Positions 1 through 64,000 of a stretch of 64,000 nt of DNA are shown one piece after another. The notes under the pieces are model-generated. The model saw nothing but the letters and a program-made list of their open reading frames with translations. It was not told the DNA's origin and searched no databases. The stretch spans positions 1 to 64,000 of the forward strand of contig NZ_RHOA01000006.1 in the NCBI RefSeq assembly GCF_003946545.1, written 5' to 3'. The DNA comes from Levilactobacillus tangyuanensis (GTDB lineage: Bacteria; Bacillota; Bacilli; Lactobacillales; Lactobacillaceae). Positions within the stretch are counted from its first letter, which is position 1. Each line of letters begins with the position of its first letter. The position numbers and the translations under genes were made by a program.

Positions 1-79
1 CGACCATTAAAAATACATCATCAACAGACTGCCATTGAAAGATTCCGGGCTTGTTCGGATTAAACTTGTAATTTGCCAC
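1..79 (-). CDS. 5' end of an unidentified protein gene, cut by the window edge
   Basis: A minus-strand frame stays open from a GTG at 79-77 to the window edge and would encode MANYKFNPNKPGIF and onward. It starts 8 nt after the aminotransferase stop, so it could be the next gene of that transcript. No good Shine-Dalgarno is visible and the stretch is more AT-rich than its neighbours. Only 26 codons are seen, so neither the start nor the product can be settled. Confidence 0.35.
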   Translation of the reverse strand, partial: MANYKFNPNKPGIFQWQSVDDVFLMV

Positions 80-87
80 TCTAAAAA

Positions 88-1302
88 TCACTTCAACGCT
101 TCCGCATCATGCAGGGCGACCTTCACGGCATCCCCTAGCCGATGCATCCCATCGTCAATCACATTCGGCGTGAGGCCACTGAAGCACAGCCGCATGCCGT
201 TGTGAACATCGCGGTAAGGATAGAAGTTCGTGGCGGGCACGTAGTTAATGTGGGCGTGTGGTTGGATGTCACTCAGCAACAATTTGCCCGCATCGATGCC
301 ATCTGGCAGGGTGACCCAGTCGAAGAAGCCTCCGGTTGGCCGAGTGAAGGTCACTTCGTCCGGGAAGTAGTCTTCCAGGCCCCGAATCATGGCGGCACAT
401 TGCCGCTTGTAGTGGTCCTTCAAGACATCGACGTGGGCATCTAGGTCGTTACGCGTCATGTAAGCATCAATCGCCGCATGAATCACGCCACAGGCTTCCA
501 GGTCGGCGGCTTGGCGCATCTTGAAGATGGCGTCAAGCAAATCACCATCCGCCACCAACCAGCCGGTCCGCAGTTCGGGCATCAAGATCTTCGACATGCT
601 GGAGATGAAGACCACCCGTCCTTGAGTGTCGAAACTCTTGATGGCCGGCAATGGTGAGGCCACATAATCGAGGTCTCGATAGGGCGAATCTTCTATAATA
701 ATAAAGTCATATTTGTTGGCGAGGTTCACCAGGGCTTCGCGCTTGGTGACACTCATAGTAATCCCAGTTGGATTATGGAAGTCGGGCACCGTGTAGAGGA
801 GCTTAATCCCCGGGTGACGCTTCAGGGTGTCTTCTAGGGCGTTCAGGTCCAGCCCATCGGGTTCTAGGCCCACCTCGTGATACTTGGGTTCATAGATATC
901 AAAGGCCGCTAAGGCGCCCACGTAGGCCGGCGTTTCGACCACGATGTCGTCGCCGGGGTTCAGGACGGCCTTCGCCACCAGGTCGATGGCTTGTTGGCCG
1001 CCGACAGTCAGTAATATATTGGCCGCCGTGGCGTGAACGTTGCCCCATTTGCCAATCCGCGCCGCTAATTTTGCCCGCAGACTATCATTGCCGGCAACCG
1101 ATTGATATTGAAAGAGATGCGGTCCCTTTTCGTCGATGGCGTCGCTGAAGGCCCGCTTCATGGCCGCCACCGGGAAGAGACTTTCGTTAGGACTCCCGGC
1201 CGCAAAGGACACCGCGCTGGGATCCGTGTCATTTATAAACAAGCCGCTTAACGCTGACGGGCGATCGGGATTAACCCGCGTTGCGAAGATATCTGTCATC
1301 AT
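88..1302 (-). CDS. PLP-dependent aminotransferase, class I/II fold
   Basis: A 404-residue fold-type I aminotransferase of the group that includes 2-aminoadipate and aromatic/branched-chain transaminases and the C-terminal half of MocR regulators. The pyridine-binding Asp lies in EDSPY near residue 205 and the Schiff-base Lys in SSMSK near 238, followed by ELRTGW. HNPTG is also present. There is no N-terminal DNA-binding domain, so it is a stand-alone enzyme. The frame extends to a GTG at 1311, but AAAGGTG sits about 8 nt before the ATG at 1302, which is preferred. It is divergent from a LysR regulator, a common arrangement in which the regulator controls its neighbour. The substrate cannot be read from the sequence. 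Confidence 0.88.
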   Translation of the reverse strand: MMTDIFATRVNPDRPSALSGLFINDTDPSAVSFAAGSPNESLFPVAAMKRAFSDAIDEKGPHLFQYQSVAGNDSLRAKLAARIGKWGNVHATAANILLTVGGQQAIDLVAKAVLNPGDDIVVETPAYVGALAAFDIYEPKYHEVGLEPDGLDLNALEDTLKRHPGIKLLYTVPDFHNPTGITMSVTKREALVNLANKYDFIIIEDSPYRDLDYVASPLPAIKSFDTQGRVVFISSMSKILMPELRTGWLVADGDLLDAIFKMRQAADLEACGVIHAAIDAYMTRNDLDAHVDVLKDHYKRQCAAMIRGLEDYFPDEVTFTRPTGGFFDWVTLPDGIDAGKLLLSDIQPHAHINYVPATNFYPYRDVHNGMRLCFSGLTPNVIDDGMHRLGDAVKVALHDAEALK

Positions 1303-1462
1303 ACCGCTCACACCTTTCTGGTTGACCCCCTCCGGTCGAACCGTTGACTAGGCTTTCTGCCTACTGGGGTTTATGATAAGATACCAGTAAGAGATTCGCT
1401 GTTTCGGCGTTCAAAAAGTTCGCCGTTGGAAAGTCATTCAACCTAACCAAGGAGGTGCTCCG
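1303..1462. promoter_or_regulatory. Divergent promoter region, aminotransferase / LysR regulator
   Basis: The spacer between the two divergent starts is the expected site for LysR binding and autoregulation. It contains the imperfect inverted repeat GGCGTTC-aaaaa-GTTCGCC near 1410-1428 and the Shine-Dalgarno AAGGAGGTG just before the TTG start of the regulator. No -10/-35 pair was convincing enough to place. Confidence 0.4.
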
Positions 1463-2377
1463 TTGTTACCATTTGCTTACCGCGTCTTTCAGGCCATTGT
1501 TCACGAACATACCTTTTACCGCGCGGCTCAGACACTGAACGTGACGCCTTCAGCGATCAGTCATTCCGTCAATCAACTTGAAAAGGAACTCGGCTTCCCC
1601 CTCTTCATCCGTAATCGAACGGGGGTCGAGCTCACCCCGGACGGCCAATCCGTCCTGCCGCTACTTCAGGCGGTCATTAACGCCGAGGACCGGCTCCAAC
1701 AAGCCGCCTCTAACATCAACGGCCTAAACGCCGGTAACGTCCGCCTGGGGGCCTTCTCCTCCGTGTGTCTGACCTGGTTGCCCCCAATCATTCGTCAATT
1801 CAAGCGGGACTTTCCGCAGATTGGCGTGGACCTGGAACAGGCCAGCTTCAGTGAAATCACGGCCGCGGTCAAGGTCGGTCGGCTGGACATCGGTCTCTCC
1901 GCCTTGCCGGTAGCCGAGAAGCTCACGGTGATTCCCCTCATTAAAGACGAAATCTATTGCATCACCCCACAAGAATTCAAGCCCGCCAACGGCAAGACCA
2001 TTACCACGGTCGACCTGCGCGGCCAAAGCTTCATTCTCCAACGGGGCGACTACGACAAGGACACCAAGGCGGCGCTGGACCACTACGAGATTCGGAGTAA
2101 CGCCCTGCGCTTCTCCATTGACGACCAATCCATCTTAGCGATGGTCGAGGCCGGCATGGGCATGGGCATCTTGCCCGAGCTAGCGTTAGAACGGCTAAGT
2201 GGCCAGGTCAACGTCTACCCCTTCGACGAACAATTCTTCCGGACAATCTGTCTGGTGGTCAACGGCGAACAGGCCAAGGCCCCATCGACCGCCCAGATGA
2301 TTGCGGCCATCGAGAACTACGTGGACACGAAGTACCCGGACCGGGTGCTGACACGGACGGCGAATGCGAAAGCTTAG
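1463..2377 (+). CDS. LysR-family transcriptional regulator
   Basis: A 304-residue regulator of normal LysR length. The N-terminal winged helix-turn-helix covers about residues 1-60, with the typical FYRAAQTLNVTPSAISHSV recognition region and ELGFPLF. A periplasmic-binding-like effector domain follows from about residue 90. The start is TTG with AAGGAGGTG 6-7 nt upstream; no better start lies downstream. It is transcribed away from the aminotransferase, which is its most likely target. The effector is unknown. A perfect hairpin terminator follows about 55 nt after the stop. Confidence 0.92.
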   Translation: MLPFAYRVFQAIVHEHTFYRAAQTLNVTPSAISHSVNQLEKELGFPLFIRNRTGVELTPDGQSVLPLLQAVINAEDRLQQAASNINGLNAGNVRLGAFSSVCLTWLPPIIRQFKRDFPQIGVDLEQASFSEITAAVKVGRLDIGLSALPVAEKLTVIPLIKDEIYCITPQEFKPANGKTITTVDLRGQSFILQRGDYDKDTKAALDHYEIRSNALRFSIDDQSILAMVEAGMGMGILPELALERLSGQVNVYPFDEQFFRTICLVVNGEQAKAPSTAQMIAAIENYVDTKYPDRVLTRTANAKA

Positions 2378-2433
2378 GACTCTTCGCGAATTAGGCGCTG
2401 TCACATCTAACTTAAGACCAAGTCAAAACGACC

Positions 2434-2480
2434 AAGACCGGTCCATCCCGCGACACCGCGGCGATGACCGGTCTTTTTTA
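2434..2480 (+). terminator. Intrinsic terminator of the LysR gene
   Basis: AAGACCGGTC pairs perfectly with GACCGGTCTT and is followed by a T-rich tract (TTTTTTATTT). Confidence 0.9.
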
Positions 2481-2635
2481 TTTAGTTATGCCGCTGCGTG
2501 GTATTATCCGGTGAGGTCGTGACGCAAATCCCCAACCGCCAACAATCCCATTTTGACAGAATGTGACGGTACGTGGATTTTACCGTTGTTCCTGTCGCCG
2601 GTCACACGATTGCCGAGGCCTCGACCAATTGACAG

Positions 2636-2774
2636 CCAGCGGTCGGCCCGGGCTCAGCCGTGGCACTGCCTTAGCGGAGGGAACTTTTCCGGTTAGGCAG
2701 AACCGACTTTTGAGACCGCCCTTTGGCTCAAAATCGCGTTCACCGCGTTCCAGCCCATCAGGGCCGACGGCTGG
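2636..2774 (+). repeat. Structured intergenic repeat Y1
   Basis: Full copy of the three-way-junction family. The outer stem of 14 bp pairs CCAGCGGTCGGCCC (2636-2649) with 2761-2774 with one mismatch. The second helix carries TTAG on both arms (CTGCCTTAGCGGA with TCCGGTTAGGCAG). The third hairpin pairs TTTTGAG with CTCAAAA around GACCGCC. The signature GTTCCAGC follows. It lies between two terminators, downstream of the convergent DUF2922 gene. Open frames inside it are artefacts. Confidence 0.8.
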
Positions 2775-2850
2775 CGGGCAGCTTCCACCACCTGAGCCAA
2801 ACCCCAGCCACTATCGTGGCCTTACAGATCAAAGGACTAAACCAACGCCA

Positions 2851-2888
2851 AACGCCCGGCTCTCTCATTGGAGAACCGGGCGTTTTTT
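2851..2888. terminator. Bidirectional terminator-like hairpin
   Basis: AACGCCCGGCTCTC pairs with GAGAACCGGGCGTT, with one mismatch, followed by T6 on the plus strand. The minus-strand operon ending at 2919 would also use it, although its T-tract is weaker. Confidence 0.75.
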
Positions 2889-2918
2889 GGTTGCGTCACC
2901 GTTCAGTGACAGATGTAA

Positions 2919-3140
2919 TTAGACGACTGGTACCAGCGTCGTGGTGTTGGTGTCGACCAGGTCGGCCTTCACGGGTTCGGCGTACAAGTCGACGCCTTCC
3001 TTGGCGAAGAGCTTGGTTGCGGCCAACGTTTCCATGAAGTGTTGAATTTCCTTGGGCTGTAAGTCGGTGTTTACGTACTTCAATCGTAAATGCTTGATCC
3101 GGGTGTCGGAACCTTTAAACGTTAATTCTAATGCTTTCAT
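2919..3140 (-). CDS. DUF2922 family small protein
   Basis: A 73-residue protein with the DUF2922 pattern near the N-terminus (LELTFKGSDTRIKHLRL). The family is small, found in Bacilli, and has no established function. It is the last gene of a minus-strand group: sigma factor, DUF1659, DUF2922. The DUF1659/DUF2922 pairing is commonly seen in Firmicutes (from memory). AAGGAAGG precedes the ATG. No signal peptide or membrane segment is visible. Confidence 0.75.
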   Translation of the reverse strand: MKALELTFKGSDTRIKHLRLKYVNTDLQPKEIQHFMETLAATKLFAKEGVDLYAEPVKADLVDTNTTTLVPVV

Positions 3141-3175
3141 AGAGAACCTTCCTTTCGAGACTTAGCGACGGACAA

Positions 3176-3373
3176 TTAAGCTAAGGCGTTTTGGACCGTA
3201 ACCAGGCCGCCTAAGAATGGCAGGCCGGTCAGACCGGACAAGGTGTTACCGAAGTCCTCGACCTGCTTGGCCGTTGGGTCCGCGACGGCATTGGCCATCG
3301 CAATCTTAACGGGGTGAGCGGCGTCGGTGCCTAGGAGAAACGTAATCGTGGTCTTCTTCCAAGTTGTTTGCAT
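3176..3373 (-). CDS. DUF1659 family small protein
   Basis: A 65-residue protein matching DUF1659, with KKTTITFLLGTD near the start and TAKQVEDFGNTLSGLTG in the middle. The frame extends upstream to 3418, but AAGGGAG 7 nt before the ATG at 3373 supports the shorter start (MQTTWKKTT). It sits between the sigma-factor gene and the DUF2922 gene on one strand, so all three are probably co-transcribed. Function unknown. Confidence 0.75.
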   Translation of the reverse strand: MQTTWKKTTITFLLGTDAAHPVKIAMANAVADPTAKQVEDFGNTLSGLTGLPFLGGLVTVQNALA

Positions 3374-3473
3374 GGTGGAGCTCCCTTCGTGAATCGGTTT
3401 TAGTAAGTGGTCGGCCAACCCTTACACTCCTACTAACGAAATCCGGGCCGATTTTTTCGCATGTTTCCGCAAA

Positions 3474-4034
3474 TTAATTTAAAAAGTTTTCCGGTGGGGT
3501 CAAATGGGCGATCAGTCGCTGGGTCAATGAACGCCGCCAGCGGTACACCGTGGCTAGGTTCACGTTGTGGCGTTGGGCAATCTCGGCCGCCGTTAACTGG
3601 TCGACCATGGTGCCCACCAGGAAGCGCCATTCGCCGGTCTTACCGGCTGCCCCCACTAATTTCAGAAGGTAACGGCGGTAATCGGCCAGGCCAATCGCCG
3701 TCAGGACGTTCTCCTCGTTCGGCAGTTCCGTGAGGACGGGATCGACATCCCCCGGCAGCTGGCGTTCCGTTTGTTTCCGGTCCTGCCGCAGCTGATCGGC
3801 CAGCGTCCAGACCACCTTTTGCAGGGCATACGCCAGGAATTGATGGGGGTGGGCCTCCGGATCGCCGGGATAGGTGGCGTAGATTTCGGGAAAGGCCAGC
3901 CGCCCCTCCTGGAGATAGTCCTCGTAGTCGTTGTGACTGGGCGACAGATGGAGACGTTTGAGGGCGGCATAGAGAATCGTTTCGTGGTCGCCATCGTATA
4001 AGAAGCGATACGCGGCGGTGGGATCAGTGACCAA
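3474..4034 (-). CDS. Sigma-70-like alternative sigma factor (SigH/ComX-like)
   Basis: A 186-residue protein with region-2-like sequence in the first half (EDYLQEGRLAFPEIY, then HQFLAYALQKVVWTLADQLR) and a region-4-like helix-turn-helix at the C-terminus (LTAAEIAQRHNVNLATVYRWRRSL). The length fits small alternative sigma factors of lactobacilli. The start is TTG, with GGAAGGATG upstream. It is not an obvious ECF factor: no anti-sigma gene is adjacent. DUF1659 and DUF2922 genes follow. An unusual pair of direct repeats lies upstream. Its regulon cannot be inferred here. Confidence 0.75.
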   Translation of the reverse strand: MVTDPTAAYRFLYDGDHETILYAALKRLHLSPSHNDYEDYLQEGRLAFPEIYATYPGDPEAHPHQFLAYALQKVVWTLADQLRQDRKQTERQLPGDVDPVLTELPNEENVLTAIGLADYRRYLLKLVGAAGKTGEWRFLVGTMVDQLTAAEIAQRHNVNLATVYRWRRSLTQRLIAHLTPPENFLN

Positions 4035-4116
4035 ATGAAATCATCCTTCCGAGTGTGATGATCCATAGCGCTATGGTCACTGCCTACCTTACCGGAGTCA
4101 GCAGCGAACGCCTAAC

Positions 4117-4264
4117 GCCCGTTTTTCTCGTTTTAACCCCTGTTTTTTGCCTATAAAACCGGTCCTTCACCCCCTAAATGGCCATTCGCGGGAAAGACGG
4201 TCAAAATCGCCAAAGTGCCGTTTTTTCCCGTTTAACCCCCGTTTTGTCATTTTTAGGGGGTAAA
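4117..4264. repeat. Direct and inverted repeats upstream of the sigma-factor gene
   Basis: Two imperfect direct copies of about 32 bp lie at 4117-4148 and 4217-4248, both of the form GCCCGTTTTT..CGTTT(t)AACCCC.GTTTT. An inverted pair, ACCCCCTAAA near 4171 and TTTAGGGGGT near 4253, is interleaved with them. This is in the 327-bp spacer between the divergent sigma factor and secreted-protein genes and could be an operator region. No known box was recognised. Confidence 0.55.
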
Positions 4265-4361
4265 TTTATTTTCAGAATCACCCGCAGACTGAGTCATTTG
4301 TGGTATAAATAATTATGTAAGCGGTTAAATACTAGAATCCACATCGGAGGCATTTGTACAT

Positions 4362-5459
4362 ATGAAGAAAGCTGTTTGGTTAACGGCCGTTGCCGGCGCC
4401 GCCCTGCTGTTTGGCGGGACCAGCGTGGCTCAGGCCAAGACCTACAATCAAAAGGGCAACGCCCTAGCCAGTTACAACGTTAAGAAGTACAAGACGGTAA
4501 ACAATAAGAACCTATTTGTGAAGCGCTACAGCTTCAAGACCAGCTATAGCAACATTTTCCAGACGACACCCACGAGTCTACATAGCACCAAGGGGAAAAA
4601 AGCCACGTTCAAGAGTAACGTCTTCCTGCCCGTCACCTACAATCGGTCGGCCGACTGGGGCAATCCCCAAAGCGAGGTCATCACGAAGGACGGCAAGACC
4701 CTCTACGAGCTGATTACCACGAGTTCGCAAAGGTCCACCGGCTGGATTGTGAAGTACAACCTGGGTGCCCTGCGGAGTAAATACGGCATCAGCACCAGCC
4801 ACATGGATGCCCTGCGGCGTGCCACCTACGACCATGCCACCAAGCAACTGACCAGTACCGACAAGGCCATCCTGAAGAACGTCAAGGTGGGCCCAAAGTT
4901 CAACACTGGTCACGGTCAATCGTTGAGCATGAATCCGAAGAACGGTCAACTCTGGTTTATCGGCAAGCCCGGCGCGGTGAAGTCCAACGTCCAACAGGTG
5001 TCGACCTCCTCGTTGAAGCCCACCAAGAAGATTAACTTCACCCTGAAGAGCACCGTGGCCATGGGGTCAAACCTGACGTTTGATAAGAAGGGCAACGCCT
5101 ACTTCTTCACCTACAGTAATGGCGGCTGGGCCCCTAAGGGCGCGGTCAAGATTTACCAAGGGAAGATTAACAGCAAGTCCGTTAAGTTCCACCTGGTGAT
5201 GCAAGGGCTGCGCAACCGTCCCGGCACCAAGCCTCAGGCGATGGGTTACAACGCCAAGCGTAACCGGCTGTACTTCGTCTCCGATGGCAGTATTTCCTCC
5301 ATCCCCGTCTCCAAGCTCGGCCACCTGAAGGCCAGCCAGGTTGAGGCGTCCAAGTTCAGCGGCAGTCGTGAGTTCGAGGGACTCCAGTTCACTTCTAACG
5401 GTAACGGCTACCTCATGAGTAATAAGGGTGCAGAGCTGTTGAAGACTAGCAAGTACTAG
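4362..5459 (+). CDS. Secreted protein, possibly helveticin J-like
   Basis: A 365-residue protein with a clear Sec signal peptide (MKKAVWLTAVAGAALLFGG, cleavage predicted near AQAK at about residue 26). The mature part is Lys- and Ser-rich and contains repeated blade-like segments such as GNAYFFTYSNGG, AMGYNAKRNRLYFVSDG and EFEGLQFTSNGNGYLMS. This spacing and the C-terminal segment resemble helveticin J-family proteins (class III bacteriocin relatives), but the match is by eye only. No immunity or transport genes are adjacent. CATCGGAGG precedes the ATG. It is monocistronic, with a strong terminator about 105 nt after the stop. Confidence 0.7.
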   Translation: MKKAVWLTAVAGAALLFGGTSVAQAKTYNQKGNALASYNVKKYKTVNNKNLFVKRYSFKTSYSNIFQTTPTSLHSTKGKKATFKSNVFLPVTYNRSADWGNPQSEVITKDGKTLYELITTSSQRSTGWIVKYNLGALRSKYGISTSHMDALRRATYDHATKQLTSTDKAILKNVKVGPKFNTGHGQSLSMNPKNGQLWFIGKPGAVKSNVQQVSTSSLKPTKKINFTLKSTVAMGSNLTFDKKGNAYFFTYSNGGWAPKGAVKIYQGKINSKSVKFHLVMQGLRNRPGTKPQAMGYNAKRNRLYFVSDGSISSIPVSKLGHLKASQVEASKFSGSREFEGLQFTSNGNGYLMSNKGAELLKTSKY

Positions 5460-5460
5460 A

Positions 5461-5548
5461 GTGCGGAGGCAATTGCTGGGCTGAACACGTTTCAGCAACA
5501 GTTGCCCCGGGGATCCCCGTTTTCCAGGCGCCGATCCCCACCAACCAA
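5461..5548 (-). repeat. Second repeat family, copy A
   Basis: Read on the minus strand, this stretch contains GAAACGTGTTCAGCCCAGCA followed by ATTGCCTCCGC, which is nearly identical to a stretch at 9469-9504. GCTGAA-acgtg-TTCAGC forms a hairpin. It lies directly after a stop codon and before a terminator. Confidence 0.55.
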
Positions 5549-5565
5549 TCCAAGTGTTCCAGAGA

Positions 5566-5604
5566 AGGCCTCATCCGTGAGTGGTCCACGGATGAGGCCT
5601 TTTT
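5566..5604 (+). terminator. Terminator of the secreted-protein gene
   Basis: AGGCCTCATCCGTG pairs perfectly with CACGGATGAGGCCT around a 7-nt loop, followed by TTTT. Confidence 0.9.
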
Positions 5605-5713
5605 AGCGGGATATTTGGGCAACAAAAAATGGGCAGCAACCGCCAAGTTTCAGCGGTTATTCCCCACTTTTGAAAAAATCATCGAAATACTAATCAAATT
5701 AAACCGACAATGT

Positions 5714-5810
5714 TATACTAGCCGCGAGACGGGCGCCATCCCGTCTGAGTTAACTACCATAACTTAATCTCCAACAAAGGGAACGCCCACTCGACGTTCC
5801 CTTTGCGACG
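5714..5810 (+). ncRNA. Candidate small structured transcript
   Basis: An extended -10 (TGTTATACT, 5711-5719) is followed by three simple hairpins: AGACGGG-cgccat-CCCGTCT, AGTTA-N7-TAACT, and AAAGGGAACG-N9-CGTTCCCTTT (5777-5806). No T-tract follows the last hairpin and the -35 is weak, so this is only a candidate. No open frame with a Shine-Dalgarno was seen. It lies in the roughly 360 bp between the terminators at 5604 and 5855. Confidence 0.3.
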
Positions 5811-5854
5811 TTCTGGAAAGAAAATAGTTCCAAATCAGACAACCTATCTGGACA

Positions 5855-5905
5855 CAAAAAAACTCCCACTCATTCAGGGCGTACCTGCCGATTTAACGGG
5901 GAGTG
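5855..5905 (-). terminator. Terminator of the minus-strand gene at 5962
   Basis: On the minus strand ACTCCC pairs with GGGAGT around a GC-containing loop, and T7 follows. Confidence 0.65.
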
Positions 5906-5961
5906 AGAGGATTGGCTTCTCAATTTAGAAGTCTACTAGTTAAATTCTAAGATAACCAGGA

Positions 5962-6348
5962 TCACGACTCGTTACGACCCAGATAGTGGAAATCCGGATC
6001 ACGCCCCACCCGGTAACAGGCGAAGGACTTGGTCAACTCATTGTGAAAGGTCACCAGAATGGCCGGTGTGGCCCAGGTTGAGGCCGCCCAGAAGACGGTA
6101 TCGTCCGGCTCCCGTTTGTCGTTAGGATACCGATAGTAGCCGCGGTCCTCATCCCAAATGGTGCCTTGCGTGTTGAGCCAATCCTCGGCGAGACCGGCCT
6201 GAACCACCGCCATGACATCGTGATTGTCGCGAATGAGCGCCGCCACCTTGTGCCAGTCCAGTTGCCAGTCATGCAGCTTCGGATTCTGGTCGCGCGTGCC
6301 CAACGGCGTGTGTTGTAAGTCAATCGAATCCAAATCAATAAAATCCAT
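5962..6348 (-). CDS. Hypothetical cytoplasmic protein
   Basis: A 128-residue soluble protein I do not recognise. It is rich in acidic and aromatic residues (DEDRGYYRYPNDKREPDD, WAASTWATPAILVTFHN). It has no signal peptide or membrane segment. A GTG at 6360 is possible, but AAAGGGTGG lies about 8 nt before the ATG at 6348, which is preferred. It stands alone on the minus strand with its own terminator. Confidence 0.65.
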   Translation of the reverse strand: MDFIDLDSIDLQHTPLGTRDQNPKLHDWQLDWHKVAALIRDNHDVMAVVQAGLAEDWLNTQGTIWDEDRGYYRYPNDKREPDDTVFWAASTWATPAILVTFHNELTKSFACYRVGRDPDFHYLGRNES

Positions 6349-6401
6349 CGTAACCGCCACCCTTTGTTCCTAGTGTACCGCGGTCCCGAAAATAATGGCA
6401 A

Positions 6402-6460
6402 AAAAAGATGGCCAGTTAGAAATTCTCCGGATGGCTTTGCGGAGATACCTCTAACTGGCC
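6402..6460 (-). terminator. Terminator of the SOS polymerase operon
   Basis: GGCCAGTTAGA (6410-6420) pairs with TCTAACTGGCC (6450-6460), with an inner TCTCC/GGAGA helix. On the minus strand T7 follows. It lies beyond repeat Y2, so the operon transcript would include that element. Confidence 0.8.
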
Positions 6461-6603
6461 TAAAGTGACGCATGAAGGATGAATCAATCTGCTTGGTCGA
6501 CCCTGTCCCGCAGGTGCCAACCAAGTGAATTTGAATAATTGATGTACTGAAAATTCTCAAAATAATTAAAGTAACCTCGGGTGTGCGCTGAGCGATCGAT
6601 CTC

Positions 6604-6767
6604 AGCCGAGAGGGCGGCGCTAGGATGGCTCAGTGGTGTCGTTTACCTTGAGCGGCGTGATCTTCGCCGGTCTAGGTAAAGACCGAACTTGAAGACTTGC
6701 GGGTTGGGCAAGGCTTCAAGTCGTGTCCACCACGTTCCAGCCGTCCTAGCGCCAACCGGCAGGCGCC
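6604..6767 (+). repeat. Structured intergenic repeat Y2
   Basis: Starts AGCCGAGAGGGCGG and ends CCAACCGGCAGGCG. The stem GGCGCTAGGATGGCT (6616-6630) pairs with 6739-6753 with one wobble, and GTGGTG pairs with CACCAC inside. The third hairpin pairs ACTTGAAG with CTTCAAGT. Its 3' end is 11 nt from the stop codon of the convergent YolD-like gene, so it forms that gene's 3' UTR in antisense. Confidence 0.85.
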
Positions 6768-6778
6768 AGTACAGCCCC

Positions 6779-7159
6779 CTAAGTAAACGTGACGTTGCGG
6801 ACGGCGCTGAGGGGAAAGCGACGGTAGCGGCCGGACGCCACTCGCAACACAATCTGATCCTCATTCACGCCGGCCACCCAACCATCCGCCAAGGCAATCG
6901 TTTGGTTGGTACTGAAAACGTTCAACTGTAGGTGAACGGCCTTCTTATACCGCCATGCAGCGGCCAGGTCGTCACTAATCGCGTCCTCATCCTGTTGTGG
7001 CCGAGTCGGTTCGATCTGCTCAGCCGCGTGCATTTTCGCCAGGGCACTCGTGTGGTCGGACAGATAGAAGCCGCCCCACTTCAACATCCCGCGATCATGA
7101 TAATCGCGGTCAAAGAACCGGTCGGCGACCTGGTCATCGGGTTCTTGATGTAAAATCAT
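6779..7159 (-). CDS. YolD-like protein
   Basis: A 126-residue protein with the YolD signature near residues 20-35 (YHDRGMLKWGGFYLSDHT). YolD-like proteins are often encoded with Y-family polymerases (UvrX/UmuC type) in Firmicutes, as here. By homology to UmuD partners it has been suggested to assist the polymerase, but a molecular role is not established. It is the third gene of the LexA-controlled operon, 14 nt after the preceding stop. Repeat Y2 and a terminator follow. Confidence 0.8.
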   Translation of the reverse strand: MILHQEPDDQVADRFFDRDYHDRGMLKWGGFYLSDHTSALAKMHAAEQIEPTRPQQDEDAISDDLAAAWRYKKAVHLQLNVFSTNQTIALADGWVAGVNEDQIVLRVASGRYRRFPLSAVRNVTFT

Positions 7160-7173
7160 GGGCCGTCACTTCC

Positions 7174-7497
7174 TTAACGAATCCAGCGCTGGCTCCTGGG
7201 CCAACGAACCTTCCCAAAATCAACAAAATTCAAGGTTAAGTCCGTCTGCTGTTTGACCTGATCGATCACATTTTCTAGTATCTCTAAATCAGTCGACTTC
7301 ACCGTATGTAACGGAATCGACCGTTCCCGGTGATTCTTGCGCCGAATGTCCAAGAAGAAATTGAACCCGTGGCCAAACTGGTTGTACACCACGTCAATTC
7401 GGTAGCGGCAGTGCCACTGCGCCGTGAATAGTGGGTCCAACCGTTCAACCACAATCTGGGCCTCCTTGCGCGTATCAATCAAAACTATTCCCCCCAT
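7174..7497 (-). CDS. Hypothetical protein of the SOS polymerase operon
   Basis: A 107-residue basic protein, not recognised. Segments include IDTRKEAQIVVERLDPLF and LEILENVIDQVKQQTDL. The frame is open to 7602, but that part overlaps the polymerase in another frame; the ATG at 7497 (MGGIVLIDT) overlaps the polymerase 3' end by 23 bp, which suggests translational coupling. It lies between the polymerase and the YolD-like gene and shares the LexA-box promoter, so an SOS role is inferred. Confidence 0.7.
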   Translation of the reverse strand: MGGIVLIDTRKEAQIVVERLDPLFTAQWHCRYRIDVVYNQFGHGFNFFLDIRRKNHRERSIPLHTVKSTDLEILENVIDQVKQQTDLTLNFVDFGKVRWPRSQRWIR

Positions 7498-8773
7498 TAT
7501 GACCACCAACCAACGCGGACCGGCGCAGCATGGTGCCTCCCCGGAGAAGGCTGCTGGCCGGAATGACGGCGGTCTTACCGAAGCGATCGCGAAGTTCATC
7601 AATCACCCGGTCAAATTGGTCATTCTTAATCTGTCGTTCGGGTTGCTGGAAGAGATCCAGCTGTAAGTTCTGACTCGCACTGAGCCGCGATAACCCCACG
7701 CCAATATTTCGGACTGGTTGGCCTTCCCAATACTGCCGGAACAAACGAATCAATTCGGCGGTAATGTCGTGAGCATTATCGGTCGGATCAATCCGGTGCG
7801 TATGATGCAACCCGCCCCGACCATCATCGGCTTCGCCATCCCAAGCGAAGCCCACAAACAGGCTGACACAACCGGCCTGTTGATGATGATGCCGCATTCG
7901 CGACGTGACCTGCTGGCCAATTTCTCGCAAGACTAGCTCAATCTCAGGTTGTAGCTTATAGTCTCGTGGTAAGACTTGGGAGTTACTCCAACTCTTTTCC
8001 TTAGGCGGCCGAACATTTCCCAGCTTGGTGCGGTCGATTCCCCAGGACAGGGCAAAGAGCTGTGTCCCAATTAACCCCATTTCGTGGCGCAACTCATACG
8101 GGTTCACGTGAGCGAGATCGCCCATGCTGTGAATGCCCAATCGTTGGAGGTGCGCCGCCGTCCGATGACCAATACTCCAGACCTTTTCTAAATTGGTAAT
8201 CGGCCAGATGTGTTCCCCGAAGTCTTCATACGTTAAGCGGCCAATCAAGTCATGATCGTGCTTGGCCTGCAAATCCAACGCTAACTTGGCCTGAACCGGA
8301 TTCTCCCCGATGCCGACCGTGGTATACAGCCCCAGTTCACGCCGCACGTGAAGCTGAATTCGCCGGGCAACCTCTTCCGGTGTCTTACCAAACAAGCGCC
8401 AGGACTTGGTCATATCCAGAATCGATTCGTCAATTGAATAAGGAAACAGATCGCTATCGGTCACGTACTGCCGGAAAATCTTATTAATCGCCAGGTTCTT
8501 CTGAATATAGAGATTCATTCGTGGCGGCACCACCAAAATCCGCGGATCTCGCGGTACCTCATATTGTCGTGAAACATTACTAATCCCAAACAGTCGTTTG
8601 GCGGTGGGCGAGGCAGCCAACACCAGCCCGGTCCCGGTATTGTCCGCTTCCGACATCACGATCAAGCATGACTTCAACGGGTTAAGGCCCCGTTCAATGC
8701 TCTCAACACTAGCGTAAAACGACTTGTTATCAATCATAAAATATAAGCCGTGGGGTTCACGCGAGTAATCCAT
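7475..8773 (-). CDS. umuC: Y-family DNA polymerase (UmuC/UvrX type)
   Basis: A 432-residue translesion polymerase. The catalytic acidic residues are visible in MIDNKSFYASVES near the N-terminus and in YSIDESILDMT near residue 110. A helix-hairpin-helix segment (VWSIGHRTAAHLQRLGI) follows, then a little-finger region and a C-terminal QLDLF motif that fits a beta-clamp-binding peptide. Two ATGs are possible. The promoter predicts transcription starting at about 8797, which would leave the ATG at 8797 leaderless, whereas AAGGGAG precedes the ATG at 8773, which is chosen. A perfect LexA-type box overlaps the promoter, so DNA damage should induce it. Confidence 0.92.
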   Translation of the reverse strand: MDYSREPHGLYFMIDNKSFYASVESIERGLNPLKSCLIVMSEADNTGTGLVLAASPTAKRLFGISNVSRQYEVPRDPRILVVPPRMNLYIQKNLAINKIFRQYVTDSDLFPYSIDESILDMTKSWRLFGKTPEEVARRIQLHVRRELGLYTTVGIGENPVQAKLALDLQAKHDHDLIGRLTYEDFGEHIWPITNLEKVWSIGHRTAAHLQRLGIHSMGDLAHVNPYELRHEMGLIGTQLFALSWGIDRTKLGNVRPPKEKSWSNSQVLPRDYKLQPEIELVLREIGQQVTSRMRHHHQQAGCVSLFVGFAWDGEADDGRGGLHHTHRIDPTDNAHDITAELIRLFRQYWEGQPVRNIGVGLSRLSASQNLQLDLFQQPERQIKNDQFDRVIDELRDRFGKTAVIPASSLLRGGTMLRRSALVGGHNGGNSFD

Positions 8774-8803
8774 CGCCACCGTCTCCCTTCCATTCATGAG
8801 ATT

Positions 8804-8832
8804 ATTATACGAACGTCTGTTCGTTATTGCAA
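8804..8832 (-). promoter_or_regulatory. SigA promoter with LexA (DinR) box
   Basis: On the minus strand -35 TTGCAA (8832-8827), a 17-nt spacer, and -10 TATAAT (8809-8804). The spacer contains CGAACAGACGTTCG (8823-8810), which matches the Gram-positive LexA box CGAAC-N4-GTTCG, so bound LexA would block the polymerase directly. Confidence 0.9.
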
Positions 8833-8997
8833 GCGAACACGAGAAATTAAATCAATTTTTTATCGAATTAACTATCCCATTTTTTGCCGCCATGAGCTGA
8901 TTATCAAACCGGTCTAAAAGCCGCGTACACTTTGAACTACTTCGGTCATGAATAACGCTATATTGAATTCATTGCTACACTTGTCAATTAGTAGGAG

Positions 8998-9156
8998 ACT
9001 AAATATTTTAATAGCTTTTATGGCACCTAAGTGGTAGAATGAACTTGTGAAGTTAGCCCTAGTCAACTAGCTTCCTCAACTTTTTAAGAAGTAACCCGGG
9101 CCTGTCCGCCACTTAAACGCGGCAACGTCTGGATTGCTTCTTTTTCGTTACAATCC
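8998..9156 (+). ncRNA. Candidate transcript with tandem hairpins
   Basis: Within the long spacer 8833-9420, a -10-like TAGAAT is followed by a nested hairpin (AAGTT..CTAGT-ca-ACTAG..AACTT) ending in T5, then a second stem AAGAAGTAA / TTGCTTCTT ending in T5 at about 9150. No protein frame is evident. It may be a small RNA with attenuation or simply two terminators. Confidence 0.3.
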
Positions 9157-9259
9157 GTTATTATAACGATGTTACACTGTCTGAGTTTCGTGGTCAGTAC
9201 AACACTTTTATCACTTGATAATTTCCGACTTAAACGGTTATTTGTCCCGTTTAAAGCCT

Positions 9260-9300
9260 AAGAACCCCTCACCGGATGCGTATCCGGTGAGGGGTTCTTT
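9260..9300. terminator. Strong palindromic terminator
   Basis: AAGAACCCCTCACCGGAT pairs perfectly with ATCCGGTGAGGGGTTCTT around a 4-nt loop. It probably ends the transcript of the ABC exporter gene on the minus strand; the T-tracts on both strands are short. Confidence 0.7.
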
Positions 9301-9419
9301 GCGTTCTTGACGCTGATATTAAATTGGTTATTTGAGGTAGACCGGTCTGATCTTTTTGGTCAGATCCGATCAACGCGGATCCGCGTAACCCCACCTTGTT
9401 TCGGTATCATTCGGTTCTG

Positions 9420-9592
9420 ATTGTCAGGTGGTGCCCCTCGCGGGGCTTCTTCTTTCTGCTAATCTGGCCGAAACGTGTTCGGGCCAGCAACTGCCTCCGC
9501 TTAACCCCGGTAGGCCAGAAATCCAAGTTCGGGATTTCCACCCTACCGACGTTAATGCTCAGCAGTTACCCGCTGGCCCTCACACTCTGTGT
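9420..9592 (+). repeat. Second repeat family, copy B
   Basis: Contains GAAACGTGTTCGGGCCAGCA followed by ACTGCCTCCGC, shared with 5461-5548. Nested stems are visible: GGGCCAGC/GCTGGCCC, AACTGC/GCAGTT, CGGTAGG/CCTACCG and AGAAATCC/GGGATTTC. It lies between the stop codon of the exporter gene and its probable terminator, as copy A does for its gene. Confidence 0.55.
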
Positions 9593-11518
9593 CTACTCGT
9601 ACGACAGTGCTTCCACCGGATCCAGCTTCGAGGCTTGGCCGGCTGGCGCAAGTGCCGCTAACAGACTGATAACAATCGCAACGACAATCCCAAAGATCAT
9701 GTAGTTGCTGGTGATATCAATAATCATGTAGCCAATGCCATTTCTGGCCACGTTATTGGCCAGCACCGCCACAATTTCCGTGAAGACCAGTGCCAACAGG
9801 CTAGAGAACAATCCCAGGAAGAAGGCTTCCGACAGGAACAGGTGACGAATATCCTTACGCCGCACACCCAATGCCCGCAGAATCCCGATTTCCTTGGTCC
9901 GTTCCGAAACGCTGATGTACAGCACCACGATAATCATGATGGCCGAGACTAACAGGGAAATCCCCGCGATGGCTGCCAAGACGTAGAACGCCAATTGAAT
10001 GTAGGTGTTCAGCGTCGAAACAATCGCGCCGGCCCCCGTCAACTGGTACTGCTTCTTGCCGTTGTCGGCCTTCAAGCCCTTGATCTTATCCTGAACGCTC
10101 GTCACGTTCTTCAAAGAATCAATCATGACCGTCGCGAAGTTGGCCCGGAAGGTCAGCTTCTTACTCTTGTACATGTTGCGCACCGTTTGCAGGTTGGTCT
10201 GAAGTTGACCCGAACTGTCATCGGTAATCCCGCTAACTTTCAGGGACTTGGTCATGACGACCGGCAGATGCTGCTTGTTCATCCCCGTGACGGAGACCTT
10301 CACCTTCTGCCCAATCAGCTTGTACGGATGTTGCTTGTTGAATTTCTTGGCGAAGGCCTTAGACAAAATGACTTCGCCCGTGCCTGGCTTGTGCCCCTTC
10401 TTCACGCTCTTGGCCAACATTTGGTCGGTCGTCGTTTGGAAGATGGACGAGGTCGCCGAGGTGCCGTCCTTTTGGACCTGAATGCCTTGGCCGTAATACC
10501 CGAGTTCAACCTTCTTGACGTGGGGCAATTTCTTAATCCTGTTGACGTCGGTCTGACCAATCTCAAGCTTCTTGGCATCCTGACTGTCCGTGTTCTGGGC
10601 CACCTGAACGGCGGTTGGCTTAATCTGGGAGTAAATTTCGTGGTTGATATACCCCTTAACGCCTCGACCAAGGCCCAACATCAGGATCACACTGAAGATC
10701 CCGATGGATGCCCCGAAGATGATTAACAAGTTTCGTTTCAAATTGTAACGCATGTGCTTCAACGCCATCTTAACCATGGCCGTGAAACTCAGGTGCTTCG
10801 ATGGTAAGTCGTGGTGTTCACCAACGGGAAAGGCCGCCTTCAACCGCGTATCGTGGTCGATGATCCCGTCTTCCATGTGAACAATCCGCGTCCCGTGGTC
10901 GGCCACTTCTTGGGAGTGGGTGACACAGATGACCAGCTTGCCATCCGCCGCGATTTCATCCATCAACGCCAGGATTTCCTGGGTGTTCTGAGAATCCAGC
11001 GCCCCGGTTGGTTCGTCGGCGATGATGATGTCGGGATCAGAGGCCAACGCCCGCGCGATGGCGACCCGTTGCTTCTGCCCACCGGATAATTGGTTAGGAT
11101 GCTTGTGCATGTGTTCCGTCAGCCCCACCTTTTTCAGGAGGCTTTCGGCCCGTTCCTTCTGCTCATGCCGACTGAGGCCGGTCATTTGCAGGGAAACCAG
11201 CACGTTATCCAAAATGCTGAGGTGACTGATTAAATTAAAGTTTTGAAAAACGAAACCAATCGTCTGCCGGCGAAAGGCATCGAGTTCCTTCGCCGAAATC
11301 TGCCGAACGGACTGCCCGTTCAACAGCACGTCCCCTTCGTATTGGGCGTCCAACCCACCGATGATATTCATCAGCGTGGTCTTCCCACCACCAGATTCCC
11401 CCAAAATCGAAACAAATTCGCCCCGGTCGAATTGAAGGTCAATCCCCTTCAGAACCGGAAAGGCGGTCTTGTTCATGTAATACGTCTTGCGAATACCCCT
11501 TAACTCTAAAAAACTCAT
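9593..11518 (-). CDS. MacB-type ABC exporter, ATPase-permease fusion
   Basis: A 641-residue protein with an N-terminal ATPase of the LolD/MacB class: Walker [10 protein letters not shown] near 40, signature LSGGQKQR near 144, Walker B IIIADEP near 164, switch THS near 200. A FtsX/MacB-type permease follows: one membrane helix near 265, a large extracytoplasmic domain, then three C-terminal helices from about 520. The family exports peptides, antibiotics or lipids, or transmits mechanical signals. GGAGGAG precedes the ATG. It lies 75 nt after thiE on the same strand, but the spacer has promoter-like TTGCAC-N17-TATTGT, so it is probably separately transcribed. The substrate is unknown. Confidence 0.88.
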
Positions 11519-11593
11519 AGGCTGTACTCCTCCAAATAAAGTATACCGTGAACAATACCCCTTTTTAAATCGTTGTGCAATCTTTTCAATGGG

Positions 11594-12250
11594 TTATTTA
11601 GTCATAAATGCCTTACGAATCGCCTTAACGTCGCGATCGACATCGTCACTCTGGGTGAGCAAACTAATCACGGCCGCCCCAACAGCACCTGTTTGCGCAA
11701 TTGCCGGCAAGGCATCGACGGTAATCCCGCCGATGGCCACGATTGGAAAATGACTGCGCTCAACCAACATTTGCAGGCCGGTGACCCCAATCACAGGATC
11801 GGCATCAGTCTTGGAAATAGTTGGCAGAATCGGACCGCTCCCTAAGTAATCAATTCCCTTAATTTGGTTAGCGGCGCGGACCTCATCCTTCGTCGAGCAG
11901 GACAGCCCAACGAACATATTATGCCCGGCAACGCGGTCGATGACGTCCGTCACCCGCCGGTCGTCCTGGCCCACGTGAATTCCATCGGCATGTAGGGCCA
12001 ACGCCAAATCCACATCGTCGTCCACGATGAATGGCACGCTGGCGGCCCGGCATTGGGCCCGCAGATCGCGGCCGAGGTCCAATCGCTGGGCGCCGCTCAA
12101 CTTGCTGGCACCCTTGTCACGAAATTGGAAGGCCGTGATCCCGGCGGCCAAGGCGGCCGTTAACACCTGACGGAGATCGCGTCCGGGCACATCTTGACTG
12201 CCCGCAACAAAGTAAGCTCGTAGTAATCCTGGTTCAAAAGTAACTGACAT
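11594..12250 (-). CDS. thiE: Thiamine-phosphate synthase
   Basis: A 218-residue TIM-barrel enzyme that joins hydroxymethylpyrimidine diphosphate and hydroxyethylthiazole phosphate to give thiamine phosphate. Visible motifs are FQFRDKG near the N-terminus, HVGQDD in the middle, GSGPILPTISK near 130 and AIGGI near 170. The start ATG at 12250 overlaps the thiD stop by one base (TAATG) behind the excellent Shine-Dalgarno AAGGAGGTG; longer starts lie inside thiD. It is the last gene of the riboswitch-controlled salvage operon. Confidence 0.95.
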   Translation of the reverse strand: MSVTFEPGLLRAYFVAGSQDVPGRDLRQVLTAALAAGITAFQFRDKGASKLSGAQRLDLGRDLRAQCRAASVPFIVDDDVDLALALHADGIHVGQDDRRVTDVIDRVAGHNMFVGLSCSTKDEVRAANQIKGIDYLGSGPILPTISKTDADPVIGVTGLQMLVERSHFPIVAIGGITVDALPAIAQTGAVGAAVISLLTQSDDVDRDVKAIRKAFMTK

Positions 12251-13065
12251 TATTGTGCACCTCCTTGACCATAGGCCCAATGATTGAGGGGCCCGTGGCC
12301 GTGACCGACGGGAATCGTATTTTCAATCGCCGCCGTCACAAAATCCTTACTGATTCGAATCGCTGTTTCATAATCCTGGCCCTTAGCCAGTTCGGCCGTG
12401 ATACATGAGGACAAGGTGTCCCCGGTACCATGCGTCCGCACGGTATCAATGCGCGGGGCCGTGAGCCAAAATGACCGGCCGTCCGCCATCAAGACGAAGT
12501 CGCTAGCCTCATCCGGCGTGGCCTCGTGGCCCCCTTTGATCACGATGTTCTTCGCTCCCAGATCCTGCAGGGCCAGCGCCGCCTTCACCATCTCATCGGA
12601 CGATTCAATCGTCAAGCCCGTCAGCCGCTCGGCCTCCGGTAGATTTGGCGTCAGCACATCCGCCAACGGCACCAGCTCGTCTCGCACCGTGGTCACGGCG
12701 TCATCGGCCAACAGGGCCGCGCCCCCCTTGGCAATCATGACCGGGTCAACGGTCAGTGGGCCAAAGTTGTTTTCTTTTAAATTAACCACGACATCATGCA
12801 CGTGCTCAGCATCCGCCAACATTCCGGTCTTGCAGGCGCGGATGTTAAAGTCGGCTGCTAGCGACGCGAATTGTTCGTCAATCAGATGCTGCGGCACGGC
12901 CATGAAGTCCTGAACCCCCAAGGTGTTTTGGGCGGTAACCGCCACCACAACGGCGGTCCCAAAGACTTCCCGTTCCTGCATCGTCTTCAGGTCCGCCATC
13001 ACGCCGGCGCCACCGCCACTATCCGTCCCCGCAATGGTTAACGTTTCTGGAAATTCATTTGCCAT
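12250..13065 (-). CDS. thiD: Hydroxymethylpyrimidine/phosphomethylpyrimidine kinase
   Basis: A 271-residue ribokinase-like enzyme that phosphorylates HMP and HMP phosphate. It begins TIAGTDSGGGAG, carries the anion-hole/catalytic segment GTGDTLSS near 215, and KGGHE in the middle. It lies between thiM (28-nt gap) and thiE (overlap), so the three are co-translated. With no thiC or thiG in view, the operon serves salvage of thiamine precursors. Confidence 0.95.
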   Translation of the reverse strand: MANEFPETLTIAGTDSGGGAGVMADLKTMQEREVFGTAVVVAVTAQNTLGVQDFMAVPQHLIDEQFASLAADFNIRACKTGMLADAEHVHDVVVNLKENNFGPLTVDPVMIAKGGAALLADDAVTTVRDELVPLADVLTPNLPEAERLTGLTIESSDEMVKAALALQDLGAKNIVIKGGHEATPDEASDFVLMADGRSFWLTAPRIDTVRTHGTGDTLSSCITAELAKGQDYETAIRISKDFVTAAIENTIPVGHGHGPLNHWAYGQGGAQ

Positions 13066-13093
13066 GTCACATCATCCCTTCTTATAAATTTAG

Positions 13094-13882
13094 TTATTCA
13101 AACGCGGCGACCCTTTCAATATCAGCCACCGTCGTCGTTTGGAGCGCATCCAAGAGTTTGACAATAAAACTCCCAGCCGCGACATTCCGATCGGCTTCCA
13201 CCACCAGTTGACCAATGGCCGCAAAGACCAGGCAGGCCGTTTGGGCCGCCTCAAAGGCATCCGGTTCGATGGCGCAAAACGCCCCAACGATACTGGACAA
13301 CATGTCCCCGGACCCCACGTGCACCTGAAATAATGGCGTGCCGTTCATCACCTTCACCGTCCGCGTACCATCGGTAATGATGTCGGTGGGACCGGATAGG
13401 ATCACGGTACAGCTCAGTTTCTGGGCACAGGCCTGGGCAATCGCGACCAGGTCGCCGTCACCGGAACCGGCATCGATTCCCTTTGCGGCCCAGGTCACAT
13501 CGGCCAGCGCCGCAATTTCGCCGGCATTTCCGCGGATAACATCGGGGTGGAACGTCTCTAATAAATGATTGGCCACGTGCTTCCGGTAAGTCACGGCCCC
13601 CACCGCTACCGGATCGATCACCAATGGCCGGTGCTGCTCATTTGCCAGCTTACCGACCGTTTGAATCTGTTCGATTTGCCGTTCGGTAAAGGCGCCCAGG
13701 TTTAGGCAGACCGCGTTGGCAAGTCCTACCATTTCCGCCGCCTCCGCAACCTCTTCCGACATGATGGGTGACGCCCCCAAGGCGTTCAACCCGTTAGCCA
13801 CGTCCTGGACGGTAACGAAGTTGGAAATGTTAAAGACAATTGGGTTCTGGACACGTAACTCATTCAACAGTGATAACTTCAT
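13094..13882 (-). CDS. thiM: Hydroxyethylthiazole kinase
   Basis: A 262-residue ribokinase-fold enzyme that phosphorylates the thiazole moiety for thiamine salvage. Motifs include ISNFVTVQDVANGLNALGASP near the N-terminus, DPVAVGA in the middle and GSGDMLSS near 190, the catalytic loop. GGGGGC precedes the ATG. It is the first gene of the operon, but its start is about 600 nt downstream of the TPP riboswitch, because two structured repeats (Y3 and Y4) lie in the leader. Confidence 0.95.
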   Translation of the reverse strand: MKLSLLNELRVQNPIVFNISNFVTVQDVANGLNALGASPIMSEEVAEAAEMVGLANAVCLNLGAFTERQIEQIQTVGKLANEQHRPLVIDPVAVGAVTYRKHVANHLLETFHPDVIRGNAGEIAALADVTWAAKGIDAGSGDGDLVAIAQACAQKLSCTVILSGPTDIITDGTRTVKVMNGTPLFQVHVGSGDMLSSIVGAFCAIEPDAFEAAQTACLVFAAIGQLVVEADRNVAAGSFIVKLLDALQTTTVADIERVAAFE

Positions 13883-13926
13883 GATGTTGCCCCCTTATAA
13901 TTTTCCTTACTCTTTTGGTGGCCGAA

Positions 13927-14091
13927 GGCCGCCTTCCGGTTGGCCAGCTAGATGCTAGAACGCCATGGGCACGGCTTTGAGCCAAAAAACGTCTCAAAGG
14001 CCGACCTTTCTCTAAGCCGGGAATCCCGCCCAACTAAGAGAAATTTCATGGCTGAGCATCTATCTGACCGCCCTCTCGGCTAACACTGACC
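13927..14091 (-). repeat. Structured intergenic repeat Y3
   Basis: Minus-strand copy: AGCCGAGAGGGCGG at the right end and CCAACCGGAAGGCGGCC at the left, followed by a short GGCC-ttc-GGCC hairpin. Inner stem GCCATG/CATGGC; P2 TTTCTCTTAG..TTAGAGAAA; P3 CTTTGAG/CTCAAAG. Its 3' end faces the thiM start and it lies in the thiM leader in sense orientation. Confidence 0.85.
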
Positions 14092-14218
14092 CCCAAGTCT
14101 CGATTACCTGACAGACGAACAATCATAGCAATTACCATGATGGCAACTGAGTCACCCTAACCAACTTCACTCTGACGAGGGTCAATTTCCATCCTTGTAA
14201 CCCTTCCACTACTAGGTA

Positions 14219-14402
14219 AGCCGAGAGGGCGGTCCTGGAGATGCTCAGTGGTGTCGTTTAACTTAGCCGAGTGATTTTCTCGGGTTAGGTAAAGACCGAC
14301 CTTTAAGACACAGATTCTTCGTGGCTTAAAATCGTGTCCACCACGTTCCAGCGTCTCCAGGACCAACCGGCAAGGCGGCCCAGGGTGGCCGTCGGCCACC
14401 CA
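14219..14402 (+). repeat. Structured intergenic repeat Y4
   Basis: Stem TCCTGGAGATGCT (14233-14245) pairs with 14350-14362; the inner stem is GTGGTG/CACCAC, a full replacement of the GCCATG/CATGGC seen in Y3. It ends with GGGTGGCC-gtc-GGCCACCC. It is divergent to Y3 with 127 bp between their 5' ends, both inside the thiM operon leader. Confidence 0.88.
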
Positions 14403-14426
14403 AACCAGACCACCGAAGATCCAGAC

Positions 14427-14475
14427 AAAATAAAACGGACCGCCAGCTCACGAAAGTGTGAACCGGTGGCCCGTT
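14427..14475 (-). terminator. Riboswitch-controlled terminator of the thiM operon
   Basis: On the minus strand AACGGGCCACCGGTTCAC pairs imperfectly with GTGAGCTGGCGGTCCGTT and TTTTATTTTG follows. It is immediately downstream of the TPP aptamer. Confidence 0.8.
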
Positions 14476-14488
14476 ATGGGTGCCACGA

Positions 14489-14577
14489 CACGTTCCCTTC
14501 GCAAGTTTGAACTTGACAGGTTCTAAGGGATCGCTGTTAAATCAACATCTCAGCCCACGAATGGACACCCCTAGTGT
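14489..14577 (-). promoter_or_regulatory. TPP riboswitch
   Basis: The minus strand carries the conserved aptamer: CTAGGGGTGTCC, then GGGCTGAGAT, then CCCTTAGAACCTGTC, and TTGCGAAGGGAACGTG. These are the J-regions and helices that bind the pyrimidine and diphosphate of TPP. A terminator follows after about 14 nt, so high TPP should stop transcription before thiM. Confidence 0.93.
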
Positions 14578-14630
14578 TTTGGTTACTTCTAGCCTACCAG
14601 CTTTCGCTCGTGACAACAACGCTTCTTAGA

Positions 14631-15467
14631 TTATTGGGTAACTCGTTCGGCAGCTTTACCAATTGAAACCCACATCCGGTCAATCACCTTGTCCGGCAAG
14701 AACCGGTGAATGTAGAGCACTTGGCTACCCGATCCCCCATGGTAACGCGTCTTTGGCCGCCGTGATAAGGCTGCTCGATCAACTAGACGCGCAATGACCT
14801 TGGGTTCGCTGGCAAACTTTTCAACGCCTTTGAGAATGGCCGCGGCCTTGTCGGCGGATGGACTGTAAGGACCATCGGCGGATAATTCCTTCAGGTGATC
14901 GGCCGCAATCCCGGCCCATTCGGATTGAATGGCCCCGGGTTCGATAACGGCCACGTCAATGCCTAGTGGCTTCAGTTCTAGCCGGAGCGCGTCGGATAAT
15001 CCTTCCAAGGCAAACTTGGAAGCCACATACCAACTAGCCAGGGGTTGGGCAATCTTGCCATCAACGGAGGTAATGTTAATGACCCGGCCACTGTGTTGTT
15101 GCCGCATCAATGGTAAGACCGTCTTGATGAGGTCGGCGGCGCCAAATAAGTTAACGTCAAATTGGTTCTTGGCGTCTGCCAATGGCACATCTTCTAAGGC
15201 CCCCATCAGGCCGTAGCCAGCGTTGTTCACCAGGATGTCAATCCGACCTTGTTCATTCGTGATCCGGTCAACGACCGTCCGTACGCTGTCGGCGTCCGTA
15301 ATGTCTAGGCGAACCGTGGTAATCCCCAGGTCATCCAGATCATTCATCCTGTCAACCCGCCGGGCGCCAGCATAAACGGTCACGCCGTTACGATGTAAGC
15401 TCCGGGCAATCGCGTTCCCAATTCCTGATGAAGCCCCAGTTACCAATGCAACTTTTCGTTGTGTCAT
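14631..15467 (-). CDS. Short-chain dehydrogenase/reductase
   Basis: A 278-residue classical SDR. TGASSGIG near residue 10 is the cofactor loop, and the Arg-rich GARRVDR after the second strand suggests NADP(H). NNAGYG near 90 and YVASK near 155 (catalytic Tyr-Lys) are intact, with a Ser about 13 residues earlier. It is longer than simple SDRs by a C-terminal extension. CTAGGAGGT precedes the ATG. It is transcribed alone, between repeat Y5 upstream and the TPP riboswitch downstream. Substrate unknown. Confidence 0.88.
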   Translation of the reverse strand: MTQRKVALVTGASSGIGNAIARSLHRNGVTVYAGARRVDRMNDLDDLGITTVRLDITDADSVRTVVDRITNEQGRIDILVNNAGYGLMGALEDVPLADAKNQFDVNLFGAADLIKTVLPLMRQQHSGRVINITSVDGKIAQPLASWYVASKFALEGLSDALRLELKPLGIDVAVIEPGAIQSEWAGIAADHLKELSADGPYSPSADKAAAILKGVEKFASEPKVIARLVDRAALSRRPKTRYHGGSGSQVLYIHRFLPDKVIDRMWVSIGKAAERVTQ

Positions 15468-15616
15468 AAGTCCATTACCTCCTAGATAATTAGACCGAGC
15501 ATTAATCGGCCGTGGATGAAATCGCTTACCTTCATATAATAATGATGCTAAAACTTATTGGGCGCCACGTCTACTAATTAACACGATAAATCACAAAAAG
15601 TTGTGGGTTCTGTCTC

Positions 15617-15757
15617 GCCAGGGGTCAGCCCTGATGGGCCGGAACGCGGTGAACATGACTTTGAGCCAAAGAACGGTCGCAACGGTCAGTTCTGCCTAAC
15701 CGGAGAAATCCCCTCCGCTAAGGCAGTTCCACGGCTGGGCCCGGGCTGACTCCTGGC
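15617..15757 (-). repeat. Structured intergenic repeat Y5
   Basis: The outer stem GCCAGGGGTCAGCCC (15617-15631) pairs with 15743-15757 with one mismatch. P2 carries TTAG-type arms and P3 pairs TTTGAG with the opposite arm less well than in other copies. The 3' end faces the start of the SDR gene. The flanking stretches 15468-15616 and 15758-15902 hold nothing else I can support. Confidence 0.75.
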
Positions 15758-15902
15758 TGCATACTCATCGTTGACTCATCCATTAGCTAAACTGATGACG
15801 GCTTATCTAGAGCTTCGGTGGCCACCCCGTCGTTTTTCAATTGAGACGTCTGGGTAGGTCACTTCTTGATCTACACCCCATCAAACAATTCCCAATCAAA
15901 TT

Positions 15903-15967
15903 AAAACGGTCGTCACGAGTTGGAACCAGCAGGTATGACAACTAGTTCCAACTCGTGGCGACCGTTT
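15903..15967 (-). terminator. Terminator of fetA-fetB
   Basis: A stem of more than 20 bp (AAACGGTCG..GAGTTGGAAC with GTTCCAACTC..CGACCGTTT) and TTTTAATTT on the minus strand. It lies beyond repeat Y6, between Y5 and Y6. Confidence 0.75.
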
Positions 15968-16002
15968 AGACTTCTCTGTAGTTCAAGCACTAAGCCTACC
16001 TA

Positions 16003-16178
16003 AGCCGTGAGGGCGGCCAGATAGATGCTCAGCCATGAAATTTCTCTTAGGCGGGTGACCTTCCCGACTTAGAGAAAGGCCGGCCTTTGAGACCGCTCTT
16101 TGGCTCAAAGCCGTGCCCATGGCGTTCCAGCATCACTCTGGCCAACCGGCAAGGCGACAAGGGTGGCCTACGGCCACC
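16003..16178 (+). repeat. Structured intergenic repeat Y6
   Basis: A model copy. Composite stem: GGCCAGA/TCTGGCC, GATGCT/AGCATC, GCCATG/CATGGC. P2: TTTCTCTTAGGCGGG with CCCGACTTAGAGAAA (T-T and G-A mismatches). P3: CTTTGAG/CTCAAAG. GCGTTCCAGC lies 3' of the inner stem; the 3' hairpin is GGGTGGCC-tac-GGCCACC. It ends 18 nt from the fetB stop codon and precedes that operon's terminator. Confidence 0.9.
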
Positions 16179-16196
16179 AAATCCAAAGGTCAAAAT

Positions 16197-16955
16197 CTAG
16201 ATCAACAGTTGCTTTTGGTCATTGTAGAACCGCTTGTAGGCCCAGTAACAGGCGAGCACGGAACCAATACTGGTGGCGGACAACAACATGAAGGTCACCA
16301 TGACTTGGTATTTAATCGCCCGAACGGGATCGACGCCGGCGAAGATTAACCCGGACATCATCCCCGGCAGACTGACGATGCCGACGGTCTTGGCGCCATC
16401 GATCGTCGGCTGCATCCCCGTCTTGATACTGTCCCGCAGGATATCCTTGGAGGCATCCTTCAGGTCCGCACCCAGCGCCAACTTTTCCAACACCGCCTGC
16501 CGTTCTTGGCGGAACTGGGCGTTCAAATTTCGGTAGCACAGGCCAATGGCCACCATGGAATTCGAGGCAATCATCCCGGAGATCGGAATCATTTGCGCCG
16601 GAATGAATTTGATAGCGCCCGCCAACATCAGGACACCCAGCGTGACGGCCGTACTGATCAGGATGGCCCCGATGGAAATCGGTAGGGCATCGGGAATACC
16701 ATTGCTACGTTGCTTGGCATTGTACCCCGCGTTAAAAATAATTATGAGAATCAACGTCAACGTGAGCCAAATGTTGTCGACCTTGAAGACCGACTTCAAT
16801 AAATACCCCACCACAAAGAGTTGGATGACCGCCCGGATAACGCCGATGATCATGTCCTTATCGATACCCAACTTTTCCTTCCAGCCAATCGCCAGGGCAA
16901 TCAACACGAGCCCTAGCGCCAACATTAATGATTGATTATTCACCGCTAGATTCAT
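16197..16955 (-). CDS. fetB: FetB-type ABC transporter permease (UPF0014)
   Basis: A 252-residue polytopic membrane protein with about seven hydrophobic segments. The UPF0014 features are visible: VIRAVIQLFVVGYLL near residue 40, ISGMIASNSMV near 125 and VGIVSLPGMMSGLIFAG near 195. In E. coli FetA-FetB exports iron and raises oxidative-stress tolerance; the same role is inferred here. The start ATG overlaps the fetA stop by 4 bp (ATGA). Repeat Y6 forms its 3' UTR. Confidence 0.88.
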   Translation of the reverse strand: MNLAVNNQSLMLALGLVLIALAIGWKEKLGIDKDMIIGVIRAVIQLFVVGYLLKSVFKVDNIWLTLTLILIIIFNAGYNAKQRSNGIPDALPISIGAILISTAVTLGVLMLAGAIKFIPAQMIPISGMIASNSMVAIGLCYRNLNAQFRQERQAVLEKLALGADLKDASKDILRDSIKTGMQPTIDGAKTVGIVSLPGMMSGLIFAGVDPVRAIKYQVMVTFMLLSATSIGSVLACYWAYKRFYNDQKQLLI

Positions 16956-17605
16956 TGGGCACCTCCCGCGTCGATTTTCCCCGCGGTTAACGTTATCAGC
17001 CGCGAAGCCGCCGCAATCTCTGCTTGATCATGGGTAATCGCAATAATCGTCAGGCCATCGTCCTCATTAAAGTGCCGGATCATCGACCAAACGAAGGCTT
17101 TATTTTCCTCATCTAATCCGGCGGTCACCTCGTCTAGAATCAAGACTTCCGGATAAATCATCACGTTTCGTAAGAGGGCCACCCGTTGTCGCTGCCCACC
17201 GGACAGATCCACCACCGGCTTGGCAAGATCGGCAGCCGCTAACCCCACGTATTCTAGTCCCCGGATCGCCCGGTCACGGTCAAAGGGCATTTGCCGGATG
17301 TCATATGGAAACTGGAGATTGTCCTGAACCGTGTTGCCGAAGAGCGTGGGTTGTTGAAAGCTGTACGAGACCCGACGCCGATAGGTAATCGGATCGTAGA
17401 GTTCAATCGGATCACCATCGAAATTCAGTTCACCACTGGTCTTACTCAGTAACGACGCGATAATTCGAACCAGAGTCGACTTGCCACTCCCCGAGGGCCC
17501 AGCAATGGTCACCCATTCCTGGCGGTCAATCGTCAGATTAATTTCCTTCAAAATACAGGTATCATCCACGTGATACCCCAGATCGACTAGTTCAATTAGA
17601 CTCAT
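16952..17605 (-). CDS. fetA: FetA-type ABC transporter ATPase
   Basis: A 217-residue ATPase: Walker A GPSGSGKST near 38, signature LSGGQRQR near 135, Walker B VLILDEVT near 155 and H-loop THDQ near 190. It is the partner of the overlapping permease FetB. AGGAGGAG lies before the ATG at 17605. The pair forms a two-gene operon whose probable terminator is beyond repeat Y6. Iron export is inferred from the family. Confidence 0.88.
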   Translation of the reverse strand: MSLIELVDLGYHVDDTCILKEINLTIDRQEWVTIAGPSGSGKSTLVRIIASLLSKTSGELNFDGDPIELYDPITYRRRVSYSFQQPTLFGNTVQDNLQFPYDIRQMPFDRDRAIRGLEYVGLAAADLAKPVVDLSGGQRQRVALLRNVMIYPEVLILDEVTAGLDEENKAFVWSMIRHFNEDDGLTIIAITHDQAEIAAASRLITLTAGKIDAGGAQ

Positions 17606-17728
17606 GAGAACTCCTCCTCCCCAAGCGTTTCCCGCATGGCATTATTGTAGTCAAAACGATTCCAAATCCCTACAGAAAGCACTCCGTTTGGTTAAAAAAT
17701 CCCCGTCGCCCCGGGCACCCTCAAAGTT

Positions 17729-17737
17729 TGGTATAAT
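17729..17737 (+). promoter_or_regulatory. Extended -10 promoter of rlmD
   Basis: TTTGGTATAAT has a perfect -10 (17732-17737) with the TG extension, about 65 nt before the start codon. The -35 is not recognisable. Confidence 0.65.
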
Positions 17738-17804
17738 GTTCAAGACCGTAACGGTATGCAATAGATGAAGTTACTTAACAAATGACAACACAATAGGAGA
17801 AAAT

Positions 17805-19280
17805 ATGGCTAAATTTGAGTCAAATAACCACCGGAATTTCCGGAATGATCGCCACGATCACAACGACCACCACTACAACAATCACCGGCGCCCCCAACAG
17901 GAGACGCCTAGTGTCACGGTCGAAGAGGGCCAACGGTTCCCACTGACCATCAAACGCATGGGGATTAACGGCGAAGGAATCGGCTATTACAAACGAATGG
18001 CCGTCTTCATTCCCGGCGCCTTGACCGGCGAAGAAGTGGTTGCCGAGGTCACCAGCGTGGCCAAACGCTTCCTGCGTGCCAAGATTCACCGGATTCGTAA
18101 GACCAGTCCCCACCGGGTCGAACCCCGCGATAGCTACGCCGATGAGGTTGGTGGCTTCGAACTGGAACATTTAGACTACCCTGAACAGTTAAAATTCAAG
18201 CGTGACGTTGTGACCCAATCGCTCGAACGCTACAAGCCTTATGGCTACCAACACTACGACCTGCGGCCAACACTGGGCATGGACGATCCTTACGGCTACC
18301 GTAACAAGGCCCAATTCCAGGTTCGCAAGAATGCCGAGGGCCAGGTAGAGGCCGGCCTCTACGCCGAACGCAGCCATGACCTGGTTGACCTGCCAACCTG
18401 TTCCGTCCAGATGCCCGCCGTCATGACGGTCATGCGCGCCGTGGTTGGGATGTTACAGGACCTCGAGATTCCCATTTACGATGAAGAGGCACACTCCGGT
18501 ATCGTGAAGACACTGGTCGTGCGGGCCGCCGCTCACACCGACGACGTGCAATTGGTCTTCATCACCAACTCGCAGAAGCTCCCACGCAAGCGCGACCTGT
18601 TAACCCGGATTGCCGACGAGTTACCCCAAGTAACGTCCGTCATGCAAAACATCAATCCGGGCGAGACGTCGCTCATTTGGGGCGATGAAACCCGTCATTT
18701 GGCCGGGTCAGAAACGATTACCGAAAAGCTGGGCGACCTGTCATTCAAGCTCTCCGCCCGGGCCTTTCTCCAATTAAACCCCTACCAAGTGGAAGTCCTC
18801 TACGACGAAACGAAGAAGGCCCTGGATCTTCAACCGGGCGAAACGGTTGTCGATGCCTACGCCGGTATCGGAACGATTGGCTTATCCCTCGCCGACACCG
18901 CCGAAGAGGTTCGGGGGATGGAAACCATCCCCGAAGCCGTCGACGACGCCAACGCTAACGCGGAAGCCAACGGTATCACCAACGCCCACTACGAATTAGG
19001 CAGTGCCGAAGACCTCCTGCCTAAGTGGGTCATGGCCGGCTTCCATCCCGATGCCATCGTGGTCGATCCACCCCGCACCGGCCTGGACGAAACCTTGATG
19101 GACACCATCCTGGCTATCCGGCCAGCGAAGTTCGTCTACGTGTCCTGCAACCCGTCAACGTTGGCCAAGGATCTGGTCACGTTGGCCGAGGACTACCGGG
19201 TGGACTACATCCAATCCGTCGATATGATGCCACAGACGGCCCGTTGTGAAGCCGTCGTGAAACTCAGCCGTCGTCAATAG
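17805..19280 (+). CDS. rlmD: 23S rRNA (uracil-5)-methyltransferase of the RlmD/RlmCD family
   Basis: A 491-residue SAM-dependent RNA m5U methyltransferase. Residues 1-32 form a low-complexity Asn/His/Asp/Arg-rich tail. A TRAM domain follows (residues about 40-95), then the catalytic domain with DAYAGIGTIGL (SAM site), DPPRTGLDE and the nucleophile Cys in YVSCNPSTLAKDL. Most family members hold a 4Fe-4S cluster through CX5CX2C plus a fourth Cys. Here the aligned segment DSYADEVGGFELEHL lacks the first three Cys, while the fourth is kept in TCSVQMP. AGGAG precedes the ATG. Confidence 0.92.
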   Translation: MAKFESNNHRNFRNDRHDHNDHHYNNHRRPQQETPSVTVEEGQRFPLTIKRMGINGEGIGYYKRMAVFIPGALTGEEVVAEVTSVAKRFLRAKIHRIRKTSPHRVEPRDSYADEVGGFELEHLDYPEQLKFKRDVVTQSLERYKPYGYQHYDLRPTLGMDDPYGYRNKAQFQVRKNAEGQVEAGLYAERSHDLVDLPTCSVQMPAVMTVMRAVVGMLQDLEIPIYDEEAHSGIVKTLVVRAAAHTDDVQLVFITNSQKLPRKRDLLTRIADELPQVTSVMQNINPGETSLIWGDETRHLAGSETITEKLGDLSFKLSARAFLQLNPYQVEVLYDETKKALDLQPGETVVDAYAGIGTIGLSLADTAEEVRGMETIPEAVDDANANAEANGITNAHYELGSAEDLLPKWVMAGFHPDAIVVDPPRTGLDETLMDTILAIRPAKFVYVSCNPSTLAKDLVTLAEDYRVDYIQSVDMMPQTARCEAVVKLSRRQ

Positions 19281-19361
19281 ATTAATAGGCACTAACCGCT
19301 TTTCGTGTTAGACTTTTAATAACGAATATCGCAATGAATTATTAAGAAAGTTGGCAATGAC

Positions 19362-19802
19362 ATGCAAGATCCTTTCAAGGGCTTTAACGACGATGATCAA
19401 AACAATCAAAATGGTAACGGCCCGCAAGGACTGCCACTACCGCCAAATTATGCCACCGTCGTCAATCCTGAGACGGGTAACATGCGGATCGCCAAAGTGG
19501 GGTTCTCGTGGACCATGTTCCTCTTTCCCCCATTTCCAACGATTTTCCGGGCAGACTGGTATAATCTGCTCTGCATCTTATTGCTAGAAATCTCCGCCTC
19601 GATGATTATTATCATGTTGGTACCCGCCAATCAGTTGGCCAATTACACCTCACTGATTGTGCCGCTCGCTCAAAGCATCCTGTGGGGCAGCATCTATAAC
19701 ATGATGTACTTCAAGCACCTGTTCAAGCTGGGCTTCATGCCGGCCGATGAACGGTCACGAGACCTGCTGGAACACGCCCACTACTGGACGCAACCAAAGT
19801 AA
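19362..19802 (+). CDS. Small membrane protein, DUF2628-like
   Basis: A 146-residue protein with an Asn/Asp/Gln-rich N-terminal tail (residues 1-25), a segment FSWTMFLFPPFPTIFRADWYN near 50 that recalls DUF2628 proteins, and two membrane segments at about 65-85 and 95-110. The C-terminal tail is charged. The Shine-Dalgarno is weak. A terminator follows after about 10 nt. The function is unknown and the family assignment is tentative. Confidence 0.65.
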   Translation: MQDPFKGFNDDDQNNQNGNGPQGLPLPPNYATVVNPETGNMRIAKVGFSWTMFLFPPFPTIFRADWYNLLCILLLEISASMIIIMLVPANQLANYTSLIVPLAQSILWGSIYNMMYFKHLFKLGFMPADERSRDLLEHAHYWTQPK

Positions 19803-19812
19803 ACTGAAGAAT

Positions 19813-19849
19813 CACCAACCATGGGCTATGCCGGTGGTTGGCTTTTTTT
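19813..19849 (+). terminator. Terminator of the DUF2628-like gene
   Basis: CACCAACCA-type arm pairs with TGGTTGG and T7 follows. Confidence 0.8.
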
Positions 19850-19918
19850 CTGGGCTAATCGGTATGTCCTTTAAACCTTAGTGTGGCCTATCCCAAACGA
19901 GTTTGGTATGATTAAGCC

Positions 19919-20063
19919 TGGTCGTCAGTAAACTTAGGATTGTCCTACCTCGATCTCGTCTAGTAGCAAGTGTGGACTCATGACCCACGCCGGATGAGGT
20001 CGGGAAGCTACTGACGATCAACACACTATCTTGCGGCAGTCTCATCTGAGGCTGCCCTTTTTA
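19919..20063 (+). ncRNA. Candidate structured small RNA
   Basis: An extended -10 (TTTGGTATGAT, 19902-19912) precedes a stretch that folds well with G-U pairs: closing stem GTCGTCAGTA (19921-19930) with 20009-20018; a 12-bp stem CTCGATCTCGTC (19949-19960) with GATGAGGTCGGG (19993-20004); a terminal stem GTGTGG (19970-19975) with CCACGC; and a small TAGGA/TCCTA hairpin. It ends with a terminator, GGCAGTCTC..GAGGCTGCC followed by C-TTTTT. No open frame with a Shine-Dalgarno was seen. It is not tmRNA, RNase P or SRP RNA as far as I can judge. Confidence 0.55.
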
Positions 20064-20079
20064 TAGTGTCCTTAGCGCC

Positions 20080-20119
20080 AAAACAGCCGCCCCGTTCAAA
20101 TGAATGGGGCGGCTGTTTT
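20080..20119. terminator. Bidirectional terminator
   Basis: AAAACAGCCGCCCC pairs with GGGGCGGCTGTTTT, with TTC/GAA inside. It serves the minus-strand SDR gene that ends at 20202. Confidence 0.85.
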
Positions 20120-20201
20120 AAGCGATTCGATTACCAGTCTCGTGACGGCCAGTTTGGACAAACCGTTTCCTGACGGCCGTCACCGGTGACTGTCCATCGA
20201 T

Positions 20202-20945
20202 CTAGGCTTGCTTCGTGGGGTAGATCGTGAACTCGTTAACGTTCACGTCTTCCGGTTGGTCAATCGCGAAGTTCACCACGCGAGCGATAGCATCCGGCGT
20301 AATGCCAACGGCATCGTACAGTTGGTCCATCCCCGCCTTGGCATCGGTATCCGTGATGGTGTGCAACAATTCCGTGTTGATGGCCGCCGGGTATAGCGTG
20401 GCCGTCCGAATGTTGGTTCCCTCTTGGGCACTTTCGGTCCGGATAACTTCCATCAGGTTCCGAACGGCAAATTTCGTGGCTCCGTACACCCCGGCACCCG
20501 GGAAACTCTTGATCCCAGCAACGGATGAGGTCGTCACAATTTGGCCGTGCTTTTGCCGGGTGAAGTCGGGCATGACGGCGGCCACGCCGTTCAAGACCCC
20601 CTTCAGGTTAATATCAATCATGTCGTTCCATTCCTTAACGTGCAGCGCGCTAATTGGGGAACTCGGCATGATCCCGGCATTATTGAAGATCACATCAATC
20701 CCACCAAACGTAGACTTGGCGAGGTCAACTAAGCCTTGAACCTCTGCGGCATCCCGGACATCGGTCACCTGGTAGGCGGCCCGGCCACCGGCCGCCTTGA
20801 TCTCATCGGCTAGTGCGGCCAATCGGTCTTCCCGCCGGGCACCCAGAACCACCTTGGCGCCATTTCTGGCAATTAACTTGGCGGTAGCGGCCCCAATTCC
20901 AGAGGAGGCCCCCGTGATCACAACAACTTTATCTTTAACTGTCAT
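20202..20945 (-). CDS. Short-chain dehydrogenase/reductase
   Basis: A 247-residue classical SDR: TGASSGIG near 12, GARREDR near 38 (NADPH preference suggested), NNAGIM near 90, catalytic YGATK near 155, and a C-terminus typical of the YdfG-like serine/3-hydroxy acid dehydrogenase group. AAAGGAGCG precedes the ATG. It is monocistronic. Two palindromic sites flank its promoter region (20965-21013), so a dedicated regulator is likely. Substrate unknown. Confidence 0.88.
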   Translation of the reverse strand: MTVKDKVVVITGASSGIGAATAKLIARNGAKVVLGARREDRLAALADEIKAAGGRAAYQVTDVRDAAEVQGLVDLAKSTFGGIDVIFNNAGIMPSSPISALHVKEWNDMIDINLKGVLNGVAAVMPDFTRQKHGQIVTTSSVAGIKSFPGAGVYGATKFAVRNLMEVIRTESAQEGTNIRTATLYPAAINTELLHTITDTDAKAGMDQLYDAVGITPDAIARVVNFAIDQPEDVNVNEFTIYPTKQA

Positions 20946-20964
20946 AACTTAATCGCTCCTTTAT

Positions 20965-21013
20965 GTCTTGATGTCGATTAGTATATGAGGTTCGAGCGAC
21001 TCGAAATCAAGAC
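20965..21013. promoter_or_regulatory. Putative operator of the SDR gene
   Basis: GTCTTGATGTCGA (20965-20977) and TCGAAATCAAGAC (21001-21013) are inverted copies with one mismatch. Between them is the perfect palindrome TTCGAG-CGA-CTCGAA (20991-21005). The arrangement suggests a dimeric regulator, but I cannot name it. Confidence 0.5.
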
Positions 21014-21150
21014 TCATGGTTAAACTTTTTTATTTTGACGATTTTCCCGAACTTTCTTAAGTTAACGTGTGATTCACCCTGTTTGAATTGTGGCGGCCAA
21101 TTTTTTCTGGTATCTTGGGGCTAATCAAACCGACTACAAAGGAGAATTGG

Positions 21151-22008
21151 ATGCAAACAACTCGACCCGACAGCCCGGTGAAACGCTTCTTTAAAGGCAT
21201 CATTATCGCCCTGGGCTTCATACTACCCGGCGTCTCTGGCGGCGTTTTGGCCGCCATTCTTGGCATTTACGAACGCCTACTCGGCTTCATGGCGCACTTC
21301 CGCCAAAACTTCAAACAAGACTTTTTATATTTCGTCCCCGTCGGCCTCGGCGGTATCGTCGGGATTGCCCTCCTGTCGGCCCCCCTGGAATACCTGTTGG
21401 CACACGCCCAGGTCATCGTTCTGTGGGGCTTTGCCGGCGCCATTATTGGCACGCTACCGGCACTCATGCAGACTGCCAGTTCAAAGACCCCCCGCGATAC
21501 CGCGGATGTGGTCTGGTTCGGCGCGACCTTCGTGATCAGCGCCGGACTCCTCTACTTTATGAGTGATCTCTTTGGTCCCTTGCCGGCTAATTTCATTGGC
21601 TTCACGGTCGCCGGTGCCCTGATTGCCCTCGGGGTCCTGGTACCCGGACTCAGTCCCTCCAACCTGCTTTTAATCCTGGGACTCTTTACCCCCATGCTAA
21701 CCGGCTTCAAGAATCTCGATCTATTGGGCGTTTACCTACCAATCGCGATTGGTGGTTGCCTGGCCATGGCCATCTTCTCCAAGGGAATGGACTATCTGAT
21801 TCACCGCTTCCACTCGCGCGTCTACCATTTCATTCTAGGCATTGTGACGGCTAGTACCGTCTTGATTTTGATACCGAACAGCCACGCCGCCGAAAGTATT
21901 TCGTACGCCGGCGCCAACTGGATGACCTTCATCTGGAGCGCGATTGCCCTCATTGTTGGGATTGCGCTGGGATACTGGATGAGTCGGCTGGAAGAAAAAT
22001 ACAAATAA
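21151..22008 (+). CDS. DUF368 membrane protein, probable undecaprenyl-phosphate translocase
   Basis: A 285-residue polytopic protein with the DUF368 hallmarks IALGFILPGVSGGVLAAILG near residue 20 and ALGVLVPGLSPSNLL near 165, the two pseudo-symmetric PG(V/L)S motifs. DUF368 (PopT) proteins recycle undecaprenyl phosphate across the membrane for wall synthesis; that is family knowledge. The frame is open from 21088, but AAAGGAG lies 6 nt before the ATG at 21151, which is used. It is followed by a bidirectional terminator. Confidence 0.88.
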   Translation: MQTTRPDSPVKRFFKGIIIALGFILPGVSGGVLAAILGIYERLLGFMAHFRQNFKQDFLYFVPVGLGGIVGIALLSAPLEYLLAHAQVIVLWGFAGAIIGTLPALMQTASSKTPRDTADVVWFGATFVISAGLLYFMSDLFGPLPANFIGFTVAGALIALGVLVPGLSPSNLLLILGLFTPMLTGFKNLDLLGVYLPIAIGGCLAMAIFSKGMDYLIHRFHSRVYHFILGIVTASTVLILIPNSHAAESISYAGANWMTFIWSAIALIVGIALGYWMSRLEEKYK

Positions 22009-22047
22009 CTGCGGCGCTTATCGTCAACTCCGCAAAAGAAAATAAAA

Positions 22048-22089
22048 AGTTCCGCAAAAACCAGAAAAGTTTTTGCGGAACTATTTTTA
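22048..22089. terminator. Bidirectional terminator, DUF368 gene / glpK
   Basis: AGTTCCGCAAAAA pairs perfectly with TTTTTGCGGAACT, with T-tracts on both sides. Confidence 0.92.
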
Positions 22090-22107
22090 TACCGGCTAAG
22101 CAGTCGG

Positions 22108-23625
22108 CTAGTCTTGTTCAGGTTTAAAGGCCCGCGTCGCGTTCACGGCCTGTTTCCAACCGGCGTATAGCCGTTCCCGCCGATCCGATTCCATGTCAGG
22201 CTCAAAGAGGCGTCCAGCGGTCCGGATCTCCTTAACCTCATCGATACTTTGCCAGAATCCCACCGCGAGTCCGGCAACGATGGCGGCACCCATAGCGGTC
22301 GTTTCTTCATCGGATGCCCGTAGAACCGGAATATCCAAGATGTCGGATTGGAACTGCATCAGATAACGATTCCGCGATGCGCCACCATCGGCCATCAGGG
22401 TCGTGATATCAATCCCGGTATCCTGGGTCATGGTGTGCAGAACATCCTTCGTCTGGTAGGCAATCGATTGAAGCGTCGCCTTCACGAAGTCATTACGATT
22501 CGTCCCCCGCGTTAGGCCAAAAACGGCACCCTTGGCATCGGCATCCCAGTATGGCGCACCCAACCCGTTAAAGGCGGGCACCACGTAGACCTCATCCTCG
22601 TTGGTCGAGGCCATCGCGGCTTGCCGGGATTCGGGAACGTTACTGATGATCTGCATACTTTCGTGAAGCCAGGCCAGCGCCGTTCCGGCCACCAGGATGG
22701 ACCCTTCAAGTGCGTAGGTAATCTCATCATTTAAGCCATAGGCAATCGTTGTTAACAAATTATTGTTTGATGTCTGCGGTTCATTCCCCGTGTTCATCAT
22801 GACGAAGGCCCCGTCACCGTAAGTGTTTTTGACGGTCCCGGGCTTCAAGGCCAGTTGACCCAACAGGGCGGCCGATTGGTCACCGACAATCCCGGCAATT
22901 GGCACTTCTACCCCATAAAACTGGAAGTTTTGCGTCACGCCATAGACTTCCGAACTCGATTTAACCTCGGGTAACATTGCGGCGGGAATGTTTAACCAAC
23001 TCAAGATGTCGGCGTCCCATTTCAGGTCATGAATATTGAAAAGCATGGTCCGACTGGCGTTACTGTAATCGGTCACGTGGACCTTCCCACCGGAAAGCTT
23101 CCAGGTAAGCCAACTGTCCACCGTTCCGAAGAGTAAGTCACCCTTTTCGGCCCGTTCCTGAGCACCGGGAACCTGGTCTAAAATCCAGCGAACCTTGGTG
23201 GCACTGAAGTAGGCATCGACGACCAGCCCGGTCTTATCACGAATGGCGTCCGCATGCCCCGCCGTAATCAGGCCCTTGGCCAACTTGGTCGTTTGCTTAC
23301 TTTGCCACCCAATGGCTGGATAGATGGGATCGCCGGTCACCTTGTCCCACACAATCGTGGTTTCCCGTTGGCTACTGATCCCGATCGCTTCAATGTTTTC
23401 CGGATGAATCGAGGCGTCGATCAGGGCACTGGCGATGACGGACAGCACACTATTCCAGATCTCATTAGCATCCGACTCGACCCAACCCGCGTGTGGATAG
23501 TATTGTGGAACTTCCTTGTATCCTTCAATGACCTTGCGACCAGTGTGGTCAAAGATTAATGCCCGCGTGCTCGATGTCCCTTGGTCAATGGCTAATATGT
23601 ATTTTTCTGGTTCCTTGAGTGCCAT
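22108..23625 (-). CDS. glpK: Glycerol kinase
   Basis: A 505-residue FGGY-family kinase that converts glycerol to glycerol 3-phosphate. [11 protein letters not shown] lies near the N-terminus, [10 protein letters not shown] near 250, [13 protein letters not shown] near 270, and GGASRN and [13 protein letters not shown] in the C-terminal domain. The size is typical. GGAGGGAG lies before the ATG at 23625; a start at 23643 is less likely. No glpF or glpO is adjacent. A cre-like site lies just upstream, consistent with CcpA repression by glucose. Confidence 0.95.
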
Positions 23626-23658
23626 AAGTCTAACTCCCTCCAAATCCCTGCTTCGCTA

Positions 23659-23672
23659 GGGAAGCGGTTACA
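23659..23672 (+). promoter_or_regulatory. cre-like site upstream of glpK
   Basis: GGGAAGCGGTTACA fits the CcpA consensus TGWAANCGNTNWCA with two mismatches, about 35-45 nt before the start codon. Confidence 0.5.
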
Positions 23673-23760
23673 AATTCACTGCGTTCATCATAGCATGACC
23701 CTTGTGAAGAACGCCAGATTTTGTCTCAATGATTGCCGTGGCTTGTGACTTTCTTAAGGA

Positions 23761-24408
23761 TTAAACGGTCAGGCTTTTGCCCGCCAAAAAAGAGTCCTCA
23801 AAGTCTGCCCGCGTCTTAACCTTCTTACCGAATTCATCAATCAAGGCATGAAATTCTTGATAATCAGTCAATTCAAAGTCTAGTTGGGCCACGACCTTCT
23901 TCTGAAAGGCCGGGTAAGTCTTGGGCATGGTCGCCCCCAGCCAGCCAAACAACCGGCGAGCATAGGTGTCGACCATGAAGGCCCCGTGATCCAACGTGTA
24001 CATCAGGATATAATCGGCCGTTTCGTTGCCGATCCCCGTAATGGCCAGAAGGTCGGCCCGGAGACTGACACCATCGCGTTGCCGCAGGGCGTCCAGGTCA
24101 TCCCCATTAGCGCCAAGCCATTCGGCCAGCGCCCGGACTGCCGCGCCCTTGCGGTGATAGAACCCACTGGTTCGAATCAAGTCGAGCAACTCGTCTTCTC
24201 CAAGCTGCCGAAGCTTAGCGGGATCGAACCCGGTCACGCGTTTTAAATTCAGTAAGGATGGTTCAACATTACGCCAGTTGGTGTTTTGAACCAGAATAGC
24301 CCCCAACATAATCTCTACGGGAGTCTCGGCCCAGGGTGTTCCGGGACGCAACCAGGGCTGAGGTCCCATCGCCTTAGCCATGATTTGATAAAGTTCTTGC
24401 ACGTTCAC
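23761..24408 (-). CDS. EndoIII-like HhH-GPD DNA glycosylase without Fe-S cluster
   Basis: A 215-residue base-excision repair glycosylase-like protein. The helix-hairpin-helix is ITGIGNETADYIL near 125 and the catalytic Asp is in VDTYARR near 150. At the position of the EndoIII Lys (GRKTAN) this protein has Glu (GNETAD), so it should be a monofunctional glycosylase, if active. The C-terminal four-Cys cluster loop is absent. The start is GTG at 24408 behind AAGGAGG; the longer frame to 24447 has no good signal. Its base specificity is unknown. Confidence 0.85.
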   Translation of the reverse strand: MNVQELYQIMAKAMGPQPWLRPGTPWAETPVEIMLGAILVQNTNWRNVEPSLLNLKRVTGFDPAKLRQLGEDELLDLIRTSGFYHRKGAAVRALAEWLGANGDDLDALRQRDGVSLRADLLAITGIGNETADYILMYTLDHGAFMVDTYARRLFGWLGATMPKTYPAFQKKVVAQLDFELTDYQEFHALIDEFGKKVKTRADFEDSFLAGKSLTV

Positions 24409-24428
24409 AGGGGTTCCTCCTTCAAAAT

Positions 24429-24462
24429 AAAAAATGATCAGCCACAAGAGTCGTGGCTGACC
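24429..24462 (-). terminator. Terminator of the gene at 24481
   Basis: On the minus strand GTCAGCCAC-gactctt-GTGGCTGAT is followed by T6. Confidence 0.85.
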
Positions 24463-24480
24463 ACTTTCACTGTTCGCAAC

Positions 24481-24729
24481 TTAGTTTCGCTTGATAACCA
24501 AACGAATATCACCGTCGCCTGCAGGGTTTAGTTCTTCTTGATAGTCAAAGCCGGCATCTTGGAAGTACGCCTTGATTTCATCGTTAATCTCTTCCACTGG
24601 CCGTACGTCTTTGTCTTGGCGTGTCAATAAAAGCGTGTATTCCTTTGAATCCTCATCGACGTTTTCAAAGCTGTACACTACCGCTTCACTATTCAAAATC
24701 TCTTGAATCAACTGTCGTTCTGTCATCAT
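24481..24729 (-). CDS. Hypothetical small acidic protein
   Basis: An 82-residue soluble, acidic protein with EILNSEAVVYSFENVDEDS and VRPVEEINDEIKAYFQDAGF. I do not recognise the family. Two ATGs (24729, 24726) follow a GAGGT-type signal. It is monocistronic with its own terminator. Confidence 0.7.
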   Translation of the reverse strand: MMTERQLIQEILNSEAVVYSFENVDEDSKEYTLLLTRQDKDVRPVEEINDEIKAYFQDAGFDYQEELNPAGDGDIRLVIKRN

Positions 24730-24873
24730 GTTTACCTCGCTTAAATTTTATTCTACTACTCTACTATAGAGTTAATCCCTCTGTTTGTGAACTATTTCGT
24801 CAGCCAAGGGGTGACAAATTTACTAGGCCATGGTTATACTTAGTCCATTCAATGCTTGAAAGGAAGCGACGCC

Positions 24874-25599
24874 ATGCGTCAACGAATTGCTTTACCCGCC
24901 GATACCCTCGGCGAAGCCACCAATATTATTAACGAACGAAACGCGGCGTTTGCCCCCCGACCAGTGGTCGAGGCCATCGTTGCCGCCGGGGGCATCCCCG
25001 TGATTCTACCAACCGTCGATCCCGATCTGGTGCCCGACTATCTGTCGCTCTTCGATGGCGTGGCCTTTCTTGGTGGTGCCGATGTCGATCCAACTTTCTA
25101 CCAGGAGGAGCCCCACGTTCTGTTGGGCAAGACCGATCGCAAGCGGGACCTCTTTGAGATGGCCCTCTTACACGCGGCCATCGACAATAACAAGGCCGTG
25201 CTGGGAATCTGCCGGGGGCTCCAACTGATTAACGTCACGCTTGGTGGAACATTGTATCAGGATCTCACCGAGGACCCCAACGCCAAGATCAAACACAGCC
25301 AGGCCGCGTTTGGTAATCAGGTCACCCATCACGCCACGGTAACACCGGGGAGCCACCTCGCCGAGATTACCGGTAAACGACTCTTGGTTAATTCCCGACA
25401 TCATCAGGCTGCCAAGACGATCGCCCCGGACCTAACCGTCACGGCCCGGGCCGATGACCAAGTGGTCGAGGCCGTGGAATCCACCGCGAGCGACCAGGTT
25501 CTGGCCGTCCAGTGGCATCCCGAAAACCTGTTCAAGCACGACCAAACGGCGATGGGCATTTTCACCAACCTGATCAAACGCGCCGCCGACCGGGCTTAA
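24874..25599 (+). CDS. Class I glutamine amidotransferase, gamma-glutamyl-GABA hydrolase family
   Basis: A 241-residue peptidase C26/PuuD-like enzyme that hydrolyses gamma-glutamyl amides. The nucleophile Cys is in LGICRGLQLINV near 110 and the catalytic His-x-Glu in QWHPE near 215. GGADVDP near 70 is typical of the family. AAAGGAAG lies 7 nt before the ATG at 24874; the frame open to 24856 is not supported. It stands alone ahead of a YczE-like gene with a 77-nt gap. The natural substrate is uncertain. Confidence 0.88.
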   Translation: MRQRIALPADTLGEATNIINERNAAFAPRPVVEAIVAAGGIPVILPTVDPDLVPDYLSLFDGVAFLGGADVDPTFYQEEPHVLLGKTDRKRDLFEMALLHAAIDNNKAVLGICRGLQLINVTLGGTLYQDLTEDPNAKIKHSQAAFGNQVTHHATVTPGSHLAEITGKRLLVNSRHHQAAKTIAPDLTVTARADDQVVEAVESTASDQVLAVQWHPENLFKHDQTAMGIFTNLIKRAADRA

Positions 25600-25676
25600 T
25601 TTTCAGAAAGACCTTTCATTGTGAGACCGGTTCCATTAAACTAGAAACTAGACTAAATTTAACGAGGTGAAATCAC

Positions 25677-26333
25677 GTGGCAAAAATGCAGGACTTTGGA
25701 CAGCGAATGCGCTTTTTAGCATTCTCGATTTTTCTGAACTCCGCCGCTAACGCCCTCACGATTTCAACCAACCTTGGGAGTGCCGTTTGGACCGGGTCAT
25801 CCGTGAACCTGTCTAACTGGATTAACGTGCCCTTGGGAACGACCCTCTTCGGCTACGGGATCGTCATTACCATCCTGAACCAAGTCCTACTGGGGACCTT
25901 CGACCGCCGGCGTTTCGTTTCAAATCTACTCTACATCGTGCCATTTAGTTACCTGGTCGAGTGGATCGGGTACTTCTGGAACTGGATTGGCGTCGGCCGC
26001 CTCAACCTGACGGGACGGGTCATCGTCGACATCATTGGCCTCTTCGGTGTGGCTTTTGCCGTGTCGATCTACCAACGTTGCAACATCATCATGCATCCCA
26101 ACGATGACCTGGCCTACATTCTCCGCTTTAAGTTCCTTCACGGATCGGCCGTCATCGCCCAATGGGCCAGCTACATTCCACCGTTGACCATTATTATTTT
26201 ATCCTGGTACTTTACCGGTGAGCTTCACGCCATCGGCTTTGGGACCGTTTGGGCATTGATCACGCAAGGCATTGTCATGGCCTGGGCCGACTTCCATGTC
26301 TTCCCCCAATTAAAACATCATGTTGACGTTTAA
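25677..26333 (+). CDS. YczE/YyaS-like membrane protein
   Basis: A 218-residue integral membrane protein with five predicted hydrophobic segments, of the family that includes B. subtilis YczE. Visible segments include NALTISTNLGSAVWTGSSVNL near residue 25 and GVAFAVSIYQRCNIIMHPNDD near 125. The start is GTG with AACGAGGTGA upstream. The biochemical function is unknown. A bidirectional terminator follows at once. Confidence 0.8.
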   Translation: MAKMQDFGQRMRFLAFSIFLNSAANALTISTNLGSAVWTGSSVNLSNWINVPLGTTLFGYGIVITILNQVLLGTFDRRRFVSNLLYIVPFSYLVEWIGYFWNWIGVGRLNLTGRVIVDIIGLFGVAFAVSIYQRCNIIMHPNDDLAYILRFKFLHGSAVIAQWASYIPPLTIIILSWYFTGELHAIGFGTVWALITQGIVMAWADFHVFPQLKHHVDV

Positions 26334-26338
26334 CTAAA

Positions 26339-26377
26339 TAACGGCCGAGAATGACGAACATCATCCTCGGCCGTTTT
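26339..26377. terminator. Bidirectional terminator
   Basis: AACGGCCGAGg-type stem pairs with CCTCGGCCGTT, with TTTTT on the plus strand. It also lies just after the stop of the minus-strand small gene at 26392. Confidence 0.88.
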
Positions 26378-26391
26378 TGATTGCCGCCATT

Positions 26392-26511
26392 TTACCGTCG
26401 CCCCTTAAGCCACGAGTAACCGTCAAGAACCATCGCCACCATGAGTTCAAAGATCGAGGTGATGGTGAACCATTCAATGATCCCTGCGAGAAATTTCCCC
26501 AATCGTTTCAT
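26392..26511 (-). CDS. Small amphipathic/membrane peptide
   Basis: A 39-codon frame reading MKRLGKFLAGIIEWFTITSI and on to FELMVAMVLDGYSWLKGRR. It has basic ends and a hydrophobic middle, so membrane association is likely. AAGGGGGG precedes the ATG by about 7 nt, and the stop is followed by a terminator. It lies just after the terminator of the hydrolase gene, so its own promoter would have to overlap that hairpin, or it depends on readthrough. A toxin-like or regulatory peptide is possible but unproven. Confidence 0.45.
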   Translation of the reverse strand: MKRLGKFLAGIIEWFTITSIFELMVAMVLDGYSWLKGRR

Positions 26512-26528
26512 CAACACGCCCCCCTTAA

Positions 26529-26566
26529 TAAAAAAAGACCAGTGCCATCGGCAACTTGGTCCTTAA
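26529..26566 (-). terminator. Terminator of the alpha/beta hydrolase gene
   Basis: On the minus strand GGACCA..TGCC-gat-GGCA..TGGTC is followed by T7. Confidence 0.8.
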
Positions 26567-26571
26567 TCGTA

Positions 26572-27492
26572 TTAAACCTCGTCGACTGCGCCGGTCAAAA
26601 TGAATTGCCGGATTTGCCGCAAGGTTCGTTTAGTCTCTGGCAATTTCTCCCAGAGAATGTAGTCATGAAGCATCGATTTCATTTCAAATGATTGAACCTC
26701 GGTTCCAACCGCACCATTCAGGTGCTGTAAGAGCCGTTTGTCATCGGCCGCCAATAATTCATTGGTACCATAGTACAACTGAATGGGGCCTAACCCCTCG
26801 AAGTTACCGTAGAGTGGGCTGACCAATGGGTCCGTCACCGGATGATCCCCGGCGTATTGAAACCCAATGCGTTTCATCGTGGCCAACGTCAGGAAGGGGT
26901 CGGTCTTGGCCCCATTCTTCAGGTCTGGATTCATCATGCTGAGATCCGTCCACGGTGAAATCAGGATGGTCCCGGCAGGCAGTGGTTCTTGGTGTTCCTT
27001 CAGCTGTTGGAGGAGGGTCAATGCCAATCCCCCGCCGGCCGAATCACCCATTAAGAAAAACTGGTCGTCCGGATACTGCGCCCGCAGGTAATCGTAGGCG
27101 TTCATGGCGAAGATGACCGTTTCGTTAACAGTGGCCTCCGGAACTAATGGATAGTCGAGGTAGGAGACCCGCAGATTGGCCTGATCGACTAGATTCACCA
27201 TCAGATCCCGGTGACGCTTGGTTCCCTGTAAGGTGTAGGCACCACCGTGAAACAATAGGACGTGCTGGGTTAACGGCGCGCCCGAATCCACGGTTAAAAT
27301 GCGGCCATCGAAGATTTCTCGTTCTTTGGTCACCATATTATCAGGGAATTTTGCGGGCACGACTGCCCGATTTTTTCGGCTCGGTTGAGAAAAAGCCTGT
27401 TGCATCTGCTGTTTCAGCTGGCTATGCCGGGTTTTAAAAAGTAACCATTTCCCTTGCAAACTCACGACGATCACCCTATCTTTTGCCTTCAT
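26572..27492 (-). CDS. Alpha/beta hydrolase (esterase, HSL-like)
   Basis: A 306-residue hydrolase with the oxyanion motif HGGAY near 80, nucleophile GDSAGGG near 150, Asp in the region of TDPLVSP, and His in MLHDYILW near 280: the hormone-sensitive-lipase type. The start is uncertain: TTG at 27549, ATG at 27492, or a GTG with AGGGTGA a few codons further. A -10-like TATACT at about 27515-27520 places the transcript start after the TTG, so the ATG at 27492 is preferred. No signal peptide. Substrate unknown. Confidence 0.85.
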   Translation of the reverse strand: MKAKDRVIVVSLQGKWLLFKTRHSQLKQQMQQAFSQPSRKNRAVVPAKFPDNMVTKEREIFDGRILTVDSGAPLTQHVLLFHGGAYTLQGTKRHRDLMVNLVDQANLRVSYLDYPLVPEATVNETVIFAMNAYDYLRAQYPDDQFFLMGDSAGGGLALTLLQQLKEHQEPLPAGTILISPWTDLSMMNPDLKNGAKTDPFLTLATMKRIGFQYAGDHPVTDPLVSPLYGNFEGLGPIQLYYGTNELLAADDKRLLQHLNGAVGTEVQSFEMKSMLHDYILWEKLPETKRTLRQIRQFILTGAVDEV

Positions 27493-27678
27493 CAACTCTC
27501 TGCACTCATACAGCCAGTATACAGCGTTTCCTCGAAAAAGGCTTCCCAAGAATCAATTACTAGGCAAAAATTCCCAAAACCGTTAGAATAAGAGGGATGA
27601 GAAACTATCGGGGATTTACTAGTTAACCACCTAATTAAGTGGCTTAACGACCCGAATAACGAAAGGATGGCTGAGTCA

Positions 27679-28473
27679 ATGGCTAACGACCGGATATTAG
27701 ACGTACAGGGCGGTGTCAACTTTAGAGAACTTGGTGGCTATGCAACCGTCGATGGTCACACCGTGAAGTGGCACAAGCTGTTGCGGACGGCCGGACTCGC
27801 CAACCTCACCTCGTCAGACCTGCAGCATTTAACCGACTACGGTGTCAAAACCGATGTCGACTTTCGTTCTCGCGATGAACAAAAGCAGGCGCCCGACAAG
27901 GTTCCCGCTGGCGTCACCTACCAGTTCACCCCCGTTTTCCCAGCGGATGACGAGACCGATGCCTCGGCATCACAGGTTCAACTGGAGGAACGCTTCTCGG
28001 CAGATGACCAGGCCGGCTATCGCCACATGCTTGACGTCTATGAACAGATGGTGACATTGCCTTCTGCGCAACAGGCCTACCACGACTTTCTAGCGGAACT
28101 CCTCCGAAACGAGGGCGACGGTCAATCCGTCCTGTTCCACTGTACCGCCGGTAAGGACCGGACCGGGATGGCGGCCTTCTTCGTGCTGAGTGCCTTGGGC
28201 GTTGATCCCCAGACCATTCGTCACGACTATCTGATGACCAATCAGACGTCGGCCGACCACATCAACGAAACCACAACCGCTGCGGCGGCTCGCGGTGAAT
28301 CGGCGGCCTTCGTGACCAATATTCGGGCACTCTATACCGTTAATGATGACTATTTCGATACAGCGATGCGACTGATTAATACGCAATATGGTGGCACGCT
28401 CGACTATTTACACGACGTTCTGGGACTCTCCCGGGGCGACCTACAAACATTAAAGCAACTCTATTTGGATTAA
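27679..28473 (+). CDS. Tyrosine-type protein/lipid phosphatase
   Basis: A 264-residue phosphatase of the DSP-like Tyr phosphatase family (similar to Listeria LipA). NFRELGGYATVDG lies near the N-terminus, DFRSRDE near 60, and the CX5R active site HCTAGKDRTGM near 155. It may act on phosphotyrosine or phosphoinositides; in lactobacilli the role is unclear. An ATG at 27667 is too close to the Shine-Dalgarno, so 27679 is used. It is monocistronic, divergent from the hydrolase. Confidence 0.88.
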   Translation: MANDRILDVQGGVNFRELGGYATVDGHTVKWHKLLRTAGLANLTSSDLQHLTDYGVKTDVDFRSRDEQKQAPDKVPAGVTYQFTPVFPADDETDASASQVQLEERFSADDQAGYRHMLDVYEQMVTLPSAQQAYHDFLAELLRNEGDGQSVLFHCTAGKDRTGMAAFFVLSALGVDPQTIRHDYLMTNQTSADHINETTTAAAARGESAAFVTNIRALYTVNDDYFDTAMRLINTQYGGTLDYLHDVLGLSRGDLQTLKQLYLD

Positions 28474-28481
28474 CTTCCATG

Positions 28482-28514
28482 CCAGACTAGCCGCCAAGGA
28501 TAGTCTGGTTTTTT
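28482..28514 (+). terminator. Terminator of the phosphatase gene
   Basis: CCAGACTA pairs with TAGTCTGG and T6 follows. Confidence 0.88.
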
Positions 28515-28547
28515 ACCTCATTCACGACGAAAGGACTTGATGTTTTT

Positions 28548-29480
28548 ATGAAGAAATCAACACTGACTTGGGCCCTTCCCTTAGCGGGACTTGCGGCCAC
28601 TTCCCTCATTGCCAGTGAGCGACTGTTCAACTTTGCCTTCAAGCGCGTCAACTACGTGCCAGAAACTTCTGCCGACAAACAGAAGTATGCCGATGCCTAC
28701 TATGCCTATGTCGACTGGTATAAAAAGGTTAAGAAGGAAAAATGGTTCCTGCACGAACACGATCCCAATAACCGGATGGTCGCGGAATATATTCCAGCGG
28801 AAACGCCTAGCCAACAGACCGTCATCATCTCCCATGGTTACAAGGGAAACGGTGAAACCATGGCTAACTTTGCCCAGATGTATCACCAACTTGGCTTTAA
28901 TGTCCTCCTACCCGATGACCGTGGCCATGGCGAGAGTGCCGGCAAATACATTAGTTTTGGCTGGTTAGATCGCTTGGACTATCAAGAATGGATTCGCCAG
29001 GTCATCGAACGGTCGTCACAAGACGTCAAGATCCTGATGTTTGGCGTTAGCATGGGGGGCGCCACGATGGAAATGCTCTCCGGCGAGAGCCTGCCCAAGC
29101 AGGTTAAGGCGATCATCGCCGACTGTGGCTACTCCAGCATCGAGGCCGAATTGACCTACCTGTTGAAGCGCCAGTTCCACCTGCCAAAATACCCATTGGA
29201 GCCACTCGTCAGCACGATTTCCAAGCGCCGACTGGGCTACTACCTGGGTGATGTTTCCGCTACCGAACAGTTGGCCAAGAATAAGCGGCCAATCCTGTTT
29301 ATCCACGGTGACAAGGACGTTTACGTTCCCGTGGGCATGGCCTACGAGAACTATGCCGCCACGCATGCACCAAAACAATTATGGATTGTGAAGAATGCTT
29401 CACATGCCGAAAGTTTTTGGATTAATCCAAAACGCTACCAGGAACACGTTGAAGAGTTCTTGACGACCTACTTTAAGTAA
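28548..29480 (+). CDS. Alpha/beta hydrolase with N-terminal membrane anchor
   Basis: A 310-residue hydrolase. Residues 1-22 form a signal peptide or membrane anchor (MKKSTLTWALPLAGLAATSL). SHGYKGNG gives the oxyanion region near 98, the nucleophile is in FGVSMGG near 170, Asp in HGDKDVYVP near 255, and His in NASHAES near 287. It resembles cell-surface hydrolases of lactobacilli (YqkD/Ytap type). Substrate unknown. Confidence 0.87.
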   Translation: MKKSTLTWALPLAGLAATSLIASERLFNFAFKRVNYVPETSADKQKYADAYYAYVDWYKKVKKEKWFLHEHDPNNRMVAEYIPAETPSQQTVIISHGYKGNGETMANFAQMYHQLGFNVLLPDDRGHGESAGKYISFGWLDRLDYQEWIRQVIERSSQDVKILMFGVSMGGATMEMLSGESLPKQVKAIIADCGYSSIEAELTYLLKRQFHLPKYPLEPLVSTISKRRLGYYLGDVSATEQLAKNKRPILFIHGDKDVYVPVGMAYENYAATHAPKQLWIVKNASHAESFWINPKRYQEHVEEFLTTYFK

Positions 29481-29584
29481 TTCCGGACGAAATCTTCACA
29501 ATTTAGATTTCCTTTATAAATTAATCAAAAAGTCGTCACGGAATGCCCCCTTTTCTATTCACAAACTGGGGGTATAGTTATCAT

Positions 29585-29786
29585 CATAGTAATTAGCCAA
29601 TAGCTATTACTAGTCAAAATCTACTTCCAATCCCTTTTTTTAAGATTCTCCTCCCCAGAGAATCGCAATCCCTGGATAGGACCCCTCAAGCCTATCCACC
29701 CCCTCAAAATGAGTCACTCCCCCTAGTGGCTCACTCCTCATGAATAAAACCGCGGCAGCCCCTTACCAAGGCTGCCGCGATTTTCT
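29585..29786 (+). ncRNA. Candidate small RNA with C-rich loops
   Basis: After a -10-like TATAGT there are five successive hairpins: TAGTAAT/ATTACTA (29588-29612), GATTCTC/GAGAATC (29644-29664), TGGATAGG/CCTATCCA (29673-29698), GAGTCACT/AGTGGCTC (29711-29732), and the terminator CGCGGCAGCC/GGCTGCCGCG (29751-29779) followed by ATTTT. Loops or linkers contain CTCCCC, ACCCCTC, CCACCCCCTC and CCCCCT, which are complementary to Shine-Dalgarno sequences. No open frame with a Shine-Dalgarno was seen. Confidence 0.55.
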
Positions 29787-29812
29787 TGTTCTGATTCTTC
29801 TTTCGTTCATTG

Positions 29813-29865
29813 CCAACCTGCCAGTTGGCCAGGGAAGGGCCGGAACGTGGTGGACACGACTTGAA
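29813..29865 (-). repeat. Structured intergenic repeat Y7 (fragment)
   Basis: Only the 3' third of a copy remains: on the minus strand TCGTGTCCACCACGTTCC then GGCCAACTGGCAGG. The other arm and both internal hairpins are missing. Confidence 0.65.
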
Positions 29866-29897
29866 ATTGATTCCAAATAATTTAGCGAACCCACAAA

Positions 29898-29943
29898 AAT
29901 AGCGACCGTCACAACGGAGTTAACCCTTGTGACGGTCGCTATT
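29898..29943 (-). terminator. Terminator of purB
   Basis: AATAGCGACCGTCACAA pairs perfectly with TTGTGACGGTCGCTATT; on the minus strand a T5 tract follows. It lies beyond repeat Y8. Confidence 0.85.
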
Positions 29944-30044
29944 GCTTTGTTCAGATCTATTATCCTATGGCAGCTTAACGCGAATGTACCCGTCACCGCC
30001 GACTACGGGCCTTTAACTAAGACTAGGTGGGACGAGCTATCGTA

Positions 30045-30198
30045 GCAGGAACCCGGAAGCAGATGGGGCTCAGCCATGAAATTTCTCTTAGCCCAGTGAT
30101 CTGCTGGGGTTAGAGAAAGGCCAGCCTTTGAGACCGACCTTTGGGCTCAAAGCTGAGCCCATGGCGTTCCAGCCCAAAATCTGCTGGAGGGTTCCTGC
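30045..30198 (+). repeat. Structured intergenic repeat Y8
   Basis: Outer stem GCAGGAACCC (30045-30054) with 30189-30198; then CAGAT/ATCTG, GGGCT/AGCCC and GCCATG/CATGGC. P2 is TTTCTCTTAGCCCAG with CTGGGGTTAGAGAAA; P3 is CTTTGAG/CTCAAAG. GCGTTCCAGC is present. It starts 26 nt from the purB stop and precedes the purB terminator. Confidence 0.88.
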
Positions 30199-30224
30199 GG
30201 CCAATACCGATGATCCGTTCTAAA

Positions 30225-31526
30225 CTAGTCTTCCGTCAAACCAAGCCGGTTGAAGATATAGTCAACGCGACGAAGATGGTAATGGTAATCGAAGGCATCG
30301 TCGATCTGCTCCGGCGTCAACCGCGCCGTAATTTCAGCATTAGCCTCGACCAATGGCCGGAATTGAATTTGCTGGTCCCAAGCCTGTGCCGTCAAGGGTT
30401 GTACCAGGTCATAGGCTGCCTCACGACTCAGCCCACTTTCAATCAACTTCAATAATAGTCGTTGACTGTAAATTAACCCATAGGTCCGACCCATGTTAGC
30501 CTTCATCGTTTCTGGGAAAACATCCAATTGACTTAAAATTCGATTGAATCGGTGAAGCGAGTAGTCCAGTAAGGTGGTCGTTTCCGGTAGAATCATCCGC
30601 TCGGCAGAAGAATGGGAGATGTCTCGTTCATGCCACAGACTGACGTTTTCATAAGCCGTCACCACCGTCCCACGAATGACCCGGGCCAACCCGGTCACAT
30701 TCTCGGAGCCAATCGGGTTGCGCTTGTGGGGCATTGCCGAGGAACCCTTTTGTCCGGGGTTAAAATGTTCCTCAACCTCATGGATTTCGGAACGCTGGAG
30801 GCTCCGAATTTCCGTGGCAAACTCCTCAATACTCGTGGCAATCAAGGCCATCGTGGCAATGTAGTCCGCATGCAGGTCTCGCGGCAGCACCTGACTAGCA
30901 ATTGGTTGGGCGCTAATCTCCAGTTGGTCACAGACAAACGCCTCGACCTCAGGTGGCACATTGGCAAAGGTCCCGACTGCCCCACTAATTTTACCGGTCT
31001 CCACCCCTTTGGCGGCCCGATCGAATCGGTCCAGGTTCCGTTGCATTTCGGCATACCACCGAGCGATCTTCAGGCCAAAGGTCGTGGGCTCGGCCTGGAC
31101 CCCGTGGGTCCGACCAATCATGACGGTCTCCTTATATTGAAGGGCTAGCTTCTTCAAGGTCGCAATCAGGGTCACAATGTCCGTCCGCAAGACCGTATTG
31201 GCCTGCTTTAACCGGTATCCCTGAGCCGTGTCAACAACGTCCGTACTCGTCACACCGAAGTGAATCCATTTTCGTTCGGCGCCCAATGATTCGGAAACGT
31301 TACGCGTGAACGCCACAATATCGTGATGGGTCACGGCCTCAATCTCGGCAATCCGGTCAACATCAAAGGTGGCATTGGCCCGAATCTTCGCGGCGTCTTC
31401 GGCAGGTACCTCGCCTAACTTGGCCCAAGCCTCATCAATCGCCACCTCCACGGCTAACCAGGATGCATATTGGTTTTTTAATGACCAAATCTGACCCATC
31501 TCGGGACGCGTATAACGTTCTAACAT
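30225..31526 (-). CDS. purB: Adenylosuccinate lyase
   Basis: A 433-residue fumarase/aspartase-superfamily enzyme that releases fumarate from SAICAR and from adenylosuccinate. The signature loop GSSAMPHKRNP is near residue 265, TSTDVVDT near 90 and GRTHGVQAEPTTFG near 140. GGAGGAATTTG leads to the ATG at 31526; the longer frame is not needed. It is divergent from purA-guaC, with PurBoxes in the shared region. Repeat Y8 forms its 3' UTR. Confidence 0.95.
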   Translation of the reverse strand: MLERYTRPEMGQIWSLKNQYASWLAVEVAIDEAWAKLGEVPAEDAAKIRANATFDVDRIAEIEAVTHHDIVAFTRNVSESLGAERKWIHFGVTSTDVVDTAQGYRLKQANTVLRTDIVTLIATLKKLALQYKETVMIGRTHGVQAEPTTFGLKIARWYAEMQRNLDRFDRAAKGVETGKISGAVGTFANVPPEVEAFVCDQLEISAQPIASQVLPRDLHADYIATMALIATSIEEFATEIRSLQRSEIHEVEEHFNPGQKGSSAMPHKRNPIGSENVTGLARVIRGTVVTAYENVSLWHERDISHSSAERMILPETTTLLDYSLHRFNRILSQLDVFPETMKANMGRTYGLIYSQRLLLKLIESGLSREAAYDLVQPLTAQAWDQQIQFRPLVEANAEITARLTPEQIDDAFDYHYHLRRVDYIFNRLGLTED

Positions 31527-31551
31527 CAAATTCCTCCTCAATATTGCATTA

Positions 31552-31584
31552 AAACACGAACATTAATTTGATTTTCGTTCTTTC
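31552..31584 (-). promoter_or_regulatory. PurBox pair upstream of purB
   Basis: AAACACGAACATT (31552-31564) and, inverted, GATTTTCGTTCTTTC (31570-31584) resemble the PurBox AWWWCCGAACWWT. They lie between the purB promoter region and its start codon. Confidence 0.55.
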
Positions 31585-31701
31585 CTTCGGTAATTATCAT
31601 ATCATAGAACATCCCATTTTTATACCATAAAAGTCCTTAAGTTCAACTGCTAATTGGTTTCTACCCACAATTATAAGAACTTTTATACTGAATCTTTCTA
31701 A

Positions 31702-31747
31702 AATCGTTCGTATATTCCTTGATTTTCAATTCCGAACTTGATACACT
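31702..31747 (+). promoter_or_regulatory. purA promoter with PurBox pair
   Basis: -35 TTGATT (31719-31724), 17-nt spacer, -10 TACACT (31742-31747). The spacer contains AATTCCGAACTTG (31728-31740), matching the PurBox at 12 of 13 positions. An inverted box, AATCGTTCGTATA, lies at 31702-31714. PurR control is inferred. Confidence 0.7.
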
Positions 31748-31797
31748 AAATCTTGCTGGGCGTTCGGCTCAGTAAAATAAAACGATGAGGTGTTGTT

Positions 31798-33084
31798 ATG
31801 TCTTCAATAGTTGTAGTTGGTAGTCAATGGGGCGATGAGGGTAAAGGAAAGATCACGGATTTTCTAAGTGAACAGGCTGACGTCATTGCTCGCTACCAAG
31901 GAGGCGACAACGCCGGTCATACCATCGTCTTCAATGATCAAACCTTCAAATTACGGTTGATTCCTTCAGGAATTTTTTACGCCGACAAGATTAGCGTGAT
32001 TGGTAACGGCGTGGTCTTAAACCCCCAATCATTAATTCAGGAACTGGCTTATCTCCACGAAAACGGCGTGGCCACCGACAATCTTCGGATTTCTAACCGG
32101 GCCCACGTTATCCTGCCTTACCATATCCTATTGGACCAGGCCCAAGAAAAGATGAAGGAAAACAAGATTGGGACCACCAACAAAGGAATCGGCCCCGCTT
32201 ACATGGACAAGGCCGAACGAATTGGGATTCGGGTAGCCGACCTGTTGGACCACGATGTGTTCGCCGACAAGTTACGCCAGAACTTAATTGAGAAGAACAA
32301 CGTGTTAACCAAGCTTTACGATGAAGAACCTTTGGACTTTGATGATATCTTTGAGACCTACTATGACTTGGGTCAACAGTTAAAGGGCTACGTTACCGAC
32401 ACATCAGTTGTCATCAACGATGCCCTGGATGCTGGCAAGAACGTCCTCTTTGAAGGGGCCCAAGGGGTCATGCTCGACATCGACCATGGGACTTATCCAT
32501 TCGTCACCTCCTCAAACCCAGTCGCCGGTGGGGTAACCATTGGTTCTGGTGTTGGCCCAACTAAGATCGACCACGTGGTTGGGGTCTGCAAGGCCTACAC
32601 GTCACGTGTCGGTGACGGCCCATTCCCAACCGAACTCTTCGATGAAATCGGCGACACCATCCGTGAAACCGGCCATGAATACGGGACGGTTACCAAGCGG
32701 CCTCGCCGAATCGGCTGGTTCGACAGTGTTGTTCTGCGCCATGCCAAGCGCGTTTCCGGCTTGACCAACCTATCATTAAACTGTTTAGACGTCCTGACCG
32801 GCCTGAAGACCATCAAGATCTGCAAGGCCTACGAACTGAACGGTGAGACCATCTACCATTACCCTGCTAGCCTGGTTGATCTGGAAAACTGTCAACCAAT
32901 CTACGAAGAATTCCCTGGCTGGACGGAAGACATTACCCATTGCCAATCCGTTGCCGAACTTCCCGTTAACGCGCAAAACTACGTGAAGCGACTGGCCGAA
33001 CTGGTTGGCGTCGACATTGCCACCCTGTCTGTCGGTCCCGACCGGGAACAAACCAACATTTTAGAAAACGTCTGGAACGCTTAA
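31798..33084 (+). CDS. purA: Adenylosuccinate synthetase
   Basis: A 428-residue GTP-dependent enzyme that condenses IMP and aspartate, the first step from IMP to [17 protein letters not shown] is the P-loop near the N-terminus, GDNAGHT near 40, and [22 protein letters not shown] near 220. GAGGTG precedes the ATG. It is followed by guaC after 24 nt, so the two are co-transcribed and link AMP and GMP interconversion. Confidence 0.96.
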
Positions 33085-33108
33085 CCTACAATCAAGGAGT
33101 GACGAACA

Positions 33109-34095
33109 TTGCATCCAGCTGAAGTATTTGACTATGAAGATATCCAACTCATTCCCAACAAATGCATTATCGATAGCCGGAGTGAAGCTGACACCAGCAT
33201 CGAATTTGGTCCCCACCGCTTTAAGATTCCGGTGGTTCCGGCCAACATGGAAACCGTCATCAATGAACCCCTGGCCGTTTGGCTGGCTCAAAATGACTAC
33301 TTCTATGTGATGCACCGATTCCAACCCGCCGATCGCCGCGGCTTTATCGAACGGATGCAAGCGCAGTCCTTGTTTGCCTCCATCAGTGTTGGCGTGAAGG
33401 AAGACGAACACGCCTTCATCGATGAATTAGCTGCGGCCAACCTGACCCCGGACTATATCACCATCGATATCGCCCATGGTCACAGTGACGCCGTGATCCG
33501 GATGATTCATCACATCAAAGAGAAACTGCCTACCAGCTTCGTCATCGCCGGTAACGTCGGTACGCCGGAAGCCGTCCGTGAATTAGAAAACGCGGGTGCC
33601 GACGCCACCAAGGTCGGCATTGGCCCCGGTAAGGCTTGTATTACCAAGCTGAAGACCGGTTTCGGTACCGGTGGTTGGCAACTCGCTGCCCTCCGGCTCT
33701 GCGCCAAGGCTGCTCGTAAGCCAATCATCGCCGACGGTGGGATTCGCTACAACGGTGACATTGCCAAGTCCATCCGTTTCGGTGCCAGCATGGTCATGGT
33801 TGGCTCAATGTTAGCCGGCCACGAACAGTCACCTGGTAACCTGTTGACCATTGACGGTCGAAAATTCAAGCAATACTGGGGTTCCGCCTCTGAAAAACAA
33901 AAAGGGGCCTACCGTAACGTGGAAGGCAAACAGATGTTGGTTCCTTACCGCGGCGACATTTCTCAAACACTGCACGCCATGCAAGAAGATCTCCAATCCT
34001 CAATCTCCTACGCCGGTGGCCGAAACCTCTTGGACATTCGGACCGTGGACTACGTTATCGTGAAAAGCTCCATCATGAACGGTGATAACTATTAG
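33109..34095 (+). CDS. guaC: GMP reductase
   Basis: A 328-residue IMPDH/GMPR-superfamily enzyme that deaminates GMP to IMP using NADPH. The catalytic Cys lies in [11 protein letters not shown] near 175, with GFGTGGWQ just after it and [14 protein letters not shown] near 205. No CBS domains, as expected for GMPR. The start is TTG with AAGGAGTG 7 nt upstream; no better start exists. It follows purA and ends before a good terminator. Confidence 0.95.
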
Positions 34096-34102
34096 AATCA
34101 TC

Positions 34103-34132
34103 GACACCCGCCAATTTGGTGGGTGTTTTTTT
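34103..34132 (+). terminator. Terminator of purA-guaC
   Basis: ACACCCGCC pairs with GGTGGGTGT and T7 follows. Confidence 0.88.
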
Positions 34133-34135
34133 CGC

Positions 34136-34172
34136 AAAAAAGGCGCTGACCGAGTGGCCAGCGCCTTTCCTA
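34136..34172 (-). terminator. Terminator of the secreted paralogue at 34179
   Basis: AAAGGCGCTG pairs with CAGCGCCTTT and on the minus strand T6 follows. Confidence 0.88.
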
Positions 34173-34178
34173 ATTTAT

Positions 34179-34619
34179 TTAGTCGTAAAAATGAGCAATT
34201 TTTTTGCCTTTTATGTAATCCGTTTGAGATCCCATTTGGTACCCACGAATAACTTTGTAATGCTTCTTCCCAATCTTGCGGGAAGTCAGTTTCATCCCGC
34301 CTTCTGGGAATGGGCTGTCGGCGGCGACACTAATCTTTGAGTTTAAGACAAAGGCGCTACCATATTTCTTATAGGACAAACGATGAGCTTTGCTCTTAGC
34401 CTTAGGGGTGAGTTTAAAAGCGCTATACCCAGGATACTTGATCGAAGCCTTATGAGCCGAAATACTCAGCTTCGTCCACTTATGATGGCCTTGATAAGAA
34501 TAAAAATTCCCACGAATCGACTTTGGCGTGGTCGTTGCACTAGCGGCTGCTGGAACAACCGTGGCGCCGACAACACCTAATGAAACGGCAGAAACTGCCA
34601 ACAACTTCATTAACTTCAA
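34179..34619 (-). CDS. Small secreted protein, paralogue 1
   Basis: A 146-residue protein with a signal peptide (LLAVSAVSLGVVGATVVPAAA, cleavage near AASA). The mature part contains KSIRGNFYSYQGHH, FKLTPKAKSKAHRLSYKK, LNSKI, GGMKLTSRKIGKKHYKVI and DYIKGKKIAHFYD. It is one of four tandem paralogues. The start is TTG with AGGAGGAG 6 nt upstream. The family is not known to me by function; it is very basic, so it could bind the cell wall or teichoic acids. Confidence 0.8.
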   Translation of the reverse strand: MKLMKLLAVSAVSLGVVGATVVPAAASATTTPKSIRGNFYSYQGHHKWTKLSISAHKASIKYPGYSAFKLTPKAKSKAHRLSYKKYGSAFVLNSKISVAADSPFPEGGMKLTSRKIGKKHYKVIRGYQMGSQTDYIKGKKIAHFYD

Positions 34620-34653
34620 ATGACTCTCCTCCTAATCTAAATGATCAAATCAA

Positions 34654-35112
34654 CTAGTTTAAGTAAGTCCGGTAAATGTGCTTAACCTTCTTGCCCTTAA
34701 TAAAGTCCCACTTAGTACCGCTTTGGTAACCGCGAATAACCTTGTAGTGCTTCTTGCCAATCTTACGAGAGGCTAATTGCATCCCCCCGGCTGGGAATGG
34801 ACTGTCGGCCAACACCTTAATCTTGGAGTTTAAGTAGAACCGATTCATCGACTTAAAGTTCTTATAGGATAACCGATGAGCCTTGCTCTTGGCCTTAGTG
34901 GTCAGCTTGAACGCCTTGTCCGAACCAATCTTAATGTAGGCCGAGTGCTTAGAAATCTTTAATTTATCCCATGAATTGTAGCCTTGGTAGGCATAATATG
35001 TACCGCGTAATTTCTTGGGAACCGTCGTCGCGCTAGCAGATGCTGGGACAACCGAAGCCCCGACTACCCCTAATGACACCGTGGCAACCGCCAATAACTT
35101 AACAAGTTTCAC
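34654..35112 (-). CDS. Small secreted protein, paralogue 2
   Basis: A 152-residue secreted protein with the same layout as the gene at 34179 (KLRGTYYAYQGYNSW, TTKAKSKAHRLSYK, GGMQLASRKIGKKHYKVI, WDFIKGKKVKHIY). The start is GTG behind GGAGGAG. It lies 34 nt before paralogue 1 on the same strand, so the two may share a transcript. The mature part is strongly basic. Confidence 0.8.
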   Translation of the reverse strand: MKLVKLLAVATVSLGVVGASVVPASASATTVPKKLRGTYYAYQGYNSWDKLKISKHSAYIKIGSDKAFKLTTKAKSKAHRLSYKNFKSMNRFYLNSKIKVLADSPFPAGGMQLASRKIGKKHYKVIRGYQSGTKWDFIKGKKVKHIYRTYLN

Positions 35113-35235
35113 ATGAATCTCCTCCTTACCTGAATTATTTTAAGTATACTGCGATTTTGCCAAAATGAAACTAGTAATTTAATTATGAAATGGGTAAATT
35201 ATTATCCACCAAAAGCAGATAGCCTTGATCGGTCA

Positions 35236-35271
35236 CAAAAAGCCTGCCCCAGCAAACGCCGAGACAGGCCG
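35236..35271 (-). terminator. Terminator of paralogue 3
   Basis: On the minus strand GCCTG..CAGGC with a long loop is followed by T5. It separates paralogues 3-4 from 1-2. The stretch 35113-35235 holds the promoter of paralogue 2. Confidence 0.65.
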
Positions 35272-35284
35272 CTATCGACCGTCA

Positions 35285-35704
35285 CTAATTCAAAAGTCCC
35301 CAGCTTAGCTTGGTCCCCTTGATATAATTCCATTCATATTTACCCGTATAATTCCGTAGGGCCTGGTATTTTTTACCATCGACGGTTACTTTGACGAGAC
35401 GCAACTTATCACTGGGAAAATATTTCCCCTTAGCAAGCTTGAAATATTTGCCAGTCTTTTTATAGCGAATGCGTTTAGCCGGATGCTTCGCCTTAGACGT
35501 CAGGACGAAGGGTTTTGTCCCCTTCAGTTTCAACGTCACCTTATGCGCAGAGATTATCATTTTGGCATCGAGATGACCATAACTGTAATAGGTCCCACGG
35601 ATTGACTTGGGCACCGTCGTCGAACTGGCGGCCGCCGTTACACCGGTCCCACCAATCAGACTTAAGGCCACCCCAGCAACGGTGACCATTCGTAAAATTT
35701 GCAT
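35285..35704 (-). CDS. Small secreted protein, paralogue 3 (divergent)
   Basis: A 139-residue secreted protein with a signal peptide (MQILRMVTVAGVALSLIGG, cleavage near AAAS). It keeps KSIRGTYYSY, LTSKAKHPAKRIRYKKTGKYF and NYIKGTKL but lacks the SRKIGKKHYKVIRGY block, replaced by VDGKKYQALRNY. It is the most diverged of the four. It follows paralogue 4 by 18 nt. Confidence 0.78.
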   Translation of the reverse strand: MQILRMVTVAGVALSLIGGTGVTAAASSTTVPKSIRGTYYSYGHLDAKMIISAHKVTLKLKGTKPFVLTSKAKHPAKRIRYKKTGKYFKLAKGKYFPSDKLRLVKVTVDGKKYQALRNYTGKYEWNYIKGTKLSWGLLN

Positions 35705-35722
35705 GTGACTCGCCCTCTATTT

Positions 35723-36190
35723 CTAACTTAAATAGGCTCCCTTAACCAGATGGTTATAGGCATTGTTCACCTTTTTACCCTTAATGAAGTCGTATTGGTA
35801 ACGGTTCGAATAGCCCCGAATCACCTGGTAGTGTTTCTTGCCAATCTTACGCGAGGTTAGCTTCATGCCGTCCTTGGGAAAAGAACTCTGTTCCGCAAAG
35901 GTGATTTTCGAGTTAAAGGTAAAATACTTGCCCTTCTTCTTATAGGACAACCGTTTAGCCTTGTTCTTCGCATTCGGCGTCAGCACCTCCGACTTCGAAC
36001 CGGGATAATGCAGCGTCACCTTGTGCGCTGCCACCTTTAAGGAGACCCACTTATGATGGCCCTGATAGGTATAATAGGTTCCCCGCAAGGCCTTGGGAAC
36101 GGTTGTGGTACTGGCGGTTGCCGGAACGACGGCCCCACCGGCAACTCCTAGTGTGACCACGGCGACCGCTAACAACTTAACCAACTTCAT
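35723..36190 (-). CDS. Small secreted protein, paralogue 4
   Basis: A 155-residue secreted protein: signal peptide LLAVAVVTLGVAGGAVVPA, then KALRGTYYTYQGHHKW, LTPNAKNKAKRLSYKKKGKYF, FNSKI, GGMKLTSRKI-type block (DGMKLTSRKIGKKHYQVI) and YDFIKGKKVNNAY. GGGAGGAAATTCAG leads to the ATG. It is the first gene of the minus-strand array. Confidence 0.8.
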   Translation of the reverse strand: MKLVKLLAVAVVTLGVAGGAVVPATASTTTVPKALRGTYYTYQGHHKWVSLKVAAHKVTLHYPGSKSEVLTPNAKNKAKRLSYKKKGKYFTFNSKITFAEQSSFPKDGMKLTSRKIGKKHYQVIRGYSNRYQYDFIKGKKVNNAYNHLVKGAYLS

Positions 36191-36336
36191 CTGAATTTCC
36201 TCCCACCCTGAATTATCTTCAGTATACCGCGAACCCTCGGGAATCGGGCAAGAAATCGACCATCAAGCTGCTTAATTATCCACGGTCGACCGTGATCTAA
36301 GTCCCGAACGATTAAAGAATAAAGATCAGAAGCGCT

Positions 36337-36374
36337 AAAACACCCGCCAATCCAATCATTGACGGGTGTTTTAT
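36337..36374 (-). terminator. Terminator of the mntH-usp module
   Basis: AAAACACCCG pairs perfectly with CGGGTGTTTT, with the T-tract on the minus strand continuing as TTTTAG. It lies beyond repeat Y9. Confidence 0.75.
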
Positions 36375-36404
36375 AATCTAGATTAGCTTGAGCAACCACG
36401 ACGA

Positions 36405-36545
36405 GTCCGGAGGGTGCCTGGGCCCAGTGGTGTCGTTTGGCTTAGGCGAGTGGGTTGCTCGACTTAGGCAAAGGCTGACCTTAGAGACCGCTCTTTGGCT
36501 CTAAGTCATGCCCACCGCGTTCCGGCCCAAGGGCACCCGCAGGAC
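36405..36545 (+). repeat. Structured intergenic repeat Y9
   Basis: Outer stem GTCC/GGAC, GGGTGCC/GGCACCC and GGCC/GGCC; inner stem GTGGTG/CACCGC. P2 is TTTGGCTTAGGCGAG with CTCGACTTAGGCAAA; P3 is CTTAGAG/CTCTAAG, a compensatory change from CTTTGAG/CTCAAAG. It lies 52 nt from the usp stop codon, before the terminator. Confidence 0.85.
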
Positions 36546-36597
36546 GGCACAGGTAATGTCGTCTAAGACTTTGACCTAGATCTTTAAACCAAACCCA

Positions 36598-37029
36598 CTA
36601 CCGCACCACCATCACCGAGATCGGGGCGTACTTGGCCATGTAGGCGGCCTGGCTACCGAAGTGCCGACGGACGCCCTTCTTGGCCAGGGAGCCGACAATC
36701 AAGATGTCCGGCTTCACATCTGGAATAACTTCCTTCACGATGGTTTCGCCAGGTTCCCCCTCCGCAATCATCATGCGAACATCTTCCACGCCGGCGGCTT
36801 CCGCCTGCTTCTGATACTTCTTGACGTGGTCTTCCAGGTCAGTGTATTCCCCATGGACGAAGTCCCGGTCTAGTGCCTGATAAACATTCATGTCGTCATT
36901 TTCCAAAACGGAGACAATCACCAACTCCGCGTGATCGCGCTTGGCCTGATGAATCGCGTAGTCAAAAGCTAAGAGCGCGTCCGCCGAATCATCGACCCCT
37001 ACCAAAATCCGTTTAAAAGTTGTGGCCAT
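36598..37029 (-). CDS. Universal stress protein, UspA family (copy 1)
   Basis: A 143-residue UspA-fold protein with VGVDDSADALLAFDYAIHQA at the N-terminus. The ATP-binding motif G2xG9xG(S/T) is changed: GSLAKKGVRRHFGS has Ala in place of the second Gly. It starts 2 nt after the mntH stop, so it is translationally coupled to it. A close copy is at 38806-39237 in the same position after a second mntH. A role linked to metal uptake or stress is inferred. Confidence 0.88.
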   Translation of the reverse strand: MATTFKRILVGVDDSADALLAFDYAIHQAKRDHAELVIVSVLENDDMNVYQALDRDFVHGEYTDLEDHVKKYQKQAEAAGVEDVRMMIAEGEPGETIVKEVIPDVKPDILIVGSLAKKGVRRHFGSQAAYMAKYAPISVMVVR

Positions 37030-37031
37030 AC

Positions 37032-38612
37032 CTATTCCTCCCGTTGTTCATTTTTCGCCGTTTGTGCCGCCGCATAAGCCTTATTCCCATGATGTAATTC
37101 CACCACGGTCCAGGTTAAGAGCGCCAGCACAATTGCAATTAAGCCATAGGCGATCCCATCGGCCAAGGCCTTTTGACCGCCGGTAAGGCTATCCCCAAAG
37201 AAACCTTCGACCTGGCCCGGCATGCCTTCCATGTTCAATGCCGTCAGGCTAATCACGGAGAACCACCCCAGAATCTTGAGCCACCATGAATTCTTGAAGC
37301 GGTCGCCCATTTCAACCTTACTATCGGTCATCATGAGCAGCGGCAACATCGAGAACGGCAGGGCAAAGGCCAGGAAAACCTGCGAATTATTCATCAAATC
37401 ATTCAAGGCCACGTGTTCGTCCACCGCACTCTTCCCACTCGTCAACATCACACAGATTAATACGGGAATGACGGACAGGAGCCGGGTTACCAGGCGCCGC
37501 AGCCATAACGGCATCCGCATGTGAACGAAACCTTCCATGATGACTTGCCCGGACAGGGTCCCGGTAATCGTTGAATTTTGCCCGGAGGCCAGCAGGGCCA
37601 CGGCAAACAGCGTGGAAAGAATCCCCGTCCGCGCCACGCTACTCAGAACGCCATTACTCATGGTCGTGGTATCCGACAGCGCGTGAAACAACCCGAAGAA
37701 GGAAGGGTCCTTAACGGCGCCGGTCTTGAAGACGGCCACCCCCATGATTAACAACAGCGCATTGACGAAGAAGGCAAAGGTCAACTGGATGTTGGAATCC
37801 AGGCCAGCAAACTTCACGGTGCGGGCCACGTCGTCCTCGTCATTGTGATCAACCGACCGCGTTTGCGAAATGGCCGAATGCAGATAGAGGTTATGGGGCA
37901 TGACGGTCGCCCCAATAATCCCTAGGGAGCCATCCAGTGCCGTCATCCCACCGACCCGTTTACCGGTCGAGAAGGTCGCCGCCGTAGGGATCAGGCCCTT
38001 AACGACGCCACCCCAGTCCGGATTCGACAGGGCAACTTGGTACACGAAAACAAAGAGAATGACCATGATGAGACAAACAACCAAGGCCTCGATTTTTCGA
38101 AAGCCAACCTTGGTCAGCAACAAGAGTAACAGGACGTCAAAGACCGTAATGAACACGGCGATGACCAGTGGAATGTCGAACAACAGGTACAGCGCGATCG
38201 CCGCCCCAATGACTTCGGCAATGTCGGTGGCCATGATGGCAAACTCCGTTAGGATCCACAACACAATTCCCAGTGCCTTGCTCGTTCTTGCCCGAATGGC
38301 TTGAGCCAAGTCCATCTGACTCACGATGCCAAGTTTAGCCGCCATGTATTGTAGCAGCATCGCGATCAAACTTGACATTAAGATAACAGACATCAATAGG
38401 TACTGGAAGTTTTGGCCACCTGTTATCGAAGTTGACCAATTCCCCGGATCCATATACCCCACCGCAATCAACGCGCCTGGTCCGGAGTAGGCAAACAACG
38501 TTTTCCAAAAACCGAGATCCTTGGGCACCTTCACCGTCCCATTAATTTCTGCCAAGGATCGGCCATTGGCATACTGAATCAACTTGTGTTTCTTTTCTTT
38601 CCCCTTATCCAT
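37032..38612 (-). CDS. mntH: Nramp-family Mn2+/H+ symporter (copy 1)
   Basis: A 526-residue transporter with about 11-12 membrane helices. The Nramp metal-site motif YMDPGNWSTSI is in helix 1 near residue 50, and ATVMPHNLYLHSAISQTR, the helix 6 MPH motif, is near 240. The frame is open to 38765, but the segment upstream has no homology to family members, and GAAGGGGG precedes the ATG at 38612. It imports Mn2+ with protons. usp follows directly. It is a near duplicate of 39250-40827. Confidence 0.93.
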   Translation of the reverse strand: MDKGKEKKHKLIQYANGRSLAEINGTVKVPKDLGFWKTLFAYSGPGALIAVGYMDPGNWSTSITGGQNFQYLLMSVILMSSLIAMLLQYMAAKLGIVSQMDLAQAIRARTSKALGIVLWILTEFAIMATDIAEVIGAAIALYLLFDIPLVIAVFITVFDVLLLLLLTKVGFRKIEALVVCLIMVILFVFVYQVALSNPDWGGVVKGLIPTAATFSTGKRVGGMTALDGSLGIIGATVMPHNLYLHSAISQTRSVDHNDEDDVARTVKFAGLDSNIQLTFAFFVNALLLIMGVAVFKTGAVKDPSFFGLFHALSDTTTMSNGVLSSVARTGILSTLFAVALLASGQNSTITGTLSGQVIMEGFVHMRMPLWLRRLVTRLLSVIPVLICVMLTSGKSAVDEHVALNDLMNNSQVFLAFALPFSMLPLLMMTDSKVEMGDRFKNSWWLKILGWFSVISLTALNMEGMPGQVEGFFGDSLTGGQKALADGIAYGLIAIVLALLTWTVVELHHGNKAYAAAQTAKNEQREE

Positions 38613-38740
38613 GTGATCCACGCCCCCTTCTGACCGTTTTTCCGGCCATGCCGTTAGTCTACGCTCATGACTGAACGACCTGGGAACTTTTGCCCAATCA
38701 TTCTTAATCAGGCGATCCTTAAGATTTTCCAGGGGGACAC

Positions 38741-38778
38741 AAAAGCCGGTCTCAACGCATTTCACGCTGAACCCGGCT
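38741..38778 (-). terminator. Terminator of the second mntH-usp module
   Basis: On the minus strand AGCCGGGTTCA pairs with TGAGACCGGCT and TTTTG follows. Confidence 0.75.
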
Positions 38779-38805
38779 ACGATAACTCATTTAATTTTCA
38801 GACCC

Positions 38806-39237
38806 CTACCGAACGACCATCACTGAAATAGGCGCGTACTTGGCCATGTAGGCGGCTTGGCTACCGAAGTGGCGACTGACACCCTTCTTGGCCAACGACC
38901 CAATGACGAGTAAATCTGGTTCCACGTGAGGAATGACATCCTTCACAATGGTTTCCCCTGGTTCCCCTTCGGCAATCATTGCGCGAACGTTGGCCACGCC
39001 GGCATCGACCGCTTGTTGCCGATACTTTTGGACGTGTTGTTCCAGGTCACCGCGTTCCCCATGAATATAATCGCTACTTAGGGCTTGGTAGATGTTCATT
39101 TCATCGTTTTCCAAGACCGAGACAATGATTAATTCCGCGTCGTCCTTGATTGCTTGATGAATGGCATAGTCGAAGGCTAACAAGGCATCCGCCGAGTCAT
39201 CGACCCCAACTAAGATTCGTTTGAAAGTTGTTGCCAT
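38806..39237 (-). CDS. Universal stress protein, UspA family (copy 2)
   Basis: A 143-residue protein closely similar to the Usp at 36598-37029 throughout, with the same altered nucleotide motif (GSLAKKGVSRHFGS) and the same C-terminus (YAPISVMVVR). It follows the second mntH by 12 nt. The differences cluster in the middle third (DYIHGERGDLEQHVQKYRQQ). Confidence 0.88.
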   Translation of the reverse strand: MATTFKRILVGVDDSADALLAFDYAIHQAIKDDAELIIVSVLENDEMNIYQALSSDYIHGERGDLEQHVQKYRQQAVDAGVANVRAMIAEGEPGETIVKDVIPHVEPDLLVIGSLAKKGVSRHFGSQAAYMAKYAPISVMVVR

Positions 39238-39249
39238 GGTTGATTCCCC

Positions 39250-40827
39250 CTATTCCGTGAGTGCTGCCTGCTTAGCAGCTTGTTCCTTAGCCAACCGTTG
39301 ATTCCCGTGGTGAAGTTCCACACACGTCCAAACCAATAAGGCCAGCACGGCGACAATCAAGGCATAGGCAATCCAGTTAGACAGGTCAGCCTGAGCTGGC
39401 GTGATGCCATCCCCGAAGAAGCCCTTAATCGCATCGGGCAGGCTTTCCATGTTGAGGACCGTCAGGCCGACAACCGAAATCCACCCCAGAATCTTCAGCC
39501 ACAACGAGTTCTTGAATCGATCACCCATTTCAGCCCGACTATCCGTCATCATTAACAATGGCAGCATCGAGAATGGTAAGGCGAAGGCCAGGAAGACTTG
39601 GGAGTTGTTCATCAAATCGTTTAGCGCCACGTGTTCGTCAACGGCACTCTTGCCGCTGGTCATCATGACACAGATGAGGACGGGCACCACGGAAATCAAC
39701 CGGGTGACCAACCGCCGTAACCAGAGGGGCATCCGCATGTGGACGAAACCTTCCATGATGACTTGACCGGTTAAGGTCCCGGTAATCGTGGAGTTTTGTC
39801 CTGATGCCAACAAGGCCACGGCAAACAATGTAGACAGAATCCCGGTGCGCGCCACACTGCTTAGTAAGCCGTTACTCATGGTTGCCGTATCTGACAACGC
39901 ATGGAACAGACCGAAGAAAGAAGGATCCTTAACGGCCCCCGTCTTGAAGACGGCTACCCCCATGATGAGGAGTAAGGCGTTAACGAAGAAGGCAAACGTC
40001 AATTGGATGTTAGAATCCAGGCCGGCAAACTTCACCGTCCGCGCGATGTCTTCTTCATCGTTGTGGTCAATGGCCCGCGTTTGTGAAATGGCGGAGTGTA
40101 GGTAGAGGTTATGGGGCATAACCGTCGCCCCAATAATCCCTAAGGCCCCACTCATTGGGGTCATGCCGCCAACCTTAATACTGCTGGAGAAGGTCTTGCC
40201 CGTTGGGACCAAGCCCCGGATAACGCCACCCCAGTCGGGATTTGACAGCGCCACTTGATAGACGAAGACAAACAGAATAACCAGGATCAGGCAAACCACG
40301 ATGGCTTCAATCTTACGGAAACCAATCTTGGTCAATAACAATAATAGCAAGACATCAAATACCGTAATGAAAACCGCAATGATTAGCGGAATATTGAATA
40401 ATAGGTACAGGGCAATCGCTGCCCCAATAACTTCGGCGATGTCGGTCGCCATAATGGCAAATTCCGTTAGGATCCAGAGAATCACACCGAGCGTCTTACT
40501 GGTCCGGGCCCGAATAGCTTGGGCCAAATCCATCTGACTCACGATACCAAGTTTAGCCGCCATGTATTGCAACAACATCGCAATCAAACTTGAGATCAAG
40601 ATAACAGACATCAGTAGGTACTGGAAATTTTGCCCACCGGTAATGGATGTTGACCAGTTACCGGGATCCATGTACCCCACTGCGACTAAGGCACCAGGCC
40701 CAGAGTAGGCGAACAATGTTTTCCAAAATCCCATATTTTTTGGTACTTTAACGGTCCCGTTGATTTCTCCCAACGATGGGCCGTTAGCGTACTCGATTAA
40801 CTTATGCTTCTTTACCGAATCACTCAT
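39250..40827 (-). CDS. mntH: Nramp-family Mn2+/H+ symporter (copy 2)
   Basis: A 525-residue transporter with the same motifs as copy 1 (YMDPGNWSTSI, ATVMPHNLYLHS) and high identity along its length; the loops near residues 210-225 and the C-terminus differ. GGGAGG precedes the ATG. It is the upstream member of a duplicated mntH-usp module, and only this copy has the structured leader at 40917-40984 and an MntR-like site. That suggests the two copies are regulated differently. Confidence 0.93.
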   Translation of the reverse strand: MSDSVKKHKLIEYANGPSLGEINGTVKVPKNMGFWKTLFAYSGPGALVAVGYMDPGNWSTSITGGQNFQYLLMSVILISSLIAMLLQYMAAKLGIVSQMDLAQAIRARTSKTLGVILWILTEFAIMATDIAEVIGAAIALYLLFNIPLIIAVFITVFDVLLLLLLTKIGFRKIEAIVVCLILVILFVFVYQVALSNPDWGGVIRGLVPTGKTFSSSIKVGGMTPMSGALGIIGATVMPHNLYLHSAISQTRAIDHNDEEDIARTVKFAGLDSNIQLTFAFFVNALLLIMGVAVFKTGAVKDPSFFGLFHALSDTATMSNGLLSSVARTGILSTLFAVALLASGQNSTITGTLTGQVIMEGFVHMRMPLWLRRLVTRLISVVPVLICVMMTSGKSAVDEHVALNDLMNNSQVFLAFALPFSMLPLLMMTDSRAEMGDRFKNSLWLKILGWISVVGLTVLNMESLPDAIKGFFGDGITPAQADLSNWIAYALIVAVLALLVWTCVELHHGNQRLAKEQAAKQAALTE

Positions 40828-40916
40828 GGTAAAAAGCCCTCCCTTTTTTCTCAGATATCGTTTCTGTTACGGATGGTTCCTCCTTAAATAAATCACGAAT
40901 GGCCCTGCGATCAACC

Positions 40917-40984
40917 GATCCCTGATGGGTTAACCGTTGCGGCGGTTGTGGAAGAACCAAACGTCTTCCAACACCTATCAGGGT
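40917..40984 (-). promoter_or_regulatory. Structured mntH leader (candidate cis-regulatory RNA)
   Basis: On the minus strand CCCTGAT (40983-40977) pairs with ATCAGGG (40926-40920). Inside are TGGAAG..CTTCCA and AACCG-ccgcaa-CGGTT. This makes a three-way junction about 90 nt before the mntH start. It does not match the yybP-ykoY Mn2+ aptamer as far as I can see, nor the Y family. Confidence 0.4.
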
Positions 40985-40997
40985 AACGCAACTTTCA

Positions 40998-41054
40998 AGT
41001 TAGGTAAACACTTTTTTAGGCATGAATAACTTTTATCAGAATAAGTGTTAACTT
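40998..41054. promoter_or_regulatory. Putative MntR-type operator of mntH
   Basis: AAGTTAGGTAAACACTT (40998-41014) has outer arms AAGT/ACTT and a left half resembling the TTAGGTTAACC boxes bound by MntR-type regulators. AAGTGTTAACTT (about 41043-41054) repeats the AAGT/ACTT arms. They lie upstream of the leader structure. Confidence 0.4.
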
Positions 41055-41064
41055 TTAGATCAGC

Positions 41065-41109
41065 AAAAAAGCCCGGTCCGACTAGCTTTCAACTGGTCGA
41101 ACCGGGCTT
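41065..41109 (-). terminator. Terminator of the nhaC-like gene
   Basis: AAGCCCGGT..CGAC pairs with GTCG..ACCGGGCTT; on the minus strand T6 follows. Confidence 0.9.
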
Positions 41110-41145
41110 GAAATTGTTTCAAATATTTATTTATTGCTAGTCAAT

Positions 41146-42591
41146 CTACCGGCCGTCGGCGGCCATCGTGGCAGCGGTCGCACTTTGGTCATCGGCAGCT
41201 GGCATCCGCTTCAACCCAACTCCAGTGAAGCCACTGAGGATGGAGAAGATTGGGGACAGCAGGCTGAAGAAACAGAATGGTAGGTAAGACAACGTGGAGA
41301 CACCCAAGGTGTTGGCAGCGAAGACGGCCGCAACGCCCCATGGAACCAAGTAGTTGATGACGGTCCCACCATCTTCAAGGACCCGGCTCAAGGCTAAGTT
41401 ATCTAAGCCCCGGTCGTTAAAGGTTTGCTTGAAGGCTTTCCCAGGTAAGATAACGGAGAGGTATTGTTCACCAACGAAGACGTTTACCCCAATCCCGGCG
41501 AGGATGGCGGCGGTCACAACGGACCCATTACTGTGAAGGCGCTTGGCCAAGGGTACCATGGCCGTTTGGATGATGTTGAACTTCATCAGCAGGCCCCCTA
41601 AGGTCAGGGTCAGGATGATTAAGGAAACGGTGGACATCATGGCACTAATCCCACCACGGGTTAACAGGGCATCGACACTGGCATTGCCGGTCTTGGAAAC
41701 GAAACCGGATTCGATCATGGTGGCAACACTACTCAAGGCTGTTGAGGGCTTTTCAATAAAAATCATGACAATCCCCAACCCAACGTTTAACAACAACGTC
41801 GCGATGGCTGGGACCTTCCGCCAGGCACAGACGAACATGAGGACGATTGGTAAGGCGGCCCACCAAGTAATGGTGAAGTGGCTGTTTAACGTGGCAACCG
41901 TCGAGTTGATTTTAGTTAAGGCATTGGCATCGGAAGCGCCAGTCCCTAAGAAGAAGTACAGGATTAAAGAAACGAAGAATGCGGGAATCGTGGACCACAT
42001 GAGGTTCTTGATGTGGGCAAATAACTCGGATTCGGCGATGGCAGAGGCCAGGTTGGTCGAGTCGGAAAGTGGTGAGGTCTTATCACCGAAGATGGCCCCG
42101 GAGATGATGGCCCCAGCAACTAAGGCTGGGTTGAAGCCCATCGTGGTCCCCATCCCGAAGAGGGCAATCCCAATCGTGGAGATGATGGTGAAGGCACTCC
42201 CGATGGACGTCCCGATAATGGCACAAACCAGGAAGACGGACGGTACGAACCATTGAGCGGAAATCAGGTGGAACCCGAAGACCATCATGGAAGGAATAAT
42301 CCCCGCGGCAATCCAGACACTGATGAGGGCCCCGATTAACAGGAAGATAAAGATGGGAATAATCCCGGTCTTAATCCCGTCGATGATGCCGTCGTGAATG
42401 GTATCCCAGTCGGCCCCGCGAATCTTGGACCACAGAATAACCAAGGCGATGACCAATAACACGGGTGTGGTTGGGGAAAGACCAAACTTGATAACGCCGG
42501 TTCCCATGACCAACAACATGATTAACAAAATAGCTAGGGCTTCGCCAAACTTAACCGGCCGCCAATTCTTTTTCTCTGATTGTTCTTTCAT
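41146..42591 (-). CDS. NhaC-family antiporter, probable tyrosine transporter
   Basis: A 481-residue protein with about 11-12 membrane segments. It has IFGDKTSPLSDSTNLAS near 170, characteristic of the NhaC superfamily, and GIGVNVFVGEQYLSVILPGK near 380. The frame continues to 42696 through a T-box terminator, which is clearly leader. AAGAGGAG precedes the ATG at 42591. A T-box with a UAC specifier lies upstream, so uptake or exchange of tyrosine is inferred, as proposed for YheL-type members. It is monocistronic. Confidence 0.88.
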   Translation of the reverse strand: MKEQSEKKNWRPVKFGEALAILLIMLLVMGTGVIKFGLSPTTPVLLVIALVILWSKIRGADWDTIHDGIIDGIKTGIIPIFIFLLIGALISVWIAAGIIPSMMVFGFHLISAQWFVPSVFLVCAIIGTSIGSAFTIISTIGIALFGMGTTMGFNPALVAGAIISGAIFGDKTSPLSDSTNLASAIAESELFAHIKNLMWSTIPAFFVSLILYFFLGTGASDANALTKINSTVATLNSHFTITWWAALPIVLMFVCAWRKVPAIATLLLNVGLGIVMIFIEKPSTALSSVATMIESGFVSKTGNASVDALLTRGGISAMMSTVSLIILTLTLGGLLMKFNIIQTAMVPLAKRLHSNGSVVTAAILAGIGVNVFVGEQYLSVILPGKAFKQTFNDRGLDNLALSRVLEDGGTVINYLVPWGVAAVFAANTLGVSTLSYLPFCFFSLLSPIFSILSGFTGVGLKRMPAADDQSATAATMAADGR

Positions 42592-42892
42592 TCTAATCGC
42601 TCCTCTTATAATCTCTGCTAATTTATGTAATAAAAAAATCGTCCCCGCTGCAACTATGCAACAGGGACGATTAGACTCAACCGTGGTACCACCCAACTTG
42701 AATCACTGGTTCTAGACCCAGTAATTCCACTCTCTAGAAGGTAACGGATCTAGTCTTTTTCCGCCTGGCGTACCAGGACATTCCACTGTATTTCGTCGTA
42801 ATCATCCTGATCGGTTCGCAGCAACCACCGACTCTCTTACGCACAGATGACACGCTACTTGGTAATGGAAATTAGCGTTCGTTATTCGATTG
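42592..42892 (-). promoter_or_regulatory. T-box riboswitch leader, tyrosine type
   Basis: On the minus strand: stem I start AGAGAGTCGGTGG, GAACCGATC; specifier region GAAATACAG with UAC (Tyr) followed by A; T-box GGGTGGTACCACGG (42694-42681); then the terminator. Charged tRNA-Tyr should leave the terminator formed; uncharged tRNA should stabilise the antiterminator and allow expression. Confidence 0.88.
42632..42671 (-). terminator. T-box-controlled terminator
   Basis: On the minus strand ATCGTCCCTGTTGC pairs with GCAGCGGGGACGAT, with small mismatches, and T7 follows. It competes with the T-box antiterminator. Confidence 0.9.
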
Positions 42893-42898
42893 CCTTTG

Positions 42899-42927
42899 AT
42901 AATAGCATGATGAGAAAAGGTCGTCAA
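42899..42927 (-). promoter_or_regulatory. SigA promoter of the T-box transcript
   Basis: On the minus strand -35 TTGACG (42927-42922), 17-nt spacer, -10 TATTAT (42904-42899). Transcription should start near 42892. Confidence 0.8.
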
Positions 42928-43100
42928 CCTCTAATCTAAATATTATTTTTCAACTAGCCACTGTGATCGCCCTTAATGACTTGGCCACCGCGGTCTGACG
43001 CCGCCACAAATAATTTCGACATTTTATCAGTGACGGCTTGAAACCCGTCGTGGAACCCCGTACACTAGGAACATCCTAACTAAGAAATGAGGTGCCAGGC

Positions 43101-43490
43101 TTGACGACTAAACATCGCTGGGCGGCCATCAGCGTCGCCATCTACGTGGTCTTTGTCCTGGCGGCAATCGCGATCGGCTTCTTAAACCCAGCTCGCATCG
43201 GTCTTCAATGGACGATCTTCTGGGTCGTGGCGGTCGCCGGACTCTGCTACTACTTCTACTTCAAGAACGTCAGTTACCGAGAAGTCATCTACTACGCAAA
43301 AAAGCTAGACCTGCACAAGGCAGACCTAGCTTCACTCGTTCCAAATCTGAAGGACACCCAAGACGTGCCCGACCCTGATCGGCCGAACCTCTTGAGTCCC
43401 TTCATCGGGATTCCCATTAGCGTGACCAACCAACTCACGGAAACCTTGGTTGACCGGGCCCAACAGGCGAATATCCCACCATTTAACTAA
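43101..43490 (+). CDS. Small membrane protein of unknown function
   Basis: A 129-residue protein with two membrane segments (residues about 8-28 and 36-54) and a C-terminal cytoplasmic part with KKLDLHKADLASLVP. A GTG at 43092 is possible, but GAGGTG lies 6 nt before the TTG at 43101, which is used. Its stop is directly adjacent to the stop of the convergent aldo-keto reductase, so the two 3' UTRs overlap. Not recognised. Confidence 0.7.
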   Translation: MTTKHRWAAISVAIYVVFVLAAIAIGFLNPARIGLQWTIFWVVAVAGLCYYFYFKNVSYREVIYYAKKLDLHKADLASLVPNLKDTQDVPDPDRPNLLSPFIGIPISVTNQLTETLVDRAQQANIPPFN

Positions 43491-44354
43491 TTATTTACGA
43501 CCCGAGTAACTTTGGGATTGCTTTAACCAGGCGGCATCGTCTGGGTCAGGACCCACCCGTTTGCCGGCGTCGAGGGCGGCAATGGCCTTCATTTCATCCT
43601 CATCCAAGCCAAAGGCAAAGATGTCGCGGTTTTGTTGAACGCGGGCCTCGTGAATCGACTTTGGAATCACGATTTCTTCGCGTTGAACGTGCCAGCGTAA
43701 GATGATTTGGGCCGCACTAACGTCGTGGGCCGCAGCCAATTCGCTGATCACGGGATTGGTCAGGGCATTGTTGCTCCCGCCACCCAGTGGGCTCCAGGCT
43801 TCATGCAGAATCCCCTTGCTTTCAAGGTAGGCATGCATCTCGTCTTGTTGGAGGTAGGGGTGCGTTTCGATTTGGTCAACGACGGGCTTCACCGTGCCGT
43901 TTTCCAGGATATCGTCCATCTGTTTCTGATTGAAGTTGGAGACCCCAATATTCTTAATCTTGCCGGCCTTGTACAGGTCTTCCATGGCGCGCCAGCTTTC
44001 CAGGTAGCCGGGCGCTGGCCAGTGAATGAGGAACATATCGAGATAGTCGAAACCTAAGCGGTCTAAGGAGTCTTGGAAGGCTTGCTTGGTCTCGTCGTAG
44101 CCCCGGACACTGTTCCAGAGCTTGGACGTTACGAAGACATCCTCACGCTTAACGTCGCTCTCGCGAATGGCTTCACCCACCCACTGTTCATTGCCATAGT
44201 AGGCAGCGGTATCGATGTGGCGGTAACCAGCAGCCAGCGCCCACTTGATGGAATCCTTGGTGTCCGCAGCGTTATCAACTTGGAACACACCCAGGCCCAA
44301 TTGTGGAATCTGATTGCCGTTATTTAACGGTAATTCTGGAATATCATTATGCAA
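43491..44354 (-). CDS. Aldo/keto reductase
   Basis: A 287-residue (alpha/beta)8 AKR, NADPH-dependent. Asp and Tyr of the tetrad are in GYRHIDTAAYYGNE near 45, Lys in VTSKLWN near 75, and His in LIHWPAPG near 110. NPVISELAAAHDVSAAQIILR and IPKSIHEARVQQN are standard C-terminal features. The start is TTG at 44354 behind AAAGGTGG; a GTG 4 codons upstream is too close. Similar to diketogluconate-reductase-like enzymes. Substrate unknown. Confidence 0.9.
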   Translation of the reverse strand: MHNDIPELPLNNGNQIPQLGLGVFQVDNAADTKDSIKWALAAGYRHIDTAAYYGNEQWVGEAIRESDVKREDVFVTSKLWNSVRGYDETKQAFQDSLDRLGFDYLDMFLIHWPAPGYLESWRAMEDLYKAGKIKNIGVSNFNQKQMDDILENGTVKPVVDQIETHPYLQQDEMHAYLESKGILHEAWSPLGGGSNNALTNPVISELAAAHDVSAAQIILRWHVQREEIVIPKSIHEARVQQNRDIFAFGLDEDEMKAIAALDAGKRVGPDPDDAAWLKQSQSYSGRK

Positions 44355-44561
44355 AATAAAAACCACCTTTCAAACTTTAATCCCTTTCCATCATACAATA
44401 GACTGGCGTTTTTCGTGAATTGAAAGTGTTGAAATTTATGAAAATCGGGGCGATCATTGTCTTCCATAGGGGTTTTGCGGTATTATGGAGGGTGTGGTAG
44501 TTTGTCGTCTTAGCGGCAAGCTTGTTTTTTCACACCGTTTCTGGACATGGAGGTTTTTCAG

Positions 44562-45167
44562 TTGAACAACCAAGAACCAAAATCACGCGTACAACGGTAT
44601 AACTTCAATCAGGGCAACGATCAAGCGACCCGCCAACGGCCTAAAAAGCCGCGGCGCTGGTGGCCTTGGATTTTGACGCTCTTAACCCTGGCTATCGCGG
44701 TCCTGCTGGTTTTAGCCATCAACCATCATAACAATGCCGCTTCAAACACAGCGGCTTCTTCCAGCAACAGCTCATCTGTTGCCGCCAAAAACTCATCGGC
44801 CTCGGAGCAATCCGCCTATGAGAGTTTTCAAGATAAATACGAGCAATACAACGATAATGGCATTACGGTAACGCAGAAACAGAAGTTGCAGAACATCATT
44901 AATGCCGAATCAAATAGCGCCGTCCAATCGCGGGAACAAAAGCTCCTCGATCAGGCGACGACTAAGTCCTCTGCTTCCGCCTCGAGTTCCTCGAAGAAGA
45001 AGGATTCGGACGACGATCAATTCTCAACGACCCACACGTTCTCTTCCGTTGCCGATGCGCAAAACTGGGCACAAGCGTCGAAGAATTCATGGCTGCAGGC
45101 CGGTTATACCACCTACACCATCACTTCCGATGGTCAAGGGAATTACAATTTACAGTTTGTTCACTAG
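44562..45167 (+). CDS. Membrane-anchored Ser/Ala-rich surface protein
   Basis: A 201-residue protein with a basic cytoplasmic tail (RQRPKKPRRWWPW), a membrane helix at about 40-60 and a low-complexity extracellular linker rich in Ser, Ala and Asn. A second Ser/Lys/Asp-rich linker leads to a C-terminal domain of about 45 residues (TFSSVADAQNWAQASKNSW then YTTYTITSDGQGNYNLQF). GGAGGT lies 7 nt before the TTG at 44562; the ATG at 44547 overlaps that signal. Function unknown. Confidence 0.78.
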   Translation: MNNQEPKSRVQRYNFNQGNDQATRQRPKKPRRWWPWILTLLTLAIAVLLVLAINHHNNAASNTAASSSNSSSVAAKNSSASEQSAYESFQDKYEQYNDNGITVTQKQKLQNIINAESNSAVQSREQKLLDQATTKSSASASSSSKKKDSDDDQFSTTHTFSSVADAQNWAQASKNSWLQAGYTTYTITSDGQGNYNLQFVH

Positions 45168-45173
45168 TCAATG

Positions 45174-45203
45174 AACGAAGTCCTTCTAGGACTTCGTTTT
45201 TTT
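45174..45203. terminator. Terminator shared by convergent genes
   Basis: AACGAAGTCCT-tct-AGGACTTCGTT followed by T7 on the plus strand. It overlaps the last codons of the convergent potassium channel gene. Confidence 0.9.
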
Positions 45204-45962
45204 GTTATCTGGTTTTTCCAAGGCATCCAACTTGGTTTGTAGGTCGTCGACCTTCCCCGTCAACGTATCGATCTTAGCCATTAAGATGGGGAGTTCATCC
45301 TTCTCTTGGCTTTCTTCGGCCGCCGAGGATTGGGCGGCTCGTTTGGTAATGAACCCGGTAATCGTACTGGTTAACAAACCAATAAAACCGATCCCACCGA
45401 CCATTAGGAAGCTCGCCACGATTTTCCCGAAGGCGGTATGCGGGGTTTCATCCCCATACCCAACGGTGGTCGCCGTCGTGATGGCCCACCACAGGGAGTT
45501 ACCCAACGTCTGTTTCTCCGAAATAGAAAACAGAAAGGCACTCAAAACAATTATGGCGACACTAATTGAGAACAGGTAAATAAAACCCGTCTTATAGATA
45601 AACCGGTGATAGATTCGCGTCCACTTGCCGGCGATCCGCATCTTCCAAAAGAGATGGTGAAACCGAATCAACCGCACCAACCGTCCGAGTCGAAAGAAGG
45701 CAAAGACGGGATGCATGGGAATAATCCCCAAGAGATCAAAGGTCGATTGAATCAAGAATATCTTTCGGTCGTGCGCATGAATCAAGCGCCACAAATAATC
45801 CAGGGCAAACGCGATCAGCAACCCATTGTTAATCCTGGCTTCCACGTGATAGTCCCCGAATTTCAGAAGCATTAGTAACACGTTACCGACTGACCAAAAC
45901 GTCAGGACAGTGACGATCACATGATAAGCAATCAAGGACTTCTTTACTCGATGCCTGGCCAT
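45186..45962 (-). CDS. Voltage-gated-type potassium channel
   Basis: A 258-residue channel with six helices. An S4-like helix with regularly spaced Arg (FFRLGRLVRLIRFHHLF) is near 90, the selectivity filter TTVGYGDE near 170, and a C-terminal coiled coil (LPILMAKIDTLTGKVDDLQTKLDALEK) without an RCK domain. It resembles KvAP-like bacterial channels. It is monocistronic. Its promoter region is preceded by repeat Y10. Confidence 0.9.
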   Translation of the reverse strand: MARHRVKKSLIAYHVIVTVLTFWSVGNVLLMLLKFGDYHVEARINNGLLIAFALDYLWRLIHAHDRKIFLIQSTFDLLGIIPMHPVFAFFRLGRLVRLIRFHHLFWKMRIAGKWTRIYHRFIYKTGFIYLFSISVAIIVLSAFLFSISEKQTLGNSLWWAITTATTVGYGDETPHTAFGKIVASFLMVGGIGFIGLLTSTITGFITKRAAQSSAAEESQEKDELPILMAKIDTLTGKVDDLQTKLDALEKPDNKKTKS

Positions 45963-46155
45963 GATTTCCCCTTCCCCCTCTAGCTAATTACTTTTAAATA
46001 TAAGCTGTTTTATTAAAAATACCAGCTTCCGTTAACGTTTTTTAACAGTTTGACCCCATTCTATCCAGAATCTTAATATTTTGCGCCCCAATGATTGCAG
46101 GGCTTCATTGCTTAATCTTAGCTAAAATCGGGACCGCAAGGTCACGAAGATGTTG

Positions 46156-46334
46156 GAACGACCTGCGGTCGTTCTGGGCGCCTTACCGGTTGGCCGGTAG
46201 GTGGCCGGAACGCCATGGACACAGCTTTGAGCCAAAGAGCGGTCTCAAAGGCCGGTCTTATTCTAACCTTGGGAAGATCACCCAAGCTAAGAATAATTTC
46301 ATGGCTGAGCCACCTACCGACCGCCCTCACGGCT
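46156..46334 (-). repeat. Structured intergenic repeat Y10
   Basis: Minus-strand copy, from AGCCGTGAGGGCGG (right) to CCAACCGGTAAGGCG (left). Inner stem GCCATG/CATGG-type; P2 TTATTCTTAGCTTGGG with CCCAAGGTTAGAATAA; P3 CTTTGAG/CTCAAAG. The 3' hairpin is AGAACGACC-gca-GGTCGTTC, unrelated in sequence to that of Y4 and Y6 but identical in form. The 3' end faces the potassium channel gene. Confidence 0.88.
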
Positions 46335-46458
46335 TAGATCGGCGAAACCCAACATTGCCTGACATCAGTCTAACTGGCCACAGATACTAAAACATCTGCC
46401 ATCTGCCGTTATCAGGAAACCAACCTAATCAATCAATGATATAAATATTCCACGCGAA

Positions 46459-46498
46459 AGCGGCCTGCCGATCCAGATGGATCGACAGGCCGCTATTT
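46459..46498. terminator. Terminator-like hairpin between Y10 and Y11
   Basis: AGCGGCCTGccGATCC pairs with GGATCgaCAGGCCGCT. T-tracts are short on both strands. It probably ends the M20 peptidase transcript. Confidence 0.6.
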
Positions 46499-46522
46499 GT
46501 TCACTTATCACTTAATCCAATT

Positions 46523-46730
46523 GAGCTGACAGAGCACTTCTGTTAGCCGAAGAAGGTCAGGGAGGTAGTCAGCCAGTGAAGGTAGTGTTGACTAGCATTT
46601 TTCGCTAGTTTACACCACGGGCGACCTTGGAGACACGAGTCTTTCGTGGCCTCAAGTCGAGTCGGAAGCCCGCTCCTCAGGCTGAAGCGTCCCCACGGCT
46701 GGCTGCCGCCCTGGCCGCCGTAGGCGACCA
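46523..46730 (+). repeat. Structured intergenic repeat Y11 (tandem unit 1)
   Basis: A 208-bp unit repeated at 46789. Stems: GGTCAGGG/CCCTGGCC, AGCCAG/CTGGCT, GTGTTGACTAGC with GCTAGTTTACAC, CTTGGAG/CCTCAAG enclosing CACGA-gtct-TCGTG, and AGCC/GGCT. The third hairpin is homologous to that of Y4 (GACACAGATTCTTCGTGGCTT), which ties this variant to the family. Confidence 0.8.
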
Positions 46731-46788
46731 TTATCCAGTCTAAAAACAAAAACAGTACCACAACCATCGGCATCCAGAACACCCCATC

Positions 46789-46996
46789 GAGATGACAGAA
46801 CACTACTGTTAGCCGAAGAAGGTCAGGGAGGTAGTCAGCCAGTGAAAGTGGTGTTGACTAGCGTTTTGGGCTAGTTTACTCCACGGGCGACCTTGGAGAC
46901 ACGGGTCTTTCGTGGCTTCAAGTCGAGTCGGAAGCCCGCTTCCCAGGCTGAAGCGTCCCCACGGCTGGCTGCCGCCCTGGCCGCCGTAGGCGACCA
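46789..46996 (+). repeat. Structured intergenic repeat Y12 (tandem unit 2)
   Basis: Direct copy of Y11, offset by 266 bp. Differences fall mostly in loops or are pair-preserving. It ends 15 nt from the stop codon of the M20 peptidase gene. Two apparent minus-strand frames in Y11/Y12 come from the repeat and are not genes. Confidence 0.8.
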
Positions 46997-47011
46997 ACAA
47001 CACACAACCCA

Positions 47012-48166
47012 TTAGTCTAAAGAATCAAAGAATGCTGGGACCAGGGCCTTGTAAACCTCGACCGCTTGAAGATACTCTTTGATGGAAATATATTCGTCCA
47101 CCTGATGCGAGGTGTTGCTGCCGGGACCAATTTCGATACTGGTAAAGTCGGCCTTGGCCCGCAAGAATTCGGCGCCATCGTTCGCACCACCGGAACCCAC
47201 AATCTTGGTGTCGTGCCCGCAGATGTCGTCGCTAATCTGCTTGGCCAATTGGACCAGTGGGGCGTCCGGATCACCCGGAATGGCTTCTTCTGGATAGCTA
47301 TAACTCAGTTCCAACTGCACGTCAGGTTCCGCATTTAGCTTCGCCACTAACGCCTCTAACTCGTCGTAGATGACCTGGTTAGGATAGGCTGGAATCGTCC
47401 GCATGTTGGCCATTAATTCGGCATGAGCTGGAATTGAATTAATCTGCTCCCCACCGGAGATCAAGTCCACGTTATGTAACAGGCTGCCCAAGACCGGGTC
47501 GGTCTGGTCGTGCTTGGCCATGATAGGACCAACCGCGTTATAAAATTTCATCAAGTTATCGATGGCGTTGACACCCTTCTCAGGCTGGGCACTGTGGCTG
47601 GCCTTCCCCGTCGAGATAATCTTGTAGTCAATCACCCCACGAGCCGTGTAGACCGCATTATCCAGGCCGCTGGGTTCGGCAATCACCAGGCCTGCCAAAT
47701 GGTCAGCGTAGCCTTCATCAGTGAGCTTGGCGGCACCATACTCGCCGGTTTCCTCACCAACGGTAGCTAGGAGCCGAATACTCCCTTTCAATGGCGTCCC
47801 CTGTTCCAGGAACTCCAACATGGTAATGACGATGGCCCCGAGACCACTCTTCATATCCGAAGCACCCCGGCCAAATAGCTGGTCGCCGACAACGTCACCG
47901 GCAAAGGGATCATGACTCCAGGCGCTGGCATCCCCAGCGTCCACGACGTCCATATGGCCACAGAGTCCGATTTGCGGCCCATCGGGATTACCAATCGTCA
48001 CCACGAGATTGTCGCGGTTCTTAGCGAACGGGACCTTCTCAACCTTGGCCTCTGGATACGGTGCAAAGAGACTGGCGATGTAGTCCGCCACGTCCGTCTC
48101 GTGATCGTTAACGGAAGGTATCTGAATTAAATGCTGGAGAATACTAATTTTGGCTTGTGGTGTCAT
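47012..48166 (-). CDS. M20 peptidase (ArgE/DapE/ACY1 family)
   Basis: A 384-residue metallohydrolase with two domains. Metal-site motifs are GLCGHMDVVDAGD near 70, GRGASDMKSG near 98 and GEETGEYG near 135; the C-terminal His is in SNTSHQVDEY near 355. The dimerisation domain spans about 180-290. It removes acyl groups from amino acids or peptides; succinyl-diaminopimelate desuccinylase is a frequent annotation, but the substrate is uncertain. AAAGG lies before the ATG at 48166; the ATG at 48175 overlaps the signal. Confidence 0.9.
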   Translation of the reverse strand: MTPQAKISILQHLIQIPSVNDHETDVADYIASLFAPYPEAKVEKVPFAKNRDNLVVTIGNPDGPQIGLCGHMDVVDAGDASAWSHDPFAGDVVGDQLFGRGASDMKSGLGAIVITMLEFLEQGTPLKGSIRLLATVGEETGEYGAAKLTDEGYADHLAGLVIAEPSGLDNAVYTARGVIDYKIISTGKASHSAQPEKGVNAIDNLMKFYNAVGPIMAKHDQTDPVLGSLLHNVDLISGGEQINSIPAHAELMANMRTIPAYPNQVIYDELEALVAKLNAEPDVQLELSYSYPEEAIPGDPDAPLVQLAKQISDDICGHDTKIVGSGGANDGAEFLRAKADFTSIEIGPGSNTSHQVDEYISIKEYLQAVEVYKALVPAFFDSLD

Positions 48167-48359
48167 ATGGGTCATCCTTTCTGAACTGAACTAATTGTTT
48201 TTAAGCATACGCCTCTATGACCGAAAATCAACCATTTTATGGAAATATATTACATTTATTCTCTTTATACGTATTTTTATACATTATTAATGAATATTAG
48301 GGGGTCGTGAAGGGGATGCGGTATAATGAGGCTAGTACTAGATCGTTAGGAGGGTTTAC

Positions 48360-48869
48360 ATGCGACTTGAAGTCCCAACTGTACAGGGTTATTTAGCAGA
48401 CGAATACAGCAAGCACGCAACGGGGGCCGCCGTTTATAAGGGGCAACCCGTCCAATCTTTTCCAATTAGCCTCAGTGACGTTCCCGCCGACACCCAGAGC
48501 CTCGCGCTCTACGTGATCGACTTTGACGCCGTGCCAGTCAGTGGTTTTCCTTGGATTCACTGGGTCGCCGCCAATTTCCCTGGCGACACCCGCGAGATTC
48601 CGGCCGACGTGTCCCGGACCAATGCGCTTCCCCACACCCATGGCCGTAACAGTAACGGTGGCCACCTGGTTGGCAACACCGACCCCGCCATCACCCAAAA
48701 CTATACGGGACCCTTCCCACCCAACGAAGACCACGACTACGAACTGGTCGTCTACGCGTTGGACACTCAGCTCGCCTTAGCCGACGGATTCTGGCTCAAT
48801 GACCTCCGTCACCAAATCAACGGGCATGTCTTAGACCAAGCCACTCTGACTCTAAAGGGCCGCGTCTAA
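48360..48869 (+). CDS. YbhB/YbcL-type PEBP (Raf kinase inhibitor-like) protein
   Basis: A 169-residue phosphatidylethanolamine-binding-like protein. SLALYVIDFDAVPVSGFPWIHWVAANFP around residues 50-80 contains the family D-x-D-A and HWV signature, and YTGPFPPNEDHDYELVVYALD around 120 the GPxPP-HxY signature. The start codon follows AGGAGGGTTTAC. It is 24 nt ahead of a usp gene, with which it is probably co-transcribed. Molecular role unknown in bacteria. Confidence 0.88.
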   Translation: MRLEVPTVQGYLADEYSKHATGAAVYKGQPVQSFPISLSDVPADTQSLALYVIDFDAVPVSGFPWIHWVAANFPGDTREIPADVSRTNALPHTHGRNSNGGHLVGNTDPAITQNYTGPFPPNEDHDYELVVYALDTQLALADGFWLNDLRHQINGHVLDQATLTLKGRV

Positions 48870-48893
48870 ACTCCCAGACAAAGAAGGTTAATT

Positions 48894-49412
48894 ATGGAAC
48901 AGAAATATCAGCGACTCTTAGTGCCCGTGGACGGTTCCGTTCAAGCGGAGCTGGCTCTTAAGAAGGCCGTCACCGTCGCCCAACAGAGTGGTGCACATAT
49001 CGACCTGCTCAGTGTCTTACGGATCAATCACTACGGTTTCTACGCCAGTGGTTCAATGCCCGGCAACGTGATTCACGAATTGGCCACGGATGCCACGGAC
49101 TACCTGACCTCACTGGTCGAGACCACGTCCGCCGCCACCGGGTTCAAGGACTTCGATATTCACGTGCGGTTCGGGAATCCCAAGACCGTGATTGCCCACG
49201 AGTTCGTTCGCGACCATGACAACGACTTTATCGTCCTCGGGGCGACCGGGATGAGTGCCGTTGCCCGTATGGTTGAAGGATCCGTGACCGCTTACGTCAG
49301 TCGGATGGCCGATATCGACGTCTTCGTGGTGCGAACCACTGAAGACGGTCAACCGATTAATACCAAACAAATATTGGCCAAGAACCAGGATCAACCGAAA
49401 TTAACCGAATAA
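48894..49412 (+). CDS. Universal stress protein, UspA family
   Basis: A 172-residue UspA-fold protein with the canonical nucleotide motif GATGMSAVARMVEGS (G2xG9xGS), unlike the two Usps of the mntH modules. Longer than average by a C-terminal tail of about 20 residues. VPVDGSVQAELALKKAV is at the N-terminus. Second gene after the PEBP protein; terminator directly after the stop. Confidence 0.9.
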   Translation: MEQKYQRLLVPVDGSVQAELALKKAVTVAQQSGAHIDLLSVLRINHYGFYASGSMPGNVIHELATDATDYLTSLVETTSAATGFKDFDIHVRFGNPKTVIAHEFVRDHDNDFIVLGATGMSAVARMVEGSVTAYVSRMADIDVFVVRTTEDGQPINTKQILAKNQDQPKLTE

Positions 49413-49413
49413 C

Positions 49414-49462
49414 AAAATGGTGCCAGCACCGCGTGATTTCACGTGATGCTGACACCATTTTT
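49414..49462 (+). terminator. Terminator of the PEBP-usp pair
   Basis: AAATGGTG..AGCA..CGTG-attt-CACG..TGCT..CACCATTT followed by a T-tract. Confidence 0.9.
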
Positions 49463-49473
49463 AATTTCATCGT

Positions 49474-52038
49474 TTATAAGCGGCGAAAATGCCACAGATC
49501 AAGATAACTCAGGAAACTGATCAGCGCCAGAATGACGCCCAATCGGCCCCCTGGCACCTGGTACTGCACCTGAATGTCGTTGATCCCGGAACGGATCGGC
49601 ACGGCCGTCAGACCGGTTAGCACGGTCTTGGTCGCGACTCGTTGGCCATTCACGTTAATCCGCCAGCCCTTTTCCGTCGGCAGGCTCAAGAAGGCCCAAC
49701 GATTGCCGGACTGATTGACCATCTGTCCCTGATACGTTGTCGGCAATGCATGCCGCCGCTGGGTTAACTTGAGCGAGGTCGCCTGGGCCTGACGATGCAC
49801 GGCTACCATCCCAGCGGCCGGCAGCGTCGCCAGATGAATATCCCGCACACTTTCATTCCAGCTGGCGAAGGTCACGGTCACCATTTGACCCTTACGAAAA
49901 GTTCCGAGGTCTAATAACACTGGCCGACCATCCGCAAAGTATTCCGGATGAACGCGATGGCCATTGACCAACATAGAAGAATACTTGCTGGCACCATCCC
50001 GATCAAATAAATAAAGCCGCCCCGTTGCCTGGGCCACCATCGACCAGCGATGATGATACTTGAAGACGGCCAATTGGCCCACCGACCGCCAGTTATCCCA
50101 GGTCTTAATCTCGACCGACTTGGTGTCATGGAAATACGGTTGACGACGCGGCCGCAGGGCTTGAAGCGTGGCCTCTTGATTGGCGATGGCATCCGCGCCA
50201 AAGCGTAGCCGTGTCAGTTTATCCGGCACCGCAAAACCCATGCCGCTGTAACTGGCCACGGGTTCGATCGTTCCGGTCGGCGTGACCTTATCGCGAATGC
50301 CAAATAGCATCTCCGACACCGGCGACAACCCAGCGGTGCTGACTCGGCGGACATTCCGCGAGAACAGGCCCAGTTGCCGTGACATGGTGACCGTGGCCGC
50401 CGTCATCGTCGAGCTGTAGGCCCCGGTCCCGTTGTACCCCAACCAAATGCTGTCGTTATACGGATTATAGTGACCGGTAAACCCAGCCGCCACGGTAGGT
50501 GCCTCATTGCGAATTCGCGATAACGATTGGCGCTCGGTCAAGGGCGCGAGTCGTTTCGTCGCCATCGTCACGGCCTGTGCATAGGTGTGCTGACGACCAA
50601 AATCAATGCCATTTAGGGCTAGGCCAAAGTTGGCCACCAATTCCCCCACCACGATGAACGCCAATAGGCCGCGGAATCTGGGGCCCTCCCACAACAGGAT
50701 GGTCGTTAACAACAGCAACCCCACGCTGACGAGCAAGACCCGCCGGCCAACCGGTTCCAGGCTGGCATAGTAGGCCGACTGCGTCCATGTCTGCATCGGC
50801 GCAATCAGCCAAGTCCCGCCGATCATGAGTCCGGCGAGCAAGAGTGGCAGTCCCCACCGCCAGGCAGCGGTGAGTTGGCGCACGTCATTTTGCCAGGCAC
50901 CGGCCGCTAACATAATCAGCACGAAGCTGAAGAAGAAGCTATTTCGGAATGGATAGCCGGCCGGCATCGCCAGCATATGCCAAACCGTATTGAAGCCGCG
51001 TAACCACATGCCAAGAAAGAGAAATAGCAGTAGCAAGCTGGCGCGGACCTTATCCCACCGCGTCACCGACTTGAGGCCAAAGTAGGCCATGGCCAATAAA
51101 ATCACCAGCGAGGAAACATACAGTGCCGGCGCATGGTCGATTCGTTGGGAAAAGTCCGTGGTTCCCAGGCTGAATTGCCGAAAGAATTCCAGTCCAAAGG
51201 TGGGAAATAGTGAAAAGGCCGCCGACCCGGGATGGGCCTTAGCCGTCGTTAACATGTTCAGGATCGTTGGTAATAGTAGCGCCAACGTGCTGCCAACGCT
51301 TAGCAGTGACGTCACCACGAAGCGACCTATCAAGCCACGTTCTTGGGCCCACCACTCGCGTAGCGTCTGGCCGCTCAGCCGGGTTCCCATCATCAGGTAG
51401 ACGAAGTACCCCACCACAAACAGGCAGGTCATGTATCCCAAATAATAGTCGGTCAAAACGGCCACGAAAAGCCAGGCAAAATAGGCCCCACCACGCCGAG
51501 TCGCCACAAAGTTGTCGAGTCCCCAGGCGACCAGTGGCAACCACATGAGGGCATCCAACCACATCACATTAAAGAAGTTCACGGTGACGAAGCCACAGAA
51601 GGCATAGGCGAGTCCAAAGACCATGACAAAGGCCCGATGGAACTGCCAGTGGCTCTGCAGATACACCGTCATGGTTCCGGCCATCGTGGCGATCTTAAGC
51701 ATGATCATCACGGCTACCATCACCGGGATTTGGGCACTGTGGACCAAAAACAATAAGACATTGAATGGACTCATGAGGTAATACGAAATGATCGGCAACC
51801 AGCTACCGCCGAGTGCCTGATGAAAGTTAAATAAACTGGCGCCGTGGTCCCGAACCAGGCGCACAAAGTCTGTAAAGAAGGGGATATATTGAACCCCTAA
51901 GTCCCCAATTAATAAATTATGATCACCAAACGGTGTGATTCCCCGAATGGCAAACAAGCCGGCGACCATCACGAGCGCGATTAATCCCGCTCCGACGGGA
52001 TATCGCCAATGATGGCGCCGTATTTCTTGCTGTCGCAT
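49474..52038 (-). CDS. YfhO-family membrane protein
   Basis: An 854-residue protein with about 12-13 membrane helices in the first 500 residues and a large extracytoplasmic domain of about 300 residues before a final C-terminal helix. GDLGVQYIPFFTDFVR near 45 and FNFHQALGGSW near 70 are YfhO hallmarks. YfhO proteins are GT-C-like and in Bacillus and Listeria take part in glycosylation of lipoteichoic acid. AAGGGGAG precedes the ATG. It follows the DUF1801 gene by 24 nt. Confidence 0.9.
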   Translation of the reverse strand: MRQQEIRRHHWRYPVGAGLIALVMVAGLFAIRGITPFGDHNLLIGDLGVQYIPFFTDFVRLVRDHGASLFNFHQALGGSWLPIISYYLMSPFNVLLFLVHSAQIPVMVAVMIMLKIATMAGTMTVYLQSHWQFHRAFVMVFGLAYAFCGFVTVNFFNVMWLDALMWLPLVAWGLDNFVATRRGGAYFAWLFVAVLTDYYLGYMTCLFVVGYFVYLMMGTRLSGQTLREWWAQERGLIGRFVVTSLLSVGSTLALLLPTILNMLTTAKAHPGSAAFSLFPTFGLEFFRQFSLGTTDFSQRIDHAPALYVSSLVILLAMAYFGLKSVTRWDKVRASLLLLFLFLGMWLRGFNTVWHMLAMPAGYPFRNSFFFSFVLIMLAAGAWQNDVRQLTAAWRWGLPLLLAGLMIGGTWLIAPMQTWTQSAYYASLEPVGRRVLLVSVGLLLLTTILLWEGPRFRGLLAFIVVGELVANFGLALNGIDFGRQHTYAQAVTMATKRLAPLTERQSLSRIRNEAPTVAAGFTGHYNPYNDSIWLGYNGTGAYSSTMTAATVTMSRQLGLFSRNVRRVSTAGLSPVSEMLFGIRDKVTPTGTIEPVASYSGMGFAVPDKLTRLRFGADAIANQEATLQALRPRRQPYFHDTKSVEIKTWDNWRSVGQLAVFKYHHRWSMVAQATGRLYLFDRDGASKYSSMLVNGHRVHPEYFADGRPVLLDLGTFRKGQMVTVTFASWNESVRDIHLATLPAAGMVAVHRQAQATSLKLTQRRHALPTTYQGQMVNQSGNRWAFLSLPTEKGWRINVNGQRVATKTVLTGLTAVPIRSGINDIQVQYQVPGGRLGVILALISFLSYLDLWHFRRL

Positions 52039-52062
52039 GGCTCTCTCCCCTTGAAAATTCCC

Positions 52063-52437
52063 CTATTTTCGCCAGAACGTCGTGCAGTCAGCCTTATCGG
52101 CAATATTAAATTCAATGATTCGTTTCAATAACTCATAGTCGACAGGTTGGCTCCACTTGATTCGGCCAAACTTTTTCCCTGGATTATAATGTGCCGCCCG
52201 AATGTCAGCGTCGAAAGCTTCCATGACCGTCCCCTCTGGTGCAAAGGCCATATGCGGCTTCGCCACGCTAAACCCAATGATAAAGGTTCCGTGGTCCGTA
52301 AACATTGGTTGGTTCCAGGCGTAACGTTGTTCTAACTGTGGAAAGGTGGTCTGAACCCATTCCAACACGTCGCGTACCCGCTGTTGGTGTTCTGGGTCTT
52401 CAACCTGATCAATAAATTTTTCAAAATCGGCAATCAT
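52063..52437 (-). CDS. DUF1801 (YdhG-like) protein
   Basis: A 124-residue protein of the DUF1801 family. FEKFIDQVEDPEHQQRV, RYAWNQPMFTDHGTFIIGFSVAKPHMAF and GKKFGRIKW are typical. Related B. subtilis YdhG has been proposed as an iron chaperone. The frame extends to 52485, but GAGGTGG precedes the ATG at 52437. It is upstream of and close to the YfhO gene. Confidence 0.82.
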   Translation of the reverse strand: MIADFEKFIDQVEDPEHQQRVRDVLEWVQTTFPQLEQRYAWNQPMFTDHGTFIIGFSVAKPHMAFAPEGTVMEAFDADIRAAHYNPGKKFGRIKWSQPVDYELLKRIIEFNIADKADCTTFWRK

Positions 52438-52559
52438 GCTGCCACCTCGCAATAGTTTTGATATGTCTCTAATTGTACCATTCACTCCCTGAAATAGTGG
52501 CGAAATCCTTCCCAGTTGTGGAACTTATTCAGCCCTTAAGGTTTTTCTTTTGGCAGTTG

Positions 52560-52740
52560 AATGCCGACGGCATTCCTTGGCGCCTTACCGGTTGGCCCTA
52601 CAAGCGCTGGAACGCTGTAGACACGACTAGGAGCCTTGAAACCCACAAGTCTCCTAGCTCGGTCTTTATCTAGGCCGAGAAGTTCCCTCTGCCAAGATAA
52701 ATTTCACAGCTGAGTACTTGTAGGCCCGCCCTCACGGCTT
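52560..52740 (-). repeat. Structured intergenic repeat Y13
   Basis: Minus-strand copy: starts AGCCGTGAGGGCGG and ends CCAACCGGTAAGGCG with 3' hairpin GGAATGCC-gtc-GGCATTC. CTACAAG pairs with CTTGTAG in the composite stem. P2 is TATCTTGG.. with a TTAG-free left arm, so it is slightly diverged. The 3' end faces the DUF1801 gene. Between 52741 and 52960 I see nothing else. Confidence 0.78.
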
Positions 52741-52960
52741 AGATTGGTGAGAATCAAGACAAGTGAGAGTCAAGACCAATCAGAATCAACGGTCACGATA
52801 CTTTGATTCACATCAATAACGTTTATCCAAATTGTCTCTATAGCTATGCAACCCGCGAAGTGAGGCTCAGGCCACATCGATTCCAACATTGATCACAACT
52901 CATTATTTTAATTTTAAATATAAACGCCCCGCTACAGCCTATTGTCACGCTCGAAGCCAC

Positions 52961-52992
52961 AAAAAGGCCGACCTCCTTAGACGAGTTCGGCC
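52961..52992 (-). terminator. Terminator downstream of Y14/Y15
   Basis: On the minus strand GGCCGA pairs with TCGGCC and T5 follows. It lies between Y13 and Y14 and may end the transcript of the xylose symporter gene at 53670. Confidence 0.65.
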
Positions 52993-53035
52993 ACAACCAA
53001 AGCCATAGAACTCATCACTGTCTCATGCCAGATGG

Positions 53036-53214
53036 AAGCCGGAGACTGGTAAGCCCGAAGTTCCGTGACCGTCTTCTTAGGCTGGCTGGGTCTGTCAGGC
53101 TTAGAAGACTGGCCGCCAGGTAGACTCGAACTTTGAGGCTACCTGACGCCCTGAAGACCGCCTCTCAGGCTTCAGGTCTGCCCCATGGAACGCAGAGGTT
53201 ACCAGTCGTAGGCT
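53036..53214 (+). repeat. Structured intergenic repeat Y14 (four-way variant)
   Basis: Outer stem GACTGGTAA (53044-53052) with TTACCAGTC (53199-53207), inner TTCCGTG/CATGGAA. P2 is GTCTTCTTAG with CTTAGAAGAC. An extra hairpin CAGGTAG/CTACCTG is present, then CTGAAG/CTTCAG in the P3 position. Confidence 0.82.
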
Positions 53215-53228
53215 GATTTAGTGCTGGA

Positions 53229-53412
53229 TCAGAGGCCGAAGGAAGGCAGGTGCGGAGTCCCGTGGTGGTCTTCTTAGGTTGGCCGGGCCTGCCGAGCTTA
53301 GAAGACTGGCCGTCCAGATAGACTCGGTTTTTGAGGCTATCTGGCGCCCTGAAGACCGCCTTTCAGGCTTCAGGTCTGCCTCATGGGACGGAGCACCTGC
53401 CAGCCGTAGGCT
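53229..53412 (+). repeat. Structured intergenic repeat Y15 (four-way variant)
   Basis: Same plan as Y14: GGCAGGTGC (53245-53253) with GCACCTGCC (53393-53401), inner TCCCGTG/CATGGGA, P2 TCTTCTTAG/CTTAGAAGA, extra hairpin CAGATAG/CTATCTG, then CTGAAG/CTTCAG. Against Y14 the stems changed on both arms. Confidence 0.82.
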
Positions 53413-53509
53413 GACCAACTCCAACCAACCCAAAACCAAACCTTTACACAAACGATATCGAATGGCCACATAAACTCGGTACAGTTGACCATAAAGAGGA
53501 GGCATCATC

Positions 53510-53659
53510 ATGCGACCAATGTCTGATCGACTGTATAGCTACGTCTGGATGTCACTGCTGCTAGTAGGCTTTGGGTCACCAAGCATTGCGGCGGCCGCCC
53601 AAGCCGTGACCAACGCTAGCCAAACAAAAAGACCGTCCTCACAGGAACAGCCTCGATAA
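53510..53659 (+). CDS. Small secreted peptide
   Basis: A 49-residue frame with a signal peptide (MRPMSDRLYSYVWMSLLLV, cleavage near AAAA) and a short polar tail (NASQTKRPSSQEQPR). GAGGAGG lies 7 nt before the ATG, one of the best signals in the area. It is convergent with the symporter gene, 10 nt between stops. The layout resembles the small secreted protein at 60551, at the other end of the xyl region. Function unknown. Confidence 0.55.
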   Translation: MRPMSDRLYSYVWMSLLLVGFGSPSIAAAAQAVTNASQTKRPSSQEQPR

Positions 53660-53669
53660 ATCACTAATT

Positions 53670-55046
53670 TTATTTTTCGGTAACGACTAGGTCATCAGCA
53701 TCTTCGCCGGCCTTAGTCCGTAACGTTGCTTCGATATCTTCCAAAGAACGGCCACGAGTTTCGAAAACCTTCTTTTGGACGAACCAGATAGAAGCGAAAC
53801 AAAGCACCCCGTAACCGATGAACAGACTACCAGTACCGAAGTAATCCAACAGGTATGGGAAGGTTAAGGAAACAATCATGTTTGCCGTCCAGTTAATCAC
53901 ACTGGCAAACGAGTTCCCTAGACCCCGAATGTTGAGTGGGAAGACTTCCCCAATCATCACCCACATCACGGGACCCCAGGTTGCGGAGAAGAACGCGATG
54001 TAGATGGTCAAGGCCAGCACGGAAATAATTGCGGCCACGTGAGACCCACCGGAGAACTTCATGCCGAGACTCATGACAAACAGGGAAATCCCCATGCCGA
54101 CGGCCCCAATGTTTAACATCTTTTTCCGGTCAAACTTGTCCATGATGGCGACGGCAATGGCGGTAACCACCACGTTGAAGACCCCAATGCCGATGTGAGC
54201 TAACAAGGCAGCGTGCACCCCGAAGCCAACGTCGGTAAAGATGGTTGGCGCGTAGTAGAGCACCGTGTTACAACCCATAACTTGTTGGAAGATGGCAAGG
54301 CCAACCCCAATAACTAATGATGGATGAACCATCTTACTGAATAATTCATTCCAGCCACCACTGACGATTTTAGCGGATGCTTCAATTTCAGTAATTTCTT
54401 TGTTTACGGCAACTTCATCATGTTTGTTCATGGTTTCAAGCACTTCACGCGCCTGGTCCATGTGGCCACTCTTAGCTAAGAACCGTGGGCTTTCTGGGAG
54501 GATTAACCCACCCAGGAACAACAAGGCGGCAGGAACCGCAGCGAAGCCTAACATCCAGCGCCAGCCGGTGTAAATACCGGAGAACGACAAGTTGGTAACG
54601 TAGGCCAACAAGATCCCGGTCATAACCATCAGTTGGAACAGGCTGGAAACCGTCCCCCGCTTATCGGCGGGTGCGAGTTCGGCCAAGTACGTTGGGATTA
54701 AGGCGGAAGCGGCACCAACGGCGGTACCCAAGATAACCCGTGAAAGAATTAGTGTCCAGAACTCTGGCGAAAACGCCGACCCCAAAGCACCAATAAAGAA
54801 AATAATAGCAGAGAGAAGTAGAAGCTTCCGCCGACCATAACGGTCAGACGATGGCCCGATAATAGCGGCACCCAAGATGGCACCCAGCAGTACGGCACTA
54901 ACGACCCAGCCTTGTTCCCAAGAGCCCAAGTGCATTTGCTTCTGAATAAACAAAATGGCTCCTGAGATTACCCCGGTATCATACCCAAAGAGAAGTCCTC
55001 CAAGGGCGCCGAAGAAGTAAACGAATCCGGTTGAAACTTTATGCAT
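53670..55046 (-). CDS. xylT: Sugar porter family MFS symporter, probable D-xylose/H+ (copy 1)
   Basis: A 458-residue 12-helix transporter. GGLLFGYDTGVISGA is in helix 1; DRYGRRK between helices 2-3 and DKFDRKK between 8-9 are the duplicated sugar-porter signatures; LPESPRFL follows helix 6; QQVMGCNTVLYYAPTIF is in helix 7. These match XylE/XylT-type H+ symporters. AAGGAAG precedes the ATG. It has its own promoter region with XylR operator and cre site. A near copy lies upstream. Confidence 0.9.
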   Translation of the reverse strand: MHKVSTGFVYFFGALGGLLFGYDTGVISGAILFIQKQMHLGSWEQGWVVSAVLLGAILGAAIIGPSSDRYGRRKLLLLSAIIFFIGALGSAFSPEFWTLILSRVILGTAVGAASALIPTYLAELAPADKRGTVSSLFQLMVMTGILLAYVTNLSFSGIYTGWRWMLGFAAVPAALLFLGGLILPESPRFLAKSGHMDQAREVLETMNKHDEVAVNKEITEIEASAKIVSGGWNELFSKMVHPSLVIGVGLAIFQQVMGCNTVLYYAPTIFTDVGFGVHAALLAHIGIGVFNVVVTAIAVAIMDKFDRKKMLNIGAVGMGISLFVMSLGMKFSGGSHVAAIISVLALTIYIAFFSATWGPVMWVMIGEVFPLNIRGLGNSFASVINWTANMIVSLTFPYLLDYFGTGSLFIGYGVLCFASIWFVQKKVFETRGRSLEDIEATLRTKAGEDADDLVVTEK

Positions 55047-55113
55047 AGTCTTTTTACTTCCTTTGACGGTTCATCGCCGTAGATTTTGGTTCACTGTAAG
55101 TTGGCGTTTCTTT

Positions 55114-55138
55114 AGTTAGTTGATTGCTTCAACCAACT
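55114..55138. promoter_or_regulatory. XylR operator upstream of symporter copy 1
   Basis: AGTTAGTTGA-ttgct-TCAACCAACT, an inverted repeat with one mismatch, downstream of the -10 region on the minus strand. Confidence 0.7.
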
Positions 55139-55171
55139 ATGCTTATTATGATAGCACTTACATTTATTTTT

Positions 55172-55186
55172 TGGAAGCGTTTTCCA
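55172..55186. promoter_or_regulatory. cre site upstream of symporter copy 1
   Basis: TGGAAGCGTTTTCCA is a near-perfect CcpA site, about 35 bp upstream of the XylR operator. Confidence 0.8.
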
Positions 55187-55187
55187 C

Positions 55188-55216
55188 AAAAAAACACCGC
55201 CATGACCGGCGGTGTA
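55188..55216 (-). terminator. Terminator of symporter copy 2
   Basis: On the minus strand ACACCGCC-ggtcat-GGCGGTGT followed by T7. Confidence 0.88.
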
Positions 55217-55231
55217 TTCTAAGTTGTTTGA

Positions 55232-56605
55232 TTATTCAGCTGTATTCAGGTCTGTGGCCGTTTCGCCGGCCTTTTCCCGCAGCGTTGCTTCGATTTCTTC
55301 CAGTGAACGGTTCCGTGTTTCGAAGACCTTCTTCTGAACGAACCAGATGGAGGCGAAACAGAGGACACCGTAACCGATGAACAGGCTACCGGTACCGAAG
55401 AAGTTCAACAGTGCTGGGAAGGTTAAGGAAACCACCATGTTGGCTGTCCAGTTGATCACACTGGCAAAGGAGTTCCCTAACCCACGGATGTTCAATGGGA
55501 AGACTTCCCCAATCATGACCCACATGACGGGACCCCAAGTTGCGGAGAAGAACGCAATGTAGATGGTTAAGGCAATCACGGAGATGATGGCCGCAACGTG
55601 TGAACCGCCGGAGAACTTCATCCCAAGGCTCATGACGAACAGGGAAATCCCCATCCCAACGGCCCCGATGTTTAACATCTTCTTCCGGTCAATCTTATCC
55701 ATGATAGCCACGGCAATGGCTGTCACAATCACGTTGAAAATCCCAATCCCAATGTGGGCTAACAGGGCCGCGTTGACCCCGAAACCAACGTCGGTGAAGA
55801 TGGTTGGCGCGTAGTAGAGCACCGTGTTACAACCCATGACTTGTTGGAAAATGGCTAAGCCAATCCCGATAACCAGTGAAGGACGAACCATCTTACCAAA
55901 GAGTTCGGTCCAGCCACCACTCTGCATCTTAGCTTGTTCTTGAATCTGGGTTAATTCGGCATTAACGGCTTTCGTATCATGCTTATTCATGGTATCCAGG
56001 ACTTGGCGAGCATCGTCGACCCGACCACTCTTTACCAAGAACCGTGGGCTTTCGGGTAAGATTAATCCCCCGAAGAACAGTAATGCGGCGGGAACGGCGG
56101 CAAATCCTAACATCAAACGCCAGCCGTGGAAGATGTCGGCCCAAGCGTAGTTGGTGATGTAGGCTAACAGAATCCCCGTCATAACCATCAGTTGGAACAG
56201 ACTGGAGACAGTGCCCCGCTTGTCGGCGGGTGACAATTCTGCCAAGTACGTTGGAATCAGCGCTGAGGCGGCCCCAACGGCCATCCCGAGGACGACCCGT
56301 GAAATAATCAGTGTCCAAAACTCAGGTGCCAGCCCGGAGCCCAAGGCCCCAACGAAGAAAATAATGGCTGATAGCAATAAGAGTTTCCGCCGACCGTAAC
56401 GGTCAGACGATGGCCCAATAATGGCGGCCCCTAAGATGGCACCTAACAAGACGGCACTAACAACCCAACCTTGTTGCCAAGGGCCCAAGTGCATTTGCTT
56501 CTGGATAAACAGAATGGCACCTGAGATGACCCCGGTATCGTAACCGAAGAGTAAGCCACCTAATGCCCCGAAAAAGTAAACAAATCCGGTTGAAACTTTT
56601 CGCAT
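55232..56605 (-). CDS. xylT: Sugar porter family MFS symporter, probable D-xylose/H+ (copy 2)
   Basis: A 457-residue symporter that differs from copy 1 mainly in the loop between helices 6 and 7, around helix 5, and at the C-terminus. All sugar-porter motifs are kept (GYDTGVISGA, DRYGRRK, LPESPRFL, QQVMGCNTVLYYAP). AAGGAGC precedes the ATG. It has a separate operator, cre site and terminator, so it is its own transcription unit downstream of xylB. Confidence 0.9.
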   Translation of the reverse strand: MRKVSTGFVYFFGALGGLLFGYDTGVISGAILFIQKQMHLGPWQQGWVVSAVLLGAILGAAIIGPSSDRYGRRKLLLLSAIIFFVGALGSGLAPEFWTLIISRVVLGMAVGAASALIPTYLAELSPADKRGTVSSLFQLMVMTGILLAYITNYAWADIFHGWRLMLGFAAVPAALLFFGGLILPESPRFLVKSGRVDDARQVLDTMNKHDTKAVNAELTQIQEQAKMQSGGWTELFGKMVRPSLVIGIGLAIFQQVMGCNTVLYYAPTIFTDVGFGVNAALLAHIGIGIFNVIVTAIAVAIMDKIDRKKMLNIGAVGMGISLFVMSLGMKFSGGSHVAAIISVIALTIYIAFFSATWGPVMWVMIGEVFPLNIRGLGNSFASVINWTANMVVSLTFPALLNFFGTGSLFIGYGVLCFASIWFVQKKVFETRNRSLEEIEATLREKAGETATDLNTAE

Positions 56606-56703
56606 ATTTTTCGCTCCTTATGCGGCCTACGCCGTAGAAATAAAGTGACAGAGTATGTGTAAGTAAACGCTGAATTGCTTAATGTAAGTTGGTTTAATCA
56701 CGT

Positions 56704-56726
56704 GTTGGTTGATTTGCTCAACCAAC
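56704..56726. promoter_or_regulatory. XylR operator upstream of symporter copy 2
   Basis: GTTGGTTGA-tttgc-TCAACCAAC is a perfect inverted repeat, the best operator of the regulon. Confidence 0.8.
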
Positions 56727-56759
56727 CATGAGGATATAATACCACGTCCAAATCTATTT

Positions 56760-56773
56760 TGGAAGCGTTTTCT
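56760..56773. promoter_or_regulatory. cre site upstream of symporter copy 2
   Basis: TGGAAGCGTTTTCT fits the CcpA consensus, about 34 bp upstream of the operator, the same spacing as in copy 1. Confidence 0.75.
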
Positions 56774-56783
56774 TTTAAAAATA

Positions 56784-56808
56784 AAAAAAGCCCGGCAAAC
56801 GCCAGACT
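56784..56808 (-). terminator. Terminator of xylB
   Basis: On the minus strand AGTCTGGC-gttt-GCCGGGCT (mismatched) followed by T7. Confidence 0.8.
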
Positions 56809-56833
56809 TTCTGCAAACTTTATTAAAATATTT

Positions 56834-58342
56834 TTATAGCTCGGCCTTACGGTAATCAAGGAGTTGTTCGCTAATCCCCTTGGTTTGTTGGTATACCTGC
56901 TTATAGATTTGATGCATTTTTTCATACTTAGCCGCGTTGTCTGGATTTGGCTCGTAGGCCTTACCAAAATGGACAAAGGTTTCGGCACAGTCTTGGAGCG
57001 AATCGAACCAGCCCAGGCCGACGGCGGCAATCATCGCTGCCCCCATACCAGGACCCTGTTCGTTTTCTAGGCTGACCACTTTGCGGTTGAAGATGTCGGC
57101 CTGAATCTGAAGCCAGAGGGGACTCTTGGCCCCACCACCGATGGAAACGACCGTATCGAAATCGCCCCCATTTTCCTCATAGATGTCGAAGAGGTCGCGG
57201 AAGGAGAAGACGATCCCCTCTAAGACGGCCCGGACGAAGTCGTAACGCTGATGCGTGCCATCGATCCCGGTAAAGCTTCCCCGAATGTCGGCATCGGCGT
57301 AAGGTGCCCGTTCACCCACGATATAAGGCGTGTACAGCAGGCCATTGGCCCCGACCGTCGATTTAGCGGCACTCGCCACAAACTCCGTGAAATCATCAAC
57401 TGGGGCAAAGGTCTTCTTGAACCAGCTCAAAGAATACCCAGCGGCCAACGTCACACCCATGGAGTAGTATTTGTCAGGAATGGCATGGTCTTCAAACTGC
57501 AGGACCCCGTGATAGTTCACGTCGGCGTTGTCTTCATACTTCAGGACAACTCCGGAGGTCCCGATGCTGGAAAGCACCATGTTCGGGTGTAAGATGCCCG
57601 CACCAACGGCCCCGGCGGCGTTGTCGGCGGCGCCACCGAAGACCTTGGTGTCCATGTTCAAGCCAGAGAATTCGGCGTAGGCGGCCGTTACCGTCCCGGC
57701 AAAATCGATCGACTTAATCAGGGGTGGGCACATGCTCATTGGAATATCGAAGACGTCACAAATCCGTTGGCTCCATTCGCCCTTGGCCACATCTAACAGC
57801 ACCGTCCCGGTCGCATCGGAGTAATCCATGGCCAGGTTACCGGTCATGCGGTAGCGCACGTAATCCTTAGGTAGCACAAAGTACTTGGCCTTAGCCCAGA
57901 TGTCGGGTTCGTTTTCCTTAACCCACAGTAATTTGGTCAGCGTAAAGCCTTCGAGCGGCTGATTCCGGGTAATATCGACGAACTCATCGCCCAGTTTGGC
58001 CTCGATCTCCTCACGTTGAGGCGTGCTCCGGGTATCGTTCCAGAGAATCGATGGCCGTAAGACCTTCTTGTTCTCATCCAACAGAACCAGCCCATGCATT
58101 TGGCCAGAGAAACTCAGCCCCTCGATATCATCGGCGGCCAGGTGGTCATTCAAGATCAAGCGAACAATCGCCACCGTCGTGCCAGAGACCCAGTCTTCGG
58201 GGTTCTGTTCGTTATACCCCGGCTGTTTCTGAATCAAATCGTAGTCAAAACTTTCCTGAGCAACAATCTGCCCACTATGGTCTAAGGCCGATACCTTAAC
58301 GGCACTGGTCCCCAGGTCAACACCGAGTACATACTTTCCCAT
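56834..58342 (-). CDS. xylB: Xylulokinase
   Basis: A 502-residue FGGY kinase that phosphorylates D-xylulose to xylulose 5-phosphate, feeding phosphoketolase. [11 protein letters not shown] is near the N-terminus, [12 protein letters not shown] near 80, [14 protein letters not shown] near 240 and [17 protein letters not shown] near 395. AGGAGGAAT precedes the ATG. No XylR operator is visible directly upstream; instead repeats Y16 and Y17 separate it from xylA, so it may rely on readthrough past the xylA terminator or on an unseen promoter. Confidence 0.95.
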
Positions 58343-58400
58343 CGGTCATTCCTCCTAGTTTATCGTTTGGTTTTAGTTTTTTGTTTTGGTTTTAAATCTC

Positions 58401-58486
58401 AGACAGCGCAAGCTGTCCGCCTGCCGGTTGGCCTGCTGGAGGCTGGAACGCCATGGCTGAGCCTCCCTCAGGTCGCCCTCTCGGCT
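58401..58486 (-). repeat. Structured intergenic repeat Y16 (deletion derivative)
   Basis: Keeps both ends (AGCCGAGAGGGCG and CCAACCGGCAGGCGG), the composite stem and the 3' hairpin GGACAGC-ttgc-GCTGTC, but the two internal hairpins are missing: the arms meet at CCATGG. Its 3' end faces the xylB start. Confidence 0.8.
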
Positions 58487-58546
58487 AATCACTTAACATC
58501 CTATTCCACACTAACTAGCCCAATCAAACCGCAGTCGGCTAGTATG

Positions 58547-58702
58547 AGCCGTGAGGGCGCCAGATAGGGGGCTCAGTGGTGTCGTTTGCCTTAGCCGAGC
58601 GACTTTACTCGGGTTAGGCAAAGGTCGAGCTTTGAGACCGGGCTTGGGGCTCAAAGTCGGCCCACCACGTTCCAGCCCCCTAACTGGCAACCGGCAAGGC
58701 GG
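58547..58702 (+). repeat. Structured intergenic repeat Y17
   Basis: Full copy: GCCAG..TAGGGGGCT with AGCCCCCTA..CTGGC; inner GTGGTG/CACCAC; P2 TTTGCCTTAGCCGAG with CTCGGGTTAGGCAAA; P3 CTTTGAG/CTCAAAG; ACGTTCCAGC. It is divergent to Y16 with 60 bp between them, downstream of the xylA terminator. Confidence 0.88.
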
Positions 58703-58715
58703 CATTGGTCGAAAG

Positions 58716-58751
58716 ACAAAAATGGCGGACGAACACACCGTTCGTCCGCCA
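58716..58751 (-). terminator. Terminator of xylA
   Basis: On the minus strand TGGCGGACGAAC-ggtgt-GTTCGTCCGCCA, perfect 12 bp, followed by T5. Confidence 0.9.
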
Positions 58752-58773
58752 ATTTCTTGTCAGTTATTTTAAA

Positions 58774-60123
58774 TTATTTGCTAAGGGTCTCGATGATGTA
58801 GTGGTTGAGCGTGTCCTTAACTTGTTCAAGGTGGTCTGAATGCGTTGCCTTAACCAGATCAGCTTGCGTCTTGTCCAAGGAGTAGTCTTCCATCTGCTTG
58901 AAACTAGCCTTACCAGCTTCGATGTCGGCACCGATGCCAGACTTGTATGAGCTGTAACGGTCAGCCTTCAAGTTGTCCAAGAAGCCATCAGCCTTCATAG
59001 CAGCTGCAACACGCAGGCCGGCAGCAAAGCTGTCCATACCAACGATATGGCCGTAGAAGAGGTCTTCTGGGGCAAATGAAGTCCGACGAGGCTTAGCATC
59101 AAAGTTTAACCCACCGCGAGGGCCGATGCTACCGTTTTCGATAACTTCGTACATTGCAGCAGTGGTTTCGTATAAGTTTGATGGGTATTCGTCGATGTCC
59201 CAACCGATTAACTTGTCACCCTCGTTGGCATCCAATGAACCCAGTAAACCGGCTTCACGGGCAACGCGGATTTCGTGTTGGTAAGTATGGCCAGCTAAGT
59301 TGGCGTGGTTACCTTCCAAGTTCAACTTGAAGTCTTTGTCCAGATCGTATTCCTTCATGAAGGCGATCGTGGTTGCGGCATCAAAGTCGTACTGGTGGGT
59401 CGTTGGTTCCTTAGGCTTTGGTTCTAACATCATCTGAGCATCGAAGCCGATTTCGTTAGCGTAATCCTTAGCCAAATGGAACATCTTAGCAGCGTGTTCT
59501 TGTTCCTGCTTCATGTTCGTGTTCCAGAGTGATTCGTAACCTTCACGGCCACCCCAGAAGACATAGTTTTCAGAACCGACACGCTTACCAATTTCCAAAC
59601 TGTGCTTCAATTGAGCGGCACTGTAAGCAAAGACGTCAGCGTATGGCGAGGTTGCAGCCCCTTCAACGAACCGAGGGTTTGAGAACATGTTTGACGTGTT
59701 CCAAAGAACCTTCATGCCAGAAGTCTTTTGGTAGTCAACGATCTTGTCGACAACTTTATCCAGGTTAGCGTTGGTTTCACGTAAAGTGTCCCCTTCAGGT
59801 GCTAAGTCACGGTCATGGAAGCAAAGGTAGTCTACCCCTAATTTGTTGTAAAATTCGAAGGCAGCATCCACCTTGGCTAAAGCCAAGTCCATTGGATCTG
59901 TGTAGTGGTCGTAAGGACGTTGAGCGGTCCCGTCACCGAATGGGTCAACTAAACGTTGATCAAAAGTGTGCCAGTAAGCTACGGAGAACCGTAACCAATC
60001 TTTCATTTTCTTACCTGCAATCACTTCTTCAGGATTGTAGTATTGGAAACCTAAGCCAGACTTCTTATCTTGATGGCCGACGTATTGAATCTTGTCGATG
60101 CCTTTCCAGTATTCTTCAGTCAT
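58774..60123 (-). CDS. xylA: Xylose isomerase
   Basis: A 449-residue class II xylose isomerase that converts D-xylose to D-xylulose. The catalytic His is in CFHDRD near 103; metal ligands are in [15 protein letters not shown] near 235 and LNLEGNHA near 270; WDIDEYP near 310 is typical. The Shine-Dalgarno AGGAGG is about 13 nt before the ATG, longer than usual. It has the best promoter of the cluster with operator and cre. It is upstream of xylB but separated by a strong terminator and two repeats. Confidence 0.96.
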
Positions 60124-60146
60124 AATTTTATAAAAACCTCCTGGTT

Positions 60147-60214
60147 AGTTCGTTGCGACAACCAACTTACAAAACTTATTATACAGAGCTTAGAAGTTAA
60201 TGCAAGCGTTTTCG
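60147..60214 (-). promoter_or_regulatory. xylA promoter with XylR operator and cre site
   Basis: On the minus strand -35 TTGCAT (60205-60200), 16-nt spacer, -10 TATAAT (60183-60178). cre TGCAAGCGTTTTCG (60201-60214) overlaps the -35. The operator AGTTCGTTG-cga-CAACCAACT (60147-60167) lies just after the -10. Further AACCAACT-like half-sites occur near 60270-60285. The stretch 60215-60450 is AT-rich and holds nothing else I can support. Confidence 0.85.
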
Positions 60215-60550
60215 TCAAGATTTTTCAAAAATTTGATAGCGGTTACTTCCGGAATTAGTAAAAAAGTTAAACCAACTATGTTCAACCATCTGGAGAATAC
60301 CACAGAATCCACGGCGGCGGGTCAAACTTGAATTAGGTAAATCCATTCACTTATATATAGAAAGAAAATATTATTCTGGGAAACGGATTCATAAATTAGA
60401 TGTTTATTCCGACACGTTTGCTTAACCATTTCTGAACGTAAACTTTACATTTTGACGACCTATTCCTTTATGTTCATCCACTATAATATTTTTAAAGAAT
60501 CAATGAGGAATGCTAAGTGGTCATGCCCATATCGATTGAGGAGGATAACT

Positions 60551-60895
60551 ATGTGGATGCGTCAATCTTCGCTTGTTCGTCAGCTTATGAAGCAGAATTG
60601 TTGGCCATGGTTGGTTAGTGGCCTGGTGGCCATGACAATTTTAGCCAGTGGGAGTCCCGCGGCGTTGGCCGACTCGACCACGCCCGTGGAACCCACCACG
60701 GTGACGCAACCCCTCACCAAGAGTCCCCGGCCGAAGGCATCGATTATCCCGCTGGCTGCTCACAAGGCGACCCCCTCTGTGGCGGTCACACCCGAACGAT
60801 CAAACATACCGTTAGTTGGCCTGGCCTTGCCCCTACTGGCCCTCTTCATCCTCGACCTGTTGGAACGAGATAATCAGCATAAGAATTTTAAATAA
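60551..60895 (+). CDS. Small secreted, membrane-anchored protein
   Basis: A 114-residue protein with a signal peptide (NCWPWLVSGLVAMTILASG, cleavage near ALAD), a Pro/Thr-rich extracellular part and a C-terminal membrane segment (IPLVGLALPLLALFILDLL) with a charged tail. There is no LPxTG motif, so it is not an obvious sortase substrate. GAGGAGG is 7 nt before the ATG at 60551; the longer frame is not needed. It is convergent with xylR. Function unknown. Confidence 0.68.
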   Translation: MWMRQSSLVRQLMKQNCWPWLVSGLVAMTILASGSPAALADSTTPVEPTTVTQPLTKSPRPKASIIPLAAHKATPSVAVTPERSNIPLVGLALPLLALFILDLLERDNQHKNFK

Positions 60896-60903
60896 CCCAA
60901 CTC

Positions 60904-60947
60904 AAAAAAGCGTGTCCCAGGATTTCACTCCCCGGGACACGCTTTTC
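60904..60947. terminator. Bidirectional terminator, small secreted protein / xylR
   Basis: AAAAGCGTGTCCC pairs perfectly with GGGACACGCTTTT, with T-tracts on both strands. Confidence 0.9.
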
Positions 60948-60954
60948 ATTTGGC

Positions 60955-62148
60955 CTAACCCACCGGTTCGGTGGTTGGTCGTTCAAAGTTTAATTCATAA
61001 TTATCCAAGCCGAGGACGCGATGCGTGATCAGCGAACACCCGCCCAAGACCGTTGCCAGTCGGGCATTCTGCGTCACGTCGATGGTCACGTTATCATTGG
61101 CCAGTGTTTGGTAAACGCCACGAATCTGCTTCAACAGATCCGGGATTTCCTCAATCAGCGGCGAGTTCAGGAAGAACGCGTCGGGATCGAGTGTCTTCAT
61201 CGTATTGTAGATGAGGCCGCCAATGGCCGTTGAGAAAGCCTTCAGAATGACCAGGGTCTCGGGATCTTCCTCGCGATAGAGCCGGACAATGGCATCGCGA
61301 TCCAGGTTCTTCAGGCCCTTTTGTTCCTCAACCTTTTGAATGATGGCATCTTCCGAGCTAATGTCCTCGGCGTGCATGGGTCGCGGATCACCGTTGGCAT
61401 CCATGGCGATACTGGCCACGGAACGCCCGATTTCACCGGCATCCCCATGTTCCCCCCGGAAGAGGTCGCGGTGCAGGATAATCCCGGCCCCGATCCCCCG
61501 GTGAATACTGATGGTCACGGTGCTGTTCAGGCCATGGGCCCCGTTGAAGTCGCGTTCATAGATCGCGGACAGATTGGCCTCGTTTTCCAAGACAACTGGC
61601 ACCTGGTAGGCCATCGAGAAGATTTTCTCCAGGTCGACGCCATCCATGTCGATAAATGGTGAGGTCTTTACCTGGTTATTCAAGACGATCCCGTGCACGG
61701 AGAAGCAGATGCCCAACAGACCGTTGCTGGTGGTATCTTGCTTCTGAATCTGACCGATGTACTCATTGATGCGGTCAACCATCTCATGAATCGTCTTACC
61801 CTTGGTATCAATACGGTCGTACTTGGACACGCGACCATTAAGCCGGGTCACCAGGGCGTGTAGGTGCCGATAGCCCAGGTCAAAGGTCAGCGTGTAGCCA
61901 TAGTCCTGGCTGATCTCGACCAGCGTTGGCTTACGGCCACCCGCCGTTGAGGCCTCACCTAGTCCGAGTTCCGTCAAATAACCCGCCGACATTAAGGTGT
62001 TGTATAGCGATGACACCGTGGACTTGTTGAGATTCAGCTGATGTGAAATCTCAATCCGCGATGTGGGGTGATTATTAAAGATTTGTTGCAGGACAAATTT
62101 CAAATTTTGATCATGTAATTGATTGCGATTCATACTCCGGCGAACCAT
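60955..62148 (-). CDS. xylR: Xylose-responsive ROK-family repressor
   Basis: A 397-residue regulator with an N-terminal winged helix-turn-helix (SRIEISHQLNLNKSTVSSLYN near residue 30) and a ROK-type sugar-binding part. The usual ROK Cys cluster (CxCGxxGC) is absent: the region after EHGDAGEIGRS has no Cys, so the zinc site is lost. GAGGAGG lies before the ATG at 62148. It is expected to bind the GTTGGTTGA-type operators before xylA and the symporters and to leave them on binding xylose. An operator-like site and a cre site precede its own gene. Confidence 0.92.
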   Translation of the reverse strand: MVRRSMNRNQLHDQNLKFVLQQIFNNHPTSRIEISHQLNLNKSTVSSLYNTLMSAGYLTELGLGEASTAGGRKPTLVEISQDYGYTLTFDLGYRHLHALVTRLNGRVSKYDRIDTKGKTIHEMVDRINEYIGQIQKQDTTSNGLLGICFSVHGIVLNNQVKTSPFIDMDGVDLEKIFSMAYQVPVVLENEANLSAIYERDFNGAHGLNSTVTISIHRGIGAGIILHRDLFRGEHGDAGEIGRSVASIAMDANGDPRPMHAEDISSEDAIIQKVEEQKGLKNLDRDAIVRLYREEDPETLVILKAFSTAIGGLIYNTMKTLDPDAFFLNSPLIEEIPDLLKQIRGVYQTLANDNVTIDVTQNARLATVLGGCSLITHRVLGLDNYELNFERPTTEPVG

Positions 62149-62270
62149 TTGATTTCCTCCTCGTGGATTGACAAGCCCCTGGCCCGCCCATTTCATTCAG
62201 TTAGTATTTTGATAATACCAACTAACTAAGCTAATAGCAACAACTTTAGTCTCATTGTGTTGTAAGCGTT

Positions 62271-62307
62271 CTCAGAGACGTTGCCTGGTTCGATGAACCA
62301 ACCAACT
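62271..62307. promoter_or_regulatory. cre site and operator-like sequence upstream of xylR
   Basis: TGTAAGCGTTCTCA (62271-62284) is a good cre. CCTGGTTCGATGAACCA then ACCAACT (62286-62307) contains a TGGTTC/GAACCA palindrome and one operator half-site. Both could give autoregulation and catabolite repression. The rest of 62149-62412 holds no further feature I can support. Confidence 0.6.
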
Positions 62308-62412
62308 CAAGTATCACCCCGAGCCCGCAATAAATCAACCGTTTTACCTAATTTACCTGAATTCCCGTCGATCCCGGTAAAATTTCGAATTCAGCGCAAA
62401 AATTTTTGACCG

Positions 62413-62441
62413 AAAAAAACGCTCGACCGCAGCCGAGCGTT
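62413..62441 (-). terminator. Terminator of the aldo/keto reductase at 62450
   Basis: On the minus strand AACGCTCG pairs with CGAGCGTT and T7 follows. Confidence 0.9.
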
Positions 62442-62449
62442 CCGCCAAT

Positions 62450-63292
62450 TTAATCATGGACCTTCAATTCTAAGATGCGTTTAACATCGGCCGCCGTCCG
62501 CCGCTCCTTGTCGTTGCGTTCCAGGTCGGTGATGGCCGTCATGTCACTCGGCAACAACTCGAAGTCAAAGGCGAGCTTGTTATCCAGCAGTCGTTGTTCA
62601 TGAACCGTTTTCGGAATCACGACAATCCCGCGTTGCATCAACCACCGCAACATTACCTGCGCGGTGGTTCGCCGATACTTGGCGGCAATCTTCTCTAACA
62701 CGGGGTTATGGAAGACATCGTGCCGACCCTGCGCCAACGGTCCCCAGGCCTCCGCCTGAATCTTATTATTACGCAGATAGTCCACCGTCGCCGTCCGTTG
62801 CCGGAAGACGTTCAATTGAATCTGATCGACTGCCGGCGTCACTTCGTTAAAGGCCGTGAACGCCGCCAATAACGGTGGATCGAAGTTGGCCACGCCGATG
62901 GCCCGAATCTTGCCAGCATGGTAGAGCTCCTCCAACGCCCGCCAGGCACCATAGACATCGCCAATCGGCAGATGAATCAGATAGAGGTCCAGGTAATCGA
63001 GGCCGAGGCGATCCAGTGAGTCCTGAAACCCCCGCTTGGCACCTTCGTAAGTCATATCCTGAACCCAGAGTTTCGAGGTGACAAAGATTTCTTCGCGGGG
63101 AATCCCACTTTCCTTGATGGCCTCGCCAACGGCCGGCTCATTCTGATAGGACGCAGCCGTATCGATTAACCGGTAACCATCCTTGAGGCCGGCTAGAACC
63201 GTCTCTTTGGTTTTTGCCAGATCCCAGATTCGAAAGACCCCGAGACCCATTTGGGGCATCTCGACCCCATTATTAAGTTTGACTGTTAACAT
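62450..63292 (-). CDS. Aldo/keto reductase
   Basis: A 280-residue AKR with GYRLIDTAASYQNE near 40 (Asp, Tyr), FVTSKLWVQD near 70 (Lys) and YLIHLPIGD near 105 (His). NPVLEKIAAKYRRTTAQVMLR and VIPKTVHEQRLLDN are normal. AAGGGGG precedes the ATG. It shares the general plan of the AKR at 43491 but is a separate subfamily member. It may reduce aldoses or alpha-keto aldehydes. It is followed on the same strand by its own terminator and preceded by the arsC gene (27-nt gap), so these could be one transcript. Confidence 0.9.
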   Translation of the reverse strand: MLTVKLNNGVEMPQMGLGVFRIWDLAKTKETVLAGLKDGYRLIDTAASYQNEPAVGEAIKESGIPREEIFVTSKLWVQDMTYEGAKRGFQDSLDRLGLDYLDLYLIHLPIGDVYGAWRALEELYHAGKIRAIGVANFDPPLLAAFTAFNEVTPAVDQIQLNVFRQRTATVDYLRNNKIQAEAWGPLAQGRHDVFHNPVLEKIAAKYRRTTAQVMLRWLMQRGIVVIPKTVHEQRLLDNKLAFDFELLPSDMTAITDLERNDKERRTAADVKRILELKVHD

Positions 63293-63319
63293 TGGGCGTT
63301 CCCCCTTAAATCGTCATTC

Positions 63320-63748
63320 TTAGTCGGCGGTATCCTCAGGCCAGGCCGCGATCAACTGCCGCACATGGGCTTCAATCTCATCCCGCACCTGCCGAAAGAC
63401 GGCCATGATCGCCTCGTCATCCCCGGTCGCTTGCGCCGGGTCCGGGAGCGCCCAATGCAACTTGGCCACACTGGGTGGCGTGACGGGACAACGGTCACGT
63501 GCATCCCCACACAGCGTCACGACAACATCGCTTGCCATCAGGTAATCCGCATCGATGAGCTTGGATGTCTGCTGCGAGATGTCGATACCAACCTCCTGCA
63601 TGACGGCAACCGCCCGCGGATTGAGACCGTGGGTTTCGATGCCAGCACTGGCAACTTGCCAGTCTGCGGGTGCAAACTTACGGGCGAAGCCTTCAGCCAT
63701 TTGACTGCGACACGAGTTACCGGTACAGAGGAAATATAGTTGGGCCAT
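63320..63748 (-). CDS. arsC: Arsenate reductase / low-molecular-weight phosphatase-like protein
   Basis: A 142-residue protein with the P-loop [15 protein letters not shown] near the N-terminus, and the second Cys pair CGDARDRCP near 82-90, which matches thioredoxin-coupled ArsC rather than plain LMW phosphatases. It would reduce arsenate to arsenite with the three-Cys relay. GGAAGGTG precedes the ATG at 63748. No arsR or arsB is visible in the window. The aldo/keto reductase follows by 27 nt. Confidence 0.85.
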
Positions 63749-63833
63749 AAGAACACCTTCCATTATATAAGAATTATTATCTCCAGCTTACCAGTCTTTA
63801 GCCGACGATGCAGGTCAAATTCGATTTTTCCAG

Positions 63834-63859
63834 CAAAAAGGCCGGAATAACTCCGGCCA
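63834..63859 (-). terminator. Terminator of rarA
   Basis: On the minus strand GGCCGGA-gttat-TCCGGCC followed by T5. Confidence 0.9.
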
Positions 63860-63875
63860 CTCGTTTACGTCATAA

Positions 63876-64000
63876 TTAGTCACGATGTTCCTGATGCCAC
63901 TGCTTGATGTAGTCGATACGCGCCTTGAACCGCGGCTCGCGACCCTGGTCCGTGGGATGGTAATACTCATGGCCCTTCAGCATCGGTGGCATGGTATCCA
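63876..64000 (-). CDS. rarA: C-terminal end of replication-associated recombination protein A, cut by the window edge
   Basis: The last 40 residues of a minus-strand gene are seen: MPPMLKGHEYYHPTDQGRE followed by PRFKARIDYIKQWHQ. This is the typical RarA/MgsA C-terminal form (LPDxLKG-xxYYxPTxxGxE). RarA is an AAA+ ATPase acting at stalled replication forks. Identification rests on this short segment only. Confidence 0.6.
   Translation of the reverse strand, partial: DTMPPMLKGHEYYHPTDQGREPRFKARIDYIKQWHQEHRD

Follow-up and report, generated by a model that had tools for sequence, protein, structure and literature searches.

Between an alpha/beta-hydrolase gene and purB of Levilactobacillus tangyuanensis lies a stretch of about 200 nt in which hairpins with C-rich loops follow one another. 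Is this stretch a small-RNA (sRNA) gene, as a first-pass annotation of the DNA had proposed, and to which kind of RNA could it be assigned? These questions were addressed in the whole analyzed stretch of 64,000 nucleotides (the window) and in the genomes of related bacteria.

Structure and boundaries of the predicted RNA

The five hairpins noted in the first-pass annotation were all recovered at the same place (H1-H5, within 29585-29785). Folding of the region 29560-29800 yielded -73.9 kcal/mol, compared with -42.9 +/- 3.8 kcal/mol for 200 dinucleotide shuffles, none of which was as good (z -8.17). A covariance model, R1, aligned with the window at 29585-29740 with 136.7 bits, a score to which the window sequence contributes as part of R1. 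The predicted elements of the locus are as follows:

29495-29518, plus strand: distal conserved element of putative function, comprising TTCACA (29495-29500) and the 11-bp repeat TTTAGA-N5-TTTATA (29502-29518)
29535-29540, plus strand: TCA-type half-site GTCACG of putative function, 23 bp upstream of the next TTCACA; such a half-site is present in 30/30 relatives
29558-29563, plus strand: putative half-site TTCACA by the -10 box; TCACAA in 30/30 relatives, exact TTCACA in 22
29573-29578, plus strand: predicted -10 box TATAGT, shared by 29/30 relatives (TATATT in one)
29585-29785, plus strand: predicted small RNA, starting at about 29584-29585 and ending after the U-run of H5 (fold z -8.17)
29587-29612, plus strand: hairpin H1, nearly invariant, with both-side changes in 1/9 pairs
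29613-29643, plus strand: linker with invariant CAAUCCC (CAATCCC in 30/30 relatives)
29644-29664, plus strand: hairpin H2, loop CUCCCCA here and UCCCCCUAA in most relatives
29673-29698, plus strand: hairpin H3, loop ACCCCUCAAG; compensatory change in 4/8 pairs, CCTCAA in 30/30 relatives
29699-29709, plus strand: single-stranded linker CCCCCUCAAAA (ACUCCUCUAA in most relatives; YYCCTCWA in 30/30)
29710-29733, plus strand: hairpin H4, loop CCCCCU; compensatory change in 6/10 pairs, CCCCY in 30/30 relatives
29734-29750, plus strand: single-stranded CUCCUCAUGAAUAAAAC 5' of the terminator (TCCTCA in 30/30 relatives)
29751-29785, plus strand: terminator hairpin H5 (hairpin 29751-29779), loop CCUUACCAA, followed by UUUU; missed by a consensus scan

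The C-rich loops and linkers described earlier are present, the linkers CCAAUCCC, CCCCCUCAAAA and CUCCUCAUG being C-rich as well. UCCC and CUCC occur four times each in 29585-29785, within loops and linkers; in the window species the loop of H5 contributes CC only. The 3' hairpin had been called a strong terminator. The 10-bp stem of H5 agrees with that description, but the U-run of just four (AUUUUC 3' of H5), which the consensus scan did not call, does not. At this end the longest T-run is 5-7 in 24/30 relatives. The RNA also appears non-coding, as had been stated: no frame of at least 15 codons lies inside it in 25/30 relatives and the frames of the other five are unrelated. A small protein gene was ruled out, as no reading frame is common to the relatives.

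The alpha/beta-hydrolase gene is found upstream of the RNA in 30/30 loci, while purB, the nearest downstream gene, is convergent and was found within about 1.5 kb in 24/30. Both neighbors have Pfam support. Several further features were recorded in the window. A 20-bp inverted repeat at 29898-29943, with T-runs on both sides, is probably a two-way terminator for purB. After purB there is a strongly folded palindromic element of about 106-190 nt (29990-30225; z -5.4) that is one member of a dispersed repeat. Six others, matching over 91-119 nt, lie near 16027-16131, 46203-46311, 13954-14057, 58561-58678, 2650-2757 and 36441-36530, and two shorter stretches also match (72-86% identity across the 64-kb window). 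A TPP riboswitch was detected at 14476-14582 on the minus strand (62.3 bits), and four adjoining genes at 34179-36190 encode small secreted proteins with similar signal sequences, a tandem gene family.

Conservation and covariation within Levilactobacillus

The RNA was found by blastn in 34/35 Levilactobacillus genomes, the remaining one being 72% complete; 23 genomes from elsewhere in the order gave no match. A pattern scan of genomes returned 25 records, i.e. 22 of Levilactobacillus, among them the L. brevis CD0817 chromosome (CP032931.1, 2,990,570 bases), two of Lactobacillus and one of Lacticaseibacillus brantae.

Covariation was assessed in an alignment of 30 Levilactobacillus sequences (29 distinct) with a structure of 34 pairs. 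In this alignment 95.2% of cells are paired, 13 pairs show changes on both sides and there are 68 double-change cells; 500 shuffles gave 87.7%, 7.9 pairs and 19.9 cells, and none was as high. A weaker measure, the number of further pair types, was equalled in 19/500 shuffles. When the pairing partner was slid, paired cells fell to 27-39%, and the structure that RNAalifold itself proposed has double changes in 10/28 pairs.

Conservation of the loops, on which the first-pass annotation had made its proposal depend, was found in the relatives: the mean majority frequency is 0.94 for unpaired C-rich elements and 0.86 for stems H2-H4. The 56 columns of the former differ from the 50 columns of the latter with a Mann-Whitney p of 8e-5, a value computed over columns that are not independent. 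Two elements depart from this trend: no loop is more fixed than the H1 stem (0.96), and linker 3 (0.89) does not exceed the stems of H2 (0.93) and H3 (0.91). In addition to the CAATCCC, CCTCAA, YYCCTCWA and TCCTCA elements and the CCCCY of the H4 loop, a run of four C is common to 30/30 relatives. To judge from these alignments, the stems vary by compensating changes and the C-rich loops stay fixed. With its predicted promoter and terminator, the stretch has the appearance of a genuine small-RNA gene, conserved in Levilactobacillus.

A multicopy family in lactic acid bacteria

Model R1 was run over 397 Lactobacillaceae genomes, 34 of which matched: all 25 sampled Levilactobacillus genomes and nine others. 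This count still includes two matches (L113 of genome G416 and L110 of G429) that were judged to be due to chance, as they lie across a tRNA-like stretch and have no such promoter. Matches in another genus (L052, L053) lie in sequence judged by eye to be coding. L. brantae carries two distant copies in tandem, with R1 E-values of 1.8e-7 and 4.9e-6 and fold z-scores of -8.0 and -8.2; locus L054 was checked for its identity with L077, the record from this species. In G076, of another genus, the same two neighboring genes (77% and 76% identity), again with convergent purB, enclose an intergenic RNA of the same layout and mostly different sequence (locus L107; R1 E 7.6e-7).

A second covariance model, R2, was built from nine short-class copies: two of L. 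brantae, six of genus g55 and one of genome G400. It matched 174/397 Lactobacillaceae genomes (19/40 genera) and 86/246 Lactobacillales genomes (32/65 genera), counts in which matches near E 0.01 include chance ones (about four expected per 397 genomes, the E-values being rough by about 5-fold). The copies per genome are lower bounds, the maxima being at least 7 in Lactobacillaceae and at least 12 in Lactobacillales. In 74 R2 matches from 45 loci, 92.1% of cells are paired and there are 254 double-change cells (shuffles, 71), in an alignment that was made by fitting to the R2 model and leans towards it. The element ACTCCTCC occurs in 61 of these matches, ACTCCYCC in 67 and a T-run at the end in 72.

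The genome of the window carries three more copies, one on the same contig outside the window (C32:92672-92796) and two elsewhere (C33:82646-82808 and C13:1608-1753). Against the window copy itself R2 scored 12.6 bits (E 0.89), over the first part only; its orthologues scored 29.9 bits (L010) and 31.5 bits (G015; E 8.1e-4). Covarying stems with fixed, unpaired C-rich sites are a feature that the window RNA shares with the R2 family. By these comparisons the window RNA seems to belong, as a divergent member, to a multicopy family that occurs in many lactic acid bacteria. Its link to the family would run through its orthologues, through R1 with the L. brantae copies and through the promoter.

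Individual copies have features of their own. Those of genus g29 (L054, L114, L118) adjoin tRNA-Ala genes. In a copy from the genus Lacticaseibacillus (L108 of G248), a foreign insert with a hairpin seems to break the sequence downstream of the first C-rich loop. L115 (1352-1810, G357) consists of two long tandem copies with the extra-hairpin loops UCCCCCUAA and UCCUCCCA, the former identical to the Levilactobacillus H2 loop.

Promoter and putative regulator sites

The end of the TCACAA half-site is always 21 nt before a conserved (C/T)ATAG in the 30 relatives, and 20-21 nt in other copies of the family. TTCACA is separated from TATAGT by 9 nt, so the spacing is not that of an ordinary -35 box; a promoter scan matched TTCACA to a different hexamer at 18 nt, and only weakly. 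The distance from the window TTCACA to the RNA start equals that of the second half of a direct repeat, TTCACA-N5-TTCACA, in other copies. The double site is absent from the window promoter in a scan at 2 mismatches, a single half-site being kept. The TTTAGA-N5-TTTATA repeat, with spacing like that of the CiaR repeat, lies about 55 bp further upstream than TTCACA, and its TTTA-N7-YTTA spacing is kept in 30/30 relatives; the distal element as a whole is a possible second regulator site.

Elsewhere in the family the double site accompanies most of the copies inspected. With up to 3 mismatches it occurs within 75 nt upstream of 46/48 R2 loci (9.5 expected from shuffles), many of them from genus g55 and hence not independent. 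At 30 of those loci it has 0-1 mismatch, its end lying 20-21 nt from the RNA start. In the order-level loci L260-L266 the repeat is weaker and differently placed. Among the extra copies in the window's genome it is clear at two of three but not at L162. In a reverse search, TTCACANNTTCTTCACA with at most one mismatch gave 15 matches in 7 genomes (backward control, 1). ACTCCYCC follows 51-77 nt downstream in nine of these, R2 identifies a further one (L130) as a copy, and five are ambiguous. The exact repeat TTCACA-N5-TTCACA gave 47 matches in 21 g55 genomes (backward control, 7); among the 27 loci listed, the sRNA motif is present at 19 and absent from 8.

Four of these eight motif-less loci, together with L129, adjoin a gene for a PPIase-domain lipoprotein, which we take to be PrsA-like. 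In five g55 genomes (L129, L250, L253, L255, L257) the repeat is conserved in opposite orientation, at a distance of about 80-120 nt to the lipoprotein gene start. TTCACA-type repeats also precede short stretches ending in a terminator-like hairpin at L127 1501-1640 (the window's own genome, C33:35648) and L121 1501-1640 (G015). These are not R2 copies (L121 is weak, 19.5 bits) and are perhaps more sRNAs of the same regulon.

An 11-bp direct repeat by the -10 box is a mark of OmpR-family activators. The case of CiaR, as far as the cited text describes it (PMC3091779), supports such an assignment. By analogy, the direct repeat of the family promoters would be of the OmpR-regulator type, from which we infer the regulator. 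Comparison among genomes brings out the gene, its promoter, the structure, the fixed unpaired seeds, the family, its copies and the linked direct repeat. Apparent membership of a multicopy family and a response-regulator-like promoter half-site are both additions to the first-pass annotation.

Comparison with known small RNAs

No Rfam family matches the window RNA and a known Rfam RNA was therefore rejected; no description of it was found in searches of openly licensed papers. Four described kinds of RNA resemble it in part. The csRNAs of the streptococcal CiaRH regulon are, like the RNAs described here, multicopy, and carry anti-Shine-Dalgarno (anti-SD) sequences in unpaired regions. Their promoters also have an 11-bp direct repeat by the -10 box (both points from sections of PMC3091779); the window copy keeps a single half-site, of the TTCACA type, there. 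The csRNA repeat is TTTAAG-N5-TTTAAG according to the same sections, in contrast to the TTCACA type of the lactobacillar family, and the window promoter has no NTTAAG-N5-TTTAAG immediately upstream of its -10 box. The csRNA nonamer [A/C]UCCUAAA[A/C] has no match in 29585-29785; the source sections note that it is missing from some csRNAs too, that a CiaH homologue was not found in Lactobacillus and that lactobacilli and streptococci have no Hfq (PMC3091779). In number of stem-loops the window RNA, with five, exceeds many csRNAs, which have one or two.

LhrC of Listeria is likewise multicopy, and its loops, its linker and its terminator carry several redundant CU-rich sites (parts of PMC4132741 and PMC7602753), three of which block lapB (PMC4132741, in part). 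The window RNA fits this pattern of redundant UCCC sites, which lie in its loops and linkers, the terminator loop having CC only. Control by a two-component system and blocking of the ribosome site, reported for LhrC in those parts of PMC4132741 and PMC7602753, may likewise hold for the window RNA. Its five hairpins differ from the loop, linker and terminator of LhrC as outlined there, and the Rfam LhrC model matched neither the window nor any of 15 copy loci scanned at gathering scores.

Ref84 (Rfam RF02846, Enterococcus sRNA 84) is a shorter RNA than that of the window. Its cut-off of 52 bits was passed by two f3-genome loci, both of which R2 also finds (L268, 30.1 bits; L267, 28.1 bits). 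Of the seven R2 loci outside Lactobacillaceae, four were matched by Ref84 below the cut-off (E 0.11-0.48). One sub-threshold match was obtained over 21 Levilactobacillus genomes, and none in the window or the window's genome (G000), even at E 1. Since 3/14 control genomes also gave matches, none over the cut-off, little can be concluded from sub-threshold matches to Ref84 by themselves. The model thus appears to overlap the wider family weakly. No paper naming Ref84 was found among the matches listed.

In the rhizobial alpha-r14/NfeR1 RNAs the same anti-SD motif recurs in each loop and the stems change freely, as here; NfeR1 has three redundant anti-SD loops whose seeds block the ribosome site (sections of PMC10746234). 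The combined mark of that family, a match to the ar14 model (RF02344, cut-off 58.8 bits) with CCUCCUCCC in three loops, is absent from the window RNA: the model did not match the window, and gave sub-threshold scores of 33.5 and 29.0 bits for two other copies. The likeness, across phyla, is presumably convergent. We class the RNA as a variant of the multicopy anti-SD sRNA kind, outside csRNA, LhrC, Ref84 and alpha-r14.

Anti-SD seeds and candidate targets

The first-pass annotation had noted that the seeds are complementary to sequences before many genes, and this holds for the window. A run of at least 7 nt complementary to an unpaired segment occurs at 19/49 gene starts (56 gene calls minus six doubtful ones and 23761-24408), and at 1-5 of 49 for each of seven shifted positions, so complementarity peaks at start regions. 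GGGGG precedes 7/56 window genes, and GAGGAG also 7/56. Since a large proportion of all ribosome sites can match anti-SD seeds, these do not account for target specificity.

In 34 Levilactobacillus genomes the summed counts before ATG are 225 for TGAGGAGTG (40 backward) and 216 for TTAGGGGGA (74 backward), an excess that measures ribosome sites rather than targeting, since the backward control has no ribosome-site function. At the loci opened, the genes behind such sites encode a DivIC protein, a phosphonate-binding protein, WxL and KxYKxGKxW surface proteins, NAD synthase, a phosphopantetheine carrier protein, presumably DltC, and a 97-residue protein without a Pfam match. The DltC-like gene has GGGGG upstream in 30/30 loci examined (33 genomes carry the gene) and TAGGGGG in 17; GGGGG also stands before 7/56 window genes, so this is no proof of targeting. 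Candidate targets, weakly suggested by these sequences, are the DltC-like gene with its AGGGGGA ribosome site and those for DivIC, phosphonate-binding, WxL and KxYKxGKxW proteins, mostly cell-envelope genes.

Proposed mode of action

In our judgement the RNA is quite probably an independently transcribed, trans-acting sRNA that pairs with Shine-Dalgarno regions via redundant C-rich sites. The promoter, the terminator, the lack of a reading frame, the unpaired anti-SD sites and the likeness to LhrC and csRNAs all agree with the small-RNA class chosen in the first-pass annotation. Expression, regulator, pairing, repression and action in trans on mRNAs are inferred as follows. An OmpR-family response regulator would bind the TTCACA-type half-sites by the -10 box and the promoter would then be read. 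The product would be an RNA of about 200 nt from its own transcription unit, ended by Rho-independent termination and acting in trans. Its hairpins would keep redundant C-rich seeds (UCCC, CUCC, CCCCC and CCUCAA) open. Pairing of a seed with the Shine-Dalgarno region in particular mRNAs would keep the 30S subunit away, and the several seeds of each molecule and copies of each genome would add up. By analogy, blocking of the ribosome site as in LhrC, csRNA and NfeR1 would be the simplest reading.

CsrB and RsmZ sequester a protein through GGA loops, and the many near-equal, exposed loops on covarying stems give the window RNA a comparable decoy layout. Equal C-rich loops might thus sequester an RNA-binding protein, with mRNA pairing secondary. 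We consider such titration unlikely: the motif that stays fixed is one complementary to ribosome sites, with the peak at gene starts, the linkers outside the hairpins are as fixed as the loops, and we know of no partner protein. The same possibility was raised for LhrC by its authors, in the part of PMC4132741 consulted here. Alternatively, the loops could soak up G-rich regulatory RNAs rather than ribosome sites, a sponge function from which complementarity alone cannot separate mRNA pairing and which we regard as very improbable.

Other readings would tie the RNA to its neighbors. The hydrolase gene stands 5' of it in 30/30 loci and no terminator was called in 29480-29585, so read-through is possible and the RNA might be only a structured 3' UTR with the terminator of that gene, not acting in trans. 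The conserved promoter immediately 5' of the RNA, the kept loops on changing stems and the other genes (e.g. those for tRNA-Ala) beside other copies make this distinctly improbable. As a structured RNA within intergenic space it could also be a cis-acting leader of a downstream gene, but purB runs convergently in L107 and in the 24/30 loci at which it was detected within about 1.5 kb, and the terminator closes the RNA; this reading is hardly tenable. A riboswitch or leader was rejected, purB being convergent, as was a plasmid or phage origin, for which there was no match.

Wider significance

Post-transcriptional control in lactobacilli is little charted; in streptococci and listeriae a two-component system can steer the cell envelope through multicopy anti-SD sRNAs. 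A broader conjecture, rather doubtful, is that in lactobacilli and their order one OmpR-family response regulator acts to a large part through multi-loop anti-SD sRNAs, a set of which would be a main output of it and the counterpart of CiaRH-csRNA and LisRK-LhrC. In this view the lactobacillar copies, csRNA, LhrC and Ref84 would all descend from one ancient multicopy sRNA family that keeps its seeds and exchanges its stems. If trans-acting regulation of this kind is true, many food and gut lactobacilli would carry an undescribed set of anti-SD sRNAs, and the promoter motif would let the regulator of these sRNAs be found. The copies form a natural series, in which the seeds are fixed while the stems change freely, and this would make the function of the seeds directly testable.
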